Assembly (NCBI GenBank): GCA_014695325.1
Contig: JACJNZ010000035.1
Span: 62,001 to 126,000 of the forward strand
Origin: Cyanobacteria bacterium FACHB-502
GTDB taxonomy: Bacteria > Cyanobacteriota > Cyanobacteriia > Elainellales > Elainellaceae
Length of the DNA: 64,000 nt
Direction: 5' to 3'
Shown here in pieces: positions 1 to 64,000 of this stretch. Both the position numbers and the translations under genes were made by a program. How positions within the stretch are numbered: the first letter of the stretch is position 1; the number at the start of each line of letters is the position of its first letter. The notes beneath the pieces were generated by a model that saw nothing but the letters and a program-made list of their open reading frames with translations, was not told the DNA's origin and searched no databases.

Positions 1-1726
1 GCGATCGGGCATCACAATTCAGGGCGATTCCAGCACGGCAGGACAGGGCATTGTGATTCGTGGCGGCGGCGAGTTTGTGAGTTCCAGCCAGGGTTCTCAG
101 AACGTAACGCTAATCGGCGCAATGAATGCGCTGCTTACTGGCATAACGATCACCAATCCCCAGGGTCACGGACTCTGGATCGAGTCGAGCAATCCAACGA
201 TCGCCCACAATACGTTTTCAGGCAGTCAGGCGTCAGGCATAACGGTTACGGGCAATGCACTGGCGGCAATTCAGCAAAATCGCTTTCGCCAGAACCGGGC
301 AACCGGACTCTTGATCGCCGGAACTGCCCAGCCGGAAGTGCGGCAAAATTTCTTTGAACAAGCCGAGGTCGGAATCACGATCGCTCAATCTGCCGCCCCG
401 TTAATCATTCAGAATCAAATCCGCCGCAATCGAACTGGCGTATTGGTGCAAGACAGCGCACATCCGGTTTTACGACGAAATGCGATCGAACACAGCAGCG
501 AAGTCGGGGTAGCTGCCGTGAATAACGCCCAGCCTGACTTAGGCACCGCCGAGGATGCAGGACAAAATCAGTTTCGGCAAAACCGCAGACAGGATGTGAA
601 CGCTGCCAGCACAAGTCAAACCGTGCCGATCGCAGGCAACCAGCTTTCCGCCCAGCAGGTTTCGGGCAGGGTTGATTTTGATGGGATTGTTACTCAAATT
701 GCCGCTGTGCAGGCGGATCAGGGTTTTGTTCGACCCGCAGAAACAGGGCAGACCCCGGAACCGCAATCGATCGAAATGATTCATCCTGCCGATCCCTCTG
801 CTTTAAGGGCTGCTCCAATTCCCCCTACTCCAGTTTCTGTTTCAATTCCTTCTGCTTCAACAGTTTCAACCGATTTTACCGATCGCCGTTCGACGTTGGT
901 GGCTACCGCGCTCATTGGTCAACTGCCGCCGAGGGAGATTAACGCTGATCGATCGATCGCTGCCCCACGTTTTGCGGTGTCAGGCTCTTTACGGACAGAT
1001 CGCGTCTCGCCCATGCAAAACACTGCCCAACCTGAGGCGATTGCTGAAGCGGATCCAGCAGTCTCGATTCCAATTCCAGTGCCGCCGCCCGAAAATTCTG
1101 GGGTGCGGATGAATCCTGCCGATTCGCTGAATCTACCGCCAGAGGCGTTGATGCCCTCGCTAATGCCCTCGCTGCCGTCGTCTTTTGAACCCGTTTTAAT
1201 GGCTGCGGTTTCTGTGTCTGTTCCTTTCCGTGCGCCTCAGCCGTTTGCTGCTGGCATTGCTACTCCTTTTGAAAACAGTTCCCCTGCCATTCCGGTAATA
1301 CAGTCGTCTCTGTCCCTGCCTGCGCCGCCGCCTTTGCCTCAACTGGCTGTCGTCCCGAGTGCCTCGCCTGAAATCGACGATCGACTGACGCTTCAGTCCA
1401 ACGTTTTGCCTGTTCCCGATGGAGATGCACCGATTGGGAATACGGGAGATATGCCGCGCATTAACGTTTCTGCTGGACAATCCTGGAATGCAGGCAGTGC
1501 TGTGTCCAGTCCGGAGCGATCGATGTTGCGCTATCGCGTGGTAGTGGAGGCAGGCAGTGAGCGAGTTCAGGCATTGGTGCGATCGCTCATTCCCAGTGCA
1601 TTTCTGATTTCGGGTCGAGGGAGACCACTGATGCAGGTGGGAGCGTTTAGCGATCGAGATAACGCCGAGGACGCGGTTCGGCTGCTCAATCAGAGCGGGC
1701 TGAGAGCCGTGATCCAGCGACTTTAG
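1..1726 (+). CDS. Beta-helix repeat protein with C-terminal SPOR-like domain (5' end missing)
   Basis: The reading frame is open from base 2, so the gene begins upstream of the window; the GTG at 53 is only an internal Val in a continuous helix repeat. The first ~190 residues are right-handed parallel beta-helix repeats (NPTIAHNTF, QPEVRQNFF, APLIIQNQI, HPVLRRNAI), the DUF1565/NosD-like type. A long Pro/Ser-rich low-complexity linker follows. The last ~70 residues resemble a SPOR domain (MQVGAFSDRDNAEDAVRLL), a fold that in known proteins binds denuded peptidoglycan. I infer an envelope or periplasmic protein; the neighbouring L,D-transpeptidase fits. The N-terminus and any signal peptide cannot be seen. 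Exact ligand unknown. Confidence 0.8.
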   Translation, partial: RSGITIQGDSSTAGQGIVIRGGGEFVSSSQGSQNVTLIGAMNALLTGITITNPQGHGLWIESSNPTIAHNTFSGSQASGITVTGNALAAIQQNRFRQNRATGLLIAGTAQPEVRQNFFEQAEVGITIAQSAAPLIIQNQIRRNRTGVLVQDSAHPVLRRNAIEHSSEVGVAAVNNAQPDLGTAEDAGQNQFRQNRRQDVNAASTSQTVPIAGNQLSAQQVSGRVDFDGIVTQIAAVQADQGFVRPAETGQTPEPQSIEMIHPADPSALRAAPIPPTPVSVSIPSASTVSTDFTDRRSTLVATALIGQLPPREINADRSIAAPRFAVSGSLRTDRVSPMQNTAQPEAIAEADPAVSIPIPVPPPENSGVRMNPADSLNLPPEALMPSLMPSLPSSFEPVLMAAVSVSVPFRAPQPFAAGIATPFENSSPAIPVIQSSLSLPAPPPLPQLAVVPSASPEIDDRLTLQSNVLPVPDGDAPIGNTGDMPRINVSAGQSWNAGSAVSSPERSMLRYRVVVEAGSERVQALVRSLIPSAFLISGRGRPLMQVGAFSDRDNAEDAVRLLNQSGLRAVIQRL

Positions 1727-1752
1727 TAGAGCCTGTCTTTAGAGCCTGTCTT
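1727..1752. repeat. 13-bp tandem duplication directly after a stop codon
   Basis: Two perfect copies of TAGAGCCTGTCTT (1727-1739 and 1740-1752) begin at the base after the TAG stop of the beta-helix gene. One of several short tandem duplications at gene ends in this window. Confidence 0.9.
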
Positions 1753-1808
1753 GCCCCAAATCCATGCCGCTAGAATAAAAAGAGAAACCTAAAAGTTCGG
1801 CATGAGGA

Positions 1809-2432
1809 ATGAACGGTCGGTTTGAGTCTCTGAAACAAAGTTTCATGATTCTTAGTTTTGTGACGGCTGCCCTGCTCGTCATTACCGACTGGCAATTGTC
1901 TCAAGCTGACCCTGAATCCCCTATTTTGCCGCCCATCTCAACGCTGCCGCCTCAGGAAGAAGCTCCCTTTAGACCCGTTAATCCCACTCGTGCCGGACTC
2001 GCCACAACGCTGCAATCTGCCCTCAATCCTGACCCGATCGCTGCCCAAACCAGGCTAGTGGTGCGTCTGGGCGATCGTCAGGTCGTGGTTTATCAACATG
2101 ATCAGGAAATTGCGAACTATCCGATCGCAGTCGGGCGCGAAGGCTGGGAAACCCCAGTTGGCAGTTTTCGGATTATCTCGATGCAAAAAGACCCGGTCTG
2201 GCGACATCCGTTCACGGGCGAACTCTTCTTCTCAGGCGCCGACAATCCCCTTGGCTCTCGCTGGGTCGGCTTCTGGACAGACGGTGTGCATCAGATCGGC
2301 TTCCACGGTACCAATCGAGAAGAGCTGATCGGGCAGGCAGTTTCCCATGGCTGTCTCCGAATGCGCGATGCCGATGCTCAGGCACTTTATGCACAGGTTG
2401 CAATTGGAACACTGGTTGAAGTTCAACCCTAG
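1809..2432 (+). CDS. L,D-transpeptidase (YkuD family)
   Basis: 207 residues. An N-terminal hydrophobic segment (residues ~12-26) is a signal peptide or anchor, followed by a Pro-rich linker and a YkuD catalytic domain from ~80 to the end. The catalytic signature is clear: HGTN with His166 and SHGCLRM with Cys182. Family members form 3-3 peptide cross-links in peptidoglycan or attach proteins to it, in the periplasm. The stop codon TAG shares the palindrome CTAG (2429-2432) with the stop of the convergent membrane protein gene, so the two genes overlap by 4 bp. Substrate specificity cannot be told. Confidence 0.9.
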   Translation: MNGRFESLKQSFMILSFVTAALLVITDWQLSQADPESPILPPISTLPPQEEAPFRPVNPTRAGLATTLQSALNPDPIAAQTRLVVRLGDRQVVVYQHDQEIANYPIAVGREGWETPVGSFRIISMQKDPVWRHPFTGELFFSGADNPLGSRWVGFWTDGVHQIGFHGTNREELIGQAVSHGCLRMRDADAQALYAQVAIGTLVEVQP

Positions 2433-4057
2433 TTCGATCGCCTTTTCTCCACCGTCCACAGGCGTTCTTCAAGATCGTCTGGATCAGTGCGGTCTTCGTA
2501 GACTAGCTTGAGGCGATAGTCCGATCGCAGAATTTTTCGATTATTGGGTTCAGGATTGAGCAGATAAATTGGATCAAACCCTTCAGCAATGTTCAGATTG
2601 CGGAAATCCTCAATAAGCTGCAATCGAATGTCTGGGCGGAGCCATGCACTAAATGCCAGCGTATCGGAAACCGACCCGTCGCTAATGACCAGAGGATTTG
2701 GCTGTTGATTAATCATTTCTGAAACGATCGGGTAATAGGCACTGCGCGGATTGCTCTTATTCCACCAAACCACTGCCTGAGAACTGACACTGCAAGCGAT
2801 AATTCCTGCAATCACAAACCCTGCTAAGAGCAGTTGACCCACTTTTTGCTGCCATTTTCGACGCTCAGTGGTCAGCGTGGTGAATAAAAACGCGAATGTA
2901 ATCTGAATGCCTAAGATAAACGGAAATAAATAGCGAATCCGCAGCGATCGGCGGCCCCCGTTGATCAAATCAGGAATTGCCAAACAAAGAAATGTGACGC
3001 TTACCAATAGCCCGATCAATAGCCAGGTGCGAGGCGGCGTATGACGAATCAAAAAATACAGCGCAAACGCAGCTAAAAGAACAATCAGGAGATTTGCAGA
3101 AGCCAGATCGCGATCGAGAAATGCCTGATTCAGGTGAAACACCCAGCGATCGATTATGGCAGATAGCGGCTGATTTCCAATCAATGCAGAAGTCGATTCG
3201 CTTACTTGTTCTTGGCGAATAAACAGCAGCGCAATCCAGGGAATAAAACTAATGACTGCACCTGAAGCCGTGAGTAGAAATGCAGTGAGATTGCCAGTGA
3301 TCCGCCGTTTACCAATTCCTTCCACAATCAGGACATACAAACCCTGCGCCAGCAGCACAAAAGTAAACAAAAGCTGGGTATAAAGTCCGGCGACGACCGT
3401 TACTCCATACGCAATCCAGTGGATTGGTCTTCCCAAACGCAAAGCCCGCAGCAGCAGCGCACTCGACAGCAGCACCCACACCGTGAGCAAACTGTAGGGA
3501 CGCGCCTCCTGAGCAAACAAAACGTGAATCGGCGTAATTGCATACAGCCCGATCGCAGTCCAGGCAACTGCCGGATTTGCAAACAGTTCGCGACAAAGCC
3601 AGTACAAACAGGGAATCGCCAGAACGCTGAATACTGCTGTCAGGAAGCGCATGGTTCCGACCGAATGCCCGACAAACCCAACCCAGAGCCGCGCCAGCAA
3701 AAAGTACAAGGGCGTGTGTTCTGCCGTTCCAGTGAGGGCGTTTAGCGTGTCTCCCCATCCTTTCTCAGGACGCAAACGCTGATACTGCCGAAACTCCTCG
3801 ACGCTGAGCACTTCTCCGGTAAAAGCTTGCTGCAAAACTTCGACTCGTGTGTTGCCCAGTGTCCGCAGCGAGGTACTAGTTTCATCGATCCAGTAAACTT
3901 TGCGATCGAGATGATAAAACCGAAAGAAAATGCCAATGACCAGCAGCGCAACCACGCCATAGCGCAACCAGGCAGGCAACGATCGCCACTCTTTCCCAAT
4001 TGTCCTGATCCCGATTGCCCCATCGGGGGAGCTGCTTCGCATCGGTTCTGCCACCAC
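2429..4057 (-). CDS. Multi-pass GT-C/ArnT-like glycosyltransferase (GT39-type)
   Basis: About 542 residues from GTG at 4057, which sits 9 nt after GGAGAAAGG; a TTG at 4099 without ribosome site and an ATG at 4042 are alternatives. After a first membrane helix comes a luminal-type loop with WIDETSTS, matching the acidic DE motif found in the first loop of GT39/PMT_2 enzymes, and about ten further hydrophobic helices. A long C-terminal soluble tail follows. Family members transfer sugars from polyprenyl-phosphate donors on the outer face of the membrane. The acceptor is not known. Convergent with the L,D-transpeptidase, sharing CTAG for both stops. Confidence 0.75.
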   Translation of the reverse strand: MVAEPMRSSSPDGAIGIRTIGKEWRSLPAWLRYGVVALLVIGIFFRFYHLDRKVYWIDETSTSLRTLGNTRVEVLQQAFTGEVLSVEEFRQYQRLRPEKGWGDTLNALTGTAEHTPLYFLLARLWVGFVGHSVGTMRFLTAVFSVLAIPCLYWLCRELFANPAVAWTAIGLYAITPIHVLFAQEARPYSLLTVWVLLSSALLLRALRLGRPIHWIAYGVTVVAGLYTQLLFTFVLLAQGLYVLIVEGIGKRRITGNLTAFLLTASGAVISFIPWIALLFIRQEQVSESTSALIGNQPLSAIIDRWVFHLNQAFLDRDLASANLLIVLLAAFALYFLIRHTPPRTWLLIGLLVSVTFLCLAIPDLINGGRRSLRIRYLFPFILGIQITFAFLFTTLTTERRKWQQKVGQLLLAGFVIAGIIACSVSSQAVVWWNKSNPRSAYYPIVSEMINQQPNPLVISDGSVSDTLAFSAWLRPDIRLQLIEDFRNLNIAEGFDPIYLLNPEPNNRKILRSDYRLKLVYEDRTDPDDLEERLWTVEKRRSN

Positions 4058-4204
4058 TGACCCTTTCTCCCGGAGTCGCAAACTGCTAAAATCCCCCAAA
4101 GTTTACCGGATTGCCAGGGGCGATCGCAAAAGGGGGAAGCAAACGGAGCCGATCGCCCGTCTAAGAAAAGAGAATGTTTGAAAAGTTATGGCTATGCCCC
4201 GAAC

Positions 4205-4300
4205 TGCTCCCCTGGGTCAATTCTGGCGGGAACCGAGCCTGCTCTCAATACTCAAAGTTCCCCAAAAGTCCCCCAGCATGAGGGGAGTTAGGCGGCAATG
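4205..4300 (+). repeat. Dispersed intergenic repeat, copy A
   Basis: The stretch contains CTCAAAGTTCCCC, AAGTCCCCC and GGGGAGTTAGGCGGCAATG in order, and upstream GGGAACCGAGCC. The same order of blocks appears at 34937-35062 and, inverted, at 58800-58918. It lies between the two GT-C-like genes. No coding potential seen. Confidence 0.6.
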
Positions 4301-4357
4301 TCAAACCCCTCACACTGCATCAAACATCCTCTCAATCGATCGTCATCTCCTGAATCC

Positions 4358-6070
4358 ATGCTTGCTAAACGTCTCCACACCTGGCTAATTCCTGCTCACC
4401 CTTCGGTTTCGCAGACGCGCTTCTGGCTGAGTTTGAGCCTGACCTTTGCTGCCCTGTTTGGCATTCTGGGACTGCAAAAAGCATTTGCGAATTTTTACAT
4501 TGTGCAGGACGACGCCCGGCAGCATATTTTCTGGATGCAGCGATTTCTTGACCCCCAGTTGTTTCCCGATGACTGGATTGCAGATTATTTTCAGTCGGTT
4601 GCGCCCTGGGGCTACAGCGGCTTCTATCGGGTGTTTGCGGCGATCGGCATTGATCCGCTATTGCTGAGTAAGCTGCTCCCGCCCCTGCTGGGGTTGATTG
4701 CTACTTACTACGGCTTTCGGCTTGCGCTTCAGTTGCTTCCCGTTCCCTTGACCGGATTTCTTGCCTGTCTGCTGCTCAATTACCTGTTTTGGAGTCAGGA
4801 TGACTTGGCTTCGGCAACGCCCAGAGCCTTTATGCTGCCGATATTTCTGGCGTTTTTGCACTTTTTGCTGAAGCGATCGCTCCTTGCCTGTCTCATCCTG
4901 ATCGCGCTGGAAGGCTTATTTTATCCGCAGTTTGTGTTTGTGTTTGCCGGACTGCTGCTGTGGCTACCCTTGCGCTGGCAATCAGGGCGACTGAGGCTCT
5001 CTGAAAATCGCTGGGATTACTGGTTTTGCGGGGCGGGTTTGCTGGTGGCGTTTCTGGTGCTGCTGCCCTATGCGCTGGTGACGACGCAATTTGATCCGGT
5101 AGTGAGCGTAGCAGAGGCAAAACAACTGCCCGACTTTTACGTCGGCGGACGCAATCCTTTCTTTTATCCCGATCCGCTTTATTTCTGGCTGGTTAGCTTT
5201 CGAGGCGGGCTGTTTCCTACGTTTAAACCGTTTCTGCTGGCAATCGGTTTTTTGCTGCCGCTGCTGTACCTTAAACCGCTGCGAAACCGATTACCGCTGC
5301 TGCGTCAGACCAAACCTCTGATGTTGCTGCAAATCACGATCGTTGCCCTCGGACTCTTCATGATGGCGCATCTGTTGCTGTTCCGGCTCCATCTGCCCAG
5401 TCGCTATAGTGCCTATACGCTGCGAATTGTCTTGGTGTATGCGGCGGCGATCGTCCTGACGGTGGCATTCGATGGGCTGCTGCACGGGCTACAACGATCG
5501 CGGCAGATTGGCATAAAGGCAATTGCTTGGGCACTGATTGGGGTAACGACGGTGACTCTGTTGCTGTATCCCAGCTACGCCTACCCTTTTATGAAGGTGA
5601 ACTACAAAACAGGACCAAACCCCCAGCTTTACCAGTTTTTTGCTCAGCAGCCCAAAGACACAATAATTGCTTCCCTGGTACAAGATATCGACTTTGTTCC
5701 GACCTTTGCCAAGCGACCGATTCTGGTAGGGCGCGAATATGCGATTCCGTATCACGACGGCTATATCACTCCCTTTCGCCAAAGAGCGAATGATCTGATT
5801 CGGGCACAATACAGCCTCGATCGCGCTGCTTTAACCGACGTCATTCGCACCTATGGCATTGATTTTTGGGTAGTGAGCCGCGATTCTTTTCGTCCAGAAT
5901 TTCTAAAAAATACTTGGATTCGCCAATACCCGGAGGCGATCGAGCAGGCGGTAGCCAATTTGCAACAGGGAACTCCTGCCCTGGCAAGGCAACGGCAACG
6001 CTGCACCGTGCAACGTGACGGAAATTTGATCGTGCTGGACGCAACCTGTTTGCTGCGCGATTCTCGCTAA
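4358..6070 (+). CDS. Large multi-pass membrane protein, GT-C-like, unassigned
   Basis: 570 residues from ATG 4358; an in-frame ATG at 4298 would add 20 polar residues that overlap repeat DNA, so the later start is preferred. About ten or more hydrophobic helices are visible. The first extracytoplasmic loop carries YIVQDDARQH, an Asp-Asp pair placed like the acidic metal-binding motif of GT-C glycosyltransferases. A hydrophilic C-terminal domain (~residues 430-570) follows the last helix. The neighbour on the left is a GT39-type protein transcribed the other way. I infer a lipid-linked sugar transferase or related envelope glycan enzyme, but no close family is recognised. Confidence 0.6.
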   Translation: MLAKRLHTWLIPAHPSVSQTRFWLSLSLTFAALFGILGLQKAFANFYIVQDDARQHIFWMQRFLDPQLFPDDWIADYFQSVAPWGYSGFYRVFAAIGIDPLLLSKLLPPLLGLIATYYGFRLALQLLPVPLTGFLACLLLNYLFWSQDDLASATPRAFMLPIFLAFLHFLLKRSLLACLILIALEGLFYPQFVFVFAGLLLWLPLRWQSGRLRLSENRWDYWFCGAGLLVAFLVLLPYALVTTQFDPVVSVAEAKQLPDFYVGGRNPFFYPDPLYFWLVSFRGGLFPTFKPFLLAIGFLLPLLYLKPLRNRLPLLRQTKPLMLLQITIVALGLFMMAHLLLFRLHLPSRYSAYTLRIVLVYAAAIVLTVAFDGLLHGLQRSRQIGIKAIAWALIGVTTVTLLLYPSYAYPFMKVNYKTGPNPQLYQFFAQQPKDTIIASLVQDIDFVPTFAKRPILVGREYAIPYHDGYITPFRQRANDLIRAQYSLDRAALTDVIRTYGIDFWVVSRDSFRPEFLKNTWIRQYPEAIEQAVANLQQGTPALARQRQRCTVQRDGNLIVLDATCLLRDSR

Positions 6071-6166
6071 TCCTGCCAGTGCAAGTTCGTCCTAATGTCT
6101 TATGTTTTAAGATAGTGAGTATTGCTTCTGAGAATCTTGTAAAACTTCGTTAAATTTCAGCCCCTC

Positions 6167-6748
6167 ATGGATATTACAGAGTTTTTTCAGCAAAGTTCAG
6201 GAAAATGGTTTTCCCAGCGCACAAGCCATCACCTGGCGTTTAAACAGTCGGAAAGTGGCAAGTCAAATCTGACGATCGAGATACTGCCCAAAGACGACCC
6301 GGCTGTCGTCAAACTCTGTCAGCAGTACGAAGTCGATCCGGCTCTGGCACTTTGCGGAGCACGGGTGAGCTGGGACGGCACAATGGAATGGGACGAAGAA
6401 AAGCACGCTGGCTCGACGGTGCTAGTGCCGATCGCCGATGCTGAAAAATCAAACGAGGGCAAGCTTCTGCGCGAACAGGGCTACGCTGAAAAAGCTCCAG
6501 TGGCAGGACGCTACATCATGGGCAGCGACGACGCGCTGACGCTCATCACCGAATACGAAACGATGTATTCTGAAGAGCGGCTCTGGTTTGCCAGCCCCAA
6601 TCTGCGCCTGAGAACCAGCATCCTGAAGCGATTTGGCGGTTTCAGCATGGCATCTTTCTGCTCAGAAATCCGTATGGGTGGCGCACAGCCCCAATCGACG
6701 ATCGCTTCAACCACTGCCGCTACCAGCCCAGCCCCGACCGAAGCCTGA
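6167..6748 (+). CDS. cpcS: Phycobiliprotein lyase, CpcS/CpeS family
   Basis: 193 residues beginning [20 protein letters not shown], the recognisable start of the CpcS/CpeS lipocalin-fold lyases, which attach phycocyanobilin (or phycoerythrobilin) to Cys82-equivalent positions of phycobiliprotein subunits in the cytoplasm. Further family segments are [23 protein letters not shown] and [16 protein letters not shown]. Length matches the family (about 170-200), with an Ala/Thr/Pro-rich tail. It stands alone, between a membrane protein and a convergent hypothetical gene. Which bilin and subunit it serves cannot be decided from the sequence; the CpcS assignment over CpeS is by overall resemblance. 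Confidence 0.85.
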
Positions 6749-7003
6749 TTCCAAGTCCCTGGCTGAGGAAGAAGTTTAATCCAGGGGCAGCTTTCCTACA
6801 TTGCCCCCTCGATTTCACTTTCTGGTTTTGTCCCCATAAACGGGAGGCTTTGAAACCATTCGGACAGAATTGAGTTTTCCAGGAGCGGCGATCGTTCACC
6901 CATCTCCTAATTCACTTCAAAATCCTGCCTTTCGCCTTCAGGCTAGCAGGCTTAAAGCGGCGGTTCCGGGGACAATGATGAATTTTCAAGCATTTTCCGA
7001 AAC

Positions 7004-7708
7004 CTAGTTTCTTCTGCCGATTTCTTCGACTGCGCCTGCGCCCCTTGCCTGCACAACGGCTTTGAGCCGCCAGTAGAAATCAGAAACTTCCAGCGTTGGT
7101 GTGAACTGGTCAATGGGTGGGGGTTCGCTCACGATCGCATGGCGAATTTCTTCTGAACTGATGATTCCAGAGGTGGAATTGTTTTGCGTTGTGTTCGGCA
7201 ATTGCAGCCAGCTTGTTTGATGCAGAGCAGTACCTTCTGCGGGGGAATTAGCTGTGGCATTTTTCCCACTGAGATTCTCCTGAACCGAGCCATCGATCGC
7301 CCCTGCCTGGGGAGTTTCGCTGCGATCGGCTCTGAATTCTTCAGCAGTCCCATCGATTGCAGTCCCCTTTATTGAGGGCTGAGCCGTTTTCACCCCCAGC
7401 AAAGCTGAACTGGACAGGTCTCCGGCACTCAGCATCGGACGAAGGCTAACTATGCGCTCAAATTCGCCGTTGAAGTGGTAGACCGCACGAGTCCGCCGTC
7501 GCCACAGGTTTAAAATTTGCTCGATCGAGATTGCTTTATAGCGTCCTTGATACAGGGCCTCGATCGTTGCCAGGCGAATCCAAAGCGCAGGATACTGCTG
7601 CATCCAGTAATCGACCAGTGCCTTGACCGAATATCCGTCTAGGTCAAATCCGTAGCGGCTAATCAGTTCCGTCACTTCTGCTGAGATTTCTTTTGCCAGT
7701 TGATTCAT
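7004..7708 (-). CDS. Conserved hypothetical protein (cyanobacterial type)
   Basis: 234 residues from ATG 7708. Residues 1-90 form a compact, probably helical domain (LVDYWMQQYPALWIRLATIE, then IEQILNLWRRRTRAVYHFN). A Ser/Thr/Asn-rich low-complexity linker fills ~100-185, and a short conserved-looking tail (FTPTLEVSDFYWRLKAVVQ) ends the protein. No signal peptide or membrane helix. It lies 139 bp downstream of the LptD-like gene on the same strand. Function not recognised. The 255-bp gap before it (6749-7003, convergent with cpcS) holds small GC-rich inverted repeats but no T-tract terminator. Confidence 0.65.
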   Translation of the reverse strand: MNQLAKEISAEVTELISRYGFDLDGYSVKALVDYWMQQYPALWIRLATIEALYQGRYKAISIEQILNLWRRRTRAVYHFNGEFERIVSLRPMLSAGDLSSSALLGVKTAQPSIKGTAIDGTAEEFRADRSETPQAGAIDGSVQENLSGKNATANSPAEGTALHQTSWLQLPNTTQNNSTSGIISSEEIRHAIVSEPPPIDQFTPTLEVSDFYWRLKAVVQARGAGAVEEIGRRN

Positions 7709-7847
7709 GGCTGTGGCAGGGGGAGACAGGGTCAGGAGCAGTTTCTTTCGGGGAAACTACTTTGCATTGCTTGAACGAACATTCTTGCAATTGCATTTCT
7801 AGTCTCTCAAGTCTTGCAGGGAAACGCCAACTATCAACCGGAAGGAT

Positions 7848-10409
7848 TTATTGTTGCTGTACGCCATCAATCACATTATCTTCTGAATTTAAGCCCGAAA
7901 ACGGGCCTGGATCACCCGTCCAGTTAAAGTCAAACAGGCGGAATACGATCGAAGCAGCTTCTCGCCTTGGGCTGTAGGCAGCTGTAATCGAATAGGTACG
8001 GCGACTATACTCTAGGGTGAAGACCGTATCAATGGTGTCTCCGTTGTCAAGATTGTAGGCAGTTTGCACACCAAACCGAACCGGACCGTAAATTTGCTGC
8101 GTGATGCCTGCGCTAAGCACCTGTACATCGGCAACGCGATCGAACAGGAAGGGCGACTCTCCGCTGAGTGCAACGCGCGAATAGGAAATGTTAAAAGCGG
8201 TGTAGTCCAAAAACGGGCGCGAAAAATGACCAAACTGCCCTGACAGCGAGATCGATCCATTCACGCTAGCCTGGGTTTCATTGTTGCTGTAAGCACTGTA
8301 CACGCCACGAATACTGGGAGTCACAGCAACATAGGGTACAACGGGATTGGGAGTATAGCGTAAGCCCTCGGTCGGCGTGGCTGGTAGCGGCGTTCCTGCC
8401 CAAATCAAAATTGGGCGCGATAGGGAGACAGTCGCTTGATAACGAGTCAAATCAACGCGCCTATCTTCTTCGTCTGCCTGCGGATCGACGTTTTGTTCCC
8501 GCAATAAACTATCTCGATCGGTGCGGGCATTAATGAACTGAACGCCAGCCTGATAGTCCAGCAGAATTCCCGTTTGACCCAGTGTAAAAACTGGTGAAGT
8601 AATCACCAATCCCAGACTGCTTTGCACATTCTGAAAGCCTAACGACCCGTTAAATAGCCGATCGCGATAGCTATATTCCACTGCCACCGTGTGATTGGCA
8701 AAAATACGCTGCTGTGCCCGCAAACTTGCCCGGAACGTATCTTCGAGATCCCCAAGATCCAGACTGGTAAAGACGGCATTTCCGACAATTGAGGTGGTGG
8801 GGGTGGGAGTCGCGGTGAGGCTGGCGATCAGACCATAGGATGAACCCGAGAGAAACCCGTCTTCCTCGATTGCCCTTTGCACCAAGATCTGCGGCGTCAG
8901 GCTAAAGTCTACGATCGAATTCGAAACGACATTAAAGGCACGCTCGATAAAAAATCCGCCCCGATCGCGTTCGTCGTAGCCGATATTAAATAAACCCGGA
9001 TTCTGTCGCTCCTGGCTTATTACAGCGCGATCGATCAAGAGGGGCAGCTCTAAGCCCTGGTCAAATACGGCTCTGGGATTGCGGGCGCGAATTTCTGAAC
9101 TGGTGGGCGACAGGGGCGTTACTGTGACGCGGTTCGATCGCACTTCTAACTCCGGCGGCGAGAAGGGATCGTTTGTAAGTCGCACATTGGTTGCTTCCCA
9201 GCTTTGCCCGTTGAACTGAAGCTGCTCGGCTTCAAAGCGCAGACGAGACAGCGTTGCTCCCTGCTGACTGGGTGCAGCCTGACCTCCGGTTGCCACTCCA
9301 AAGATCAGCCCCCCGCCACTGCCTGCTGCCTGAAGCGGCTGAGTCTCAGTGATTTGCGCTCCCACCGACTGAGCAGGACTGAGCGGACTTCCGACAACAG
9401 GACGCTGATTCGCATCAAAATCAGTCGAAGCACCGAGATTAACTTCGCCTCTGGCTTGCAGCACCGATCCCCGGTCAAAGCCAAAATTATAGGTAAACTG
9501 CTCTCCGCGCAGGGTTTGCTGTCCGCGTTGCAAAGCGGCGTTTCCATCTGCCACAGCTAAGCGATTGGGGATATTCACCTGAACGCGATCGGCGGTTAGA
9601 ATTGCCTGCCGAAACCGCATGACAACATTCCCCTCGGCGCGAAACACCTGTCGCTGCTCGTCATATTCCTGGCGATCGGCAGAGAGTTCGATAACTTCCG
9701 GGACAGTTTGTGCAGCTTGGTTTGGCGTTTGATTCGCGGGCTGTCTTTGATCTGCTCCCGTTCCGTCAGCGGGGACGGCAGGAGCCTCATTTTGACCCGG
9801 AATGGTTAAAACTTGCCCGGAGTCTGAACTTCCTGGCGCAGCCGCTTCTGCTGGGGACTGCCCATTTGCCGTCGCAGATTCCACCGAAGGGGGGAGCGGA
9901 GTGGAGGGTGAAGTTGACGGACGCCGGGGGGAAATTTGACCCGATCGCGCAAAGTCTTCGACTTCAAGCGCAGGCTCGTTCCGAGGCACAGTTGATCGCG
10001 CCTGAGTTACTGCAATCAGCGCATCCAGTTCAGCAACCGGGCGAATCGAGGCTCGACTAGAACCCGTTCCGGGTGGATTCACTGGAAGAACAGGGGATGG
10101 CGTTTCTGCTTGAGCGACGACCTCTTGGGGAAACTGCGATGCGATCGATCGTTCTCTGCGCGCTGGCTCAGGTGGGCTCGGTTCGGTTTGAACCGGCTTA
10201 GTTTGAGCGTCGGGCTGTGCGGGTTCAGCGAGTTCAACGGTGATCGCACCACCCAGTGATCGAGCATCTACACGCGCTTCCGCCCGCAAATCCGTAGACG
10301 AAACAGGCTCTATCGCATCAGGAGCGATCGGTGGCGAAACGGCAGGAGAAGCATTTGGCGTGACATGGTGAACGACTGGCGGTAGGGGTGGCGGAACCGG
10401 ATAGGGCAT
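7848..10409 (-). CDS. LptD-like outer-membrane protein with OstA domain (DUF3769)
   Basis: About 853 residues from ATG 10409 (a GTG at 10445 would add 12). The first ~260 residues are Pro/Ala/Ser-rich. An OstA/LptA-like segment follows (VIELSADRQEYDEQRQVFRA, then QAILTADRVQVN), and the last ~500 residues alternate polar and hydrophobic residues like a beta-barrel, ending with an aromatic-rich strand. In cyanobacteria such DUF3769 proteins are regarded as the LptD-type lipopolysaccharide export barrel in the outer membrane. Odd: no N-terminal signal peptide is evident with either start, so the true start or the export route needs attention. psbI lies just upstream on the same strand. Confidence 0.75.
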   Translation of the reverse strand: MPYPVPPPLPPVVHHVTPNASPAVSPPIAPDAIEPVSSTDLRAEARVDARSLGGAITVELAEPAQPDAQTKPVQTEPSPPEPARRERSIASQFPQEVVAQAETPSPVLPVNPPGTGSSRASIRPVAELDALIAVTQARSTVPRNEPALEVEDFARSGQISPRRPSTSPSTPLPPSVESATANGQSPAEAAAPGSSDSGQVLTIPGQNEAPAVPADGTGADQRQPANQTPNQAAQTVPEVIELSADRQEYDEQRQVFRAEGNVVMRFRQAILTADRVQVNIPNRLAVADGNAALQRGQQTLRGEQFTYNFGFDRGSVLQARGEVNLGASTDFDANQRPVVGSPLSPAQSVGAQITETQPLQAAGSGGGLIFGVATGGQAAPSQQGATLSRLRFEAEQLQFNGQSWEATNVRLTNDPFSPPELEVRSNRVTVTPLSPTSSEIRARNPRAVFDQGLELPLLIDRAVISQERQNPGLFNIGYDERDRGGFFIERAFNVVSNSIVDFSLTPQILVQRAIEEDGFLSGSSYGLIASLTATPTPTTSIVGNAVFTSLDLGDLEDTFRASLRAQQRIFANHTVAVEYSYRDRLFNGSLGFQNVQSSLGLVITSPVFTLGQTGILLDYQAGVQFINARTDRDSLLREQNVDPQADEEDRRVDLTRYQATVSLSRPILIWAGTPLPATPTEGLRYTPNPVVPYVAVTPSIRGVYSAYSNNETQASVNGSISLSGQFGHFSRPFLDYTAFNISYSRVALSGESPFLFDRVADVQVLSAGITQQIYGPVRFGVQTAYNLDNGDTIDTVFTLEYSRRTYSITAAYSPRREAASIVFRLFDFNWTGDPGPFSGLNSEDNVIDGVQQQ

Positions 10410-10556
10410 ACTTACAGCGCAACAGTAAGGACGGATAGCCCTCACTCAGGACTTCAGCCGTCTTCGACAGCGACTCGCTCTACAAAAGGGATAGCTTGTA
10501 AAGCGATATCTTGTTTATTGGACAGGCACAAAGCCTGAGGGGTTCCAGAATCTCGA

Positions 10557-10673
10557 TTATTCGAGGTCGCGTTGACTGGGGTTCCGCGCCGGGTCGTTTG
10601 ACAGGAAACCAAAGAAAAACAGACCGACAAAGAAAGCGACGACGATGTAGACCACGATCTTCAGCGTCAGCAT
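10557..10673 (-). CDS. psbI: Photosystem II reaction center protein I
   Basis: A 38-residue protein starting [15 protein letters not shown] and ending [14 protein letters not shown], which matches PsbI closely in length and sequence: one transmembrane helix (~residues 5-24) and a polar stromal/cytoplasmic tail. PsbI sits beside D1 in the photosystem II core and helps assembly and dimer stability. A strong ribosome site GGAGG lies 7 nt before ATG. The gene is shorter than usual length cutoffs. It is 31 bp after the DCC protein gene and upstream of the LptD-like gene, all minus strand. Confidence 0.95.
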
Positions 10674-10704
10674 GGCGATCCCTCCAAACCAGATATGTTA
10701 AAAA

Positions 10705-11133
10705 TTAGGCTTCATTATCATACACCGTTCCCTCGCATTTCCCGGTTTCGCAGGCGGGATAAGGCGATCGATAAGTGTTTTCTCTTGCACCAAACAGCGT
10801 GTAGCGGTTGTCTCGGATTTGCTCATACGCCCGATCGCCAAGCCACTTTGCCCCCGGAAGAGCGCGGTATGCCTCAACAAAGATTTCTCCAAAGGGCAGC
10901 CGTTTGCCGATTTCTTCTGCTGCGTCACTGCCCTGCCAGCGTTGTTTGACATCGTTCGCATTCAGCAGGATGATGCCCTGCTCGCAGTCTTTTGCAGAAA
11001 TGCCAACTGCTTTCAGACTTTCCTCATTCTGCATTGGCACATAGAGAAACTGGTTGCCCTGGTCTAACGTTTCGAGCAGTCGAACCAGATTGACGCACAG
11101 GTTACAGTTTCCGTCATAGATTACGTGGTACAT
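10705..11133 (-). CDS. DCC-family thiol-disulfide oxidoreductase-like protein (DUF393)
   Basis: 142 residues from ATG 11133 (MYHVIYDGNCNLC); an in-frame upstream start at 11157 adds 8 residues. The YDGNCNLC motif near the N-terminus is the DxxCxxC signature of the DUF393/DCC family, which has a thioredoxin-like fold; two further Cys near the end (CETGKCEG) are also typical. Role in disulfide or electron transfer is inferred from the family, and substrates are unknown. It is the first gene of a minus-strand run with psbI. A second DCC protein is at 41481-42023. Confidence 0.85.
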   Translation of the reverse strand: MYHVIYDGNCNLCVNLVRLLETLDQGNQFLYVPMQNEESLKAVGISAKDCEQGIILLNANDVKQRWQGSDAAEEIGKRLPFGEIFVEAYRALPGAKWLGDRAYEQIRDNRYTLFGARENTYRSPYPACETGKCEGTVYDNEA

Positions 11134-11345
11134 GGTCTTGTTGATTACACTGCCCACTATCCTAAGCTAACTAGCTGAATTTCCACTCGTTAGAGCCTTT
11201 ACCGATTACAGCTTCTACTAATTACAGCCTTGAGTAGAGGGAAGTAGAAGAGATAGCTCTTACGGAAGAGAAACAGGGCTAGTGCAAGGGTTAATGGGTC
11301 TGTAGGAAGGGGTAAATATTTTTCTATCTAAAGATATAAACTCAT

Positions 11346-11378
11346 CTTAACCTACGTATTAACAATTCCTTTATCTAA
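11346..11378 (+). promoter_or_regulatory. Pho box upstream of pstS
   Basis: Three 8-bp units separated by 3 bp: CTTAACCT (11346-11353), TATTAACA (11357-11364) and CCTTTATC (11368-11375), then TAA. This is the cyanobacterial Pho-box layout (tandem PyTTAAPyPy units spaced 3 bp) bound by SphR/PhoB-type regulators under phosphate shortage. It lies 54 bp before the pstS start codon. Confidence 0.8.
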
Positions 11379-11431
11379 AGACAGTAGGATGCAGGCGAAA
11401 CTATCCAGAGTTTTTACCCTGAGCATTTCTC

Positions 11432-12532
11432 ATGACATCCCTACTACGGCTTAAGCGACGCGCAGTTTTAGCTTCCTTGGCAGCCCTCTCTATGTCGGTT
11501 GCTGTTGCTTGCGCTTCCAGTAACAATGAAGGTCCTTCGGCAACGGCTCCTGCGGCAAGCCCGGCAGCAGGCAATAGCGGTGCAGCAGTCAGCCTCAGCG
11601 GTGCTGGTGCATCATTCCCGGCTCCGCTCTATCAGCGTTGGTTTGCAGACTACAACAAAGAAAATCCGAACACCCAAATTAGCTATCAGTCGGTGGGTAG
11701 CGGTGCAGGTGTTGAGCAGTTTTTAGCAGGTACGGTTGACTTTGGAGCCAGCGACCAGCCTCTGAAGGACGAAGAAAAAGCACAGTTTAGAGAAAAATAC
11801 GGAGCTGACGCGATTCAGGTTCCGGTGACAGGCGGCAGCATCGTGATGGCATACAACTTGGAAGGCGTAGACAATCTAAAATTGCCCCGCGAGGTTTATT
11901 GCGGCATCGTCACGGGAGAAATTACCCAGTGGAACGACCCGGCGATCGCTTCTGCTAATCAGGGAACGAATCTGCCCAATGAACAAATCCAGTTTGTTCA
12001 CCGTTCGGACGGCAGCGGCACGACCTTCGGCTTTACCAACCACCTGAAGGCAGCCTGCCCTGAGTGGAAAGCGGGAGCCAATAAGTCGGTGGAGTGGCCC
12101 GTAGGTACGGGTGCAAAAGGCAATGAAGGTGTAACGGCTCAAATTCAGCAAACTCCGGGCGCGATCGGCTACACCGAGTTTTCCTATGCCAAAGAGAATG
12201 GGCTATCGATGGCTGCGATGGAAAACAAGGCTGGCAACATCATCGAGCCAACTCCCGAAGCAGGTGCGCTAGCCTTCAAGGGTCAAACTGTGCCGGAAGA
12301 CTTCGCGCTGCTGGTTCCCGACCCGACCGATGAACAGGCATACCCGATCACCACGCTAACCTGGCTGCTGCTCTATCCTCAGTACCAGGACGCAGCAAAG
12401 GGTGAAGCGATCAAGAACGTGGTCAACTGGACGCTGGACAACGGCAAAACAGCCGCCAGCGATCTGGGCTATCTCCCAGCCGATCCGGATCTGGCAGGTC
12501 GTGTGAAGGAAGAAGTCGCCACCATTAAGTAA
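11432..12532 (+). CDS. pstS: Phosphate ABC transporter substrate-binding protein PstS
   Basis: 366 residues. An N-terminal hydrophobic signal ends at SVAVACASS, consistent with a lipoprotein-type or cleaved signal, then an Ala/Pro/Ser linker and the mature domain starting SLSGAGASFPAPLYQ. Family phosphate-binding segments are visible: GAGASFPAPLY, SVGSGAGVEQF, FGASDQPL and HRSDGSGTTFGF. The protein captures phosphate in the periplasm for the PstCAB channel. It leads the pstSCAB cluster behind a Pho box. A 13-bp tandem duplication straddles its stop codon. Confidence 0.97.
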   Translation: MTSLLRLKRRAVLASLAALSMSVAVACASSNNEGPSATAPAASPAAGNSGAAVSLSGAGASFPAPLYQRWFADYNKENPNTQISYQSVGSGAGVEQFLAGTVDFGASDQPLKDEEKAQFREKYGADAIQVPVTGGSIVMAYNLEGVDNLKLPREVYCGIVTGEITQWNDPAIASANQGTNLPNEQIQFVHRSDGSGTTFGFTNHLKAACPEWKAGANKSVEWPVGTGAKGNEGVTAQIQQTPGAIGYTEFSYAKENGLSMAAMENKAGNIIEPTPEAGALAFKGQTVPEDFALLVPDPTDEQAYPITTLTWLLLYPQYQDAAKGEAIKNVVNWTLDNGKTAASDLGYLPADPDLAGRVKEEVATIK

Positions 12533-12552
12533 GTCAAGGAAGTAAGTCAAGT
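12527..12552. repeat. 13-bp tandem duplication across the pstS stop codon
   Basis: AAGTAAGTCAAGG (12527-12539) is followed by AAGTAAGTCAAGT (12540-12552), 12 of 13 bases identical. The TAA stop of pstS (12530-12532) lies in the first unit. Confidence 0.85.
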
Positions 12553-12638
12553 CAAGGGCGATCGTTGCTTTCCGAATGGTTAACCTGGACGGTGAGTAGA
12601 CGGTTGCCCTTCTTGACAAATCCTGGCGAACAAAAGTC

Positions 12639-12818
12639 TTGTCTGCTGCGATCGAAGGTTCAGTTGAAATCAAATTGATGGTGCAGTTTCAAGGCAACTC
12701 GCTCAATGAATTCGATGCAGTTTGTCTGAATGTCGATGGCTCAACGGCTGCTTGGTTTCAAGCAGGGCAAATCCTCTGGGGGCAAAGCCTGCGGTATGCT
12801 GGTAAATGGCTAAATTGA
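12639..12818 (+). CDS. Possible short ORF or gene remnant in the pstS-pstC gap
   Basis: The 367-bp space between pstS and pstC (12533-12899) contains a frame open from 12600 to a TGA at 12818. From TTG 12639 it gives 59 residues, from ATG 12678 only 46 (MVQFQGNSLNEFDAVCLNVD...). The reading has protein-like composition but no clear ribosome site and no recognised family. It may be a remnant or chance. Nothing else is evident in this gap. Confidence 0.25.
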   Translation: MSAAIEGSVEIKLMVQFQGNSLNEFDAVCLNVDGSTAAWFQAGQILWGQSLRYAGKWLN

Positions 12819-12899
12819 GCCATCGTCGAAGTTGACCTTGAGATTCTTTGTGAGATTTAGTCATCTGGTTTTTGTTACTCCAGCTCTTTTCTTAAAGTT

Positions 12900-13862
12900 A
12901 TGACTTCGCCATCTGCTGCTCCCGAAGAATCGTTAATTCAAGCCTCAAGCAAGTTTCACGCCACGCGCTTAATCGATCGCATTTTTTACTGGCTGACGCT
13001 GATCCTTGCAGTGGGGATTGGTGCAGTTCTGGTCTGGATTACTTTTTCGCTGCTGGGCATTGCCTTTCCAGCCATTACCCAGTTCGGCTTAGGGTTTCTA
13101 ACTCAGTCAGTTTGGAACCCGGTTGAAAATGCATTTGGGGCACTGCCGCAGATTTATGGCACGATCGTTAGCTCGATTCTGGCACTGTTGTTTGCGGTTC
13201 CGGTCGGGGTCGGCGTTGCAATCTTCCTGAGCGAAGACTTTTTGCCCCGTCAGATCTTGACTCCGATCGCCTTTCTGGTTGAGCTGTTGGCTGCAATTCC
13301 CAGCGTGGTTTACGGGCTGTGGGGCATTTTTGTGCTGATTCCCGCAATCCTGCCCCTACTGCGTGGACTTCACAGCGTGTTTGGCTGGATTCCTTTCTTT
13401 TCAACGCCGCCCTCGACGCGCCAGATGTTTGTCACCGCACTGGTGCTGGCGATCATGATTCTGCCGACGATTATTGCTATCTCGCGCGATACGCTGGTCT
13501 CTCTGCCGCCGCAGCTTCGTCAAGGAGCTTACGGGCTGGGGGCAACGCGCTGGGAAACAATTCTCAAAGTGCTTTTGCCTGCGGGTCTATCAGGCATTAT
13601 CGGTTCGGTGATGTTGGCCTTGGGCCGGGCATTAGGCGAGACGATGGCAGCCGCCATGCTGATCGGGAATGCAAACCGGGTAAATGTTTCGTTTTTTGCG
13701 CCTGCTTCGACGATCGCCGCGCTGATTGCAAACCAGTTTGGCGAAGCAAGTGGGCTACAGCGTTCTTCGCTATTTTTTGCGGCACTGGTGCTGATGCTGC
13801 TGACGCTGGCGGTGAATATCCTGGCAGAGTACATCATCAGCCGCTTTCAGGAAGTTGAGTAG
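12900..13862 (+). CDS. pstC: Phosphate ABC transporter permease PstC
   Basis: 320 residues with about six membrane helices. The cytoplasmic coupling (EAA) loop reads RQGAYGLGATRWETILKVLL, the contact site for the ATPase PstB, and LGRALGETMAAAMLIGN is the PstC family segment. Residues 40-60 form the first helix. It forms the membrane channel with PstA. pstA follows after 45 bp. A perfect 12-bp tandem duplication covers its stop codon, so the second copy could prolong the frame only if the first TAG were lost. Confidence 0.97.
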   Translation: MTSPSAAPEESLIQASSKFHATRLIDRIFYWLTLILAVGIGAVLVWITFSLLGIAFPAITQFGLGFLTQSVWNPVENAFGALPQIYGTIVSSILALLFAVPVGVGVAIFLSEDFLPRQILTPIAFLVELLAAIPSVVYGLWGIFVLIPAILPLLRGLHSVFGWIPFFSTPPSTRQMFVTALVLAIMILPTIIAISRDTLVSLPPQLRQGAYGLGATRWETILKVLLPAGLSGIIGSVMLALGRALGETMAAAMLIGNANRVNVSFFAPASTIAALIANQFGEASGLQRSSLFFAALVLMLLTLAVNILAEYIISRFQEVE

Positions 13863-13873
13863 GAAGTTGAGTA
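13850..13873. repeat. 12-bp tandem duplication across the pstC stop codon
   Basis: GGAAGTTGAGTA occurs twice without interruption (13850-13861, 13862-13873). The pstC stop TAG (13860-13862) is formed at the junction of the two units. Confidence 0.9.
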
Positions 13874-13907
13874 AGGTCGTGTTCTTTGCAGTGACTCCAG
13901 TAAATTT

Positions 13908-14807
13908 ATGACGATTCCACGCGATCGGGGCGCCAATTCAGCTTTTAATGTTTCAGACGATTCGCTCTTTGTGCCGTCACCCACCCGAAACCTGGTCGGC
14001 AAAATCATGACGGGTTTGGTTGGGGCTTGCGCTGCACTTTCGCTGTTGCCGCTGGGTTCGATTCTCTACACAGTCATTTCCAACGGATTTAGCCGTCTGA
14101 GTCCAGCCGTGTTGACTGAGCTGCCGCCGCCGCCTCTAGTTGATGGGGGAGGGTTTCGCAATGCGATCGTGGGAACACTGCTTACCAGCTTAATTGGTGC
14201 GTTGATTAGTGTTCCGTTCGGCGTTTTGACGGCAATTTATACTGTTGAGTTTGGGCGCGGCAATAAGCTGTCGCAGTTTGTACGGTTTTGTACTAATGTG
14301 CTGAGTGGTGTACCGTCGATTATTGCTGGACTGTTTGCCTACGGTATCGTAGTCCTGGTAACGGGTACTTTCTCGGCAGTGGCAGGGGGCGTTGCGCTGG
14401 CGGTTTTGATGGTACCGATCGTTATCCGCACCGCCGAGGAAGGGCTGAAGTCGATTCCGCCGGATGTAAGACAGGCGGCAGTTGGCATTGGCGCAACAAA
14501 TTTTCAGTCGATTTCTCAGATTATCTTGCCTGCTGCCCTACCGTTTATTGCAACGGGCGTGACGCTGGCACTGGCAAGAGCAGTGGGTGAAACGGCTCCG
14601 CTGCTGTTTACTGCTCTGTTTAACCAGTATGATGTCAGAGGCGTATGGCAGCCTACGGCAACGCTGTCGGTTCTGATTTACAACTTCGCAATTTCACCCT
14701 ACAGGAACCAGCAGGAGCTTGCGTGGGTTGCAGCATTGGTCGTTGTGGGTTTGATTTTGGTGGTCAGTATTGTGGCACGAGTCGCAACTCGCCGTAAGGT
14801 TTATTAG
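13908..14807 (+). CDS. pstA: Phosphate ABC transporter permease PstA
   Basis: 299 residues, six predicted membrane helices after a ~28-residue cytoplasmic start. The coupling loop VRQAAVGIGATNFQSISQII and the conserved ARAVGETAPLLFTALF are typical of PstA. It pairs with PstC to form the phosphate channel. pstB follows after a 162-bp gap (14808-14969) that is AT-rich and shows no clear gene or terminator. Confidence 0.97.
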   Translation: MTIPRDRGANSAFNVSDDSLFVPSPTRNLVGKIMTGLVGACAALSLLPLGSILYTVISNGFSRLSPAVLTELPPPPLVDGGGFRNAIVGTLLTSLIGALISVPFGVLTAIYTVEFGRGNKLSQFVRFCTNVLSGVPSIIAGLFAYGIVVLVTGTFSAVAGGVALAVLMVPIVIRTAEEGLKSIPPDVRQAAVGIGATNFQSISQIILPAALPFIATGVTLALARAVGETAPLLFTALFNQYDVRGVWQPTATLSVLIYNFAISPYRNQQELAWVAALVVVGLILVVSIVARVATRRKVY

Positions 14808-14969
14808 CGTTCCATCAACGAGCTTTTCCTTGAATTCATTCGTTTAGTTCACCTGATTTGTGGATCTGCTTTTTTGAAGAAAAAGTTACGATCGATTTAA
14901 GAAGGTTGATGTTTATTCCGATTTGAAGCGCGCAGAGTTCTACGCCTAAACCACTCTTCTTCATTCACT

Positions 14970-15794
14970 ATGACGAATTCTCCAGCACAGTCCGAATTTA
15001 GACCGAGTTCTGTGGGTAACGATGTGGTTATCCGCACTGAGAATGTGTCCATCTACTATGGGTCGTTTCAGGCAGTTCGTAATGTTTTCTTGGACATTCC
15101 CAAAAACAAAGTGGTTGCGCTGATCGGTCCTTCGGGCTGCGGCAAAAGTACCCTGCTGCGCTGCTATAACCGTTTAAACGATTTGATTCCGGGAGCGCGA
15201 GTCGAAGGCAAAATCACCTATCAGGGCACGGAGTTGTATGACTCGAAAGTAGACCCGGTCGAAGTGCGTCGTCGGATTGGAATGGTGTTCCAGAAACCCA
15301 ATCCTTTCCCCAAGTCGATCTACGAAAACATTGCCTTTGGTGCGCGGGTTAACGGCTATAAAGGCAATATGGACGAACTGGTAGAGCGATCCCTGCGGGG
15401 TGCTGCACTGTGGGATGAAGTCAAAGACAAATTAAAGGCCAGCGGTCTGTCGCTTTCTGGGGGCCAACAGCAGCGGCTTTGCATTGCACGGGCGATCGCG
15501 ATCGAACCGGAAGTCATTTTAATGGACGAACCTTGCTCCGCCCTTGACCCGATTTCAACGCTGCGGGTTGAGGATCTGATGCACGAGCTGAAAAAGCAGT
15601 TCACCATCATTATTGTCACGCACAATATGCAACAAGCCTCTCGCGTAGCGGACTACACTGCGTTCTTTAATGCTGAGGCAGGGAACGGCGGCAGTCGCTA
15701 TGGTTATCTGGTGGAGTACGATCGCACCGAGAATATTTTCAATTCGCCCCGGCAGCAGGCAACTCAAGATTACGTCAGCGGTCGCTTTGGCTAA
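14970..15794 (+). CDS. pstB: Phosphate ABC transporter ATP-binding protein PstB
   Basis: 274 residues with Walker [11 protein letters not shown]-loop [19 protein letters not shown] signature [14 protein letters not shown] and Walker [14 protein letters not shown], followed by the H-loop [21 protein letters not shown] after the Q-loop is diagnostic of PstB. It powers phosphate import through PstCA in the cytoplasmic membrane. Last gene of the cluster; a terminator lies 164 bp downstream. No phoU is present in the window. Confidence 0.97.
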
Positions 15795-16205
15795 GGATTT
15801 CGAATCGTAGTTTCGGTGAAATATTCACTTAATTTGAAATGAGCCGATGGCTCTATCGGGGAAACTGCTTCGCACTGCCCTTGCTGAATAATCCGCGACG
15901 AATGGCCACCCCCTTTTCATTCGCATTGCTGCACATTGTTCGTCACGGCTATTTATTCCCTTGCCGATCGGGTGAGGGCTTTTTTATCGCTTGAGCAATG
16001 GCTTGAGCAGATCGGTTCTAGTCCACTTGCCCTTCGCTGCCGAACTGGAGATGCTAAAAAATAGAACCTTCTCGGTGAGCCGTTACCATCTCGTGATCCT
16101 CCATGACCTTTGAAAGACTGTATCCCCTGGCGCATTGAAAATTAGAAAACTCGTATCACAATAAGAGAAGTAATAAATCGTAATCCTTCTAGATTTCTCC
16201 CGGCT
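15795..16205. other. Intergenic region after pstB
   Basis: 411 bp between pstB and the alpha/beta hydrolase gene. It contains the terminator at 15958-15984. The remainder is AT-rich towards the hydrolase start and shows no convincing gene. Confidence 0.6.
15958..15984 (+). terminator. Intrinsic terminator of the pst cluster
   Basis: CCCTTGCC (15958-15965) pairs with GGTGAGGG (15971-15978; two G-T pairs) over a 5-base loop GATCG, followed directly by CTTTTTT. Stem, loop and T-tract fit a factor-independent terminator for transcription coming from pstB. Confidence 0.65.
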
Positions 16206-17120
16206 ATGACGCTGACCCCAACTCCTCTCCTGGCTGCCCCTCAGACCTGGATGTGGCGTGGTTTTCCCATCTGTTATCAAACTCAAGGGCAAACCGGGCC
16301 TGCAATCGTCCTGATTCATGGCTTTGGTGCATCCTGGCGACACTGGCGCAAAAATATTCCGGTGCTGGCAGGCATTGGGCGAGTATATGCGGTCGACCTG
16401 ATTGGCTTTGGCAACTCGGCAAAACCGAAGCCTGGTGAGGAAATTGACTACACCTTTGAAACGTGGGGACAGCAGATTGCCGATTTCTGCAAAGAGGTCG
16501 TCGGTACGCCTGCTTTTCTGGTAGGAAACTCGGTCGGCTGTATTGCGGCAATGCAAGCAGCGGCAGATCATCCTGAAATTGCCCGGAAAGTTGCCCTGCT
16601 CAACTGCTCTTTACGGCTTCTGCACGATCGCCGGCGTGCCCAATTGCCCTGGTATCGGCGGGTCGGTGCTCCTTTATTGCAGAGCGTTCTGTCTGTACGC
16701 TGGGTTGGGCAAAATTTCTTTCGCCTGATAGCCCGTCCAAAAACAGTGCGGAAAATTCTGCAAAAGGCGTATATCAACCCGGAAATCGTCACCGATGAAT
16801 TGGTCGATTTGCTCATGGCTCCGGCGGCTGATCCAGGTGCGGCAGATGTGTTTCTTGCTTTCACCCGCTATTCCTATGGTCCCTTACCCGAAGATCTGCT
16901 AGAACGCCTCTCTTGCCCAGTGCTAATTTTGTGGGGAACTGATGACCCCTGGGAACCTGTGGACTTGGGGCGTAATCTGGCAAATTTTCCTGTTGTGGAG
17001 CAGTTCATTCCGCTGGAGGGCGTAGGTCACTGTCCCCAGGATGAAGCTCCCGATCGCGTCAATGCCCTCTTAGGGGATTGGATTCAAACATCAGTGCAGC
17101 AAGAAGCGCAGCAGGGGTAA
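16206..17120 (+). CDS. Alpha/beta-fold hydrolase
   Basis: 304 residues of the alpha/beta hydrolase fold. The oxyanion-hole segment LIHGFGASWRHW, nucleophile elbow GNSVGC (Ser), acid in GTDDPWEP and His in GVGHCPQ give a complete Ser-Asp-His triad. The helical cap between ~140 and 230 is of the size seen in many cyanobacterial and plastid hydrolases of this group. Substrate unknown. The HAD gene follows after 6 bp, so the two are probably co-transcribed and may act on the same metabolite. Confidence 0.85.
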   Translation: MTLTPTPLLAAPQTWMWRGFPICYQTQGQTGPAIVLIHGFGASWRHWRKNIPVLAGIGRVYAVDLIGFGNSAKPKPGEEIDYTFETWGQQIADFCKEVVGTPAFLVGNSVGCIAAMQAAADHPEIARKVALLNCSLRLLHDRRRAQLPWYRRVGAPLLQSVLSVRWVGQNFFRLIARPKTVRKILQKAYINPEIVTDELVDLLMAPAADPGAADVFLAFTRYSYGPLPEDLLERLSCPVLILWGTDDPWEPVDLGRNLANFPVVEQFIPLEGVGHCPQDEAPDRVNALLGDWIQTSVQQEAQQG

Positions 17121-17126
17121 TTTGTT

Positions 17127-17912
17127 ATGACCCAGAAACAGCCAACCCTGCTTGCACTTGATTTTGATGGCGTGATTTGCGACGGACTGCTGGAGTATTT
17201 TGAAACCGCATGGCGAGCATACTGCCGCATCTGGTTGGCTGGGGACAAAACGCCGCCAGAAGGACTGGCAGAAATTTTTTATCGTCTGCGTCCTGTGGTT
17301 GAAACGGGCTGGGAAATGCCCTGTGTCCTGCGATCGATCCTGCAAGGAATGCCCGAAGCAGAGATCTTGCGGAACTGGAGCGCGATTTGCCTGGATCTGG
17401 TACAAACCGAAGGGTTGGTTCCGGTGGAGGTCGAGCAGGTCGTCGATCGCGTCCGCGATGAATGGATTACGCTGGATCTGGCAGGCTGGCTATCGCTGCA
17501 CCGATTTTATCCAGGTGTCACTCTACAGCTTCAGCGCATTATTACAGAGGGCATTGAGCTATTTATTGTGACGACGAAAGAAGATCGTTTTGTCCAGCAG
17601 TTGCTTGCTCAGGCAGGCGTGAATTTGTCTGCGTCGCGAATTTTCGGCAAATCAGTTCGCCAGCCCAAAGCGCAAACCCTGCGCCAGCTCCAGCAGTCAG
17701 CGGCTGCTTCTGAACCCCTGATCTGGTTTGTTGAAGATCGGCTGAAAACGCTTCAGACCATTGCCCCTCAAGTTGATTTGCAGAATGTTGAGCTATTTCT
17801 GGCGGATTGGGGCTACAATACCGCAGGCGATCGAGCGGTTGCACAGCAGGATGAGCGAATTCATTTGCTCACACTAGAACAGTTTACGCAGCCGCCAGAA
17901 CAGTGGAGCTAG
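17127..17912 (+). CDS. HAD-superfamily hydrolase
   Basis: 261 residues. HAD motif I is LALDFDGVICDG (nucleophile Asp and acid Asp), motif II IVTTKE (Thr), and motif IV WFVEDRLKTL (Asp). A cap domain lies between motifs I and II (~residues 20-125). Family members are mostly phosphatases acting on small phosphoesters. The substrate is not known. Six bases after the alpha/beta hydrolase stop and likely in one operon with it. Confidence 0.85.
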   Translation: MTQKQPTLLALDFDGVICDGLLEYFETAWRAYCRIWLAGDKTPPEGLAEIFYRLRPVVETGWEMPCVLRSILQGMPEAEILRNWSAICLDLVQTEGLVPVEVEQVVDRVRDEWITLDLAGWLSLHRFYPGVTLQLQRIITEGIELFIVTTKEDRFVQQLLAQAGVNLSASRIFGKSVRQPKAQTLRQLQQSAAASEPLIWFVEDRLKTLQTIAPQVDLQNVELFLADWGYNTAGDRAVAQQDERIHLLTLEQFTQPPEQWS

Positions 17913-18821
17913 CTTTACAAAGCCGCAACACGTCAATCCTCGAAACCTTACGAATTCGCTTACAATCTCATCTGATGTGAGATGAATTGAGATGGCGCAA
18001 TCGCAATTTTCGGCATTGCTGCTCCGATAGATGAATTCTGTAAGGGTGATCTGCAAACCACTGCTAGCGCAGAACTCCCTATCGAAAATCCGATTTCCAT
18101 TCAGCAATGCCCAATTTTCCTGGTGTTGCTACGGATTGCAAGTAAAAATTCAAACTAGATCAAAGCTGGTTTTAATGCCTTTCCAGTCCTGGAAGAACAT
18201 GTGGGAAACGTCATTGAGTGAAACCTATTTAGTTCATTAAGCTGACTTGTTCTCTCAGTATTAGCCAATTTTAGAAAGTAGAACTGACACACAAAATTTT
18301 TCCGAATCAGGTCTTTTTGGTAAAGTTTGGTTGTCCTTCAGGATGGAATTTTGAGGGATCACTGCATTCCCCGGTTCCGGCGACCTGGCAATCGCTAGAA
18401 GCTTTATGGAAGCTAGCTTGGACGGATTCTTCAATTGCTTGTAATCGATCGTCTGGTAGCAGGGTTTAAAGCAGTGATGAAGTTGAGTTTCATGACCTCA
18501 TAGAGACTTTATAGATTGCTAGCCTGTACTTCTAAGAAATGGTGCTATTTATAGAAACTAGGACAATTTAACGATTTGTTTTTAGCAGGTGAATTGGTTT
18601 GCTTTGTTTGCCTTTTGGGAAGACTAGCTTTAGCAGTGAATTTAAGCCATAAGCAGTTTTCCTGCACTTTAGCAAAGCCTCGCTATCCCTCTGATTTGCC
18701 TTTACTGTCCTGCAAAGCCTGCTTCAGACAAGTGCGCCTCTAAAAACCATTACCCAATGCGTGTGTTTAACCTGATCGTCTAGTTCACCTCACTCCCGCC
18801 TTTGGGCGGTTATCTTTTCAG
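17913..18821. other. 909-bp intergenic region, no gene recognised
   Basis: AT-rich with many stops in all frames. Near the HAD gene an inverted repeat ATCTCA-7-TGAGAT lies at 17965-17983. Near the right end a GC-rich hairpin (18796-18809) abuts the next gene. The length and the hairpin allow for a small RNA or long leader, but no known RNA family was recognised. Confidence 0.5.
18796..18818 (+). promoter_or_regulatory. Hairpin with T-rich tail just before a start codon
   Basis: CCGCC (18796-18800) pairs with GGCGG (18805-18809) over the loop TTTG, followed by TTATCTTTT. It ends only 4-12 nt before the ATG at 18822, in the place of the ribosome site, which is otherwise missing. It could end an upstream transcript or control translation of the small gene. 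Confidence 0.45.
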
Positions 18822-19100
18822 ATGAAGACCGACTCCATTGAGCACCACCCGACCGACTCAGAGTTCACAGTTTATGATTGCGAAATTCACCTTAAGTTTC
18901 GCCTGATTGAGGAAAAACACACCCTGCTCGATCGCGATCGGCTCCTGGAGATTTTGCTTGATGCCCTCTCCTATGGGGCAGATGAGTATTTAGAGCCGAT
19001 GCAATCCAAGGTTAACGTGCAGGAAGTTTCCGAAGTCGAAGCTTCCCCACAAATGCGCCGCCAGCTCATTCGCCTTCGCAACTCAAACGACCTGATCTAA
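18822..19100 (+). CDS. Small conserved-type hypothetical protein
   Basis: 92 residues, acidic, no membrane helix. Residues 14-62 (EFTVYDCEIHLKFRLIEEKH, then LLEILLDALSYGADEYLEP) look like a folded alpha/beta domain. No named family recognised. The gene has no clear ribosome site; a hairpin lies immediately upstream. Downstream, 41 bp separate it from the convergent SulA-like gene. Confidence 0.6.
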   Translation: MKTDSIEHHPTDSEFTVYDCEIHLKFRLIEEKHTLLDRDRLLEILLDALSYGADEYLEPMQSKVNVQEVSEVEASPQMRRQLIRLRNSNDLI

Positions 19101-19141
19101 AGCATGATGATCTAGATCATGAATGGATTGAATCTGCAATC

Positions 19142-20068
19142 CTAGTCTTCGCGCACCACATCGGTTAATGCCTGTTTGACCGTTGTGTACTGATACGCAA
19201 ATCCGCTTTCCTGGGTTCGCTTTGGCAAAACCTGCTGTCCTTCCAGGACGACCTTTGCAGCATCGCCAAGCATTAGCTCCAGCGCGAAATTGGGCACAGG
19301 TAGCCACGATGGACGCTTCATCGCGTCCCCAAGGCTCTGGCTGAGTTCTGCCATTCGTACCGGGTTTGGAGCCGTTGCGTTATAGGTTCCGCTCATTTCG
19401 GGCTGGGTCAGTGCCTTGAGAATTAAATTCACCATATCTTCAAGGTGAATCCAGGAAAACCACTGGCGACCGTTACCAATCGGTCCTCCGGCAAACATTC
19501 GGAAGGGCAGCAGCATCTTGGCGATCGCCCCACCCTGACCGAGAACAATTCCAGTGCGGAGGATCACCAGCCGAGTCCCAGACTCCTCCACTTTTTGCGC
19601 GGCGGCTTCCCAGGCTTGACATACTTCTGCCAGGTAGTCGTTTCCTGCCGGACTGGCTTCATCAAAGGTTGCCGTTTCGCTCGTGCCGTAGTAGCCGATC
19701 GCCGAGGAATTGACCAGCACAGACGGGCGCGGATTTGCCTGAGCAATTGCCTCCACAATTTTTTCAGTGCCTGCTTTCCGGCTATCCATAATTTCCTGCT
19801 TGCGTTCAGGCGTCCAGCGGCTTTCGGCGATTGGCGCACCTGCCAAATTCACCACGCCATCACAGCCTGAAATTAACTGCTGCCAGGTTCCCGATTGCAG
19901 AGGCTGATAGGCGACGACTTCCACATTGGGATATTTAGAGACTGGGAAAAGCGACTTGGCGCGATCGGCGTTGCGCGTTAGCACCACCACGGAATGTCCC
20001 TCTGTTTGAAGCCGTTCAACCAGACGACTGCCAATAAATCCGGTTGCTCCGGTCACTGCAATTTTCAT
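19142..20068 (-). CDS. TIGR01777-type epimerase, SulA/GC1-like
   Basis: 308 residues. The N-terminal Rossmann motif is TGATGFIGSRLVERL, and the SDR active-site YYG appears in SAIGYYGTSETATF. GNGRQWFSWIHLEDM is characteristic of the TIGR01777 epimerase group, and the C-terminal ~50 residues match DUF1731. Cyanobacterial and plastid members (SulA, GIANT CHLOROPLAST 1) affect cell or plastid division; that role is from the literature and not shown here. It starts 3 bp after the psb28-like gene stop and is surely co-transcribed with it. Confidence 0.85.
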   Translation of the reverse strand: MKIAVTGATGFIGSRLVERLQTEGHSVVVLTRNADRAKSLFPVSKYPNVEVVAYQPLQSGTWQQLISGCDGVVNLAGAPIAESRWTPERKQEIMDSRKAGTEKIVEAIAQANPRPSVLVNSSAIGYYGTSETATFDEASPAGNDYLAEVCQAWEAAAQKVEESGTRLVILRTGIVLGQGGAIAKMLLPFRMFAGGPIGNGRQWFSWIHLEDMVNLILKALTQPEMSGTYNATAPNPVRMAELSQSLGDAMKRPSWLPVPNFALELMLGDAAKVVLEGQQVLPKRTQESGFAYQYTTVKQALTDVVRED

Positions 20069-20071
20069 GCG

Positions 20072-20449
20072 CTACTCCTTGCGGGACTCTCCATATGTCA
20101 TTTCATTTGCCTCAGCATATCGCTCTATAAAGCGCATCAGCCGTTCCCAGTGATCTTCGCGATCGACTTGCAGCACACATTCGACTCGCTCCAAATCATC
20201 GCCTTCGTGTCCGCCAAACACAAAGCGTACTGAGGCTGGCTCGATGTTGATATTGCCTTCGCTGTCGTTGAGTGACATTCCTCCGGCAAATCGATTGGTA
20301 TAACTTTGGAAGCGATCGATCGATCGCAGGCCTTTAAAGGTCATCAGAATGCTGCGAACTCCGGTGGCACGATTGCGGCGAAAACTGATACCGCTCAGCT
20401 CCTCAGAAATACCTTCAAAAAACTGAATCGAGGGAGTTGCGTCTGCCAT
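20072..20449 (-). CDS. psb28: Photosystem II assembly protein Psb28, Psb28-2 type
   Basis: 125 residues from ATG 20449 (MADATPSIQFFEGISEEL); an upstream GTG-type start at 20479 would add 10. The end DHWERLMRFIERYAEANEM is the conserved Psb28 C-terminus, and FGGHEGDDLERVECVLQVDR resembles the Psb28-2 paralogue and not Psb28-1. Psb28 proteins bind CP47/PSII assembly intermediates at the cytoplasmic face. First gene of a two-gene operon with the SulA-like epimerase. No Psb28-1 is in the window. Confidence 0.85.
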   Translation of the reverse strand: MADATPSIQFFEGISEELSGISFRRNRATGVRSILMTFKGLRSIDRFQSYTNRFAGGMSLNDSEGNINIEPASVRFVFGGHEGDDLERVECVLQVDREDHWERLMRFIERYAEANEMTYGESRKE

Positions 20450-20569
20450 GAAGCTCACATCAGCTTTCGCTGTGATCATTCCTACCAGAGTTAGTATAAA
20501 TCCCGCCGTTGCCTAAAACGACGATGATTCTCCTCTGTAGCGAGCGGGCGGGTTAGGCGATCGGGCAAG

Positions 20570-21580
20570 TTAGGGGTAGCGAAGGGTGGCAACGATCGGC
20601 AGGTGGTCGGAGTTTGCGTCTGGTCCTACAAATGCGTCAATCGCCTGAATCTCATCGGTATGCCAGATATAGTCAATTCTTTGCACCGGAAACGGGATGC
20701 CTTTTACTGAAATGGTATGACCCAAGCCCCAGCCGCGCTCCTGAAAGCTATCCTTGAACACCTGGCGAAGCTGGGCATAGGTTTCGGAGGTATCGGTCAT
20801 ATTGCAATCGCACAGCATCAGAGTTGGCAGTGATTGTGACCGCACAAGCGTCTGAAGAGAGGCAGTCTCGGCAGCTCGACGGCTGTAGCGATCGCGGGTT
20901 TCAGCAGCAAATCGACTCAGCGGGAAAAGGGGCATATTGTTGGGGGCAAGATGCGTGACCAGCACATTGAGCGGTCGATCGTTCTTATCGTGGATTGTGA
21001 CTTGCAGCCCCCGTTCCAAGGGCGGGTTAGGCAGGGCGGTCATGCTGTCGATCGGTAAACGGCTGAACAGCGCAACTGTGTGGAACAAATCAACCGGATG
21101 CACTGCGCGGTAAGGGTAATCAGGTGCGAGTACTGCTGCCAGGTTGGACACTTCACCAGGCTGTAATTCCTGCAAGCCAATTAAATCGGGCTGAGCAGTG
21201 CGAATCATCTGAGCAACTTTGCCATAGTTCTGATTATCCCAGCGCAGGTTGAAGCTTATGACTTTTAAGGTAGGCTGTGCCGGAGCGGGCAGCGCGGCTT
21301 TGGCAAAGGGATTGAACAGCGGATAAAACAGACTGAGAAAGAGCAGGCAGGCAAAGAGCAATCCCAGGAGCAACTGTCGCTGACGAGACCAGAGGTATAG
21401 GGGCAAGAAGACCACGATCGGCACAAACAGATAGAAAGCCAGCGTATTCAGCAAGGCTAACCACCAGAATCGATCGAAGAATAAGAGGCGGAGACTAAAC
21501 CATACCAGCAGAGCTACCAGATAAAGCCAGCTTAGAAGACCAATGACAGAAAAACGTCTTCGTCGCCGAAAAACAAGCAT
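20570..21580 (-). CDS. Membrane-anchored endonuclease/exonuclease/phosphatase-family protein
   Basis: 336 residues. Three hydrophobic helices occupy residues ~10-95 with an Arg-rich start (MLVFRRRRRF). The EEP domain follows: VISFNLRWDN, IGLQELQ (catalytic Glu), THLAPNN, LMLCDCNMTD and the C-terminal SDHLPIVATL (His). This architecture is common in bacteria; substrates may be phospholipids, nucleic acids or phosphates and cannot be told. It starts 43 bp after the aroA stop, same strand, possibly co-transcribed. Confidence 0.85.
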   Translation of the reverse strand: MLVFRRRRRFSVIGLLSWLYLVALLVWFSLRLLFFDRFWWLALLNTLAFYLFVPIVVFLPLYLWSRQRQLLLGLLFACLLFLSLFYPLFNPFAKAALPAPAQPTLKVISFNLRWDNQNYGKVAQMIRTAQPDLIGLQELQPGEVSNLAAVLAPDYPYRAVHPVDLFHTVALFSRLPIDSMTALPNPPLERGLQVTIHDKNDRPLNVLVTHLAPNNMPLFPLSRFAAETRDRYSRRAAETASLQTLVRSQSLPTLMLCDCNMTDTSETYAQLRQVFKDSFQERGWGLGHTISVKGIPFPVQRIDYIWHTDEIQAIDAFVGPDANSDHLPIVATLRYP

Positions 21581-21623
21581 TATCCAATCCTCAAGTCCCC
21601 CATTGGCTCATCCATAAACCCCC

Positions 21624-22967
21624 CTACCCGCATGCCCGTTGCAGCGTCGGCACAAAATCCGGGTAAGAAATTGCAGCCGCTTCCGCTCGATGAATCGTCG
21701 TTTTGCCAGTGGCAATTAGGGCAGCGATCGCCAGACTCATTGCAATTCGGTGGTCGGTGTGGCTATCGAGTTCGGCTCCCGTCAGGGGGGTTTGTCCGGT
21801 AATTTCTAAACCATCGGGTAATTCAGTGACGCTGGCTCCCATCTGGGTAAGTTGGGCTGCCATCACTGCGAGGCGATCGCTTTCTTTAACCCGTAACTCT
21901 TCGGCATCTTTGATCAGAGTGGTGCCACTGGCACAAGTTGCTGCGACTGCCAGAATTGGAATTTCGTCGATCAGTCGGGGAATTACGTCTCCGGCGATCG
22001 TGCAGGCTTTAAGCGGTGCATAGCGAACTCGCACATCGGCAACGGGTTCTCCGGCAACTTCGCGCTGATTTTCCAGCGTCACATCGGCTTCCATCGCCTG
22101 TAAAACTTCCAGAATGCCAGTGCGGGTTGGATTGACCCCCACATTTTCGATTGTTAAATCAGAACCGGGAACGATCGCAGCGGCTACCATCCAGAAGGCT
22201 GCGGAGCTGATGTCTCCTGGGACAATTACAGTTTGCCCGTGAAGCTGAGCAGGTCCAGTGACCGTTGCACTGCACGTTCCGGGATCAACCGTGATAGTTG
22301 CCCCAAATGCCCGCAGCATTCGTTCGCTGTGGTCACGCGAGAGAGCAGGTTCGGTAACGGTCGTTTTGCCTTCGGTAAGCAGCCCTGCCAGCAAAATGCA
22401 GGATTTTACTTGGGCAGAGGCGATCGGCGACTGGTAGTGAATCGGCTGGAGCGTTTGTCCCTGAACGGCAAGCGGCGCATAGCCCTCCGCTCGGTACCAG
22501 ATTTGCGCCCCCATTTGCTGAAGGGGTTTAATGACGCGAGACATCGGACGCGATCGAAGCGAAGCATCACCCGTCACGGTAAAAAACCGTCCGGGATGGG
22601 ACGCCAGCAGCCCCAGCATCAACCGCATTGTGGTTCCCGAATTGCCTGCGTCGAGAAAATCGATTGGCTCTTGAAGCTGCCCTAAGCCAATGCCCTGCAC
22701 CGTGACGCGATCGGTGTTAAGTTCAGAAATCGTTGCGCCCATTGCCCGAAAGCAGCTTGCCGTACTGCGCGGATCTTCGCCTAGCAGCAGCCCTTGAATT
22801 TGGGTTTCGCCGCTTGCCAGAGCACCCAGCATCAACGCCCGATGGGAAATTGACTTATCTCCCGGAATCTGGATTCGTCCCCGTAGCGCAAACCCCTCGC
22901 TGGGAGGGGCGATCGTCAGCGAATGATGGGGTTCAGTACGGTTCAGGTTGATAGCGTCGGTAGGCAT
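21624..22967 (-). CDS. aroA: 3-phosphoshikimate 1-carboxyvinyltransferase (EPSP synthase)
   Basis: 447 residues. Joins shikimate-3-phosphate and phosphoenolpyruvate, the sixth step of the shikimate pathway, in the cytoplasm. Signatures: [18 protein letters not shown] near the N-terminus, [17 protein letters not shown], the RPM tripeptide in [13 protein letters not shown], and [13 protein letters not shown]. The sequence around NSGTTMRL and RSRPM looks more like the class II type found in Agrobacterium than the enteric class I, but this needs an alignment. Ordinary length. Confidence 0.95.
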
Positions 22968-23075
22968 TGGGATAGACTGACGATAAGCACGCTAGTCATC
23001 CTAACTCTTTCCGGAATCATTTGATTACCCTGTCGCCCGTGTCTTCTTTTACTCTTCATCGCTTTCTTCATTGCT

Positions 23076-23597
23076 ATGTTGACTCAACATCGCCATCCGG
23101 TCTGTTTGTCTTTCATGTCCTACGATTTGCCGCTATGGTCAGTGGTCGAGGGGGAGGCAACACTTTATCAAAAAGACGCAGAGCGGTTTCATTTGCTGAT
23201 GACCGAACCCTTAGTGCAGGGGTTTGATGCTTTTGACGGTCATGCTTTTGAAAGTCATGCTTTTGACGATCATCCTGTCGATCGCGAATCAGAAAATGCA
23301 ATGCCGAGAACGCCTCGATTGCTATGGCTAGAGCTGTCGCCCTATCGCGTTACGATGACAATGCAGGGTAACGGCAAATTTAGCTATCGCCACTTTTGGG
23401 AACAGGGCGTTTACGGGGTGAGCCGCTATTGGCTTCAAAACGACGATGCGCGTCAGCAGCCGATTCGCCTTCGCAATTTTACGCGCAGCCTTACGCTCTC
23501 TAGTCAGCCGATTCCGCAACAGTTTCGGGTGGAGTATGAACTGTGGACGAATCAGCTCCAGGTTGGGCGATATGTTTTGAATTTAGAAATTCAGTAG
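23076..23597 (+). CDS. Hypothetical protein with pentapeptide-like insert
   Basis: 173 residues from ATG 23076; a second ATG at codon 14 (MSYDLPLWSVVEGEATLY) may be the true start. The C-terminal half (LLWLELSPYRVTMTMQG onward) looks like a beta-rich domain typical of cyanobacterial conserved proteins of unknown function. In the middle, three 15-bp tandem units (23226-23270) encode DAFDG-HAFES-HAFDD, a repeat insert absent from what I would expect of the fold. Ends 15 bp before the convergent sasA stop. Confidence 0.6.
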   Translation: MLTQHRHPVCLSFMSYDLPLWSVVEGEATLYQKDAERFHLLMTEPLVQGFDAFDGHAFESHAFDDHPVDRESENAMPRTPRLLWLELSPYRVTMTMQGNGKFSYRHFWEQGVYGVSRYWLQNDDARQQPIRLRNFTRSLTLSSQPIPQQFRVEYELWTNQLQVGRYVLNLEIQ

Positions 23598-23612
23598 AGA
23601 TTTAGCAGGAAT

Positions 23613-24803
23613 TCACGGGGAGGGGTTAAGCCGATAAACGGGCAGCGTAAAGTGAAAGCAGCTTCCCTGCTCCTGCTCGGAATCGACCCAGATTTGCCCG
23701 TAGTGTGCCTGTACAATGCGGCGACAAAGGGCTAGCCCAATGCCATAGCCTTCCTTTCCTTCATCGCGCTCAAGCCGAAACCGATCTTCAAAAATGTGCT
23801 GCTGATTTTCGGGCGGAATGCCAGGACCATTATCGCTAATGCTCACCTGGACTTTTTGAGTGGTGCGATGCAGAATTGCCACGGAGATCGTGCCGGATTC
23901 GGGGGTATATTTAATGGCGTTGTCGAGCAAGTTGACAATCACCTGCTTCACCCGCTCGGCATCCGCATAGACGTAGGGCAGATCCGAGGGAATATCGGTC
24001 GAAATCTGCTGTACTTTTGCCTCAATTCGATCGCCTAAATGCTCGATCGCCTCCAGGCAGAGTTTCCCCAGCTCTAGCTTTTGCGGCTGCATCCGAAATT
24101 CGGAGTTGCGTTCGCGGGCTGCCTGCAAAATGTCGGTGATCATGCGATCGAGTGCTTTGGTTTGGGTGCGGGCATGGCGAACCAACTGGGCAAACAGATC
24201 GGGCTTCAGCCGAAATCCGCCGTCTGATTTTGCAGTGCTGCCAAGTTCCAGGGTTTCAAGGGCGATCGACACCGCAGTTAGGGGATTTCGCAGATCGTGT
24301 GCCAGCATTGCAATCAGATGATCTTTGAACTGAAGCTGTGCCTGAAACTCTTCTTTCTCACGCTGAAGCCGAAAGATTTCGTCGGACAGTTTGAGTAGCT
24401 CCGCCGATTCTTTGATGGAGCGAATTTGCTCTAGTTTTTCGCTGTCCTGCACCTCAGCCAGGCGAGACGATTCCAGATAATCTTCAACCGATCGCAGCCA
24501 GCGTGACCACCAATCTTCGATCTGGGCGACCAGATTACTTCCTGCCAGAATTTGCTGCGGTTCAGGATGAATCTTGATGAGAGAGGGAGTTGCTACTAGC
24601 TTGAAGTGCTCTGCCAGGTGAGGTTGCTCACTCACGTCGACGATCTGAAGCGTATAAGGCTCACTGGAATGGCTAGCTGCTAGGGCTTTAAGGCAATTTC
24701 TGACCTGACGAATGCGTTCGCCCGAACTGGGTCGCTTATCCACAAACAGCAAAAGCTGAAGCGGAGCCTCGGAAATTATCATCTGAGACGGCAGTGCCTC
24801 CAT
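23613..24803 (-). CDS. sasA: Circadian output histidine kinase SasA
   Basis: 396 residues. The N-terminal ~100 residues are a KaiB-like thioredoxin-fold domain ([27 protein letters not shown]). A short coiled coil leads to HisKA with His169 in [13 protein letters not shown], then an HATPase domain (N-box [31 protein letters not shown]). SasA binds KaiC in the daytime complex, autophosphorylates and passes phosphate to RpaA. Length matches the family (~385). kaiABC and rpaA are not in the window. Confidence 0.95.
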
Positions 24804-25177
24804 GCAAATTGCAGACGCTAGACCAATAAAAACCAGACCAATAAAAACTAAACAGTAAATAGCCCTATCTTTTCCAATGGGGCCAAATCGCCGTACGTCT
24901 TCAACTTTACTTCATTATTCCGCTAAATCGTCTGCTGCCCTTCCGACTTCATGCCCGATTTACTCGTCAGCCTGATTCGACAAAAGACAGTGAACAAGTC
25001 GAAATAGAATAGGCTTTATCCCCTTTTGTTTTTTATCTTGCAATTGTAGCGATCGTCGCTTTGGTGGATATAAGGAAAGCAGAAAACCCTTTCTCTCATG
25101 CACGGGTTTTATTCCTGCATCCCGTCCCGAACTGACGGCTACTGCGATTGTTGCGATTCCCGCGAGGTTTGTCAGGT
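24804..25177. other. sasA - glycosyltransferase intergenic region with 15-bp duplication
   Basis: 374 bp between two divergently transcribed genes, so it must hold both promoters. Two 15-bp units, AGACCAATAAAAACC (24820-24834) and AGACCAATAAAAACT (24835-24849), lie 17 bp upstream of the sasA start. AT-rich, no gene seen. Confidence 0.6.
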
Positions 25178-26365
25178 ATGAAAATTCTGGTACTGGCTTG
25201 GGAGTTTCCACCGCGCATTGTGGGAGGAATTTCGCGCCATGTAGCAGAGCTATATCCAGAGCTGGTCAAGCTGGGGCATGAGATTCACCTGCTGACGGTG
25301 GAGTTCGGACAGGCTCCTCGCTACGAAGTGGTGGATGGCATTTCCGTGCATCGGGTTCCAGTGGGAGAGAGCCAAAACTTTTTCCAGTGGGTTGCCCGGA
25401 TGAATGACAGCATGGGTCAGCACGGCGGCAAGCTACTGCAGGAAGACGGACCGTTTGATCTGATCCACGCTCACGATTGGCTAGTGGCAGATGCAGCGAT
25501 CGCCCTGAAGCACATCTTCAAAGTACCGATGGTTGCCACAATTCACGCCACAGAACACGGACGCTGGAACGGACTGCACAATGATACCCACCGCTATATT
25601 CACAGCAAAGAAGCAAGGCTAATCAGCGAAGCGTGGCGTGTGATCGTCTGCACCGAGTACATGCGGCAGGAACTCGTGCGTGTCTTTGGGTGTGCGGCAG
25701 ACAAAATGGATGTGATTTACAACGGTATCTGTCTCAAACGGCAGGAACCCCGGCGAGAGTTTGACTACTGGCGGTTTCGCCGTCGCTTTGCCGCCGATCA
25801 GGAAAAGATTGTTTACTATGTCGGGCGGATTACTTACGAGAAGGGAGTCAGTCTGATGCTGGCAGCCGCTCCAAAGGTGATTGGGGCAATGAGTGGACGG
25901 GTCAAGTTTGTGATTATTGGCGGCGGCAACACCGATAGCCTGAAGCAGCAAGCCTGGGAGACGGGTATCTGGCACAAATGCTATTTCGCTGGATTTATGG
26001 CAGAAGACGAGCTAAATCAGTTTCGCACGATCGCTGACTGTGCTGTATTCCCCAGCCTGTATGAGCCGTTTGGCATTGTGGCACTCGAAAGCTTTGCCGC
26101 CCGCATTCCGGTCGTGGTTTCTAACGCAGGCGGATTTCCCGAAGTCGTGCAGCACGGCAAAACCGGGATGGTGACCTATGCAGGCAGCGCGGACTCGATC
26201 GCCTGGGGCATTATCGAAATCCTTCAGCATCCCGAATTCGCGCAGCAGATGGTTGAAAACGCTTACACCGATCTGGATTTGCGGTTTAACTGGCACAAAC
26301 TGGCGGTCGAGACTCAGGCAGTTTATCAGCAGGTGGTACAGGAGCGCTCGGCGATCGAATGGTGA
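25178..26365 (+). CDS. Glycosyltransferase family 4 (GT-B)
   Basis: 395 residues from ATG 25178 (MKILVLAWEFPPRIVGGISR), preferred over an upstream frame extension at 25148. The GT4 fold is evident: glycine-rich loop VGGISRHVAELYPEL, HAHDWL, YVGRITYEKGVSLML, and the donor-site motif PSLYEPFGIVALESFA with the E(x7)E pattern. The start resembles glycogen/starch-synthase-like GT4 enzymes of cyanobacteria. Donor and acceptor unknown. A 17-bp tandem duplication spans the stop codon. Confidence 0.88.
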   Translation: MKILVLAWEFPPRIVGGISRHVAELYPELVKLGHEIHLLTVEFGQAPRYEVVDGISVHRVPVGESQNFFQWVARMNDSMGQHGGKLLQEDGPFDLIHAHDWLVADAAIALKHIFKVPMVATIHATEHGRWNGLHNDTHRYIHSKEARLISEAWRVIVCTEYMRQELVRVFGCAADKMDVIYNGICLKRQEPRREFDYWRFRRRFAADQEKIVYYVGRITYEKGVSLMLAAAPKVIGAMSGRVKFVIIGGGNTDSLKQQAWETGIWHKCYFAGFMAEDELNQFRTIADCAVFPSLYEPFGIVALESFAARIPVVVSNAGGFPEVVQHGKTGMVTYAGSADSIAWGIIEILQHPEFAQQMVENAYTDLDLRFNWHKLAVETQAVYQQVVQERSAIEW

Positions 26366-26384
26366 TGGCGATCGAATGGCGATG
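26351..26384. repeat. 17-bp tandem duplication across the GT4 stop codon
   Basis: GCGATCGAATGGTGATG (26351-26367) and GCGATCGAATGGCGATG (26368-26384), 16 of 17 identical. The TGA stop (26363-26365) lies in the first unit; the single difference (T to C) removes the stop from the second. Confidence 0.9.
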
Positions 26385-26435
26385 GGATAGGGAATGGTTG
26401 AAAAGCATTGCGGCAGGTCGCAGAGCCAAAGCCCT

Positions 26436-27029
26436 TTACTGCTCGATTGCCGATCGCCCTTGTTTGCCGAGCCGCACAAAGACGAAGTAAATCAGGTACA
26501 GCGCGTAGATGACCAGTCCTGCAACGCCCAGAAAGCCCAGGAAGCCGGACGTATAGCGGGGGTGGAAAAAGGCGTGATAGCCGATCGCAGGCTGGAGCCA
26601 CACTTGACAAAAAGGACTGGCAAACGTCGCCTGAGAAAACGCGCACTGCAAAAAGGGCAGACTCGCCAGCGCACCCAGCGCACAATAAACTGTAACCGCC
26701 CATCTCCAGGCAGAAAATGCCAGCTTGAAGCCGCTCTTGCGCAGTTCAGAAATTTCCTCGTTTAGATCGACCCAGAACCACAAGCTGATCGGAATCAGCA
26801 CCCGTGCCAGCAGACCTGTAATAAAGCTAATCGGCAAATTCCCAGTCATCAGATACACCGTGATCGCCAGCAAGCTTGCTACTCGCCAGTAGATGATCAG
26901 CAGTCGCATGGCAGGTTCCACTTTGGCAAACAGTGCCCAAACTAAAAGAATCAGCGGCAGAAGCACGGTAAACAGCACCGCCAGACGGTAATCCATCCAG
27001 ACAAGCGATCGAATAAGGTCTTGAGACAT
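26436..27029 (-). CDS. DUF3177-type integral membrane protein
   Basis: 197 residues with five or so hydrophobic helices: ~12-35, 40-62, 64-85, 105-125 and 160-185. No charged catalytic motif stands out. Resembles the cyanobacterial DUF3177 family, whose function is unknown. Convergent with the GT4 gene (70-bp gap) and 137 bp downstream of the YvcK-like gene on the same strand. Confidence 0.65.
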   Translation of the reverse strand: MSQDLIRSLVWMDYRLAVLFTVLLPLILLVWALFAKVEPAMRLLIIYWRVASLLAITVYLMTGNLPISFITGLLARVLIPISLWFWVDLNEEISELRKSGFKLAFSAWRWAVTVYCALGALASLPFLQCAFSQATFASPFCQVWLQPAIGYHAFFHPRYTSGFLGFLGVAGLVIYALYLIYFVFVRLGKQGRSAIEQ

Positions 27030-27166
27030 GATGAGTCAGGCACAAAGGACTGGCGCGTAATCGCGGTACTCATTGTAGTCCAACCCTTTCGTAGTTGATC
27101 AGAAGTCAGCGCAAGTCAATCAGATTAATAAGAAAAGTTAATAAGAGAAGTAAACGGGAGAATTCG

Positions 27167-28528
27167 CTACCCGCTTACCCGGCTGTACCACCGCAGCAAA
27201 ATTCGTGCCAGCCGATCGGGGTCATGGCGCACTAATCCGGTTTGTTCGTCTTCGTCCATCACATTTGCCACGATCGCCCGTCGCCCAAGCTGCATGACGG
27301 CTTCGCGATCGAAATAAACCGGATGGGATTGTTCTTGAGCATATTTAATCAGCGAACCTGCCGAAGGGGACTGCCGCTGCACCAGTACTGCATCAAACAG
27401 CAGTGCACCTGCCACTTGATCGATCGTGCGGATATGGTCAGACACCGTAAAGCCGTCGGTTTCCCCTGGTTGGGTCATGATGTTGCACACATAGATTCGC
27501 AGTGCTTTAGAACGGGCAATCGACTGGGCAATCTTCGGCACTAAAAGATTAGGTGCGATGCTGGTATAGAGCGAACCGGGACCAATAATAACGTAGTCGG
27601 CTTCCTGGATTGCCTGAATCGCTTTAGGTAAAGCCGGAGGATTCGCAGGAGTGCAGCCAATGCGAACAATTTTGCCGCCTGCTTCGGGGATATTTGATTC
27701 GCCTTCGATAAGCCGTCCATCTGCCATTTCTGCCCAAAGCCGCATATCGGTGAGCGTCGCCGGAAGAACTTGCCCGCGTACGGCTAATACCTGCGAAATG
27801 GCTGCGATCGCCCGCTCCAGGTTGCCGCCCGTGACTTCGCTCATCGCCGTCAGAAACAAATTGCCAAAGCTGTGTCCGCTCAGCCCATCCCCTGCCTGAA
27901 ACCGATACTGAAATAGCTCGGTCAGCAGTTTTTCTTCGTCCGCCAGTGCCGCCAAACAGTTGCGAATATCACCCGGTGGCAAAACGCCGATTTCGCGCCG
28001 CAGTCTGCCCGAAGATCCGCCGTCATCTGCAACTGTGACGATCGCCGTAATGTTTGCGCTGTAAGCTTTTAAGCCTCTGAGCAGCGTCGATAAACCCGTG
28101 CCGCCCCCTACTACCACGATCTTGGGGCCGCGATTTAACCGTCGATGATTCATCAGGCGATCGACCAGTTCCTCGTTGCCCTCTGGCATCAGCACTTCAG
28201 TAATGGCATTAAAGCTGCGCGACTGTCCCCACAGCACTAGCAGCATCCCACCAATAATCACCAAAGGACCACTAATGTAGTTCGGAATCAGCGTCGTGAT
28301 GATTCGCAGTGAGTCTCGCGTTAGCTCGATCAGGTAATAAACCGGAGTCAAGCTTGACCAGATCGCCAAGCCCAGCACCACAAACACCAGCCCACTTGCG
28401 CTAATCAAGAGCCAGCGTTTGACAAATAAACCAGGAGCCAGCCACTTAACCCATTGCCCCACCCGATTGGGAGTTCGGTAGCGGGATTCCTGCTTAAGCA
28501 CCAGCAGTGCTTGTTTGAGAAGAGCCAT
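27167..28528 (-). CDS. YvcK/CofD-like gluconeogenesis factor
   Basis: About 453 residues from ATG 28528. Two N-terminal hydrophobic helices (~40-62 and 90-110) are followed by the YvcK domain: [43 protein letters not shown], and [15 protein letters not shown]. YvcK-family proteins bind UDP-sugars and in other bacteria are needed for cell shape and growth on gluconeogenic carbon. The membrane-anchored form is common in cyanobacteria. Upstream lies a long non-coding region. Confidence 0.88.
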
Positions 28529-28534
28529 TAACAT

Positions 28535-29260
28535 AGCCAGCTAAATTTAGGGAAACAGTGAGATCAGCAGTGTAGAGGCAAAATAGAAGCAAGAAATTAG
28601 AAACAGGATAGAGCAAGCAGCCTGCGCCAGAAGATAATGCAGAAACTTCAGGCAGAGTTTAGGGATGCACTCAGCGAATGACGTATTAAGATTCAGCAGA
28701 GTTACTTTAGCAACGCTTTACCGGAATGGAACAGGAGTTTCTCCGCCTGAGATAATTCTTAGGGCAGCTTTGTAATAAGGTTTCTTTGACAAGGTTTCTT
28801 TGGCGAGGTTTCTTTGACAAGGTAGAACACCTTCCCTGCAAGACGATCGCCCGGAACCCTTCAGCCGTACATTCAGCTGTAGGAGCCAACGCTCAACCAA
28901 CAATGAACCCTTAACGCTTAGACTACAAAAGGAAGACTGAGGATTCCGCAAGGACTGTTGGAATCAATGCGAAGCAGCTTTTCCTTCGGGTAATTGCACC
29001 CTAACCACAAGCGGATTGCCTGAAGAATAACACTGAGTGAGAAGTAGCGATCGTCATCCGTACAACTGATTCTATTTCTCATATCTCTCCTGTGCTAGAA
29101 AAACTTCTCGCTTGAGACAGAGAAGGCACCGCAGCCCAGTTTGTTCAGATGATTTGCCCAATTTTATTTGCCCGATTTTGTTAGATTTGGTCAATTCAAT
29201 CCATATTGATGACTGACTATAGACCCGCGATCATCCTTCCTGTCCGCTTCTACTCGGAAA
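28535..29260. other. 726-bp divergent intergenic region
   Basis: Separates the yvcK-like gene (minus) from the MCE ATPase gene (plus) and must hold both promoters. It contains the 14-bp tandem array at 28777-28823. No ORF with convincing composition and no known RNA recognised. Confidence 0.55.
28777..28823. repeat. 14-bp tandem repeat, 3.4 copies
   Basis: Units AAGGTTTCTTTGAC (28777-28790), AAGGTTTCTTTGGC (28791-28804), GAGGTTTCTTTGAC (28805-28818) and AAGGT. Purely intergenic. Confidence 0.9.
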
Positions 29261-30043
29261 ATGGCTGAACCATTGATTGAACTCAAAGGAGTCACAAAAG
29301 CCTTTGGTGATCAGGTCGTCCTGGATCACATTGACCTCCCGATCAAGCGGGGTGAAGCACTCGCGATTATTGGTCCTTCTGGAACCGGAAAATCGACTAT
29401 TCTGCGCGTGATTGCTGGACTGCTGCTGCCAGACGAAGGCGAAATTTACGTTCAGGGACAGCGGCGTGAAGGCTCCGTGGATGACAATCCCGATCCGATC
29501 AATATCAGCATGGTGTTTCAGAACGCTGCCCTGTTTGATTCGCTCACTGTTGCAGAAAATGTGGGCTTTTTGCTGTATCAGCACTCGCGGCTATCCCGCA
29601 AGCGGATTCGGCAGCTCGTCGAAGAAAAGCTGGAAATGGTGGGTTTGCCAGGAATTGGCGATCGATTTCCAGCCGAACTCTCTGGGGGGATGCGCAAGCG
29701 AGTCAGCTTTGCCAGAGCGATTATGGACGATCCCGATGACCCTGCCTCTAGTCCCGAAGTGATTCTCTACGACGAGCCAACCGCCGGACTTGACCCGATC
29801 GCCTCCACCGTGATCGAAGACCTGATTCGCCAACTCCAGCGCGCCAGGGGTGGATGCAGCACTTACATTATCATCACCCACCAGGACAGCACCATTCGCC
29901 GCACTGCCGATCGGATTGTGTTTCTGTATCACGGCAAAATCCAGTGGCAGGGAACCCCAGCCGATATCGATACGACCGATCATCCTGTAGCGCGTCAGTT
30001 CTTTAGCGGCAGTATTAACGGACCGATTCAGATTGCTGGCTAA
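29261..30043 (+). CDS. MlaF/TGD3-like ABC transporter ATPase
   Basis: 260 residues. Walker A GPSGTGKST, signature LSGGMRKRVSFARA, Walker B VILYDEPTAGLDPI and H-loop IIITHQDST. The GGMRKRV form of the signature and the downstream MCE-domain gene mark it as the ATPase of an MCE (Mla/TGD) lipid transporter. Such systems move phospholipids between the membranes; in chloroplasts the homologue imports lipids. The MlaE-type permease gene is not next to it. Confidence 0.88.
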   Translation: MAEPLIELKGVTKAFGDQVVLDHIDLPIKRGEALAIIGPSGTGKSTILRVIAGLLLPDEGEIYVQGQRREGSVDDNPDPINISMVFQNAALFDSLTVAENVGFLLYQHSRLSRKRIRQLVEEKLEMVGLPGIGDRFPAELSGGMRKRVSFARAIMDDPDDPASSPEVILYDEPTAGLDPIASTVIEDLIRQLQRARGGCSTYIIITHQDSTIRRTADRIVFLYHGKIQWQGTPADIDTTDHPVARQFFSGSINGPIQIAG

Positions 30044-30221
30044 AAGCAGACTTGCCGTGTTGCCAGAATGCTGCACATCCTTAAAAAACGGTGGACGAAA
30101 GACCATCCACTATGGACAATAGACTTTCGGGAAGCCTATAGCTAGATTGCCAGCCAGATGAGAGTTTAGATTGGCGATCGGTCATCTACCTGTATTTTCC
30201 ATTGGCATCAGAGGGCACATC

Positions 30222-31562
30222 ATGCGATCGCGTACCGTTCGAGAAGGTTCTGTGGGCTTGCTCATTTTGCTGGGGCTGGCTTTGCTGGGCGGGCTAATTC
30301 TGTGGATTCGGGGCTTTGCTCCCGGTCGCCGCAGCTACATTATTACGGTCGGGTTTCCTACAGTGTCCGGCATTCAGGAAGGCGCGCAGGTGCAATATCG
30401 CGGGGTGCAGGTGGGGCAAACCAAGACCATTCGCGCCTCTGCCAATCTAGTTGAGCTGGATCTGGAAATTTCCCCCACAACTGTCGTGATTCCCCGAAAC
30501 TCTCTGGTTGCCGTTTATCAAACCAGCTTCACTGGAGAGAGCGTCGTCGAAATCACGCCTCAGCAAGATATCCCAGCCGCCTTCGCCAACGCTGACCCTC
30601 TGGGAGCAGACTGCAATAGCCAGGTGATTGTTTGTAACGGTGACAAACTTCAGGGACAAGGCGGAGTCACCTTTAACCAGCTTCTCGATGCCACCACTCG
30701 CTTTGCTAACACCTTTTCTGATCCCCGATTCTTTAACGAACTGCGTCAGCTCACGCGCAACAGTGCCGGGGCTGCGACCGGGGTCGCTACCCTGACCAGA
30801 GAAGTCGCTATCCTTTCCCGATCGCTTCAGCAAGAAGTGGGGTCTGTGACGCGAGAAGCTGCCCTCTCTGCCCGATCGATCGGACGCGCTGCTGACCAGA
30901 CAGCTCTTACGGCGGCTCAGGTGAGCGACTTGCTCAATACCAATCGGGTAACAATCGTCTCAACGCTCAACAGCATCAGCACTACCAGCACCCAGATTCA
31001 GTCGGTTTTAGGTCAGCTCTCTCCAGCCCTTGGCGGCAGCGATAACAACCTCGTCCAAAACCTGCAAACTCTTTCTGCCAATGCAGCTCAGGCGTCAGCG
31101 ACCCTGAGAAACCTCACCGATGCTGTCGGCACAGCCGATAATATCCTATTGCTTCAGCAAACCCTCGACTCAGCGCGGGCAACGTTTCAAAATGCCCAAA
31201 AAATCACCGCCGACCTGGACGAACTCACAGGCGATCCCCGCTTTCGGGACAATGTTCGCAGTCTCGTCAACGGGCTGAGCGGTCTGGTCTCCTCGACCCG
31301 GCAGCTTGAGCAGGATGCTGCCATTGCCCAGACCCTTACCCCGATCGCCTCACGGTTTCCCGAAGGGATGGTTAGCACAGAGCGCAACGCTGAAGGAAGC
31401 GCTGCCCAAGTCGAGCAAAAGCCTGAGGCGGGGCAAAGCACTTCGATCCGATCGAGCCAGGAGGAAATCGCCCCTGCTCCAACCGCAAGTGATGACTCGG
31501 ATAGCGATTTGAGCGCCCCCTTAAACCAGCCCCCCGCTCGCTCTAACCCCCTGGACCAATAG
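30222..31562 (+). CDS. MCE-domain (MlaD/TGD2-like) lipid transport protein
   Basis: 446 residues from ATG 30222 (MRSRTVREGSVGLLILLG); frame extensions to 30171 lack family similarity. One N-terminal membrane helix (~10-30), then an MCE domain (~38-110: SYIITVGFPTVSGIQEGAQV, YRGVQVGQ). Residues 150-400 are a long Ser/Thr/Ala/Gln-rich helical stretch, as in TGD2 and mycobacterial Mce proteins, likely forming a hydrophobic tunnel. The tail is polar and Pro-rich. Partner ATPase is 178 bp upstream. Confidence 0.88.
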   Translation: MRSRTVREGSVGLLILLGLALLGGLILWIRGFAPGRRSYIITVGFPTVSGIQEGAQVQYRGVQVGQTKTIRASANLVELDLEISPTTVVIPRNSLVAVYQTSFTGESVVEITPQQDIPAAFANADPLGADCNSQVIVCNGDKLQGQGGVTFNQLLDATTRFANTFSDPRFFNELRQLTRNSAGAATGVATLTREVAILSRSLQQEVGSVTREAALSARSIGRAADQTALTAAQVSDLLNTNRVTIVSTLNSISTTSTQIQSVLGQLSPALGGSDNNLVQNLQTLSANAAQASATLRNLTDAVGTADNILLLQQTLDSARATFQNAQKITADLDELTGDPRFRDNVRSLVNGLSGLVSSTRQLEQDAAIAQTLTPIASRFPEGMVSTERNAEGSAAQVEQKPEAGQSTSIRSSQEEIAPAPTASDDSDSDLSAPLNQPPARSNPLDQ

Positions 31563-31861
31563 GAACCACAGCAGGGTACAATAGCCAGCTTTCTGCCTCG
31601 CCTCAGACTCCTTTCAAAACCACAGCTAAAAAGGCGCACCGCGGCACGCCTCGAAGGAGCATGAGTAATTCACTGAATCTGACCTACACCCGATCGCCCC
31701 CCCATTCCCGAAACTTCCCGCCCCCTCCCAACCCAGTACGGTCATCGCCCCCTTTCCGCTTGCTCAAACGCTTATCCCGCTCCAGAAGATGCGTTAGTCT
31801 AAAGACATTGAACTTAGATTGATGCAACAGGAATAGAATCTGAACTGGGAGGCAATTTCAG

Positions 31862-32770
31862 ATGGGTCAAACCCTTACTCCTTCTAGCCTGAACAAATCT
31901 CAGGCAACGGCTGAACCGATGCAAAGCACTTCCCCAAACGGGGAAAACGCCCCCGCTTCTGGATTCAGTGATTTCGTTCAGGAGACGGCTGCGCTGACTC
32001 GTCGGCTGTTTATTCAGCTTCAGCGTCGCCCTTCGACTCTCATTGCGGGAATTATTCAGCCTGTGATGTGGCTGATTTTGTTTGGGGCATTGTTTCAGAA
32101 TGCGCCGAAAGGACTGTTTGGTGAAAGCACGAACTACGGGCAGTTTCTCGCGGCTGGGGTGATTGTGTTTACTGCCTTTGGCGGCGCGCTCAACGCCGGA
32201 TTGCCTGTCATGTTCGATCGCGAATTTGGCTTCCTCAACCGATTGCTGGTTGCGCCGCTGGCTTCGCGGTTTTCGATCGTCCTGGCTTCTGCGCTGTTTA
32301 TCGCCACGCTGAGCCTGGTGCAGACAAGCGTGATTATTTTGATGAATGCGGCTTTAGGAGCAGGATTGCCCGATCCACTGGGACTTGGACTGGTAATTTT
32401 GATCGTGCTGACGCTGGTGATAGGTGTGACGGCTCTTAGTCTGGGGCTTGCTTTTGCGCTGCCGGGACACATTGAGCTAATTGCCGTGATTTTTGTGACC
32501 AACCTGCCGCTGCTGTTTGCCAGTACCGCGCTAGCTCCGCTCTCGTTTATGCCGACCTGGTTGCAGGTGGTGGCAAGTTTGAACCCGCTCAGTTATGCGA
32601 TCGAGCCAATTCGCTATGTCTACACGCACAAAGACTGGCTATTCAGCAGCATCGTCATGCAAACGCCCTTCGCGTCGATTTCGCTGGGGACTGCCCTGCT
32701 GATTCTGCTTGGGTTTAGCACGATCGCCCTGCTGAGCATTCGTCCTTTGCTGCGCCGCAGCTTTGCATAA
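31862..32770 (+). CDS. ABC-2 type transporter permease
   Basis: 302 residues with a ~45-residue Ser/Pro-rich cytoplasmic start and six hydrophobic helices; GGGAGG lies 9 nt before ATG. Family segments: RRPSTLIAGIIQPVMWLILF, MFDREFGFLNRLLVAP, and PLSYAIEPIRYV near the end. Such permeases (DrrB/NodJ type) export drugs, polysaccharide or lipids. Its ATPase is not adjacent; the nearest ATPase upstream is the MCE one, which belongs to a different permease class. The 299-bp gap before it (31563-31861) shows a C-rich stretch but no firm gene. Confidence 0.85.
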   Translation: MGQTLTPSSLNKSQATAEPMQSTSPNGENAPASGFSDFVQETAALTRRLFIQLQRRPSTLIAGIIQPVMWLILFGALFQNAPKGLFGESTNYGQFLAAGVIVFTAFGGALNAGLPVMFDREFGFLNRLLVAPLASRFSIVLASALFIATLSLVQTSVIILMNAALGAGLPDPLGLGLVILIVLTLVIGVTALSLGLAFALPGHIELIAVIFVTNLPLLFASTALAPLSFMPTWLQVVASLNPLSYAIEPIRYVYTHKDWLFSSIVMQTPFASISLGTALLILLGFSTIALLSIRPLLRRSFA

Positions 32771-32960
32771 TTCATCTTCCAATGGCATCCCCCAATGGCT
32801 TCCGATTGTTTCAAAATCTCTTGATGTTGGGGGAGCTAGGGAATCTGCCACTGCTCAAACGAGCCTGAAACCAGATTGGGAGCTTTTTAAGCGAGAATTC
32901 GTCTCCTATCCCAGCAACCACGCTATTCTTGAAGTCAATTTTCGGTGACAAGGTGAGGAT

Positions 32961-33359
32961 ATGAACGGAGCATTCAAACGAGTTTGTTTTACCTTAGTGA
33001 GCTTGAGCGCGATCGGCGGACTCTGTGCCCTGCCTGCTTCTGCTCAGACCAGCTCAAATCAGGCTTTACCGGGATTGGGCAGCAGCGATCAAAACAGTGA
33101 CTCCTTTGGTGGCACAAATGGTTTAGATATGTATGACCTATTCCATCGGCTGCAAATGGGATCCATGCCCAGCATGTCGGAGTTTAACCAGGAACAGCAG
33201 CGTACGATTAACTCTGCTGCTTCTGATTTTCGCGCTCGTCAGCTAGAGCGACTGCGCCAGCAAAATTCTCAGCAAAACCCGCAGGTGCAGCCTTCTCAAA
33301 CGGCTCCGGTTGCTCCGTTCCCTTCTTCTCAGCCCTCGATTAACCGGATGCCGCAATGA
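32961..33359 (+). CDS. Small secreted hypothetical protein
   Basis: 132 residues. A clear signal peptide (residues 1-28, ending LPASAQT, with an AxA cleavage site) precedes a Gln/Ser/Asn-rich mature protein of ~104 residues. The central part (FHRLQMGSMPSMSEFNQEQQ) may be helical. No family recognised. Its stop overlaps the start of the DUF924 gene (ATGA, 33356-33359), indicating translational coupling. The 190 bp upstream (32771-32960) carries sequence related to the dispersed repeat. Confidence 0.65.
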   Translation: MNGAFKRVCFTLVSLSAIGGLCALPASAQTSSNQALPGLGSSDQNSDSFGGTNGLDMYDLFHRLQMGSMPSMSEFNQEQQRTINSAASDFRARQLERLRQQNSQQNPQVQPSQTAPVAPFPSSQPSINRMPQ

Positions 33360-33958
33360 GCCAAAATCTGACTCTGGAGCCTGCCGCCGCCGAAGTCCTC
33401 ACTTTCTGGTTTGGTGCGCCTGGGGAGGATACATCCTATGCTGCTTGCCGCAAGCTCTGGTTTGGCAAAGCTCCTGAGTTCGATCGCGCAATTGCTGAAC
33501 GGTTTCGATCGCTGATTGAGCAAGCCGCCGCCGGACAGCTCGACTCGTGGCAGCGCACGTCGCAAGGGGCACTAGCTCTGCTGATTTTGCTCGATCAGTT
33601 TCCGCGCAATCTTTATCGGGGGACACCCCAGGCATTTGCGAGCGATCTCAAAGCTCTAGCCGTGGCGAAAACTGCGATCGATCGCAAATTTGATCAAGAG
33701 CTAGCACCCCTTCAGCGGATTTTTGTATACCTGCCGCTTGAACACAGCGAAATGTTGCCAAACCAGGCGCGATCGGTTGCCCTGTTTGAAAAGCTAAGTG
33801 CCGACGCTCCAGAGCTACAGGACACATTCGACTACGCGATTAAACATCGAGATGTGATCGATCGCTTCGGACGCTTTCCCCACCGCAACGCGATTTTGGG
33901 CAGGTTCAGTACACCAGAAGAGATCGAATTTTTGCAGCAGCCCGGCTCGTCGTTTTAA
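33356..33958 (+). CDS. DUF924 family protein
   Basis: 200 residues. Starts with VLTFWFGAPGED and contains LLDQFPRNLYRGTPQAFASD and the end HRDVIDRFGRFPHRNAILGR, all diagnostic of DUF924 (an all-helical, TPR-like fold). No biochemical function is established for the family. ATG overlaps the stop of the secreted protein gene by 4 bp. Ends 22 bp before the convergent DUF2854 gene. Confidence 0.88.
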   Translation: MSQNLTLEPAAAEVLTFWFGAPGEDTSYAACRKLWFGKAPEFDRAIAERFRSLIEQAAAGQLDSWQRTSQGALALLILLDQFPRNLYRGTPQAFASDLKALAVAKTAIDRKFDQELAPLQRIFVYLPLEHSEMLPNQARSVALFEKLSADAPELQDTFDYAIKHRDVIDRFGRFPHRNAILGRFSTPEEIEFLQQPGSSF

Positions 33959-33980
33959 CAAATCCATTTCCAAAGTACTT

Positions 33981-34577
33981 TTAGCTGGCTGGCTCGGTTG
34001 CTTCGGAGCTTTCCGAAGGGGTAACTGCCTGCTCACTTTGCCGAATTAACGCCAAATCGACTCTTTCCTCTTCTGGCTGTTCGACTTCAGCGTACAGTCC
34101 GGGTCCAAAAAATCGCTCGATCTTTTCCCGTTTCCCTTTCCAGGTGTTGAAGGAAATAAGGGGCGAATAAAACTCTAGTACTAGTGTGTAAGCTCCGTTG
34201 CGCGACTCTTCCCGGATGCCAATCAGATCGGGACGTTCTTCGTCGGTGGGCTCCAGCCCTAGATAGTCTAACGAGGTGTCCAGGTGCGCTTTTTGTCCGT
34301 AGCGATAGCGGGTGACATCCGATCGAATCTGGTTTTGGGTGGCAGTTGCCTGCTCTTTTCGCAGGTTTAGCAGGTCGGGGGTAACGGGCTGGCTGTAGGG
34401 AACGGGCTTGAGTTCGGCAACACGAAGGGCTAAACCACCCAGCAAAACTGGAATTCCATAGAAAAAGCCGATCAGGTTGAGTGTGGGATTGCCCGAAAAG
34501 TAGGCGGCAAATCCAACCACGGTTAGAATGCTGCCCACGGTTAAGCCCAATGCGCCGAGAGAAATTTGACGTAACAT
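33981..34577 (-). CDS. DUF2854 membrane protein
   Basis: 198 residues from ATG 34577 (MLRQISLGALGLTVGS); a start at 34604 would add nine. Two hydrophobic helices (~5-28 and ~32-52), then a soluble domain with KVDTSLDYLGLEP-like segment (LDTSLDYLGLEPTDEE) and WKGKREKIERFFGPGL. Matches the DUF2854 family shared by cyanobacteria and plastids, function unknown. Acidic Ser/Glu-rich tail. Confidence 0.75.
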   Translation of the reverse strand: MLRQISLGALGLTVGSILTVVGFAAYFSGNPTLNLIGFFYGIPVLLGGLALRVAELKPVPYSQPVTPDLLNLRKEQATATQNQIRSDVTRYRYGQKAHLDTSLDYLGLEPTDEERPDLIGIREESRNGAYTLVLEFYSPLISFNTWKGKREKIERFFGPGLYAEVEQPEEERVDLALIRQSEQAVTPSESSEATEPAS

Positions 34578-34705
34578 AAAGTTGAGTCCTGGAATTCCCT
34601 TCACAATTATTCACCATTTAGGTGTGTCGTTGCTGAATGATTTTCCAGCGGATTTTCACCAGAGCCTGTCTCTGAGCCTGCCCATGAGCCTACGGAGCAC
34701 GAACG

Positions 34706-34900
34706 ATGCCTGATTCTGAAACCCCGATCGATCCTCAAACTCTGCGCGATCGATTTAAGCAGATTGAGAGCCAGCGTGATTCGCTGCTGCGCCTGCTAGA
34801 GCAACCTGATTTAGGAACCCTGCGGATTGATGTCAATCAGGCGATCGAGGAAATTGATGATTTAATCGATGACTTCCGTCGCACTTTCCCCCAAGGATAG
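34706..34900 (+). CDS. Small hypothetical protein
   Basis: 64 residues, acidic and probably a helical hairpin: LRDRFKQIESQRDSLLRLLE and a second helix VNQAIEEIDDLIDDFRRTF. ATG follows CGGAGCACG. Two and a half degenerate 12-bp units (GAGCCTGTCTCT-like, ~34663-34697) lie just upstream. No named family, but composition and start look real. Confidence 0.6.
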   Translation: MPDSETPIDPQTLRDRFKQIESQRDSLLRLLEQPDLGTLRIDVNQAIEEIDDLIDDFRRTFPQG

Positions 34901-34936
34901 CAGGATCGCTGTTCCGAACCGCCCCCTAAGCGAACT

Positions 34937-35062
34937 GATTTCGGTGGAACCGAACCATTGCAGGCATTCTTTTTGTAACCGCAGGTTCCCACTGCTCAAA
35001 GTCCCCCCTCGCTCTTTAAGAGCGGCAAACAATCAGTTGGGGGGTTTAGGGGGCAATGCAGG
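34937..35062 (+). repeat. Dispersed intergenic repeat, copy B
   Basis: Contains GGTGGAACCGAACC, CTCAAAGTCCCCCCTCGCTC, an AGAGCGG inverted segment and GGGGGGTTTAGGGGGCAATG in the same order as copy A. It fills much of the 348-bp gap 34901-35248; the rest shows no gene. Confidence 0.65.
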
Positions 35063-35248
35063 ATTTCTGCTACGCCTCAAACCATCTTGTATATCCGTCT
35101 TGATATCCGTTCGATTGCCATTACATCGCAGTTACATTACTCCGTGAAAGCGATCGGCTTGCGCTAGTCTAGATCACTGGGGCATTTACGCCTCCAGTCT
35201 CGAATCAATGCCGTTTTTAATGCAAGTCACGCAATCGATCGCATTCCT

Positions 35249-35584
35249 ATGAGTCAAGCCTACACTGTCGAACTTCATCACCAAGGCACAGCCCACACCC
35301 TGACCGTGCCTGAAAATCAGACCGTCCTCGAAGCGGCTCAGGCTGCCGGATTGGATTTGCCCTATTCTTGCAGTGCCGGGGTTTGTACAACCTGCGCTGC
35401 CCAAATTTTGGAAGGCACGGTAGATCAGACCGACGGGATGGGCATTAGTCCCGCTTTGCAGCAGCAGGGATATGCGCTTTTGTGTGTATCGTATCCGCGA
35501 TCGGATCTGAAAGTTGAAACTGAGAAAGAAGACACGGTGTATCAGCTTCAGTTCGGGCAGTTTCAGGAAAGCAAGAAAAAGTGA
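35249..35584 (+). CDS. [2Fe-2S] ferredoxin, plant type
   Basis: 111 residues. The cluster motif is CSAGVCTTC plus a distal Cys in LLCVSYP: the four ligands of a plant-type [2Fe-2S] ferredoxin. NQTVLEAAQAAGLDLPYSC is the usual lead-in. Compared with photosynthetic PetF (~98 residues) it has a C-terminal extension of about ten residues ending in SKKK, and Lys/Arg where PetF is strongly acidic in places, so it may serve a special partner. Its stop overlaps the GTG start of the next gene. Confidence 0.9.
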   Translation: MSQAYTVELHHQGTAHTLTVPENQTVLEAAQAAGLDLPYSCSAGVCTTCAAQILEGTVDQTDGMGISPALQQQGYALLCVSYPRSDLKVETEKEDTVYQLQFGQFQESKKK

Positions 35585-35790
35585 TCACGCGATTTGTGAC
35601 GATCGAAGTTTCGCTCACGGAACCTGCGGACTTGCAACGGTCGATCCTGAAGGCTTTGCAGGTGCAAGGTGAGCCGTTGCGTTGGGCGGTGGCGGGGGTG
35701 GATGCTGATCGTCAAACTGCCCAGATCGAAGCCGTTGTGCTGAGCCCGACTCAGTTTGCGATTCCTTTTTCGTCGGTTACTACGGTTTAA
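35581..35790 (+). CDS. Small hypothetical protein coupled to ferredoxin
   Basis: 69 residues from GTG 35581, overlapping the ferredoxin stop (GTGA). It appears to be a single alpha/beta domain: MITRFVTIEVSLTEPADLQR, then LRWAVAGVDADRQTAQIEAV. No metal-binding Cys, no membrane helix. No family recognised. The tight overlap suggests it works with the ferredoxin; DUF3326 follows after 20 bp. Confidence 0.65.
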   Translation: MITRFVTIEVSLTEPADLQRSILKALQVQGEPLRWAVAGVDADRQTAQIEAVVLSPTQFAIPFSSVTTV

Positions 35791-35810
35791 ATGAGTTGAA
35801 CTAGAACGGT

Positions 35811-36917
35811 GTGAGCGTGAATTCTCGTCCCTATACGGTGATGTTAATTGTACCGACGGGCATTGGGGCGGCGATCGGAGGCTATGCCGGGGATGCCCTG
35901 CCTGTTGCAAAAGCAATGGCTCAAGTTGCCGATCGCCTCATTACCCATCCCAACGTGATGAATGGCGCGTCGCTGTACTGGTCGCTGCCAAACGCGCTCT
36001 ATGTGGAGGGTTACGGGTTGGATCAGTTTGCGGCGGGAAGCTGGGGCTTGCGTCCGGTGCATCAAAACCGGGTGGGGTTGGTGCTGGATCAGGGCATTGA
36101 ACCCGAGCTACGGCTGCGTCATTTGCAGGTGGCAGATGCGGCACGGGCAACTCTGGGTCTGACGATGACAGATTATGTGGTCACGGATGCTCCGCTCGGC
36201 GTGGAACTGCGGACGGCAGAATCCGGTGCGACTTGGGGCACGATTCAAAATCCGGGCAGTTTGCTGCGGGCAGTCGAAAAGCTGATCACCCAGGCAAAAG
36301 CAGAAGCCGTGGCGATCGTCGCCCGATTTCCTGACGATCCGGGCACTGAGGCACTGATGCAATATCGGCATGGGCAGGGAGTTGACCCGCTGGCAGGAGC
36401 CGAAGCGGTGATCAGCCACTTGATTGTGCGGACGTTTCAGATTCCCTGTGCCCACGCGCCTGCCCTGTCGCCCCTGCCAATTGACCCGACCCTTTCGCCC
36501 CGATCGGCAGCTGAAGAATTGGGCTATACGTTTTTGCCCTGTGTGCTGGTCGGCTTGAGCCGTGCGCCGCAGTTTGTAACTTCACGAGAATCGATGCCTT
36601 CCACAGGGGCAATTTGGGCAAATGAAGTCGATGCGCTGGTGATTCCGGCAAGTGCCTGCGGCGGCAGTGCAGTGCTGAGCCTGAGCCAGACTTCCACCCA
36701 GATAATTACTGTGCAAGAAAACCAGACGAGTCTAAACGTTCCGGCTGAAGCCTTAGGAATTGAAACGATCGCCGTTCATTCCTACCTCGAAGCCCTGGGC
36801 GTTTTGGTGGCGCATCGGGCGGGGCTCAATCCGGCAAGTCTTCGATCGCAGATTGCCAATCTTCAGGAGTGCATTGCAGCTTCCCCAAAAGCAAATTTTC
36901 TTCAAGAAATTAGATAA
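35811..36917 (+). CDS. DUF3326 family protein
   Basis: 368 residues from GTG 35811. Begins PYTVMLIVPTGIGAAIGGYAGDALP and contains NALYVEGYGLDQFA, the recognisable segments of DUF3326, a family mostly found in cyanobacteria and plants with no established activity. The glycine-rich N-terminus could bind a nucleotide or cofactor (inference). Third gene of the ferredoxin cluster. Confidence 0.8.
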   Translation: MSVNSRPYTVMLIVPTGIGAAIGGYAGDALPVAKAMAQVADRLITHPNVMNGASLYWSLPNALYVEGYGLDQFAAGSWGLRPVHQNRVGLVLDQGIEPELRLRHLQVADAARATLGLTMTDYVVTDAPLGVELRTAESGATWGTIQNPGSLLRAVEKLITQAKAEAVAIVARFPDDPGTEALMQYRHGQGVDPLAGAEAVISHLIVRTFQIPCAHAPALSPLPIDPTLSPRSAAEELGYTFLPCVLVGLSRAPQFVTSRESMPSTGAIWANEVDALVIPASACGGSAVLSLSQTSTQIITVQENQTSLNVPAEALGIETIAVHSYLEALGVLVAHRAGLNPASLRSQIANLQECIAASPKANFLQEIR

Positions 36918-37025
36918 TCATTAGGCAATCTGTAACCCTTCCGAGGGTTTATTCGCATACCAGATTGCAGTAGATTGCTGTTAAAAATTGCTCGTTATTC
37001 CCATCCCAGCTCCCCTAAAGAAACT

Positions 37026-37628
37026 GTGTCTGAGCCACCTTCTAACCCCACTCCTCAGCCTGATGTTGAACCTTTAAGCCGGGTTCAGGTTCTCACTGCA
37101 ATGGGCGTGACGGCGATCGTCCTGCTGCTGGCTTCGCGGCTTTGGCTACTGCTTGATCCGGTTGCGCTGCTGCCGCTGGATTGGTCAATCCAGAGTGCGC
37201 TGTGGGGCGTGGGGCTGGGCGTTGGCATTACGGCTGCTAGCTCGATTACTTATCGGCTCTGGGCAGGCTATCGTCAGAGTGCAGATTACTATCTAGCCCT
37301 GATTATTCAGCCGCTTGCCCTGCCCGATCTGATCTGGCTGGGGCTACTGCCAGCACTGAGCGAAGAACTACTGTTTCGGGGGGTGATGCTGCCCTCGGTG
37401 GGGTTGAACTGGTATGGACTGCTGATTTCAAGCCTGTGCTTTGGTGTAATGCACTTTAGCGGCCGCGAGCAGTGGTCATATATGATTTGGGCAACAACGA
37501 TCGGGCTAGTGCTGGGCTGGGGCGCGCTAGAAACCGGAAATTTGCTCGTTCCCGTGGTGGCGCATATCGTGACAAATCTGGTGTCAAGCTGCATCTGGAA
37601 ATGGCGGATGCGAGACGTGGCGGGCTAG
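37026..37628 (+). CDS. CPBP-family intramembrane glutamic protease
   Basis: About 200 residues from GTG 37026; TTG 36975 is a possible longer start, and neither has a clear ribosome site. Six or so hydrophobic helices. The motifs are complete: SEELLFRGVMLP (EExxxR), FGVMHFSG (FxxxH) and VVAHIVTNLV (HxxxN). This is the CAAX-protease/bacteriocin-processing (Abi) family. Substrate unknown. 57 bp downstream of the DUF3326 gene. Confidence 0.85.
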   Translation: MSEPPSNPTPQPDVEPLSRVQVLTAMGVTAIVLLLASRLWLLLDPVALLPLDWSIQSALWGVGLGVGITAASSITYRLWAGYRQSADYYLALIIQPLALPDLIWLGLLPALSEELLFRGVMLPSVGLNWYGLLISSLCFGVMHFSGREQWSYMIWATTIGLVLGWGALETGNLLVPVVAHIVTNLVSSCIWKWRMRDVAG

Positions 37629-37640
37629 GCAGACAAAAGC

Positions 37641-37811
37641 CTATGCTCGGCGAATACAGTCGTCCTGAATCGCATCTTGCAGCAATTGCAGCAGTTGCCG
37701 ATCGCGCTCAGTCAGGTTGCCCTGCTCTACAATTTGCTCAATACGGATTTCTAGACCAGGAGTGAGTTCGCCCTGCTCTAGGGCTTGTCGGATGCACGCT
37801 TCGAGAGACAT
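37641..37811 (-). CDS. Small hypothetical protein
   Basis: 56 residues from ATG 37811 (MSLEACIRQALEQGELTPGL); an upstream start at 37868 runs through tandem-repeat DNA and is less likely. Two amphipathic helices: LEIRIEQIVEQGNLTERD and QLLQLLQDAIQDDC. It resembles short regulatory helical proteins common in cyanobacteria but no family is named. Convergent with the CPBP gene. Confidence 0.6.
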   Translation of the reverse strand: MSLEACIRQALEQGELTPGLEIRIEQIVEQGNLTERDRQLLQLLQDAIQDDCIRRA

Positions 37812-37845
37812 TGCCTTAGAATTGCTGGAATTCACGGTTTTACAG

Positions 37846-37893
37846 AGTGCAGCTAAAACAAAGTGCAACTAAAACTAAAGTGCAGCTAAAAAA
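37846..37893. repeat. 16-17-bp tandem repeat, about three copies
   Basis: AGTGCAGCTAAAACAA, AGTGCAACTAAAACTAA and AGTGCAGCTAAAAAA follow each other directly, 35 bp upstream of the small minus-strand gene. Confidence 0.85.
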
Positions 37894-38157
37894 GCTCAGT
37901 TAAACAGTCAAACACGATAAACCGGGAAGCGTTGAACTGAAGTCTTGAGTAAAACCTCATCATTTCAGCAATCTATTCCAGATCGATCGCAAAATCCCGC
38001 AAGATCTTAGCAATTCTAGATTAGAAAATCCGCACTTCTTCAAACTACACCGCAGCCTCACCCTGATCAGGAAAATTGGCAGTATTGTTTATCTAAAGAA
38101 CTGGGATACAATTCTGCAATTTCTCCAAATCTCTAAAATGTCCAAATTTGATATAGT

Positions 38158-38420
38158 TAGCCCCTGTAGCTTGAAGCAGGCGACAGGGAGAAACGCTGCA
38201 TCTGGGAATCTGCGTTGAGGAAAAAAGCAAGCCAGCCTCTTGTCCTGCCAGCCTTGTCCTGCCTAAGCTTTATTCTGCCTGCGCTAACCGGAGCCATATC
38301 CGAGCGGTTGACTGAATTCTGCACCGCTCCTGCTCAGCAGTTGCTAGAGTGTTGTAACGTACCTGAGTAGCGCAGCAATTCCAAAGCTGCATGAGTTACG
38401 CTTTGCCAGCCCAGCTTATG
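38158..38420 (+). ncRNA. Candidate structured RNA (unassigned)
   Basis: Within a 642-bp gap (37812-38453), TATAGT at 38152-38157 looks like a -10 element. Directly after it come hairpins CCCTGT (38162-38167)/ACAGGG (38183-38188) and AACGC (38192-38196)/GCGTT (38212-38216), and a longer-range pairing GAATTCTGC (38314-38322)/GCAGCAATTC (38372-38381). The region is more GC-rich than its flanks and has no sensible ORF. It could be a 6S-like or other small RNA; no known family consensus was recognised. Confidence 0.3.
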
Positions 38421-38453
38421 CTTTCTTAAAAAGCTCTCTTAAAAATTTTTAAC

Positions 38454-38633
38454 TTAGAACAGCGATCGAACCGCCTGAATTTTGCTTTGCAGCATTCGTT
38501 TGGTGGTTTGCTCGATGCGGATGCTCATTTGCAGGGTCAAACTGTGTTTCAGCCAGGCTCGAAACTCATCACGGCTAATTCTGCCGCTTTGGTATTGTTT
38601 AACAGTGTATTTGAGAGTATCTACATAGCTCAT
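38454..38633 (-). CDS. Small protein of 59 residues
   Basis: ATG 38633 to TAA 38454. MSYVDTLKYTVKQYQSGRIS, then DEFRAWLKHSLTL and a basic helix EQTTKRMLQSKIQAV. Composition is plausible for a soluble helical protein, with balanced charges and no low complexity. No strong ribosome site. The opposite-strand frame over the same DNA looks far less protein-like. Not recognised. Confidence 0.5.
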   Translation of the reverse strand: MSYVDTLKYTVKQYQSGRISRDEFRAWLKHSLTLQMSIRIEQTTKRMLQSKIQAVRSLF

Positions 38634-38853
38634 TTTACAAGCTTATGCGGAAGGACTGAAATTGAGATGTGCCGCTCGGTAGAGAAACAAAAAAATTAAC
38701 GTTATGTTAATTCGTTTAGCAATTAAAAAGTACTGTTGCGAGACCGGAATGGGAACGATCGCAGGAATCAAGTGAACCATGATTCTGCAATAAAAAACGC
38801 AATCAGAAGAAAAAGAAATGGGAGAATGGTAACACCTGCTTTACACCGAGCTT

Positions 38854-39870
38854 ATGACCCTGACTCCCGATATTCGCTCGACTCCCAGCTTTGCCCCTGC
38901 CCCAATTTCAATTGATCTGCTGCAATCGGTGTTGGAAGAGCTTTATGCTCAGTATCGATCGCTACAGTCAGGCAAAATCGCAGATTATATTCCCGAACTG
39001 GCGAAGATGAATCCTGACTGGTTTAGCATTTGCGTCACCACGGTAGATGGGCAGCAGTTTGGCGTGGGTGATCGGGAGCAGCAGTTCACAATTCAATCCA
39101 TTTCTAAAGTGTTTGTGCATGGATTAGCACTGGAAGATCATGGGCGCGATCGGGTGCTGGCAAAAGTTGGTGTAGAACCAACCGGAGATGCGTTTAATGC
39201 GATCGTTTTAGATGAACAGTCGAAGCGTCCCTATAATCCAATGGTGAATGCCGGAGCGATCGCGACTACCAGTTTGATCAAGGGCAACGGCGCAACCGAT
39301 CGTCTGAATCGAATGCTGACCATGTTTCAGCGATACATCGGACACGAACCCTATATCGATATGCCCACGTTTATGTCGGAGCGCACAACCGGGCACCGCA
39401 ATCGAGCAATGGCGCATCTCATGCTCAACTTCGGCATGATCGACGAGAAAATCGACGAAGCATTAGACCTTTATTTTCAGCAGTGTTCGCTGCTCGTAGA
39501 CTGTCGCGACCTGGCAACAATGGCAGCAACCCTAGCAAATCGCGGCAAAAATCCTTTGACTGGTGTTCAGGCGGTTCCGGCCTGCTATGTCCGCGATATC
39601 CTCAGCGTTATGTACACCTGCGGAATGTACAATTTTGCCGGAGAGTGGGCTTACAAAGTGGGACTGCCTGCCAAAAGCGGGGTGAGCGGCGGCATTATTG
39701 TGGTTGTGCCCGCTCGCCTGGGAATTGCAGTTTTCTCGCCCTTACTGGATGCAAGAGGCAATAGCGCCAGAGGCGTAAGGGTCTGCGAGGAGCTATCACA
39801 GCGATTTGGCTTGCATTTGTTTGAGTGTGTGATGCCCGGCTCCCCCTTCGGAAAGGACGCAATATCATGA
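38854..39870 (+). CDS. glsA: Glutaminase A
   Basis: 338 residues. Hydrolyses glutamine to glutamate and ammonia in the cytoplasm. The beta-lactamase-like active site is visible: Ser82 and Lys85 in QSISKVF, plus the conserved [48 protein letters not shown] and GVSGGI segments. Length is slightly above the usual ~310 owing to an N-terminal extension. Its TGA stop overlaps the ATG of the SDR gene (ATGA, 39867-39870). The 220 bp upstream contain no clear NtcA site. Confidence 0.95.
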
Positions 39871-40628
39871 AAGATTTTTCTGACAAAACAGTTCTCATTA
39901 CCGGAGCATCGGGCGGCATTGGTTGCGCAACCTCGATCGCCTTTGCCGCAGCCGGAGCGACCGTCGCCCTGCATTATGGTCAGCGATCGGAAGCCGCAGC
40001 CCAGGTAAAACAGGAGCTTGCAGGAGAGGGTCACATTCTGGTGCAGGCGAGTTTAACTGACCCGATCGCAATCGAACAGATGGTGAATGAAACGATCGCC
40101 AAACTCGGCAAGATCGACATTCTGGTGAACAATGCTGGCGTCTATCAGCTTCATCCACTGAATCAAACGTCTTATACCGATTGGCAGCAGGTTTGGCAGG
40201 AGACGATCGGCGTGAATTTGATCGGGGCGGCAAATGTGGCGTATTGCGTGGCGCGTCACCTGATCGATCGACAACAGGGACGAATTATCAACGTCTCGTC
40301 ACGTGGGGCATTTCGGGGAGAGCCAATTGCTAACGCCTACGGAGCCAGCAAAGCAGGATTGAATGCGCTTAGTCAATCGCTCGCTCAGCACCTTGCGCCC
40401 TATGGAATTGGCGTGATGGCAGTTGCACCCGGATTTGTGGAAACGGAAATGGCGCGATCGGTGTTGGAAAGTCCTGCGGGAGAAGCGATCCGTCAGCAAA
40501 GCCCATTTGGACGAGTCGCTACCCCGGAGGAAGTTGCACACACGATTTTGTTCCTAGCTGCAGAGGGATCGCTGTTTCTCAGCGGGGCGATCGTGGATGT
40601 CAACGGAGCCAGCTATTTGCGATCGTGA
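39867..40628 (+). CDS. Short-chain dehydrogenase/reductase
   Basis: 253 residues. Starts at ATG 39867, overlapping the glsA stop by 4 bp, so translation is coupled. Cofactor loop [14 protein letters not shown], catalytic Ser in NVSSRGAF, and YGASK with Tyr/Lys. The C-terminal [19 protein letters not shown] is like FabG-type classical SDRs. Substrate unknown. Three 15-bp repeat units overlie its stop codon. Confidence 0.9.
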
Positions 40629-40668
40629 GATCTGCAATTGTGAGATCCGTGACTGTGAGATCTGCAAT
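40624..40668. repeat. 15-bp tandem triplication across the SDR stop codon
   Basis: Units CGTGAGATCTGCAAT (40624-40638), TGTGAGATCCGTGAC (40639-40653) and TGTGAGATCTGCAAT (40654-40668). The TGA stop (40626-40628) is in the first unit. Confidence 0.88.
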
Positions 40669-40676
40669 GGATGGAT

Positions 40677-41237
40677 TTAGCGGATAACAGTTTGACATTG
40701 CATTCGGCAACGCAAAGGCGTATCAGTTTCAGCCGGAGTTTTGTCAATATATTCCATCACGCTGGCTTGATCCGCTGCCGATAAACTCTGGTAATAACGC
40801 AGCGCAGCATCGATCGAAAACGGGACGCCCATCTTATCAGGGAAATTTGGCAAAATGGCTGTCCAAACCACTGCGGCAATTCGGTTTGCCTCACACCATT
40901 CGCGCACGGTTTGATCCACGTTAATTTGTGCTGGGTATTCCTCGATCGAACTTCGGTTATTTGCTCGATCGATATAGCCAATATATTCTGTGGTCGTTCC
41001 TTCGCGTTGTTTGAGATCCTCGATTGCATCTTCTAAGTTTGTACAGGTACTAATTGCAAACTGTGTTGGGCACATTGCTCCATTTTGCGAATCAATCACA
41101 ACTGTGAGCCGCTTGTTCTCAGCAATTTTGGAAAATTCGAGCGGCAAAACGGGACCACCTGTTTCCCAGGAACCTTCATAGCGTAAATTCTGCGGCTTCC
41201 AAATCAACGATCCCCAGCCTAATATTGCGATAGTCAT
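40677..41237 (-). CDS. Gamma-glutamylcyclotransferase-like protein
   Basis: 186 residues from ATG 41237. Starts MTIAILGWGSLIWKPQNL; the GWGSLIW segment resembles the YGSL substrate-binding loop of the GGCT fold. A middle acidic residue that would act as catalyst (EDAIEDLKQREGT region) cannot be placed with certainty. No membrane helix. Adjacent to glsA, which also handles glutamyl amides, though on the other strand. Family call is tentative. Confidence 0.5.
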   Translation of the reverse strand: MTIAILGWGSLIWKPQNLRYEGSWETGGPVLPLEFSKIAENKRLTVVIDSQNGAMCPTQFAISTCTNLEDAIEDLKQREGTTTEYIGYIDRANNRSSIEEYPAQINVDQTVREWCEANRIAAVVWTAILPNFPDKMGVPFSIDAALRYYQSLSAADQASVMEYIDKTPAETDTPLRCRMQCQTVIR

Positions 41238-41480
41238 TGTCAGTATTCACTCAATCCTTACTTGATTGTTCAATTTCTGATTCATCAAACATCACATGCG
41301 TGATGCAAATGCTGTGTAACGGTGAATGAAGCCTTTTGTCATCGTAACGAACTGAATTTATAAATTATTAGTTCTCAGGGAGGAGTTTGAGCCGCAAGGT
41401 TTTTCCTGAAATTCACACCAACTCTTGCAAATCCATTGCTAAACAGGACAGAATGCAGAAAAAGACGATCGCCTTTTACC

Positions 41481-42023
41481 ATGCACTCATCCAACCTGCA
41501 CGCATCGAATCCGCAAACCCTCCAAATGAATTCTGCTATCCATCCTGAGGCTAGTCCTGAAGCTAATCTTGCAGGCAATCCTGAAGCGCAACCCACGTGG
41601 AAAATTAAGCTTCTCTACGATAGTCAATGTCCGCTCTGTCTGCACGAAGTCAACTTTTTGCGGCGCAAAGATGCCGATCGCGGGTTGGTTGCCTTTGTGG
41701 ATGTAGTGGCTGACGACTATGACCCACAGCTTCACGGTGGCGTAGATTACGAAGCAGCAATGGCACGAATTCACGCCGTTTTGCCTGACGGCACAGTGAT
41801 TCAAAACGTGGAAGTTTTTCGTCGCGTCTATGAGGTGCTGGGCATGGGCTGGGTTTATGCCATAACCAAACTGCCGATCGTCGGCTGGATTGCGGATGCG
41901 GTTTATGGAATCTGGGCAAAATGGCGACTTCAGCTCACCGGACGGCCCAACCTGAAGACGATCCTGGCTGAGCGAAATCAACGGCTTTGCGAGACAGGGC
42001 GATGCGATATCGAACGCCGCTAA
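41481..42023 (+). CDS. DCC-family protein (DUF393)
   Basis: 180 residues from ATG 41481. A polar ~35-residue lead, then LLYDSQCPLCLHEVNFLRR carrying the DxxCxxC signature. DGTVIQNVEVFRRVYEVLG and the C-terminal Cys pair (LCETGRCD) are typical of the family. Thioredoxin-like fold; reaction unknown. Second DCC gene in the window; this one carries a longer N-terminus. Divergent from the GGCT-like gene. Confidence 0.85.
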   Translation: MHSSNLHASNPQTLQMNSAIHPEASPEANLAGNPEAQPTWKIKLLYDSQCPLCLHEVNFLRRKDADRGLVAFVDVVADDYDPQLHGGVDYEAAMARIHAVLPDGTVIQNVEVFRRVYEVLGMGWVYAITKLPIVGWIADAVYGIWAKWRLQLTGRPNLKTILAERNQRLCETGRCDIERR

Positions 42024-42045
42024 ACGAGTACCTAGGCACAATTTG

Positions 42046-43179
42046 TTAGTGCTCAGGCACAATCTGTCCGGCTTTGACCGTGAGGATCTGCGAAGACTTG
42101 AGCCACTGGGCATCAAATGAGCCGAGATGGGTCGTGGTAATCAGCGTTTGGAAGTGATCTTGAATGGTTTCAAGCAATTTGTTCTGCCGGTTCAGGTCTA
42201 GCTCTGCCAGCACATCATCCAGCAGCAGCAGGGGGGGTTCTCCCACGATCGACTCAATCAGCTTTAGCTCTGCCAGTTTTAACGCCAGGACGAGGGTGCG
42301 CTGCTGTCCCTGAGAGCCATACTGCCGCGCCGGAGTTTGATTAATCGCAAACTCGATTTCGTCTCGGTGCGGTCCGACCAGCGTTGTGCCCTGATGCAGT
42401 TCGGCGATCGATCGCTGCTCTAATCGCTGCAAAAATGTTTGCTGCACAATGTCCGGGTCGTCTGCTTCGAGATGCACGTTGGGCAAATATCGCACTTCCA
42501 GAATTTCTTTACTGTCGCTGATTGCTTCATGCCAGGACTGCGCCACCGGAGCCAATCGTTCCAAAACTCGCGCCCGTCGCCGAATCACCCGTGAGCCGAT
42601 CGCCGCTAGCTGGCTATTCCAGATTGCAAGTTGAGTGGGTTCGGGGGCAGGGGTTTCGCCTTCGAAGGCATCGCTGCGCTGTTTGAGAAAGGCATTGCGC
42701 TGCTTCAAAATCGTGTTGTACTGCTGCAAAATATAGGCGTAAACGGGTTCGAGCTGGGTCAGCAGGGTATCCAGCCAGTCGCGCCGCTCGCTCGGACTGC
42801 CCCGCACCAGATCCAGATCCAGGCTGGAAAACTGCACTGCATTCAGCACGCCCAAAAAATCAAGCTGCCGTCGTAGGGCTTCCCCATTTAAACTCACGGT
42901 GCGTCTGCCGTTGCTGCGAAGCATCAGCGATAGATCGATCGTGCCTGTGTCTCGCTCTAAGCTGCCCAGGATTTGTCCGATTGGTTCTCCTTCCAGCACC
43001 AGTTCTCGATCGCGCAGTGCCCGATGCGATCGAAGGGTTGCCAGCAGCTCCACGGCTTCCAGCAGGTTCGACTTGCCCTGAGCATTATCGCCAACCAGGA
43101 TCGTTTTAGGGGCAGAAAAGGTAATCTGCTGTTCCTGGTAGTTGCGAAAGTATTTTAGTTCAAGGCTTTTCAGGTACAT
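42046..43179 (-). CDS. recF: DNA replication and repair protein RecF
   Basis: 377 residues. SMC-like ATPase that loads RecA at gaps with RecOR. N-terminus LKSLELKYFRNYQEQQI, Walker A GDNAQGKSNLLEAV, the signature GSQGQQRTLVLALKLAE and Walker B LLLLDDVLAELD are all present. FLGVLNAVQFSSLDLDLVRG is conserved in the family. Length normal. A 13-bp near-repeat (AGGCACAATTTGT/AGGCACAATCTGT, 42034 and 42055) flanks its stop. Confidence 0.97.
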   Translation of the reverse strand: MYLKSLELKYFRNYQEQQITFSAPKTILVGDNAQGKSNLLEAVELLATLRSHRALRDRELVLEGEPIGQILGSLERDTGTIDLSLMLRSNGRRTVSLNGEALRRQLDFLGVLNAVQFSSLDLDLVRGSPSERRDWLDTLLTQLEPVYAYILQQYNTILKQRNAFLKQRSDAFEGETPAPEPTQLAIWNSQLAAIGSRVIRRRARVLERLAPVAQSWHEAISDSKEILEVRYLPNVHLEADDPDIVQQTFLQRLEQRSIAELHQGTTLVGPHRDEIEFAINQTPARQYGSQGQQRTLVLALKLAELKLIESIVGEPPLLLLDDVLAELDLNRQNKLLETIQDHFQTLITTTHLGSFDAQWLKSSQILTVKAGQIVPEH

Positions 43180-43311
43180 CGGGAGCGGGCGGGGAGGGAG
43201 CCGGTAAAGGGGAGGATCAGGGGAGTGAGAGGATCAGGGGATGGAAGGTTCAATCATTGAGTGTATCGAATGCGCGATCGAACTTCATCTCTTTCAGGGT
43301 AGGACGAGAAA

Positions 43312-44637
43312 TCAGGGTTCGGTTGCCAGGGTGAGCGGCAGGGTGAGCGTTACTGTTGTGCCCTGTGCCAGTTCGCTTTGAAGGTTGATTGTGCCCTGGT
43401 GCAGGTCGATCGCTTGTTGAGCGAGCGCGAGTCCCATGCCAAAACCCGCAGGAAAAGGGCTACTCGTTACATTGCTTGCCCGATAGAAAGGGCTGAAGAC
43501 TTGCACCTGTTCTTCTGGCGGAATGCCAATGCCTTCATCCCGAATGCGGAGAATCAGTCGAGTCGGTTCGTAAAATAGCTCCAGCAGCACGGTTCCACCT
43601 GGGGGCGAGTAGCAAATTGCATTATCAAGCAGATGGTGCAGGGCTTGCTGAAGCAGAACTGGATCGATCGAGAGCTTGCCGGGAGCTTTTCCCCAGGGGA
43701 CAAAGGTAATTTGATGCAGATTTTCGGGTGAGGAGAACTGTTCTATCAGATCACGGCAAAGCAGCGTGGGGTCGATCGCGATCGGCTGAAAGTCTGTGGG
43801 GAAATCAGTCAGGGGAACGGATAAGGCTTGCTGCATGAGCTGCGGGATGCGCCGGGTGGTTGCGTCAAGGATGGCAAGATGACGATCGTCCGATTTCGAT
43901 CGCGGGGTTTTGCTGGTAAGCAGTCGCTGAGTTGCGGTTTGAAGGGCAGCGATCGTGGTTTGCCATTCTCTGGATAAAACAAGCGGGTGTTGAGGGTTGA
44001 TTGCAGTTTGCTGATGCTCTTCGGTCAGGGCGGTTGCGAGCTGCGTTTTTTGCTGGAGTAGCTCGGCATGATTGGCTTTAAGCAGGGTCATCCGCTCCTG
44101 AATCTTTTCCTCAATTCCCTGATTCAGCATTTGCACCGCTGATTCGGCAGCCGTGCGAGAATCAATTTCCTGCTGGAGTTGGGCGTTTTGCTGCTGAAGC
44201 TGAGCCTGGAGCCTCCCGACTTTGAGATGAGTTTCAATCCGTGCCAGCACTTCGACCACCTGGAACGGCTTGGTAATGTAGTCTACACCGCCGATCTGAA
44301 ATGCCTGCACTTTGTCCAGTTCCTCATCCAGGGCACTTAGGAAAATTACGGGTACGTTGCGGGTAATGGCATTGGCTTTCAGCAGTTCACACACTTTATA
44401 GCCGCTCATTCCCGGCATCACAATATCGAGCAGCACCAGATCGGGCACTTCTGCCTGCGCCGCGCTGATTGCCATCTGCCCGGAAATAACTTTTCGCACA
44501 TCGTAGCCTGCATCGGTTAGCAGCGTTGCCAGAAACAGCAAATTATCTGGCAGATCATCCACAATCAAGATATTGCCGCCCGTCATTTTGTCATTGCCCA
44601 AAGGCGGCACGGCTGGGGAAGAGTCGCTGTCTAGCAT
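43312..44637 (-). CDS. Response regulator fused to a degenerate histidine kinase domain
   Basis: 441 residues. A REC domain (residues ~22-140) keeps the acidic pair in VDD, phospho-Asp71 in LLDIVMPG and Lys123 in ITKPF. A coiled coil (~143-205) follows. Where HisKA would read SHELRTPL the sequence reads SREWQTTI, so the phosphoacceptor His is Arg (Arg223). The ATPase domain looks intact (LLDNAICYSP, DEGIGIPPEE, FGMGLALAQQ). Start ATG overlaps the end of the upstream hybrid kinase gene by 7 bp. I infer a partner of that kinase and not a self-phosphorylating enzyme. Confidence 0.88.
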   Translation of the reverse strand: MLDSDSSPAVPPLGNDKMTGGNILIVDDLPDNLLFLATLLTDAGYDVRKVISGQMAISAAQAEVPDLVLLDIVMPGMSGYKVCELLKANAITRNVPVIFLSALDEELDKVQAFQIGGVDYITKPFQVVEVLARIETHLKVGRLQAQLQQQNAQLQQEIDSRTAAESAVQMLNQGIEEKIQERMTLLKANHAELLQQKTQLATALTEEHQQTAINPQHPLVLSREWQTTIAALQTATQRLLTSKTPRSKSDDRHLAILDATTRRIPQLMQQALSVPLTDFPTDFQPIAIDPTLLCRDLIEQFSSPENLHQITFVPWGKAPGKLSIDPVLLQQALHHLLDNAICYSPPGGTVLLELFYEPTRLILRIRDEGIGIPPEEQVQVFSPFYRASNVTSSPFPAGFGMGLALAQQAIDLHQGTINLQSELAQGTTVTLTLPLTLATEP

Positions 44638-47063
44638 AGGGCATCTGTGATCTCGATTAACTGCTCAAACTGAAGGTGGTCAACCAGATGGGCGATCGCT
44701 TCTCGCAAAGCCTGCTGCTCTGCTGGAATCTGATCAAGAAGCTGCCTGACTGATTCATCCCGGGCAACCCGCGCCGCCCAGTTGACTTGAGCAATCCATT
44801 CCTGAGGCATTCCCTGAAAATCTGCTGAATTGAGCACAGGCATCGCACCCGATCGAGCGTTCGCTGAGTTCACTGAGTTCGCTGAAACCTCGGCTGTGGA
44901 TTGTTCGTAATAATACTTCACTCCAAGATGCTGCTGAAGCGTATTCAGCAAAACCTCCTCGGAATAGGGCTTAATGACAAAGTCATCGCATCCGGCAGCA
45001 AAGGCACGCTGTCGTTCTTCTTCAAACACGGTCGCGCTCACCGCAATAATTTTCGTAGTTTGCCGCTGCTGCTGCTGTTCCAGGGCACGAATTCGAGCGG
45101 TTGTCTCTAGTCCATCGACTTTCGGCATCCGCAGATCCAGCCAGATCAGATGCGGTGAGAAAGTTTGCCATTGTTCGATCGCCTTTACCCCACTGTGGGC
45201 AATTTGCACCTCAAAGCCTGCCAGGGTTAACCACTGCTGAGCGAGATTGGCATTGGCTTCGATGTCGTCTACCGCCAGAATGCGGTACGGAGGCTGACCG
45301 GGTGCGAGTCTGACTTTTAGATAGGCATAACGGTTATTCTGCTGGGAAATTTGCTTGCCATCGCTCTGAAGCGTCGCTGGGCTCTGCTCATGCCGCTGGG
45401 CTGGCTGATAAGGCAGCGTAAACTGCAAGGCTGTTCCCTTTCCGGGCTGGCTCTCGGCATTGATTTCACCACCCATAAGCTGAACCAAACGAGCACTAAT
45501 GGTCAAACCTAAGCCGCTGCCCTGACGCGATCGTTCGCTGCTCTCGGTCTGCATAAAGGCTTCAAAAATTGAGTTCAGGTCTTCGGGTGCCATGCCAACT
45601 CCGGTATCCATCACGGTAAACTGAAGAACTGCAGGAGACTTGAACGTGGCCCTCAACGTAACGCTGCCATAAAGCGTGAATTTAATCGCATTGTCCAGCA
45701 GGTTGATCAACACCTGGCGCAGTTTGCCCTCATCGGCTTCGATCCAGGTGGGAATATCAGCGGCAGGATCAAGGCGAAGCTGTAGCCCCTTTGCCTTTGC
45801 CCGCATGTGAAAGATTGACTGAACGTTTCCCAGCAGATCGGGCAAATGAACCGGGCTTTGCTTGAGCGTGACTCGTCCTGCCTCGATCCGGGCAAGGGAC
45901 AGCACATCGTTAATAATTTGCGTCAGGTGGTCGCCGCTGCGGTTCAGAACTTCCAGATATTCGCGCTCGATCGCAGTCAGATTAGGGCTACGGGTAAGCA
46001 GTTGAGCATATCCCAGCAGCGTACTCAGGGGCGATCGCAACTCATGGCTAATGTGGGATAAAAAGGTGCTTTTTGCCTGATTTGCGGCTTCGGCGGCTTC
46101 TTTTGCCTGCTTTAGCTCGGTTTCAAACTGTTGACGAACGGCTTCTCGCTGCTTGGCTGCGGTAACGTCACGCACGAATACCACGACTTCATCGGAACTG
46201 CTAGCAACAATGCGAGCTTCTTCGCAGTGAGTTTTGCCATTGTTGTGCAGCTCGTATTCGTGGGTTTGCAGTTCTCCTGTGTCGAGGGCTTGATGAATAC
46301 AGCGCATTCGATCGCGGGCAACCGTTTCCGGCAGCGTATTGAATACGGTCATTCCTTCTTCCTGCATGGGCTTCGGGGTCAGCAGCATAACCTCTCCGCC
46401 ATGGTGATATGCCAGTCCCGATCCTTGGCGGTTGGTCAGCAGCACCAGATCGGGAATCGACTGAAGCACGGCTCGCATTTGTGCCTCACTCTGGCGGAGC
46501 GCAGCTTCGGCTTCTTTTAAGTCCGTAATGTCTACCGCAACCCCATCCCAGATTGTCCGCCCATCGGCTAACCGACGCGGAACCGCCCGCGAACTTGACC
46601 AGACAATGCCTTGAGGAATGCCGTTTTGCAGTTTACGCTGTTGCACCTGCGCTTCGTAAATGGTCAAATTTTTCAGCGAGAGCTGGGTCAGGCGCTCGAC
46701 TTCTTTTCGGTCTTCGTCGAGCAGCAAGTCGTACAGCACATTAATATCCTGCATGACGGCTTCTGCGGAGACACCGAGCAAGTCCTGAATTCCGGTACTG
46801 ATGTAGGAAAACGCCAGCGAGTTGTCTTTGGGGTCATGCACAAGCTGGTAGAGAATTCCCTTCGGAATATTGTTGCTGATCGATCGCAGCAAAGCTTCCC
46901 GTTCCTGAAGTGCCTGTTCTGCCCGTTTGCGCTCGCTCATGTCCTGTACTAGGGCAAGTTCTCGCCGCAGGACAACCGCTCTGACAAAATGAGAAGCAAT
47001 CAGCCCCAACACTATTCCACTTACCAGAACTAAAAGATATCGCCAAGACTCATTCACAAGCAA
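44631..47063 (-). CDS. Hybrid sensor histidine kinase (TM-PAS-PAS-HisKA-HATPase-REC)
   Basis: 810 residues. One membrane helix (~9-30), two PAS-like domains (~55-188 with PAC end DGVAVDITDLKEAE, and ~190-305), HisKA with His340 in HISHELRSPLST, HATPase ([32 protein letters not shown]), then a REC domain (~594-712) with phospho-Asp643 in WLDLRMP and Lys698. The last ~60 residues form a helical tail like an HPt remnant but no clear HPt His stands out. No extracytoplasmic sensor, so the signal is probably internal. Overlaps the REC/pseudokinase gene, forming a coupled pair. Confidence 0.9.
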   Translation of the reverse strand: MLVNESWRYLLVLVSGIVLGLIASHFVRAVVLRRELALVQDMSERKRAEQALQEREALLRSISNNIPKGILYQLVHDPKDNSLAFSYISTGIQDLLGVSAEAVMQDINVLYDLLLDEDRKEVERLTQLSLKNLTIYEAQVQQRKLQNGIPQGIVWSSSRAVPRRLADGRTIWDGVAVDITDLKEAEAALRQSEAQMRAVLQSIPDLVLLTNRQGSGLAYHHGGEVMLLTPKPMQEEGMTVFNTLPETVARDRMRCIHQALDTGELQTHEYELHNNGKTHCEEARIVASSSDEVVVFVRDVTAAKQREAVRQQFETELKQAKEAAEAANQAKSTFLSHISHELRSPLSTLLGYAQLLTRSPNLTAIEREYLEVLNRSGDHLTQIINDVLSLARIEAGRVTLKQSPVHLPDLLGNVQSIFHMRAKAKGLQLRLDPAADIPTWIEADEGKLRQVLINLLDNAIKFTLYGSVTLRATFKSPAVLQFTVMDTGVGMAPEDLNSIFEAFMQTESSERSRQGSGLGLTISARLVQLMGGEINAESQPGKGTALQFTLPYQPAQRHEQSPATLQSDGKQISQQNNRYAYLKVRLAPGQPPYRILAVDDIEANANLAQQWLTLAGFEVQIAHSGVKAIEQWQTFSPHLIWLDLRMPKVDGLETTARIRALEQQQQRQTTKIIAVSATVFEEERQRAFAAGCDDFVIKPYSEEVLLNTLQQHLGVKYYYEQSTAEVSANSVNSANARSGAMPVLNSADFQGMPQEWIAQVNWAARVARDESVRQLLDQIPAEQQALREAIAHLVDHLQFEQLIEITDALC

Positions 47064-47993
47064 GAATTTGTTTTTTAAGCGTTGATGTTAGAAAAGGGCA
47101 AGCGGCAGGGTTAAAAGCGGAATTAAAACAGGAAATACGATCGTATTTTCAGGTAGAAGTGCTTAAGGCAGGAGCTAAGTTGACTGAGCGCTGTTTTGTA
47201 TCGCTTTATTTTCGTTTGTAAGGATAAGAAACTTGTAAGGATGGAATATTCAACTTGGGGAAAATTGCCAAAAATTATTGCTGTTTTTTATCGTTCAACT
47301 TCTAATACTCATCTAATACTCATTTTTAATACTCATTGAGTTTGAGCTTGCATCAGATTCACTCGACCCAGTAATCAGCAGAGGCAGCGAGGGGAAGGGG
47401 CAATGAATGGGTGGCGCGATCGGCTCAGACCTCCCTCAATTCCCTTAAAAGAGAGGTGTAAAAGAGGGACATGGAATGGTTCAGCTTTTCCTTGACAACC
47501 CCAATCACTGCAACAGTTCCTTTCCCCTCTTGAAGGAGGATTGGGGGGATCTCAAAGCTCCTAAGCAGGTTCTAAGTCCCTGCCGATGCCCTGCCTTAGA
47601 CAGAATCGGTATAATTTCACCGCGACTTGCTAAAAGACATCGGGCAAATAAGCTTGGGTCAATCTAACCTCCCAAACATTATGGAATAAAAAGCGATTTC
47701 TACCTATTTCTTTAATTTCTACTTAAATTAGCGTTTATCGTTCGGTTTCGTTTGATGAGCGACAACCCCGCAATTCGCCTCTCAATTCGCTTCTTTCGCT
47801 TCTTTAAGTGAGCCCTTATTCCTTAATTGATTGCCTGGTTTCTGCTCTGGCTCGTTTTCCTGTAGGGATGAAGCGAAATCAGAAGTGAGTTCAATCTCGC
47901 TGATTTTTAAAATCAGGATTGGAGCGAGAGCAATTTAGCACTGCTTCACATCGCGTTGAGATGATTTTTCCGTTTCTTTTCTTGAAGAAATCA
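47064..47993. other. 930-bp intergenic region with repeat debris
   Basis: AT-rich. Three 11-bp units like TAATACTCATC lie around 47302-47336. From ~47425 to 47580 there is sequence of the dispersed repeat type (CTCCCTCAATTCCCTTAAAAG; GGATTGGGGGGATCTCAAAG). No gene or known RNA recognised; promoters of the kinase gene must lie near its left end. Confidence 0.5.
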
Positions 47994-48698
47994 CTAGACA
48001 GGAAGTTGATCGATGCCCCGATTCGAGCCAATAACCACCATTAATGAACCCTTCGCCAAGCGGGTCAGGGGGCTGGGATTAATTTCAAATTGGTTTTCCC
48101 GGCAAACAGCCAGCAGGTTTAAGCCGTAGCGTCTCCGCAGATCGAGGTCGGAAATCGTCTTGCCGTCAAACTCTGCCGGAACCACAATTTCAACGATACT
48201 GTGATCCGGGTCTAGCTCAAACCGCTCCAGCACTCCGGGGCGGGTCAGCGATCGGGCTAGCTCACAGCCCATTTCGTGCTCTGGAAACACCACATGATCG
48301 GCTCCCACTCGCTTGAGCAGCTTGCCGTGAATTTCAGAAGAGGCTTTGGCGACGACGTGGGGCACCTTGCCTTCTTTCAAATTGAGCGTCGTGATAACGC
48401 TCTCTTGAACGTAATTGCCGATCGCCACAATAACCGTATCAAACTCAAACAGCCCTGCTTCTCGAAGTGCGGCAGGTTCTGTAGAGTCAATTTGCAGCGC
48501 GTGGGAAGCAATTTCATCAGAGAGTACCTGGGCGACTCGTCGCTCGTCTGAATCGACCCCCAGCACTTCATAGCCCAAATGGTGCAGCGTCATGCAAACC
48601 GCGCGCCCAAATCGCCCTAACCCAACCACGGCAAACTGACGGTTATTCGATCGCAGGCTCTTAAAAAAGCTGAGAGAAGAAAGGGAAGATAGGGTCAC
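47994..48698 (-). CDS. ktrA: Potassium uptake regulatory subunit KtrA (RCK)
   Basis: 234 residues. RCK-N Rossmann fold: FAVVGLGRFGRAVCMTLH, VLGVDSDERRV, DTVIVAIG, and a C-terminal RCK-C domain (SIVEIVVPAEFDGKTISDLD). KtrA binds ATP/ADP and gates the membrane subunit KtrB in the cytoplasm. It lies 93 bp downstream of ktrB on the same strand. A ~20-residue Ser/Leu/Phe-rich N-terminal extension precedes the fold. Confidence 0.92.
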   Translation of the reverse strand: MTLSSLSSLSFFKSLRSNNRQFAVVGLGRFGRAVCMTLHHLGYEVLGVDSDERRVAQVLSDEIASHALQIDSTEPAALREAGLFEFDTVIVAIGNYVQESVITTLNLKEGKVPHVVAKASSEIHGKLLKRVGADHVVFPEHEMGCELARSLTRPGVLERFELDPDHSIVEIVVPAEFDGKTISDLDLRRRYGLNLLAVCRENQFEINPSPLTRLAKGSLMVVIGSNRGIDQLPV

Positions 48699-48791
48699 GG
48701 AGTTATCAGGTAACGTGGCATTTTTTCTCTGACGTATTTTCTAGCCTAAACCAGAAGGGAAACAATCTATCGATCGAGAGGGGAAAAGCTA

Positions 48792-50165
48792 CTACCCCAC
48801 GAGCAGGTTCTCATCTGGGTAGCGCACCAGCGTTGGGCTGGGATCGCCAAGAAAGGCAGACACTAGCAGCAGCACACCGACGCGCCCGACATACATGGTG
48901 GCAATGAGCACTAGCTTGGCAAAAACCGAAACGCTGGCAGTAATCCCGGTCGAAAGCCCTACGGTCGCAAAGGCCGAAACTGCCTCAAACAGCACCCGGA
49001 TAAATTCCACATCAGGGTCGGAAATCGCGATCAGGGTCGTGGCAATAATCACGGTGGTCAGAGAGCCAAACACCACGCCGATCGCCTTGCGGAGCAGAGC
49101 GGTTGGAATTTCTCGCTGATAGCACAGTACTTCAGACTTGCCCTGCAAGACGGCTTTTGTGCATTCAAACAGCACCCGAAACGTTGTGGTTTTGATGCCG
49201 CCCCCCGTACTGCCCGGACTCGCGCCGATAAACATCAGGGCAATGGTGATAAACAGCCCCGCATCAGTCATTTTGCCGTAGTCGATCGAGTTAAACCCGG
49301 CTGTGCGCGGAACGACTCCCTGAAACCAGGCAACCATCAGCTTTCCGGTGAAATTGTACTGTCCAAAGGTTTCTTCGTTGCGGTACTCCACCAGGAAAAA
49401 GGCGAGCGTGCTCAGCACCAGCAAAAAAATCGTTGTGCTGGTGACAATCTTAAAATTGAGCGGAAACACAACGCGTTCGCGGCTGCGAGTAATGCGATCG
49501 CGCAGCCAAATATACATTTCTTGAATCACCTGATAACCGATGCCGCCAAAAATGATCAGCAAAGGAATAATCAGGTTAATGGGCAGATTGGTCGCATAGC
49601 TGATGAGGTTGTCCGGAAAAAGTCCAAATCCGGCATTGTTAAACGCGCTGACGCTATGAAAGAGTCCCAGCCAGAGGGCACGATCGAACCCGTGCTGCGG
49701 CGCAAAGACGGCCATCATCAAAAATGCCCCGGTCAACTCAAAGACCAGCGTCGTCGCAATAATCGACTTCACCAACTGCACCACGCCCGATAGCCCTGGA
49801 CTATCAAGGGATTGCTGAATCGCCAGCCGCTCCCGCAAGCCAAACCGCCGCCCCACCAGCAGCAGCAGAAACGTGGTTGCCGTCATATAGCCCAGACCCC
49901 CGATCTGGACCAGCAGCATAATGAAGAACTGCCCCCAGAAGGAGAAATAGGTTCCCGTATCCACGACCACCAACCCCGTCACGCAAACCGCCGAAGTCGA
50001 GGTAAAGAGGGCTGTAATAAAATCGCCCCAGGTTCCTTCTGCGATCGAGATCGGCAGCATTAACAGCAGCGTTCCCAGCAGAATCACGGCAAGGAAGCCA
50101 AAACAAATCGTGCGCGGCACGGTGACAAACTTGGACGGCCGAAACGACAGCTTTTTCAAAAACAT
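48792..50165 (-). CDS. ktrB: Potassium transporter membrane subunit KtrB
   Basis: 457 residues from ATG 50165 (MFLKKLSFRPSKF); a TTG at 50276 would add a 37-residue soluble lead that the family does not usually have. Four MPM repeats with selectivity-filter segments are visible: SAVCVTGL, SAFNNAGFGL, GASPGSTGGG and SAFATVGLSTG, each with the filter Gly. Na+-dependent K+ uptake in the plasma membrane with KtrA. Preceded by an Asp-hydroxylase-like gene. A third subunit KtrE, known in Synechocystis, was not seen. Confidence 0.92.
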   Translation of the reverse strand: MFLKKLSFRPSKFVTVPRTICFGFLAVILLGTLLLMLPISIAEGTWGDFITALFTSTSAVCVTGLVVVDTGTYFSFWGQFFIMLLVQIGGLGYMTATTFLLLLVGRRFGLRERLAIQQSLDSPGLSGVVQLVKSIIATTLVFELTGAFLMMAVFAPQHGFDRALWLGLFHSVSAFNNAGFGLFPDNLISYATNLPINLIIPLLIIFGGIGYQVIQEMYIWLRDRITRSRERVVFPLNFKIVTSTTIFLLVLSTLAFFLVEYRNEETFGQYNFTGKLMVAWFQGVVPRTAGFNSIDYGKMTDAGLFITIALMFIGASPGSTGGGIKTTTFRVLFECTKAVLQGKSEVLCYQREIPTALLRKAIGVVFGSLTTVIIATTLIAISDPDVEFIRVLFEAVSAFATVGLSTGITASVSVFAKLVLIATMYVGRVGVLLLVSAFLGDPSPTLVRYPDENLLVG

Positions 50166-50281
50166 TGAAACGTATTGATTGTGAGACGCTTGTGAGACAG
50201 GGTGAACCCTTTGCAGCGAGAGTTTTCCTAGTGTAAGCGATTCCAACTGCTCCAGTGTGGTAACCCGTTCGGGCAATGGGG

Positions 50282-50788
50282 CTAGGCGGCTAGAAAGCCA
50301 GGCGGAGCCTTAAAGTCAAGCAGCAGCACATCGCGATGGCGATCGCTCAAATTCCACGCCTCATGCTCGGAGGTGTCATCAAACACAAGGCACTTGCCTT
50401 CTTTCCACAATCGCACTTCGTTTGCCACTCGCAGAGCGCACCGAGGCGGCACATCCAGACCCAGATGGCAGCGCAGCACACCGCTCGGTCTGCCCGAATG
50501 GGGCACAATATGCGCTCCGGGAGCCAGCCGCGAAAAGCCCGCCGTGATCATGCCGGGAATTTGCTTCACCAGACGCGCCGTCTGCGGACAAAGCTCACAG
50601 TTGAAGTCAATCTTGACCCCGACAAAGTACAGCCCAAACACATCCCAGCCCGTCCGTTTGTCGAGCAAATATCGCTCTGGATAGGGAATGAAGTCTTGGC
50701 TTGGCAGTTGACTCAGCTCGTACTGAATAACCTTCCAGTTGTCTTCCAGCAGCGTAACGAAGTCAAATTGGTTCGCGTCGTAATACAT
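50282..50788 (-). CDS. Aspartyl/asparaginyl beta-hydroxylase-like dioxygenase
   Basis: 168 residues. The jelly-roll Fe(II)/2-oxoglutarate domain is indicated by PHSGRPSGVLRCHLGLDVP (His and the Arg of the 2OG site) and FDDTSEHEAWN (second His). HDxH-like pattern matches the Asp_Arg_Hydrox family. Substrate unknown. It lies 117 bp before the preferred ktrB start, or 5 bp before the alternative TTG start, and downstream of a 72-residue gene on the same strand, so all may share a transcript. Confidence 0.85.
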   Translation of the reverse strand: MYYDANQFDFVTLLEDNWKVIQYELSQLPSQDFIPYPERYLLDKRTGWDVFGLYFVGVKIDFNCELCPQTARLVKQIPGMITAGFSRLAPGAHIVPHSGRPSGVLRCHLGLDVPPRCALRVANEVRLWKEGKCLVFDDTSEHEAWNLSDRHRDVLLLDFKAPPGFLAA

Positions 50789-50820
50789 CAGCGGTTCCTC
50801 ATCGGCTATTCTTCTCCAGC

Positions 50821-50854
50821 ACTATTCTTGATCGGGCACTATTCTTGATCGGGC
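50821..50854. repeat. 17-bp tandem duplication across a stop codon
   Basis: ACTATTCTTGATCGGGC twice, perfect (50821-50837, 50838-50854). The stop codon of the minus-strand small gene (50839-50841) lies in the right-hand unit. Confidence 0.92.
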
Positions 50855-51057
50855 AGGATTGGCTTCCACAGAATCAAGCCCACCACAAAGCGAATCCGAT
50901 TCTTCCAGCTCCGAATCCGCGTTGCCATCCGCACCACAAACTGAACGTAGCCAAGTCCCTGCTTGATGTCTTCCTTCAGCGTTTGCTTTGAGGCAGGCGA
51001 TCGCGGTGGTGGACCTTCCGTGCCGGGTTCAAAAATCCATTGATCTGGTGAGTGCAT
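50839..51057 (-). CDS. Small hypothetical protein
   Basis: 72 residues. A Pro-rich lead (EPGTEGPPPRSP) then TLKEDIKQGLGYVQFVVRMA and a basic helix. Ends ILPDQE. No family recognised. Same strand as, and 50 bp before, the hydroxylase gene. A perfect 17-bp tandem duplication covers its stop. Confidence 0.55.
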   Translation of the reverse strand: MHSPDQWIFEPGTEGPPPRSPASKQTLKEDIKQGLGYVQFVVRMATRIRSWKNRIRFVVGLILWKPILPDQE

Positions 51058-51124
51058 GAGCAGTTTCGTTTCCTCAATAAAGTTCGTTTAGACGTTTGAG
51101 CAGTGTGCAATGTTCTACATCGCT

Positions 51125-51232
51125 CCCTCAATCCCTAAGTTTGGCTTGTCGCTCTAAAAGAGCGAGGGGACTTTGCAACCCAGGGATCAATAGATTCCCC
51201 TTGAAAGGGGAGGGTAAGGGGACGGTTTGGGT
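51125..51232 (-). repeat. Dispersed intergenic repeat, partial copy C (inverted)
   Basis: The reverse complement contains CAAAGTCCCCTCGCTCTTTT, matching CAAAGTCCCCCCTCGCTCTT of copy B. Additional blocks CTCCCTCAATCCC and GGGGAGGGTAAGGGGACGG are shared in kind with the 47.4-kb debris. Lies in the divergent gap 51058-51337. Confidence 0.6.
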
Positions 51233-51337
51233 CTCAGCAATGACTTCTCAAACATCCTCTAATAAACTAAGCAAGAGATACCAGAATGCCGATCCGCTTG
51301 GCAACTTTCATTTATCAGCTCATTGGACAGATAAGAC

Positions 51338-52183
51338 ATGACCCTAACCCTTCAGCAGCAGATTCAGCAGTTTTACGACACTTCTTCCGGTCTGTGGGAG
51401 CAAATTTGGGGTGAACACATGCACCACGGCTATTACGGTGCATCGGGACAGGAGCGCAAAGACCGCCGACAGGCACAGATTGACTTAATCGAAGAATTGC
51501 TGAAGTGGGCAGACGTGCAGCAGGCAAGCCAGATCCTCGACGTCGGCTGTGGGATTGGCGGCAGCTCTCTTTACCTGTCAGAAAAGTTTAACGCGCACAC
51601 CACCGGAATTACCCTTAGCCCCGTGCAGGCAAACCGCGCCGCAGAACGGGCGAAAGCCGCAGGACTCAGCGATCGCACCCAGTTTCTCGTCGCAGATGCC
51701 CAGCAACCTCCCTTTCCCGACAATTCGTTTGACTTTGTTTGGTCACTGGAAAGCGGCGAACATATGCCCGACAAACAAAAATTTGTGCAGGAGTGCTATC
51801 GCGTTCTCAAACCGGGCGGCAAATTTCTCATGGTGACTTGGTGCCATCGCCCCACCGAGAATCAGCCCCTCACCCCTGACGAACAAAAGCACCTGCAAGA
51901 CATCTACCGCGTCTACTGTCTGCCTTATGTCATTTCCCTGCCGCAGTACGAAACGATCGCCCGCGAAACCGGATTCCAGAATCTCCAAACCGCCGACTGG
52001 TCTGCTGCCGTTGCCCCGTTCTGGGATATCGTGATCGACTCTGCCTTCACCCCTCAAGCAATCGTCGGCTTACTCCTCTCTGGTTGGACTACGATCCAAG
52101 CTGCTTTCTCTTTGGGTTTGATGAAACGCGGCTACGAACGAGGTTTAGTCCGCTTCGGCTTACTCCAAGCCACCAAACCCTAA
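51338..52183 (+). CDS. SAM methyltransferase, gamma-tocopherol methyltransferase type
   Basis: 281 residues. Class I Rossmann motif I LDVGCGIGGSSLYLS, post-I GITLSPVQANRA, motif II NSFDFVWSLESGEHMPDK and motif III VLKPGGKFLMVTW. The lead WGEHMHHGYYG is diagnostic of the tocopherol/MPBQ methyltransferase group. The next gene encodes a homogentisate phytyltransferase-like enzyme, so I infer the last step of alpha-tocopherol synthesis. Related enzymes methylate other aromatics. Starts 9 nt after GATAAGAC with no strong ribosome site. Confidence 0.85.
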   Translation: MTLTLQQQIQQFYDTSSGLWEQIWGEHMHHGYYGASGQERKDRRQAQIDLIEELLKWADVQQASQILDVGCGIGGSSLYLSEKFNAHTTGITLSPVQANRAAERAKAAGLSDRTQFLVADAQQPPFPDNSFDFVWSLESGEHMPDKQKFVQECYRVLKPGGKFLMVTWCHRPTENQPLTPDEQKHLQDIYRVYCLPYVISLPQYETIARETGFQNLQTADWSAAVAPFWDIVIDSAFTPQAIVGLLLSGWTTIQAAFSLGLMKRGYERGLVRFGLLQATKP

Positions 52184-52265
52184 CCCCTCGCCCCTTTTCA
52201 CTTCCATTCCTTCAACATCTTTTTATGCCACGATCGCATATCCGGCTCTGGAATCTCGTAGAATC

Positions 52266-53231
52266 ATGCCGATCCCCAAAAACAACTCCATGAGCCAGAT
52301 TTCGCCACCCCGCCCGTCTCGATCGAACTTAATGCAACGCCTTCCCTGGATTTATGCCTTTTGGAAATTCTCCCGTCCCCACACCATCATTGGTACGACG
52401 CTGAGCGTTCTTGGACTGTATGCGATCGCCTTTGCGCTAAATCCTGCTTCTCTATCGTTGCCCTTGCTGCCCCTGTTGACCTGTCTATGCGGCAATGTCT
52501 ACATTGTGGGGCTCAATCAGCTTGAGGACGTGGCGATCGATCGCATCAACAAACCCCATTTGCCCCTGGCATCGGGTGAGTTTTCCCGCCGGGAGGCACA
52601 GGCAATCGTTCTGACGACCGGACTGCTGGCATTGGGTTTGTCTGCGGTGCAGGGTGTGTTTTTGATGGCGACCGTGTGGCTCAGCGTGGCGATCGGAACT
52701 GCCTATTCGCTGCCCCCGCTCCGGCTCAAGCGGTTTCCGTTCTGGGCATCGGTCTGCATTTTTACGGTGCGCGGGGCGATCGTGAATCTGGGTTTATTCC
52801 TGCACTTTAATCAGCAGTTGGGCGGCAGTTTTGGGGTTCCGGCTCCGGTTTGGGCACTGACGCTGTTTGTGCTGGTGTTCACGTTTGCGATCGCGATTTT
52901 CAAAGACATTCCCGACCTGGAGGGCGATCGGCTCTACCACATCACTACGTTTACAATGCGGCTGGGACAAAAGGCGGTGTTCAAGCTGGCACTTTGGGTC
53001 ATTACGCTTTGCTACAGCGGCATGATCGTGGCGGGTACATTGCTGCCGAATGTCAGTGCCCTTTTCCTGATCCCCACTCACGTTCTGGCTCTGATTGCGC
53101 TCTGGGTGTTAAGTAGCCGTGTGGACTTACGCGAAAAGCAATCGATCGCCCAGTTTTATCAATTCATCTGGAAGCTGTTTTTCCTGGAATATCTGGTGTT
53201 TCCGGCTGCCTGTTTGCTGCATCAAGGTTAA
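52266..53231 (+). CDS. Homogentisate phytyltransferase-like UbiA prenyltransferase
   Basis: 321 residues from ATG 52266; ATG 52290 is also possible. About eight to nine membrane helices. The two metal-diphosphate motifs of UbiA enzymes are present: NQLEDVAIDRINKP and KDIPDLEGDRLY. Sequence around FSRPHTIIGTTLSVLGLY resembles VTE2/HPT of cyanobacteria and plants, which couples phytyl diphosphate to homogentisate, the committed step to tocopherols. Neighbouring methyltransferase supports this. 82 bp between the genes. Confidence 0.88.
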   Translation: MPIPKNNSMSQISPPRPSRSNLMQRLPWIYAFWKFSRPHTIIGTTLSVLGLYAIAFALNPASLSLPLLPLLTCLCGNVYIVGLNQLEDVAIDRINKPHLPLASGEFSRREAQAIVLTTGLLALGLSAVQGVFLMATVWLSVAIGTAYSLPPLRLKRFPFWASVCIFTVRGAIVNLGLFLHFNQQLGGSFGVPAPVWALTLFVLVFTFAIAIFKDIPDLEGDRLYHITTFTMRLGQKAVFKLALWVITLCYSGMIVAGTLLPNVSALFLIPTHVLALIALWVLSSRVDLREKQSIAQFYQFIWKLFFLEYLVFPAACLLHQG

Positions 53232-53263
53232 GTTTTCGCGCTTGAGGAATTTTTGGGAATAGC

Positions 53264-53710
53264 ATGGCGATCGAACAAAATCTCGGCTATTTCTTCTTCG
53301 ACAAAGAGATCCTGAAACAGGCACTCACAACCCCCGCCTACGCGATCGAGCATCAGCTTCCGGGCAATCAGACCGTTTATCAAATCCTGGGCGATCGACT
53401 GATTCAAATGGTCGTGATCGAACTGTTGATTCGCTATGGCTACTCCGAGGCAGACGACCTCGAATCCTGGTTGAGTCAGCTTGTCAACCCGGAAACCTTG
53501 AGCCAGATCGCTCAATTCCTCCAGATCGATCGTTTTTTGCGCCTCAGCAGCGATGAACAAGCCAGCGACACCCTGCCTGACCCCGCTATGCTGTCAGCGA
53601 CCTTTCAAGCAACGATCGGCGGCGTTTATTTTGATGGTGGATTTCGATCGGCAAGCGAAGTCGTGAAGCGATTGTTTGAATCGTCTTTCGCTCAGCCAGA
53701 GCAAGAGTAA
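53264..53710 (+). CDS. RNase III-fold protein with lost catalytic residues
   Basis: 148 residues, no dsRNA-binding domain. Fold cues: LGYFFFDKEILKQALTTPAY, the signature-helix equivalent VYQILGDRLIQMVV and TFQATIGGVYFDGGF. Compared with E. coli RNase III, the metal ligand Glu41 is Gln40 here, Asp114 is Ala112 and Glu117 is Gln115; only Asp45 (Asp44) remains. The protein is therefore probably not a nuclease and may bind RNA or a partner. It lies 32 bp downstream of the phytyltransferase gene. Confidence 0.7.
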   Translation: MAIEQNLGYFFFDKEILKQALTTPAYAIEHQLPGNQTVYQILGDRLIQMVVIELLIRYGYSEADDLESWLSQLVNPETLSQIAQFLQIDRFLRLSSDEQASDTLPDPAMLSATFQATIGGVYFDGGFRSASEVVKRLFESSFAQPEQE

Positions 53711-53983
53711 AGGACTTGCGCTGATGCCATTAAGATACCATTGAAACGATGAGTGAAAATTCTATATCTGAATGCCTTCCCTGGGCTGCTTAACAGGTAT
53801 TCCAGATGCTCCATTACCCCAGGCTAAATTGTCCCCAGAATTGAGAGATTTACCCAAGGGGATCATCGCTGAATCACACCCTATTACAGGAGATTGATCT
53901 TAGACTTTAGACGATGAAGCCGCTTCCAGAGCGGCAATATCTTGAACGATCGGCTCAATCGGCAAATCAACGGGAGGAATGCC

Positions 53984-54985
53984 ATGAGGCGACGCTGGCT
54001 TGGAGTGCTGCTGTTTTTGGTGACGATCGCTGCCGTTTTGCTGGGCTGGGGACTGCACCCGCAAAGATTCCTTCCCCTTGCCAGAGAAGTTGAGTACTCG
54101 TCGCCGTTTCGAGTCTCTAGCGATATGCCCCTTGTCTTGCCTCGATCGAATTCCGATCGCCTGATTGCCGATGTTGAGCAACTGGCATTTGTGCGGCATG
54201 AGGCAGCCGATCGTGCCCGTGCCCGCAGCTATATTATGCAGCAGCTTCAGTCCGCAGGCTGGCAGGTGCAGGAGCAGCCCTTTGGCGAGGGTGGTGTGAA
54301 TCTGGTGGCAGAGCGTCCTGGAAATGGCTCAACTGCTGGCGTGATTTTGCTGGGCGCACACTACGATACAGTCGAAGATTCCCCTGGAGCAGACGACAAC
54401 GCCACCGCAGTCGCAACCCTTTTGGAAACCGCCAGGCTCTTCCAGCAAAAGCAAACCCCGCGTTCGCTGCGGTTGGTCTTTTTTGACCTTGAAGAAGCAG
54501 GTCTGCTAGGCAGTGAAGCCTACGTGCAGCAGCTTCAGTCGGAGCCAACTTTTGATGGGGCAGTGATTCTCGATATGCTGGGTTACGCCTGCCAAACTCC
54601 TGGCTGTCAAACTTTTCCAAGTGTGTTGCCGATTGCCCCACCCACCGATCGCGGTAATTTTTTGGGGGTGATTGGCGATCAGGGCCATCCTGCCCTGACC
54701 CAGAGTTTTACCGATGCTAATCGGCCAAACCTGCCGCAGGTGTTAACGCTATCGGTTCCCACCATGGGACGCTTTACGCCTGACCTGGTTCGCAGTGATC
54801 ATGCTCCTTTCTGGCGATCGGGGCGCGGTGCAGTGCTGGTCACGGATACTGCAAACTTTCGCAATCCCCACTACCATCAGCCAAGCGATACCCCAGAGAC
54901 GATCGATCGCGACTTTTTCCTAGGTTCAGCCCAAACTGTGATCAATGCGATCGCCATTTTGCTGCAAGGTGCGATCGGCAATTAG
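53984..54985 (+). CDS. M28-family zinc peptidase, membrane-anchored
   Basis: 333 residues from ATG 53984, which has GGGAGGAA at good spacing. One N-terminal hydrophobic segment (5-22) is a signal anchor. Metal site: HYDTV (His, Asp), ADDNATA (Asp), DLEEAG (Glu pair), later LDMLGYA (Asp) and the final HYHQPSDT (His). A di-zinc aminopeptidase-like exopeptidase outside the plasma membrane. Residues 197-210 contain a CQTPGCQ loop. Substrate unknown. The 273-bp gap upstream shows only short unconvincing frames. Confidence 0.85.
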   Translation: MRRRWLGVLLFLVTIAAVLLGWGLHPQRFLPLAREVEYSSPFRVSSDMPLVLPRSNSDRLIADVEQLAFVRHEAADRARARSYIMQQLQSAGWQVQEQPFGEGGVNLVAERPGNGSTAGVILLGAHYDTVEDSPGADDNATAVATLLETARLFQQKQTPRSLRLVFFDLEEAGLLGSEAYVQQLQSEPTFDGAVILDMLGYACQTPGCQTFPSVLPIAPPTDRGNFLGVIGDQGHPALTQSFTDANRPNLPQVLTLSVPTMGRFTPDLVRSDHAPFWRSGRGAVLVTDTANFRNPHYHQPSDTPETIDRDFFLGSAQTVINAIAILLQGAIGN

Positions 54986-55013
54986 CGTGAACGGTCGCCG
55001 AATCTCGTATGCT

Positions 55014-55949
55014 ATGGATGGAAAATTTGCTTTCCGCGCTGCTGTTCAGGGTCATGCTATGTTGTCGCAGGAAATCCTTGCGCTTGCTCAACAAGGTCAT
55101 TCGATCGCCATTGCGACGCTGCTGAACTACGTAACCCGATCGCACGGAGTCAAGGCAAAAGTCCAGCGTCAGAATCACTGTTTGCACGTTTTGCTGGAGG
55201 CGCAGCAGCTTCTTGATCAGGAGAAAGCGATCGCCTTTTTGCAGCGTATTCTAAGCGTCTTGAATGTTCAGTCGATTCAAACCATCATGGTTTATAGTCG
55301 TCGCCAAGGGGAGACTCACCTTGACTGGCGGCAGACGATTCAGTTTCCTTTTCCTTCTTCCTTCGAGCCGTCTTTGCTCGATACCTCTTTTTCTGAACCA
55401 CCCGATCTGCTTTTGTCCGATTTGCCCCTGCCTCGGAGAAATTCTGTGACTCAAGCCTCTAATTCTTTCCCGGAATCCCTAGAGCCTGCTTCCCCTGCCC
55501 CGATCGACGCTCCAACAGAGCTTCAAACCGAAGATGAGCAGAGCTTTACGGTTCAGCATTCTGCGTTTGATACGCGATCGCCAGCCTCTCCACAACCTTT
55601 AGAAGAAGTGTCCTACGCTGCGGCTGCGAATTCTCCTTTTCCTGACCTGTCCGGCTCTGATGATCTGCTGGAGACACCAGACGTGCTCAAGCGTCCAGAG
55701 TCCGTGATTTTTTTGCTGTTCATTAGCCTGTTTGTCTTCTGGGATGCCTACGTCGATTTTCTGGAAGCAGATTTCTCACCGGGAGCCACAGCTATTTCTG
55801 CCAGTCAGCTTGCTCGTCGCTTGAAGGTTAGCCGCAAAACCATTCGGCGCAGAAAACGTGAACCCGATTTTTCTACCTGGACTCAAAGCCTTGACCCGGA
55901 TCAAATTGCCTGGGTTTATCGAAAAGGCTATTACCTGTCGCAGTCCTGA
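55014..55949 (+). CDS. Membrane-tethered HTH-like protein, unknown
   Basis: 311 residues from ATG 55014; upstream in-frame starts overlap the peptidase gene. The N-terminal ~95 residues are a compact alpha/beta domain (MLSQEILALAQQGHSIAIAT, then AIAFLQRILSVLNVQSIQTI). A Pro/Ser-rich linker (~110-225) leads to one membrane helix (~231-249) and a short C-terminal domain with SASQLARRLKVSRKTIRRRK, which looks like a helix-turn-helix. Similar N-terminal domains occur in other cyanobacterial proteins of unknown function. The HTH reading is by eye. Confidence 0.6.
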   Translation: MDGKFAFRAAVQGHAMLSQEILALAQQGHSIAIATLLNYVTRSHGVKAKVQRQNHCLHVLLEAQQLLDQEKAIAFLQRILSVLNVQSIQTIMVYSRRQGETHLDWRQTIQFPFPSSFEPSLLDTSFSEPPDLLLSDLPLPRRNSVTQASNSFPESLEPASPAPIDAPTELQTEDEQSFTVQHSAFDTRSPASPQPLEEVSYAAAANSPFPDLSGSDDLLETPDVLKRPESVIFLLFISLFVFWDAYVDFLEADFSPGATAISASQLARRLKVSRKTIRRRKREPDFSTWTQSLDPDQIAWVYRKGYYLSQS

Positions 55950-55989
55950 ACTTTGACTTTCTCTGCCCCAGGACTTAGGATAGAAACAA

Positions 55990-56155
55990 ATGAAGGGGAG
56001 TAGCTGCTGGCTTTTAGAGTTTGCTTCTGAATGACCTTTGAATTGCTTCAGGAAGCGACTATCTCTGCAAGCTAAGTGAGTTTGAGTCAACATACTGGTG
56101 ATGAACCTGGCTCAAACGCAAAAGCAAAAGCTTTTGATTAGCGAGACCTTCACTA
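55990..56155 (+). promoter_or_regulatory. Mn-sensing riboswitch, yybP-ykoY type
   Basis: The aptamer's conserved segments appear in the right order: GGGGAGTAGC (55995-56004), GTCAACATAC (56086-56095) and GCGAGACC (56141-56148). The P1 stem is TGAAGG (55991-55996) with CCTTCA (56147-56152). Family members bind Mn2+ between two loops and switch on manganese exporters. The gene that follows encodes a UPF0016 metal exporter, as expected. Confidence 0.85.
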
Positions 56156-56190
56156 AGTTCACAAATTGATGTGAGCTGGTGAAGTGTTTT
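56148..56190 (+). terminator. Terminator hairpin of the Mn riboswitch
   Basis: CTTCAC (56148-56153) pairs with GTGAAG (56179-56184) and an inner stem TCACA (56159-56163)/TGTGA (56170-56174), followed by TGTTTTATCC. The CTTCA arm is shared with the P1 stem of the aptamer, so the two folds exclude each other: metal-bound aptamer should prevent termination. Confidence 0.7.
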
Positions 56191-56254
56191 ATCCTCATCA
56201 CGCTCCGTCAGCCGTGACGTCGATCACTGACTGAATCGAGAGGAGCAACTGAGG

Positions 56255-56881
56255 ATGTTAACCGGATTTACTGCGGCTCTGCTGCTAATTACTGTTTCCG
56301 AGCTGGGTGACAAAACGTTCTTCGTTTCTGCAATCCTGGCAATGCGTCACCCCCGTCGCTGGGTATTTCTGGGTGCAGTTTTAGCATTAGCCGCAATGAC
56401 CGTTCTCTCGGTGCTGCTGGGACAGTTCGCAACTCTGCTGCCGGAAATCTACGTGCGCTGGGGCGAAATTCTGCTGTTTCTCTGCTTTGGGCTAAAGCTG
56501 CTCTACGACGCTCGCCAAATGTCGCCCAATGGCTGTTTAGCAGAAGAGCAGGAAGCCGCCGAAACGGTGATGGAAGCCGAGTCCAAGATCAAGCCGCGCC
56601 GATCGCTGGGGGTTGTCTCTCAGGCGTTTGGACTGACTTTTTTGGGGGAATGGGGCGATCGCACCCAGATCACGACGATTGCGCTGGCAGCGGCAAATCA
56701 TCCGATAGGCGTTTCGCTGGGAGCCATTCTGGGTCACGCACTTTGTGCCCTGATTGCAGTGCAGTGCGGCAAGTTTTTCTGTGGGCGCGTCTCCGAACAG
56801 AAACTGACGGCGATCGGCGGCGGCTTATTTCTCCTGTTTGCTTCGATGAGCTTTACTCGGCTGATGGGCTGGGTGGGGTAA
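56255..56881 (+). CDS. UPF0016/GDT1-family manganese exporter (Mnx-like)
   Basis: 208 residues. Two copies of the family motif: ELGDKT (16-21) and EWGDRT (132-137), each at the start of a three-helix repeat, about six to seven membrane helices in all. Synechocystis Mnx (same family) exports Mn2+ to the thylakoid lumen/periplasm; plant PAM71 and human TMEM165 are relatives. Specificity here is inferred from the family and from the Mn riboswitch upstream. Its last 29 bp overlap the 3' end of the convergent mntC-like gene. Ribosome site GAGGAGCAACTGAGG precedes ATG. Confidence 0.9.
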   Translation: MLTGFTAALLLITVSELGDKTFFVSAILAMRHPRRWVFLGAVLALAAMTVLSVLLGQFATLLPEIYVRWGEILLFLCFGLKLLYDARQMSPNGCLAEEQEAAETVMEAESKIKPRRSLGVVSQAFGLTFLGEWGDRTQITTIALAAANHPIGVSLGAILGHALCALIAVQCGKFFCGRVSEQKLTAIGGGLFLLFASMSFTRLMGWVG

Positions 56882-57872
56882 ACGGGGTATAGCGTCCGCC
56901 CAGGTTTTCGACGATCGCTTTAGTATTTGCCACCATCATTTTGATGTAGCTATCGCCATCGCTGCCCGGTGCACCGATTGAGTCGGAGTAAAGCTTTTGG
57001 GGAGCCAATTTCACGCCCGATTCTTCGGCAACGGTGGTAATGAGCTGCGGATTGATCGTGGTTTCAGCAAAGATGCTGGGAATCCCCAAGCCTTTCACTG
57101 ACTCGACTAACTTTTGAACCGTTTGGGCACTGGGCTGCTCTTCGGTACTGATGCCAATGAGGGTTCCCGGCACGGTCAAGCCATAGACACGTGCATAGTA
57201 TTGAAAGGCATCGTGGGTTGTAACGAGTTTACGGCGATCGGGCGGAATTGTTGCGACCTGCTGCTGAATCCAGGTATGAAGCTGCTCTAGTTCCACGATG
57301 AGCCGATTGGCATTTTGGGTAAACTGCTCGCGATCGTCCGGCGAGAGTTCGATCAGCGCGTCCCGAATTGCCTGCACCATCTCGATCGTATTCTCTGCAC
57401 TGCCCCAAACGTGGGGATCGGGAACTGTTTGCCCATCCTTTTGCAGGTCTAGCGGTTTGATCACTTCTCCGACCGCCACTTTTTTAGCGTTTGCTCCTGC
57501 GCCTTCTAGCAGACGAATCAGCCCTGGTTCCAGGTTGAAGCCGTTGTAGAGGATGAGCTGCGCTTCTTCCATTGCCTGGGAGTCGGTTGGAACTGGCTCA
57601 TAAACGTGTGGGTCATCTCCTGGCTTTAGGATGCTGGTCAGATCAATTTCGCTGCCGCCAATTTCAGTCGTCCAGTCGCTAATCATGGTGCTGGTCGAAA
57701 CGACGTTTGGCTTGCCGTCCTCGGCTGTGGACTGATTTGAACCGCATCCGGTTAAACCCATTACCCCGATCACTGTCCAAAGAAGCATATAGCGAGATAG
57801 AGCTTTTGCCCCTTTTCCTGCCCGAAACCGTCCGTTATCTCTATCCCTTGATTGCATCAGTTCCTTTCCCAT
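56853..57872 (-). CDS. mntC: Manganese ABC transporter substrate-binding lipoprotein, MntC-like
   Basis: 339 residues; lipobox LTGC with Cys43 after a hydrophobic signal. Cluster A-I metal-binding protein: ligands His89 (DPHVYEP), His154 (DPHVWGS), Glu244/245 (GISTEEQP) and Asp297 (YSDS). A Glu third ligand and the absence of a His-rich loop favour Mn (or Fe) over Zn. Captures the metal in the periplasm for MntAB. Divergent from mntA with 101 bp between starts. 3' overlap of 29 bp with the exporter gene. Confidence 0.88.
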   Translation of the reverse strand: MGKELMQSRDRDNGRFRAGKGAKALSRYMLLWTVIGVMGLTGCGSNQSTAEDGKPNVVSTSTMISDWTTEIGGSEIDLTSILKPGDDPHVYEPVPTDSQAMEEAQLILYNGFNLEPGLIRLLEGAGANAKKVAVGEVIKPLDLQKDGQTVPDPHVWGSAENTIEMVQAIRDALIELSPDDREQFTQNANRLIVELEQLHTWIQQQVATIPPDRRKLVTTHDAFQYYARVYGLTVPGTLIGISTEEQPSAQTVQKLVESVKGLGIPSIFAETTINPQLITTVAEESGVKLAPQKLYSDSIGAPGSDGDSYIKMMVANTKAIVENLGGRYTPFTPPSPSAE

Positions 57873-57973
57873 GACGGACTACAGCCTTTTCACATTGGTT
57901 TCATAATCTATGGTAGATTCGATCATATTGCGTTTTCATATTCTTCTCATTTTTCCTCTTCACGCTGCTGCTT

Positions 57974-58777
57974 ATGACTGCCCTACACCCGACTGCCCGC
58001 TTCCAATCCTCTGCTCGTCGGTCTGCTCGACCTATGACTGCACCCCACGTCATCGCAGTTGAGCATTTGAGCGTTCAGTATCAGTCTGTCCGGGCACTTC
58101 AGAATGTCAGCTTTACGATGACCCCCGGACACCTGGTTGGTATTTTTGGACCTAATGGCGCAGGCAAAAGTACGCTGATCAAAGCCATGCTGGGCTTAAT
58201 TCCCACGGTGTCTGGCTCCGTTTTTTATGGCGATCGCCCCCTTGCCGACCAGAAAGAGCGCGTTGCTTATGTCCCCCAACGATCGCAGATTGACTGGACC
58301 TTTCCGGCAACGGTCTGGGATGTGGTGCTGATGGGCAGAGTTCGCAAAATGGGCTACCTGAATCGGTTTTCAGTCACTAGTCGGCAGGCAGCTGCCGAAG
58401 CACTGGAACGAGTCGGAATGTCGCAGTTTCGCAATCGGCCTATCGGTCAGCTATCGGGCGGACAGCAGCAGCGCGTGTTTCTCGCCCGCTCTCTGGCACA
58501 GGAAGCAGATGTATTTTGCTTTGACGAACCCTTTGTCGGCATCGACCAAAAGACCGAAGACCTGCTGTTTGGCATCTTCCGGCAGCTTGCCGATCGCGGA
58601 AAAACCGTCCTCGTCGTTAATCACGATCTGGGCGAATCAATTACCCACTTCGACCGGCTACTGCTGCTAAATCGTGAACTGATTGCTTGCGGCGATCGGA
58701 ATCAAGTGCTCACGGTTGAAAATATGACTCGTGCCTACGGCGGTCATGTAAGCTTCTTTGGCAAACAGGCTGCGTAG
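57974..58777 (+). CDS. mntA: Manganese ABC transporter ATPase, MntA-like
   Basis: 267 residues; ATG 58034 is an alternative start (MTAPHVIAVEHLSVQ). Walker A GPNGAGKST, Q-loop YVPQRSQIDWTFPATVWDVV, signature [14 protein letters not shown] and Walker B VFCFDEPFVGID. The QRSQIDWTFP segment is typical of Mn/Zn-type ATPases. Powers import through the permease encoded after it. The divergent promoter region with mntC (57873-57973) is AT-rich; I could not define a ManR or other operator there. Confidence 0.9.
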   Translation: MTALHPTARFQSSARRSARPMTAPHVIAVEHLSVQYQSVRALQNVSFTMTPGHLVGIFGPNGAGKSTLIKAMLGLIPTVSGSVFYGDRPLADQKERVAYVPQRSQIDWTFPATVWDVVLMGRVRKMGYLNRFSVTSRQAAAEALERVGMSQFRNRPIGQLSGGQQQRVFLARSLAQEADVFCFDEPFVGIDQKTEDLLFGIFRQLADRGKTVLVVNHDLGESITHFDRLLLLNRELIACGDRNQVLTVENMTRAYGGHVSFFGKQAA

Positions 58778-58799
58778 TTTCTTGATGGGAAAGCGTTTT

Positions 58800-58918
58800 T
58801 GAGAAGTCTCAAATTCCCTACCGTGCCCCCCAATTCCCCAACTTTGCGGGACTTTGAGAATCCTGAAGCGAGCCGGGTTCTCCCAAACTTGACCTGCCAG
58901 GGGAAGGGTTCGGATCAC
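58800..58918 (-). repeat. Dispersed intergenic repeat, copy D (inverted)
   Basis: The reverse complement reads CCCCTGGCAGGTCAAGTTTG, then GGGAGAACCCGGCTCG, CTCAAAGTCCCGCAAAG and TTGGGGAATTGGGGGGCA, block for block like copy A at 4205-4300. It fills the 182-bp gap between mntA and mntB. Confidence 0.65.
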
Positions 58919-58959
58919 AGTTTTTACCCTCTTACTGCTCGAAATATCGAACGTTTTCT

Positions 58960-59805
58960 ATGCTTTCCCTCTTGCTCGACCCACTTCAGTACGGCTTTAT
59001 GCAGCGATCGCTCGTGGTCGCAATTATTGTTGGAGTCCTCTGTTCGGTAGTTGGCAGCTATCTGGTAGTGCGACGGATGGCGTTACTGGGGGATGCAATT
59101 AGTCACTCGCTGCTGCCCGGACTAGCGATTGCCTTTATTGTGGGCGCAAATTTGTATTTGGGGGCGTTTGTAGCGGCGTTGCTAAGTGCGGTGATTATTA
59201 GCTGGATTCATACCCGCTCGCCGATCAAAGAAGATGCCGCAATGGGCATTGTCTTTTCTGCCTTTTTCGCACTAGGAGTGACGCTCATTACGGTCGTCCA
59301 GAAGTCCAACAAAATCGACCTGAACCATTTTCTGTTTGGCAATATTCTGGGCGTGACTCAGTCAGAAGTTCGGGATACGGCGATCATCGCTGTCCTGGTG
59401 CTGCTGGCGATCGTTCTTTTTTATAAGGAACTGCTGTTTTTTAGCTTCGACCCGCTTGGGGCACAGGCGACGGGTTTGCCGACCAACTGGTTTGACACAG
59501 GCTTGATGATTTTGTTTGCCCTTACTGTTGTTGCCAGCATGAAAGCAGTCGGCGTCATTCTGGTTCTGTCGCTGCTGATCACGCCTGCTGCCACTGCTTA
59601 TTTGCTCGTGCCGCGACTGCATCAGATGATGCTTGTGGGTGGGGCGATCGGCACTGTGTCGAGCCTGAGTGGGATGTATTTCAGCTATTACTACAATTTG
59701 CCTTCTGGTGCAGCGATCGTTCTGGTTGCGTCGGTGCTGTTTTTCCTGGCACTGCTGCTCAGTCCAAGCCAAGGAATTTTGGTGCGGGCATTTCAGCGAG
59801 CGTAA
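58960..59805 (+). CDS. mntB: Manganese ABC transporter permease, MntB-like
   Basis: 281 residues with eight to nine hydrophobic helices. Family 9 metal ABC permease: [24 protein letters not shown] start, [21 protein letters not shown] (coupling), and [19 protein letters not shown]. It forms the channel for the MntC-delivered metal. Separated from mntA by a dispersed repeat, which may lower co-transcription or translation coupling. Confidence 0.9.
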
Positions 59806-59906
59806 AAACCAGACAAAGCCAGCCAATTTTTTGGTTGCCCTTGCTGAAATCGGGTCAGAACCAGCTATACTCCGTTGGATGTGATCTCAGCAGGCAAGCA
59901 TTACGA

Positions 59907-61283
59907 ATGGTCGCGGTAGCAATTCTGGCGGCAGGGCGAGGGACTCGGATGAAGTCTCGTTTGCCCAAAGTGCTGCATTCTCTTGGTGGACGATCGCTTT
60001 TGGAAAGGGTTCTGGACGGCACGACAGAAATTCAGCCGAGCCGCCGTCTGGTGATTGTTGGGTATGGGGCAGAGCAGGTGAGTCAGGCTCTCGCCCATGT
60101 ACCGGATGTGGAACTGGTTGAACAGCGAGAGCAGCTTGGAACCGGGCACGCCGTTCAGCAGCTCATTCCTCACCTGGAAGGGTTTGAAGGAGATTTACTG
60201 GTACTTAACGGTGATGTGCCGCTGCTACGTCCTAAAACGCTCGGTGCTTTGCTTCAAACGCATCAAACGCATCAAAACGCTGCTACCATTCTCACGGCTC
60301 AGATTGTTAATCCCAAGGGCTACGGTAGAGTGTTCTGCGATAGCGAAAATCGGGTAACGCAAATTGTGGAAGACCGGGACTGTACGCCTGCTCAACGGCA
60401 AAATCAGCGCATTAATGCCGGAATCTACTGCTTTAACTGGTCAAAGCTGGCGGAAGTATTGCCCCTGCTTCAGAGCAACAACAATCAGCAGGAATACTAT
60501 CTTACCGATGCTGTGACAGCAGTTTCGCCCGTGATGGCAGTTGATGTCGAAGACTTTCAAGAAATTCTCGGCATTAACGATCGCCAGCAGCTCGCCGATG
60601 CCTATGAGATTCTGCAAACGCGCATCAAGCAGGAGTGGATGGCAGCCGGAGTAACGCTGATCGATCCGGGCAGCATTACGATCGATACTGAAGTGCGGCT
60701 CGAACCGGACGTGATCATTGAGCCGCAAACCCATCTGCGCGGTAAAACTGTGATTCGATCGGGCTGTCGGATTGGTCCGGGTAGCCTGATTGAGAACAGC
60801 GAGATTGGTGAGAATACCACCGTCCTGCTTTCAGTGGTAAGCGATAGCAGGGTGCAAGCAAATAGCCGGATTGGTCCCTATACCCATTTGCGCGGTCATG
60901 TGGAAGTAGGACAAGGCTGCCGGATTGGAAATTTTGTCGAGCTAAAAAATTCGCGGTTAGGTGAGCAAACGAACGTGGCGCATCTCTCCTACCTAGGGGA
61001 TGCGAGTTTGGGAAATCGGGTCAATATAGGAGCAGGTACAATCACGGCAAATTACGACGGTGTACAAAAGCACCGAACCGAGATCGGCGATCGCTCCAAA
61101 ACCGGATCAAACAGTGTGCTGGTCGCGCCCGTGACCTTGGGGGCAGATGTGACCGTTGCTGCCGGCTCGGTTGTGACTGAAGATGTACCCCACGACGCGC
61201 TGGTGATCGCCCGTGCCCGTCAGGTCGTTAAGCCAGGCTGGAAATTGAATCGATCGGGGTATGCTGAACAGCAAGCAGAGTGA
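59907..61283 (+). CDS. glmU: Bifunctional UDP-GlcNAc pyrophosphorylase / glucosamine-1-P acetyltransferase
   Basis: 458 residues from ATG 59907 ([17 protein letters not shown]), preferred over a frame extension to 59835. N-terminal uridylyltransferase domain with [18 protein letters not shown] and NGDVPLL; C-terminal left-handed beta-helix (~250-440) with hexapeptide repeats and [17 protein letters not shown] for the acetyltransferase site. Makes UDP-GlcNAc for peptidoglycan and lipid A in the cytoplasm. A 9-bp codon repeat gives QTHQTHQ at ~residues 120-126. Followed by structured DNA and a strong terminator. Confidence 0.96.
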
Positions 61284-61608
61284 CTTAAGGCAAAAATTTT
61301 CCCCTACCTGTAAAACTTTTTCGTAAATTTACAGGAAAAATTTAAATAGGGGGTTACACCCCTCACCCCTTTAGTGCAATAATCTGTTATGTAGATGCAC
61401 CCTGATGGTTGGGAGAGTTTTCCAAATGGCTCTCCCTTTTTTCTTGCTTACTTTTCCTGACTACTTTAGCCTGACTGCTTTTCCTGCCCAATTTCAGACT
61501 GTGGCAAAAGGTCAGCAGAAAGCATTAGTTGAGCCAATTGATCGGACACTAGACTGAAAGAAGGGGCAAAGCCCTGCTGCTCATCAAAGTCGTTCATTAA
61601 AGTCTGGT
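61284..61608. other. glmU 3' region with nested inverted repeats
   Basis: 325 bp. CCTGTAAA/TTTACAGG (about 61308-61336) is enclosed by CCCCTA/TAGGGG, forming a large hairpin after glmU, followed by the terminator at 61411. No gene recognised between there and selO. Confidence 0.55.
61411..61442 (+). terminator. Strong intrinsic terminator
   Basis: GGGAGAG (61411-61417) pairs with CTCTCCC (61430-61436) over a 12-base loop, followed by TTTTTTCTT. Seven perfect pairs and a six-T tract. Ends transcription from glmU or from a small RNA located in the structured region before it. Confidence 0.85.
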
Positions 61609-63120
61609 GTGTCGTCCATGTCTGCCAATATGCCTGCCGATCGTTCTGCGAATTTATCGGGGAATTCTATTCTGTCACTTCTCTATGAGCCTGCCTTTGA
61701 GCGGTTAGGGGAAGACTACTTCGATGGGGTAGCTGCGGCAAAGTTTCCCCAGCAGATTTTGCGGTTTCGTAACGATGATGTGCTGCGTCAGCTTGGGCTC
61801 GACCCGCAGCAGGTGACCGATGCTGATTTCATTGAGGCGTTTGGGCGGTTTGAGGGGCGTTCTCCATTCCTGGCAATGCGCTATCACGGCTACCAGTTTG
61901 GGGAGTATAACCCGCAGTTAGGCGACGGGCGCGGCTTTCTTTATGGGCAGGTGCGTGGGATTGACGGTGCGCTTTACGACTTTGGCACAAAAGGATCGGG
62001 CAGAACTCCCTACTCTAGAGGCGGTGATGGACGCTTGACCCTGAAAGGCGGCGTACGGGAAGTGCTGGCGGCGGAAATGCTGCATCAGCTGGGTGTCAGA
62101 ACCTCGCGCTGTCTCAGTCTGGTGGAAACCGGAGAAGGGCTATGGCGCGGTGATGAACCGTCTCCGACCCGATCGTCTGTGATGATTCGTTTTTCTCGAT
62201 CGCATATTCGATTTGGCACCTTTGAGCGGCTGCACCATCTCGGACGCAAAGATTTGATTCAGAAATTGCTGGATCACGTTCTGGAAATTTACTATCCCCA
62301 CCTGAAAGGACAGGAAAACGCTTACTTGCAGTTCTATACCGAACTGGTCGAGCGAGTGGCAGATCTCACCGCACAGTGGATGTCGGTCGGCTTTTGTCAT
62401 GCCGTTCTCAACACAGATAATATGTCCGTCACGGGCGAAAGCTTCGACTACGGACCCTATGCCTTTATTCAGCAGTACGACCCACAGTTTACTGCCGCCT
62501 ATTTTGACTACTACGGACGCTACTGCTACGCGAACCAGCCCGCTGCCTGCCAGTGGAATCTGCAAATGCTGCAAGTGCCGCTCAAAGCTGTGCTTGATCC
62601 ATTTGACATGGAAGCTGCCCTCGATCGCTATCACGATCGTTATCAGCACACCTACCGTCAGCGGATGCTGCGAAAATTAGGGTTTGAGATCGGTTTCGAT
62701 CAGGTTTCCGAAGAAGTTGCCGATGAGCTTTTGCATCTGACTTTGCAGCTTCTCTTTGAAACCAAGCTAGGCTATCACGATTTCTTCCTGGCACTGCGGC
62801 AACAGTTTGATCGCTCCTGGCGCGACGCCGCAACCAATATTTTTAACCTGGCAGTCACTCAGGCTCCTGGCGACAAAACCGATGCGGTGGAAAGTCTGCT
62901 CGATCGCTGGCGGCAGTTTTACCATCAGGTGTTGAACAGCCTACCCGAATCAGAAATAAGCCGGATCGCCCAACGATTAAGTCAGCACAATCCGGCAACA
63001 GTTATTATTCGTCCCGAAATCGAAGCCATCTGGGAACCCATTACCCAGGAAGATAACTGGCAGCCGTTTTATGCACTGCTCGATCGGATTCGATCGTCGG
63101 TTGTTTCAGAGGAAATTTGA
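61609..63120 (+). CDS. selO: Protein adenylyltransferase SelO (UPF0061)
   Basis: 503 residues. Pseudokinase fold that transfers AMP from ATP to Ser/Thr/Tyr of proteins, linked to redox homeostasis. Family signatures: [20 protein letters not shown]-like lead, [36 protein letters not shown], metal-site [14 protein letters not shown] and DYGPYAF. Length fits the ~480-520 range. The first ~20 residues are low-complexity and a later ATG could be the start. Convergent with petG, with a stem-loop between. Confidence 0.93.
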
Positions 63121-63126
63121 AAAGTC

Positions 63127-63156
63127 GGGAGAGTCAAGCGGTGGTTGAACTCTCCC
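63127..63156. terminator. Inverted repeat between selO and petG
   Basis: GGGAGAGT (63127-63134) pairs with ACTCTCCC (63149-63156), extended inward by CAA/TTG. No T-tract follows on the plus strand; on the minus strand GACTTTTC follows, so it is a weak shared terminator for convergent genes. Confidence 0.5.
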
Positions 63157-63262
63157 TAGATCCCTCGCATTAATAGGGCGGGCAAACAAGAGCAAGCGAA
63201 TGAAGGCAAGAATTGGCAGAGCCTTCTTTAACGTCTTACCGAGTCTAGACTCGCAACGGGGA

Positions 63263-63376
63263 CTAAAGATTGAGCTGGTTGCCTCGCTTGTATTGCAAAT
63301 AGGCAGCCACAAATAATCCTGCTAGGGTGACAGGAATCAAACCAAGCACAATGCCAGAAAGTAACGGTTCTACCAC
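63263..63376 (-). CDS. petG: Cytochrome b6f complex subunit PetG
   Basis: 37 residues from GTG 63376: [20 protein letters not shown] and tail [10 protein letters not shown], an unmistakable PetG with one membrane helix. It stabilises the b6f dimer. Ribosome site AAGGAG lies 8 nt before GTG. Missed by length cutoffs. It is divergent from the cytM-like gene; the 337-bp gap may carry both promoters. Confidence 0.95.
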
Positions 63377-63713
63377 AGCTTTATCTCCTTATCTCCGTTT
63401 GAATTTTAGCAAACAAAGCGACATTGCCGCTTCTTAACGGTTTTTAGTCTTCTTTCATAATCTCTGCAACGGGTTCAATTTAAAATATCCTGGGTAAAAT
63501 AAAATAAGAAAGCGGTAAACTTTAAGTAGAGCAAGGCTTTCAGGTAATGTGGTGACAAGACTGCCTGCATTTGCTGAGCTTTGATTCCTGAGTAAGAGCT
63601 GGGAATATTAAAATATGCTTAGCTATAACGTGAAGTAAGTTAAATTCCTAAAATATATTGTTAGCTCCTGTTTGCCGTTCTCTCCCTTTTTGCCTCTCTT
63701 GACTAAAGAGCTT
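63377..63713. other. petG - cytM divergent intergenic region
   Basis: AT-rich, with several TTAAAATAT-type segments suitable as promoters for both genes. No other gene recognised. The frame of cytM is open from 63639, so a longer N-terminus is possible. Confidence 0.5.
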
Positions 63714-64000
63714 TTGGAAAAACCCCTTACAGCGACCTCGCCCGAGCCGACGGTGCAAAGAACAGTTATCACTCTGTTGGCTGTTCTACTTCTGGTCGTG
63801 CTTGCTTTTGTTGGCATTCATCACTTCCGCCATGCTGATCCCTATGTAAGAGATGTCCTATCTCATGCTGGCAATGCCCAACGGGGAGAAGTCATGTTTC
63901 AGATGAACTGTGCGAGCTGTCACGGATTTGATGCAAGTGGCTGGGTTGGTCCAAATCTGCATCGCGTTGCTTCTCGCAAGTCGCGAATTGGTCTTATTCA
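63714..64000 (+). CDS. cytM: Cytochrome c CytM, 3' end missing
   Basis: 95 residues visible, cut by the window edge. Start uncertain: TTG 63714 (after AAAGAG) is preferred; TTG 63699 and GTG 63753 are possible. A hydrophobic anchor (~15-33) is followed by [10 protein letters not shown], and the haem motif CASCH within [20 protein letters not shown], then [12 protein letters not shown]...MFQMNC and RKS match CytM, the conserved small c-type cytochrome of cyanobacteria that affects respiration and photosynthetic electron flow. Divergent from petG. Confidence 0.85.

Follow-up and report, generated by a model that had tools for sequence, protein, structure and literature searches.

The window, a stretch of 64,000 nucleotides (nt) from Cyanobacteria bacterium FACHB-502 (contig JACJNZ010000035.1, positions 62,001 to 126,000), carries a gene for a cation exporter of the GDT1/UPF0016 family (Mnx-like) behind a structured leader. 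The features of this region are listed in Table 1. Judged by its family, the GDT1 protein would transport manganese, the metal of photosynthetic water splitting, which is toxic in excess. The exporter gene and a gene for a metal-binding ABC lipoprotein converge, their 3′ ends sharing 29 bases (56853-56881). The latter is adjoined by ATPase and PF00950 permease genes, and exporter and importer genes are found side by side in the window. The best NCBIfam matches of the three ABC genes were Mn or Zn uptake proteins or related metal ABC proteins, the matches listed being below their cut-offs.

The leader (55985-56254) exceeded each of 200 dinucleotide shuffles in folding stability (z -3.18). In 46 of 61 related leaders, the best -10-like hexamer was located 10-13 nt upstream of GAAGG, and the RNA probably starts a few nt 5′ of P1.

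Table 1. Features of the exporter gene, its leader and the adjoining gene (positions in the window)
Feature	Position	Strand	Basis
Sigma-70-like promoter, TTGACT-17-TAGGAT	55953-55981	+	Consensus scan, 1 found vs 0.4 expected
P1 (P1.1 switch helix), 5′ strand TGAAGG	55991-55996	+	Inverted repeat
Loop L1 motif, GGGGAGTAGC	55995-56004	+	Motif match
P3 hairpin with L3 motif GTCAACATAC (56086-56095)	56077-56120	+	Inverted repeat, covarying pairs
P4 hairpin, CAAAAGC/GCTTTTG	56119-56136	+	Inverted repeat, P4-like stem in relatives
GCGAGACC (56141-56148) and P1 3′ strand CCTTCA (56147-56152)	56141-56152	+	Motif match, inverted repeat
Hairpin H1, exclusive with P1: CTTCAC (56148-56153)/GTGAAG (56179-56184) and inner AGTTCACA/TGTGAGCT	56148-56184	+	Inverted repeats, folding
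Anti segment, predicted to pair with the H1 3′ arm (56169-56183) or the Shine-Dalgarno (SD)/start region	56191-56209	+	Folding, pairing z-scores
SD, AGGAG; GGAGC (56242-56246) can pair with GCTCC (56202-56206)	56241-56245	+	
TGAGGAT into the start codon; can pair with ATCCTCA (56191-56197)	56250-56256	+	Inverted repeat
GDT1/UPF0016 cation exporter gene (Mnx-like), 208 aa	56255-56881	+	PF01169, E 1.4e-44, two stretches
Metal-binding ABC lipoprotein (substrate-binding) gene	56853-57872	-	PF01297

The aptamer and its relatives

A sequence-only reading had placed a yybP-ykoY aptamer ahead of the UPF0016 gene, and this was borne out by the match to PF01169 and by a match of Rfam model RF00080 to positions 55987-56136 (28.8 bits, E 4.7e-6, permissive scan; gathering score 45). 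The three conserved motifs that it named were found in the order given, as were the family motifs L1 GGGGAGUAG, L3 CAACAUAC and GAGACC; L1 and L3 are shared with the RF00080 consensus. P1 was likewise recovered at its place as a perfect inverted repeat. So were the arms CTTCAC/GTGAAG, single 6-nt repeats being common here (16 pairs listed in the inverted-repeat search).

When the window was scanned at Rfam gathering thresholds, no family reached its score. Two Escherichia coli riboswitches that act on translation, mntP and alx, served as controls: mntP scored 41.6 bits with RF00080 and alx gave no match at E≤1. Since these known members also miss the cut-off, the sub-threshold score of the window says little, and the idea that blindness of Rfam marks a divergent class was dropped for the same reason. 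Among 386 genomes of the phylum, at least 72 matched RF00080 at E≤1, a lower bound owing to stricter filters and with the weakest matches possibly due to chance; none of the 386 genomes, and none of 20 loci rescanned at the gathering threshold, scored above the cut-off.

A covariance model, R1, was built from 26 cyanobacterial aptamers, that of the window included. In short, 30 loci were passed through a motif filter (L1, L3, GAGAC), which 28 passed (L006 and L021 failed), and 26 were aligned (alignment A1, without L015 and L027). That these motifs are uniform in A1 thus partly reflects the selection. The A1 consensus comprised 27 pairs, of which 15 showed changes on both sides, within P1.2, P2 and P3. 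R1 matched E. coli mntP, which is outside its training set, with 36.9 bits (E 9e-7), and alx with 19.1 bits (E 0.021). The P2 arm of the window (56015-56072) is longer than in most aligned relatives, and the R1 alignment skips 58 bases there.

Applied to 84 loci, R1 gave 69 matches, 61 of them above 56 bits; these 61 leaders were used below. Their P1 had the form GAAGG/CCTTC in 52, compensated GAAAG/CTTTC in 5, GAAGG/CTTTC in 3 and GGAGG/CCTTC in 1. L1 was GGGAGTAGC in 54 and departed from this form in 7, and L3 was CAACATAC in 48, CAACACAC in 5 and of other form in 8; the loop motifs are thus not strict. Cluster representatives were folded for 22 of 25 clusters (in the three omitted, L3 departs from CAACA[CT]A), and 21 of them showed a P4-like stem. 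Covariation in P1.2, P2 and P3, compensated P1 in 5/61 leaders and P4 in 21/22 representatives support a four-way junction of P1-P4 across the relatives. By this homology, the aptamer is a member of the known yybP-ykoY family, and its ligand would be Mn2+.

Each of the 61 leaders was followed by a GDT1/UPF0016 gene. In the phylum, R1 at E≤0.1 matched 64 of 386 genomes and PF01169 matched 177 of 386. A motif scan of named genomes found at least 116 loci, of which 80 were listed; among those listed were loci of Nostoc, Anabaena, Dolichospermum, Fischerella, Leptolyngbya and Synechocystis salina. Tails were obtained from 79 of the 80 (L105 yielded none), and GDT1 followed in 77 of the 79, the locus ending too early in the remaining two. 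These samples were drawn by similarity of the aptamer and are silent on the share of GDT1 genes without one. At 15 other GDT1 loci (L085-L099, of which L097 is a weak GDT1 match), R1 at E≤1 found no aptamer.

One of these, L090 (G014:C1:1033500-1035100), lies in a genome assigned to the genus of G093, and the G093 leader (L009) is identical to that of Synechocystis salina LEGE 00031 (L158). A leader in one and none matching R1 in its congener point to gain or loss of the riboswitch within a genus. The genome of the window (G000) contains four PF01169 matches and a single R1 match, and many other genomes also contain four PF01169 matches; from these counts and frame lengths, single-domain GDT1 genes seem to be present besides the two-domain gene in G000 and others. 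Upstream of GDT1 genes without riboswitch, 7 of 14 (L086, L089-L093 and L095; by eye) were A/T-rich with 2-5 ATGA words in 260 nt, the mean number of words being 2.5 upstream of these 14 genes versus 1.5 upstream of the 61 riboswitch leaders. Such stretches could perhaps be, on weak evidence, a site of a response regulator such as ManR.

Hairpin H1 and the pairings behind it

Near-identical leaders were merged before counting, with likeness taken as alignment score over length and a limit of 0.75. This reduced the 61 leaders to 25 clusters. A held-out set was composed of named leaders that were previously unused and fell short of the likeness limit against every leader used; its 64 new tails gave 20 clusters. 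Start codons were set by hand in L002, L005, L009, L071 and L074 and H1 ends in L076 and L077; all others followed a rule, which may have misplaced a few starts among the named tails (e.g. L136 and L140). Seven distant matches without GDT1 behind them (L006, L021 and L079-L083) were omitted from the relay tests, and L084 (28.2 bits) was not extracted.

Behind GAGACC, H1 was present in 25/25 clusters, with the P1 3′ strand contained in its 5′ arm and with a pairing z-score below -2 in all 25. The sequence-only reading had proposed that P1 and a terminator arm share bases 56148-56152 and exclude each other. The shared bases and the two exclusive states stood, the overlap being common to the relatives; the terminator role was not supported. 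On comparison of the leaders, the two-state core of P1 and H1 is real.

The second half of the switch, in which the anti segment can take either the H1 3′ arm or the SD region as its partner, was absent from that reading. The common forms are CTCATCAAGCTCAC for the anti segment, GAGCTTGGTGAG for the H1 3′ arm and GGAGCTTGAGAG for the SD region. Against shuffled arms, pairing of the arm with the anti segment reached z < -2 in 22 of 25 clusters and that of the anti segment with the SD in 19, while three control pairings did so in 1, 0 and 1. In the window itself both relay pairings were weak relative to shuffles (z -1.2 and -1.7, respectively). Arm, anti segment and SD differ jointly from the common form in L101, L129 and L155 (GGATTTGG, CAAATTC and GGAATTTGA, respectively), three leaders that by their likeness appear to be one lineage. 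The tail alignment (A2) contains indels in the anti segment and was not used for pair counts; swap tests were applied instead.

Two further pairings were tried and rejected. Pairing of the L3 loop with the anti segment, based on a 7-nt repeat, gave -10.27 for native versus -10.29 for swapped combinations and was better in 14/24. Direct mimicry of the SD by the H1 3′ arm was too weak (likeness 6.08 versus 5.77 of 10 swapped, higher in 13/25).

Folding of the switch region

To mimic formation of P1, the nine bases at the start of the tail (GAGACCUUC) were deleted, and the RNA was ended just before the SD. Folding was carried out at 37°C without Mg or ligand. With P1, arm-anti pairing outweighed H1 in 25/25 clusters; without P1, H1 outweighed arm-anti pairing in only 14/25. 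Under the P1 condition, linkers shuffled by dinucleotides passed in 13.4% of cases (12.5% for those of the window) and linkers swapped between clusters in 50.7%. The 20 held-out clusters gave comparable values: arm-anti pairing was ahead in 20/20 with P1, with L136 a tie (6.8 vs 6.8), and H1 in 15/20 without P1, while shuffled and swapped linkers passed with P1 in 15.8% and 56.3%, respectively. Swapped linkers pass in about half of the cases because the clusters share ancestry and common motifs. For the window, RNAs ending at 56212-56238 were predicted to hold 11.8-13.8 arm-anti pairs when P1 was imposed and 17.7 H1 pairs when free.

In full-length held-out tails without P1, the SD was paired to the anti segment by at least 4 bp in 15/20. 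The models thus predict one state in which the SD is covered, as in a translational riboswitch. At full-length equilibrium, removal of CCUUC increased SD accessibility by more than 0.1 in 7/25 clusters and decreased it in none; among the 61 leaders, 14 gained more than 0.1 and 1 lost. Predicted commitment before the SD is made (25/25 clusters) contrasts with exposure of the SD at equilibrium (7/25); for the window, both states contain anti-SD pairs once SD and start codon are added. A pure equilibrium switch was rejected for this reason. Since equilibrium mostly keeps the SD closed, the ON state has to be kinetic, and only in this way is the relay workable on paper; ribosomes would load during RNA synthesis.

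Proposed mechanism and alternatives

The leader is probably a Mn2+ riboswitch that turns on the GDT1 exporter by a co-transcriptional translational relay from Mn-P1 over H1 and the anti segment to the SD, a reading drawn from sequence comparison and folding models. In the presence of Mn2+, the aptamer would dock and P1 would form, taking up the CCUUC bases. The outer half of H1 would then be lost, and the emerging anti segment would capture the H1 3′ arm. With the anti segment held in this way, the SD would be left uncovered, allowing ribosomes to load and the exporter to be made. Without Mn2+, CCUUC would go into H1 and the anti segment would stay free to pair with the SD and start region, blocking translation. 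Comparison of relatives bears out the homology of the aptamer, the overlap of P1 and H1, two alternative predicted pairings of the anti segment and an arm-anti pairing specific to native linkers; from these we infer that Mn2+ is the ON signal, that the choice falls kinetically while the RNA is being transcribed and that the output is at the level of translation.

Metal-dependent antitermination of the exporter, as the sequence-only reading had predicted, would make H1 an intrinsic terminator that Mn2+-stabilized P1 prevents, as in Lactococcus lactis and Xanthomonas oryzae. H1 is a strong hairpin in all 25 clusters and, like its counterpart in the characterized transcriptional members (PMC6754395, PMC11087558), overlaps the P1 3′ strand. 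However, a scan of 55900-56300 found no terminator-like site, and the combination of a hairpin and a U-run that marks an intrinsic terminator is lacking here: H1 is followed in the window by TGTTTTATCC, with a T-run of 4, and within 12 nt downstream of H1 the maximal T-run was 1 in 3 clusters, 2 in 6, 3 in 10 and 4 in 6. Counted over the 61 leaders, T-runs of 1-3 occurred in 38, of 4 in 22 (window included) and of at least 5 in 1. Members of the phylum outside the class of the window do have runs of at least 5 after the equivalent hairpin, in 5 of 7 weak R1 matches (L006, L021 and L079-L083; by eye). No GDT1 gene is located behind these seven; TerC-like and MntP-like genes follow some of them (by eye), and their hosts are presumably non-photosynthetic. 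Moreover, the anti segment is situated downstream of the would-be release site and so, on reasoning from its position, could not act as an antiterminator. Antitermination as the mode of control is therefore quite unlikely.

Slightly better placed, though still improbable, is a double output, in which partial termination at H1 is combined with an SD relay acting on the read-through transcripts. The 22 leaders with a T-run of 4, that of the window among them, are in its favor, and anti-SD pairing would silence read-through; because the anti segment is 3′ of the would-be release point at H1, arm-anti pairing would serve only transcripts that read on. The short runs in the other 38 leaders argue against it. 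An aptamer and H1 that function with a mere SD-hiding hairpin downstream, arm-anti complementarity being a by-product, would agree with the near-control likeness between arm and SD and with a full-length equilibrium mostly without switching. Yet with P1 imposed, arm-anti pairing wins in 25/25 and 20/20 clusters, as opposed to 51-56% of cases with swapped linkers and 13-16% with shuffled ones, which makes this explanation very improbable. The co-transcriptional relay to the SD is the preferred reading.

The studied transcriptional members of the family set P1.1 against a terminator (PMC6754395, PMC11087558). Those of L. lactis and X. oryzae also have the GAGACC strand and a P1.1 that excludes the next hairpin; the cyanobacterial hairpin differs in being without a U-run and followed by the anti/SD element. 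The cyanobacterial form thus seems to keep the contest between P1 and H1, with the output shifted to the site of ribosome binding. R1 matched both E. coli mntP and alx, and in these, too, the strand after GAGA enters a downstream hairpin. No anti segment pairing with both a hairpin arm and the SD was seen in their folds (by eye), and when P1 was mimicked likewise in alx, the hairpin arm thus freed itself paired over SD bases, a layout opposite to the cyanobacterial one. On this small comparison, the relay is not shared by the family as a whole.

A review states that, in a screen of bacterial strains with a UPF0016 member, 328 of 333 have it under this riboswitch, and it places the Anabaena UPF0016 gene under ManSR (PMC7380456). 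A 2024 paper on Synechocystis names ManSR alone for cyanobacteria and describes other Mn-dependent control of transcription there as little known (PMC11649195). A search of the open-access literature, mostly at abstract level, found no report of a cyanobacterial Mn riboswitch. An earlier bioinformatic listing of yybP-ykoY in cyanobacteria is possible, for example in a 2013 survey that covers this family and 14 cyanobacterial genomes (PMC3766115). While the aptamer was already known as a family, the relay platform is new as far as the literature search reaches.

The chances are about even that these leaders form a cyanobacterial branch of Mn2+ riboswitches whose switch hairpin was ancestrally a terminator, shed its U-run and now serves as the opening step of a kinetic relay (P1, H1, anti segment, SD) setting translation of the Mn exporter, beside ManSR. 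The design of the switch is unlike the folds of the members compared (L. lactis, X. oryzae, and E. coli mntP and alx). If the proposal is true, an RNA sensor ahead of the exporter in many cyanobacteria would be a direct sensor of intracellular Mn and would add a layer of Mn control beside ManSR in these oxygenic organisms.
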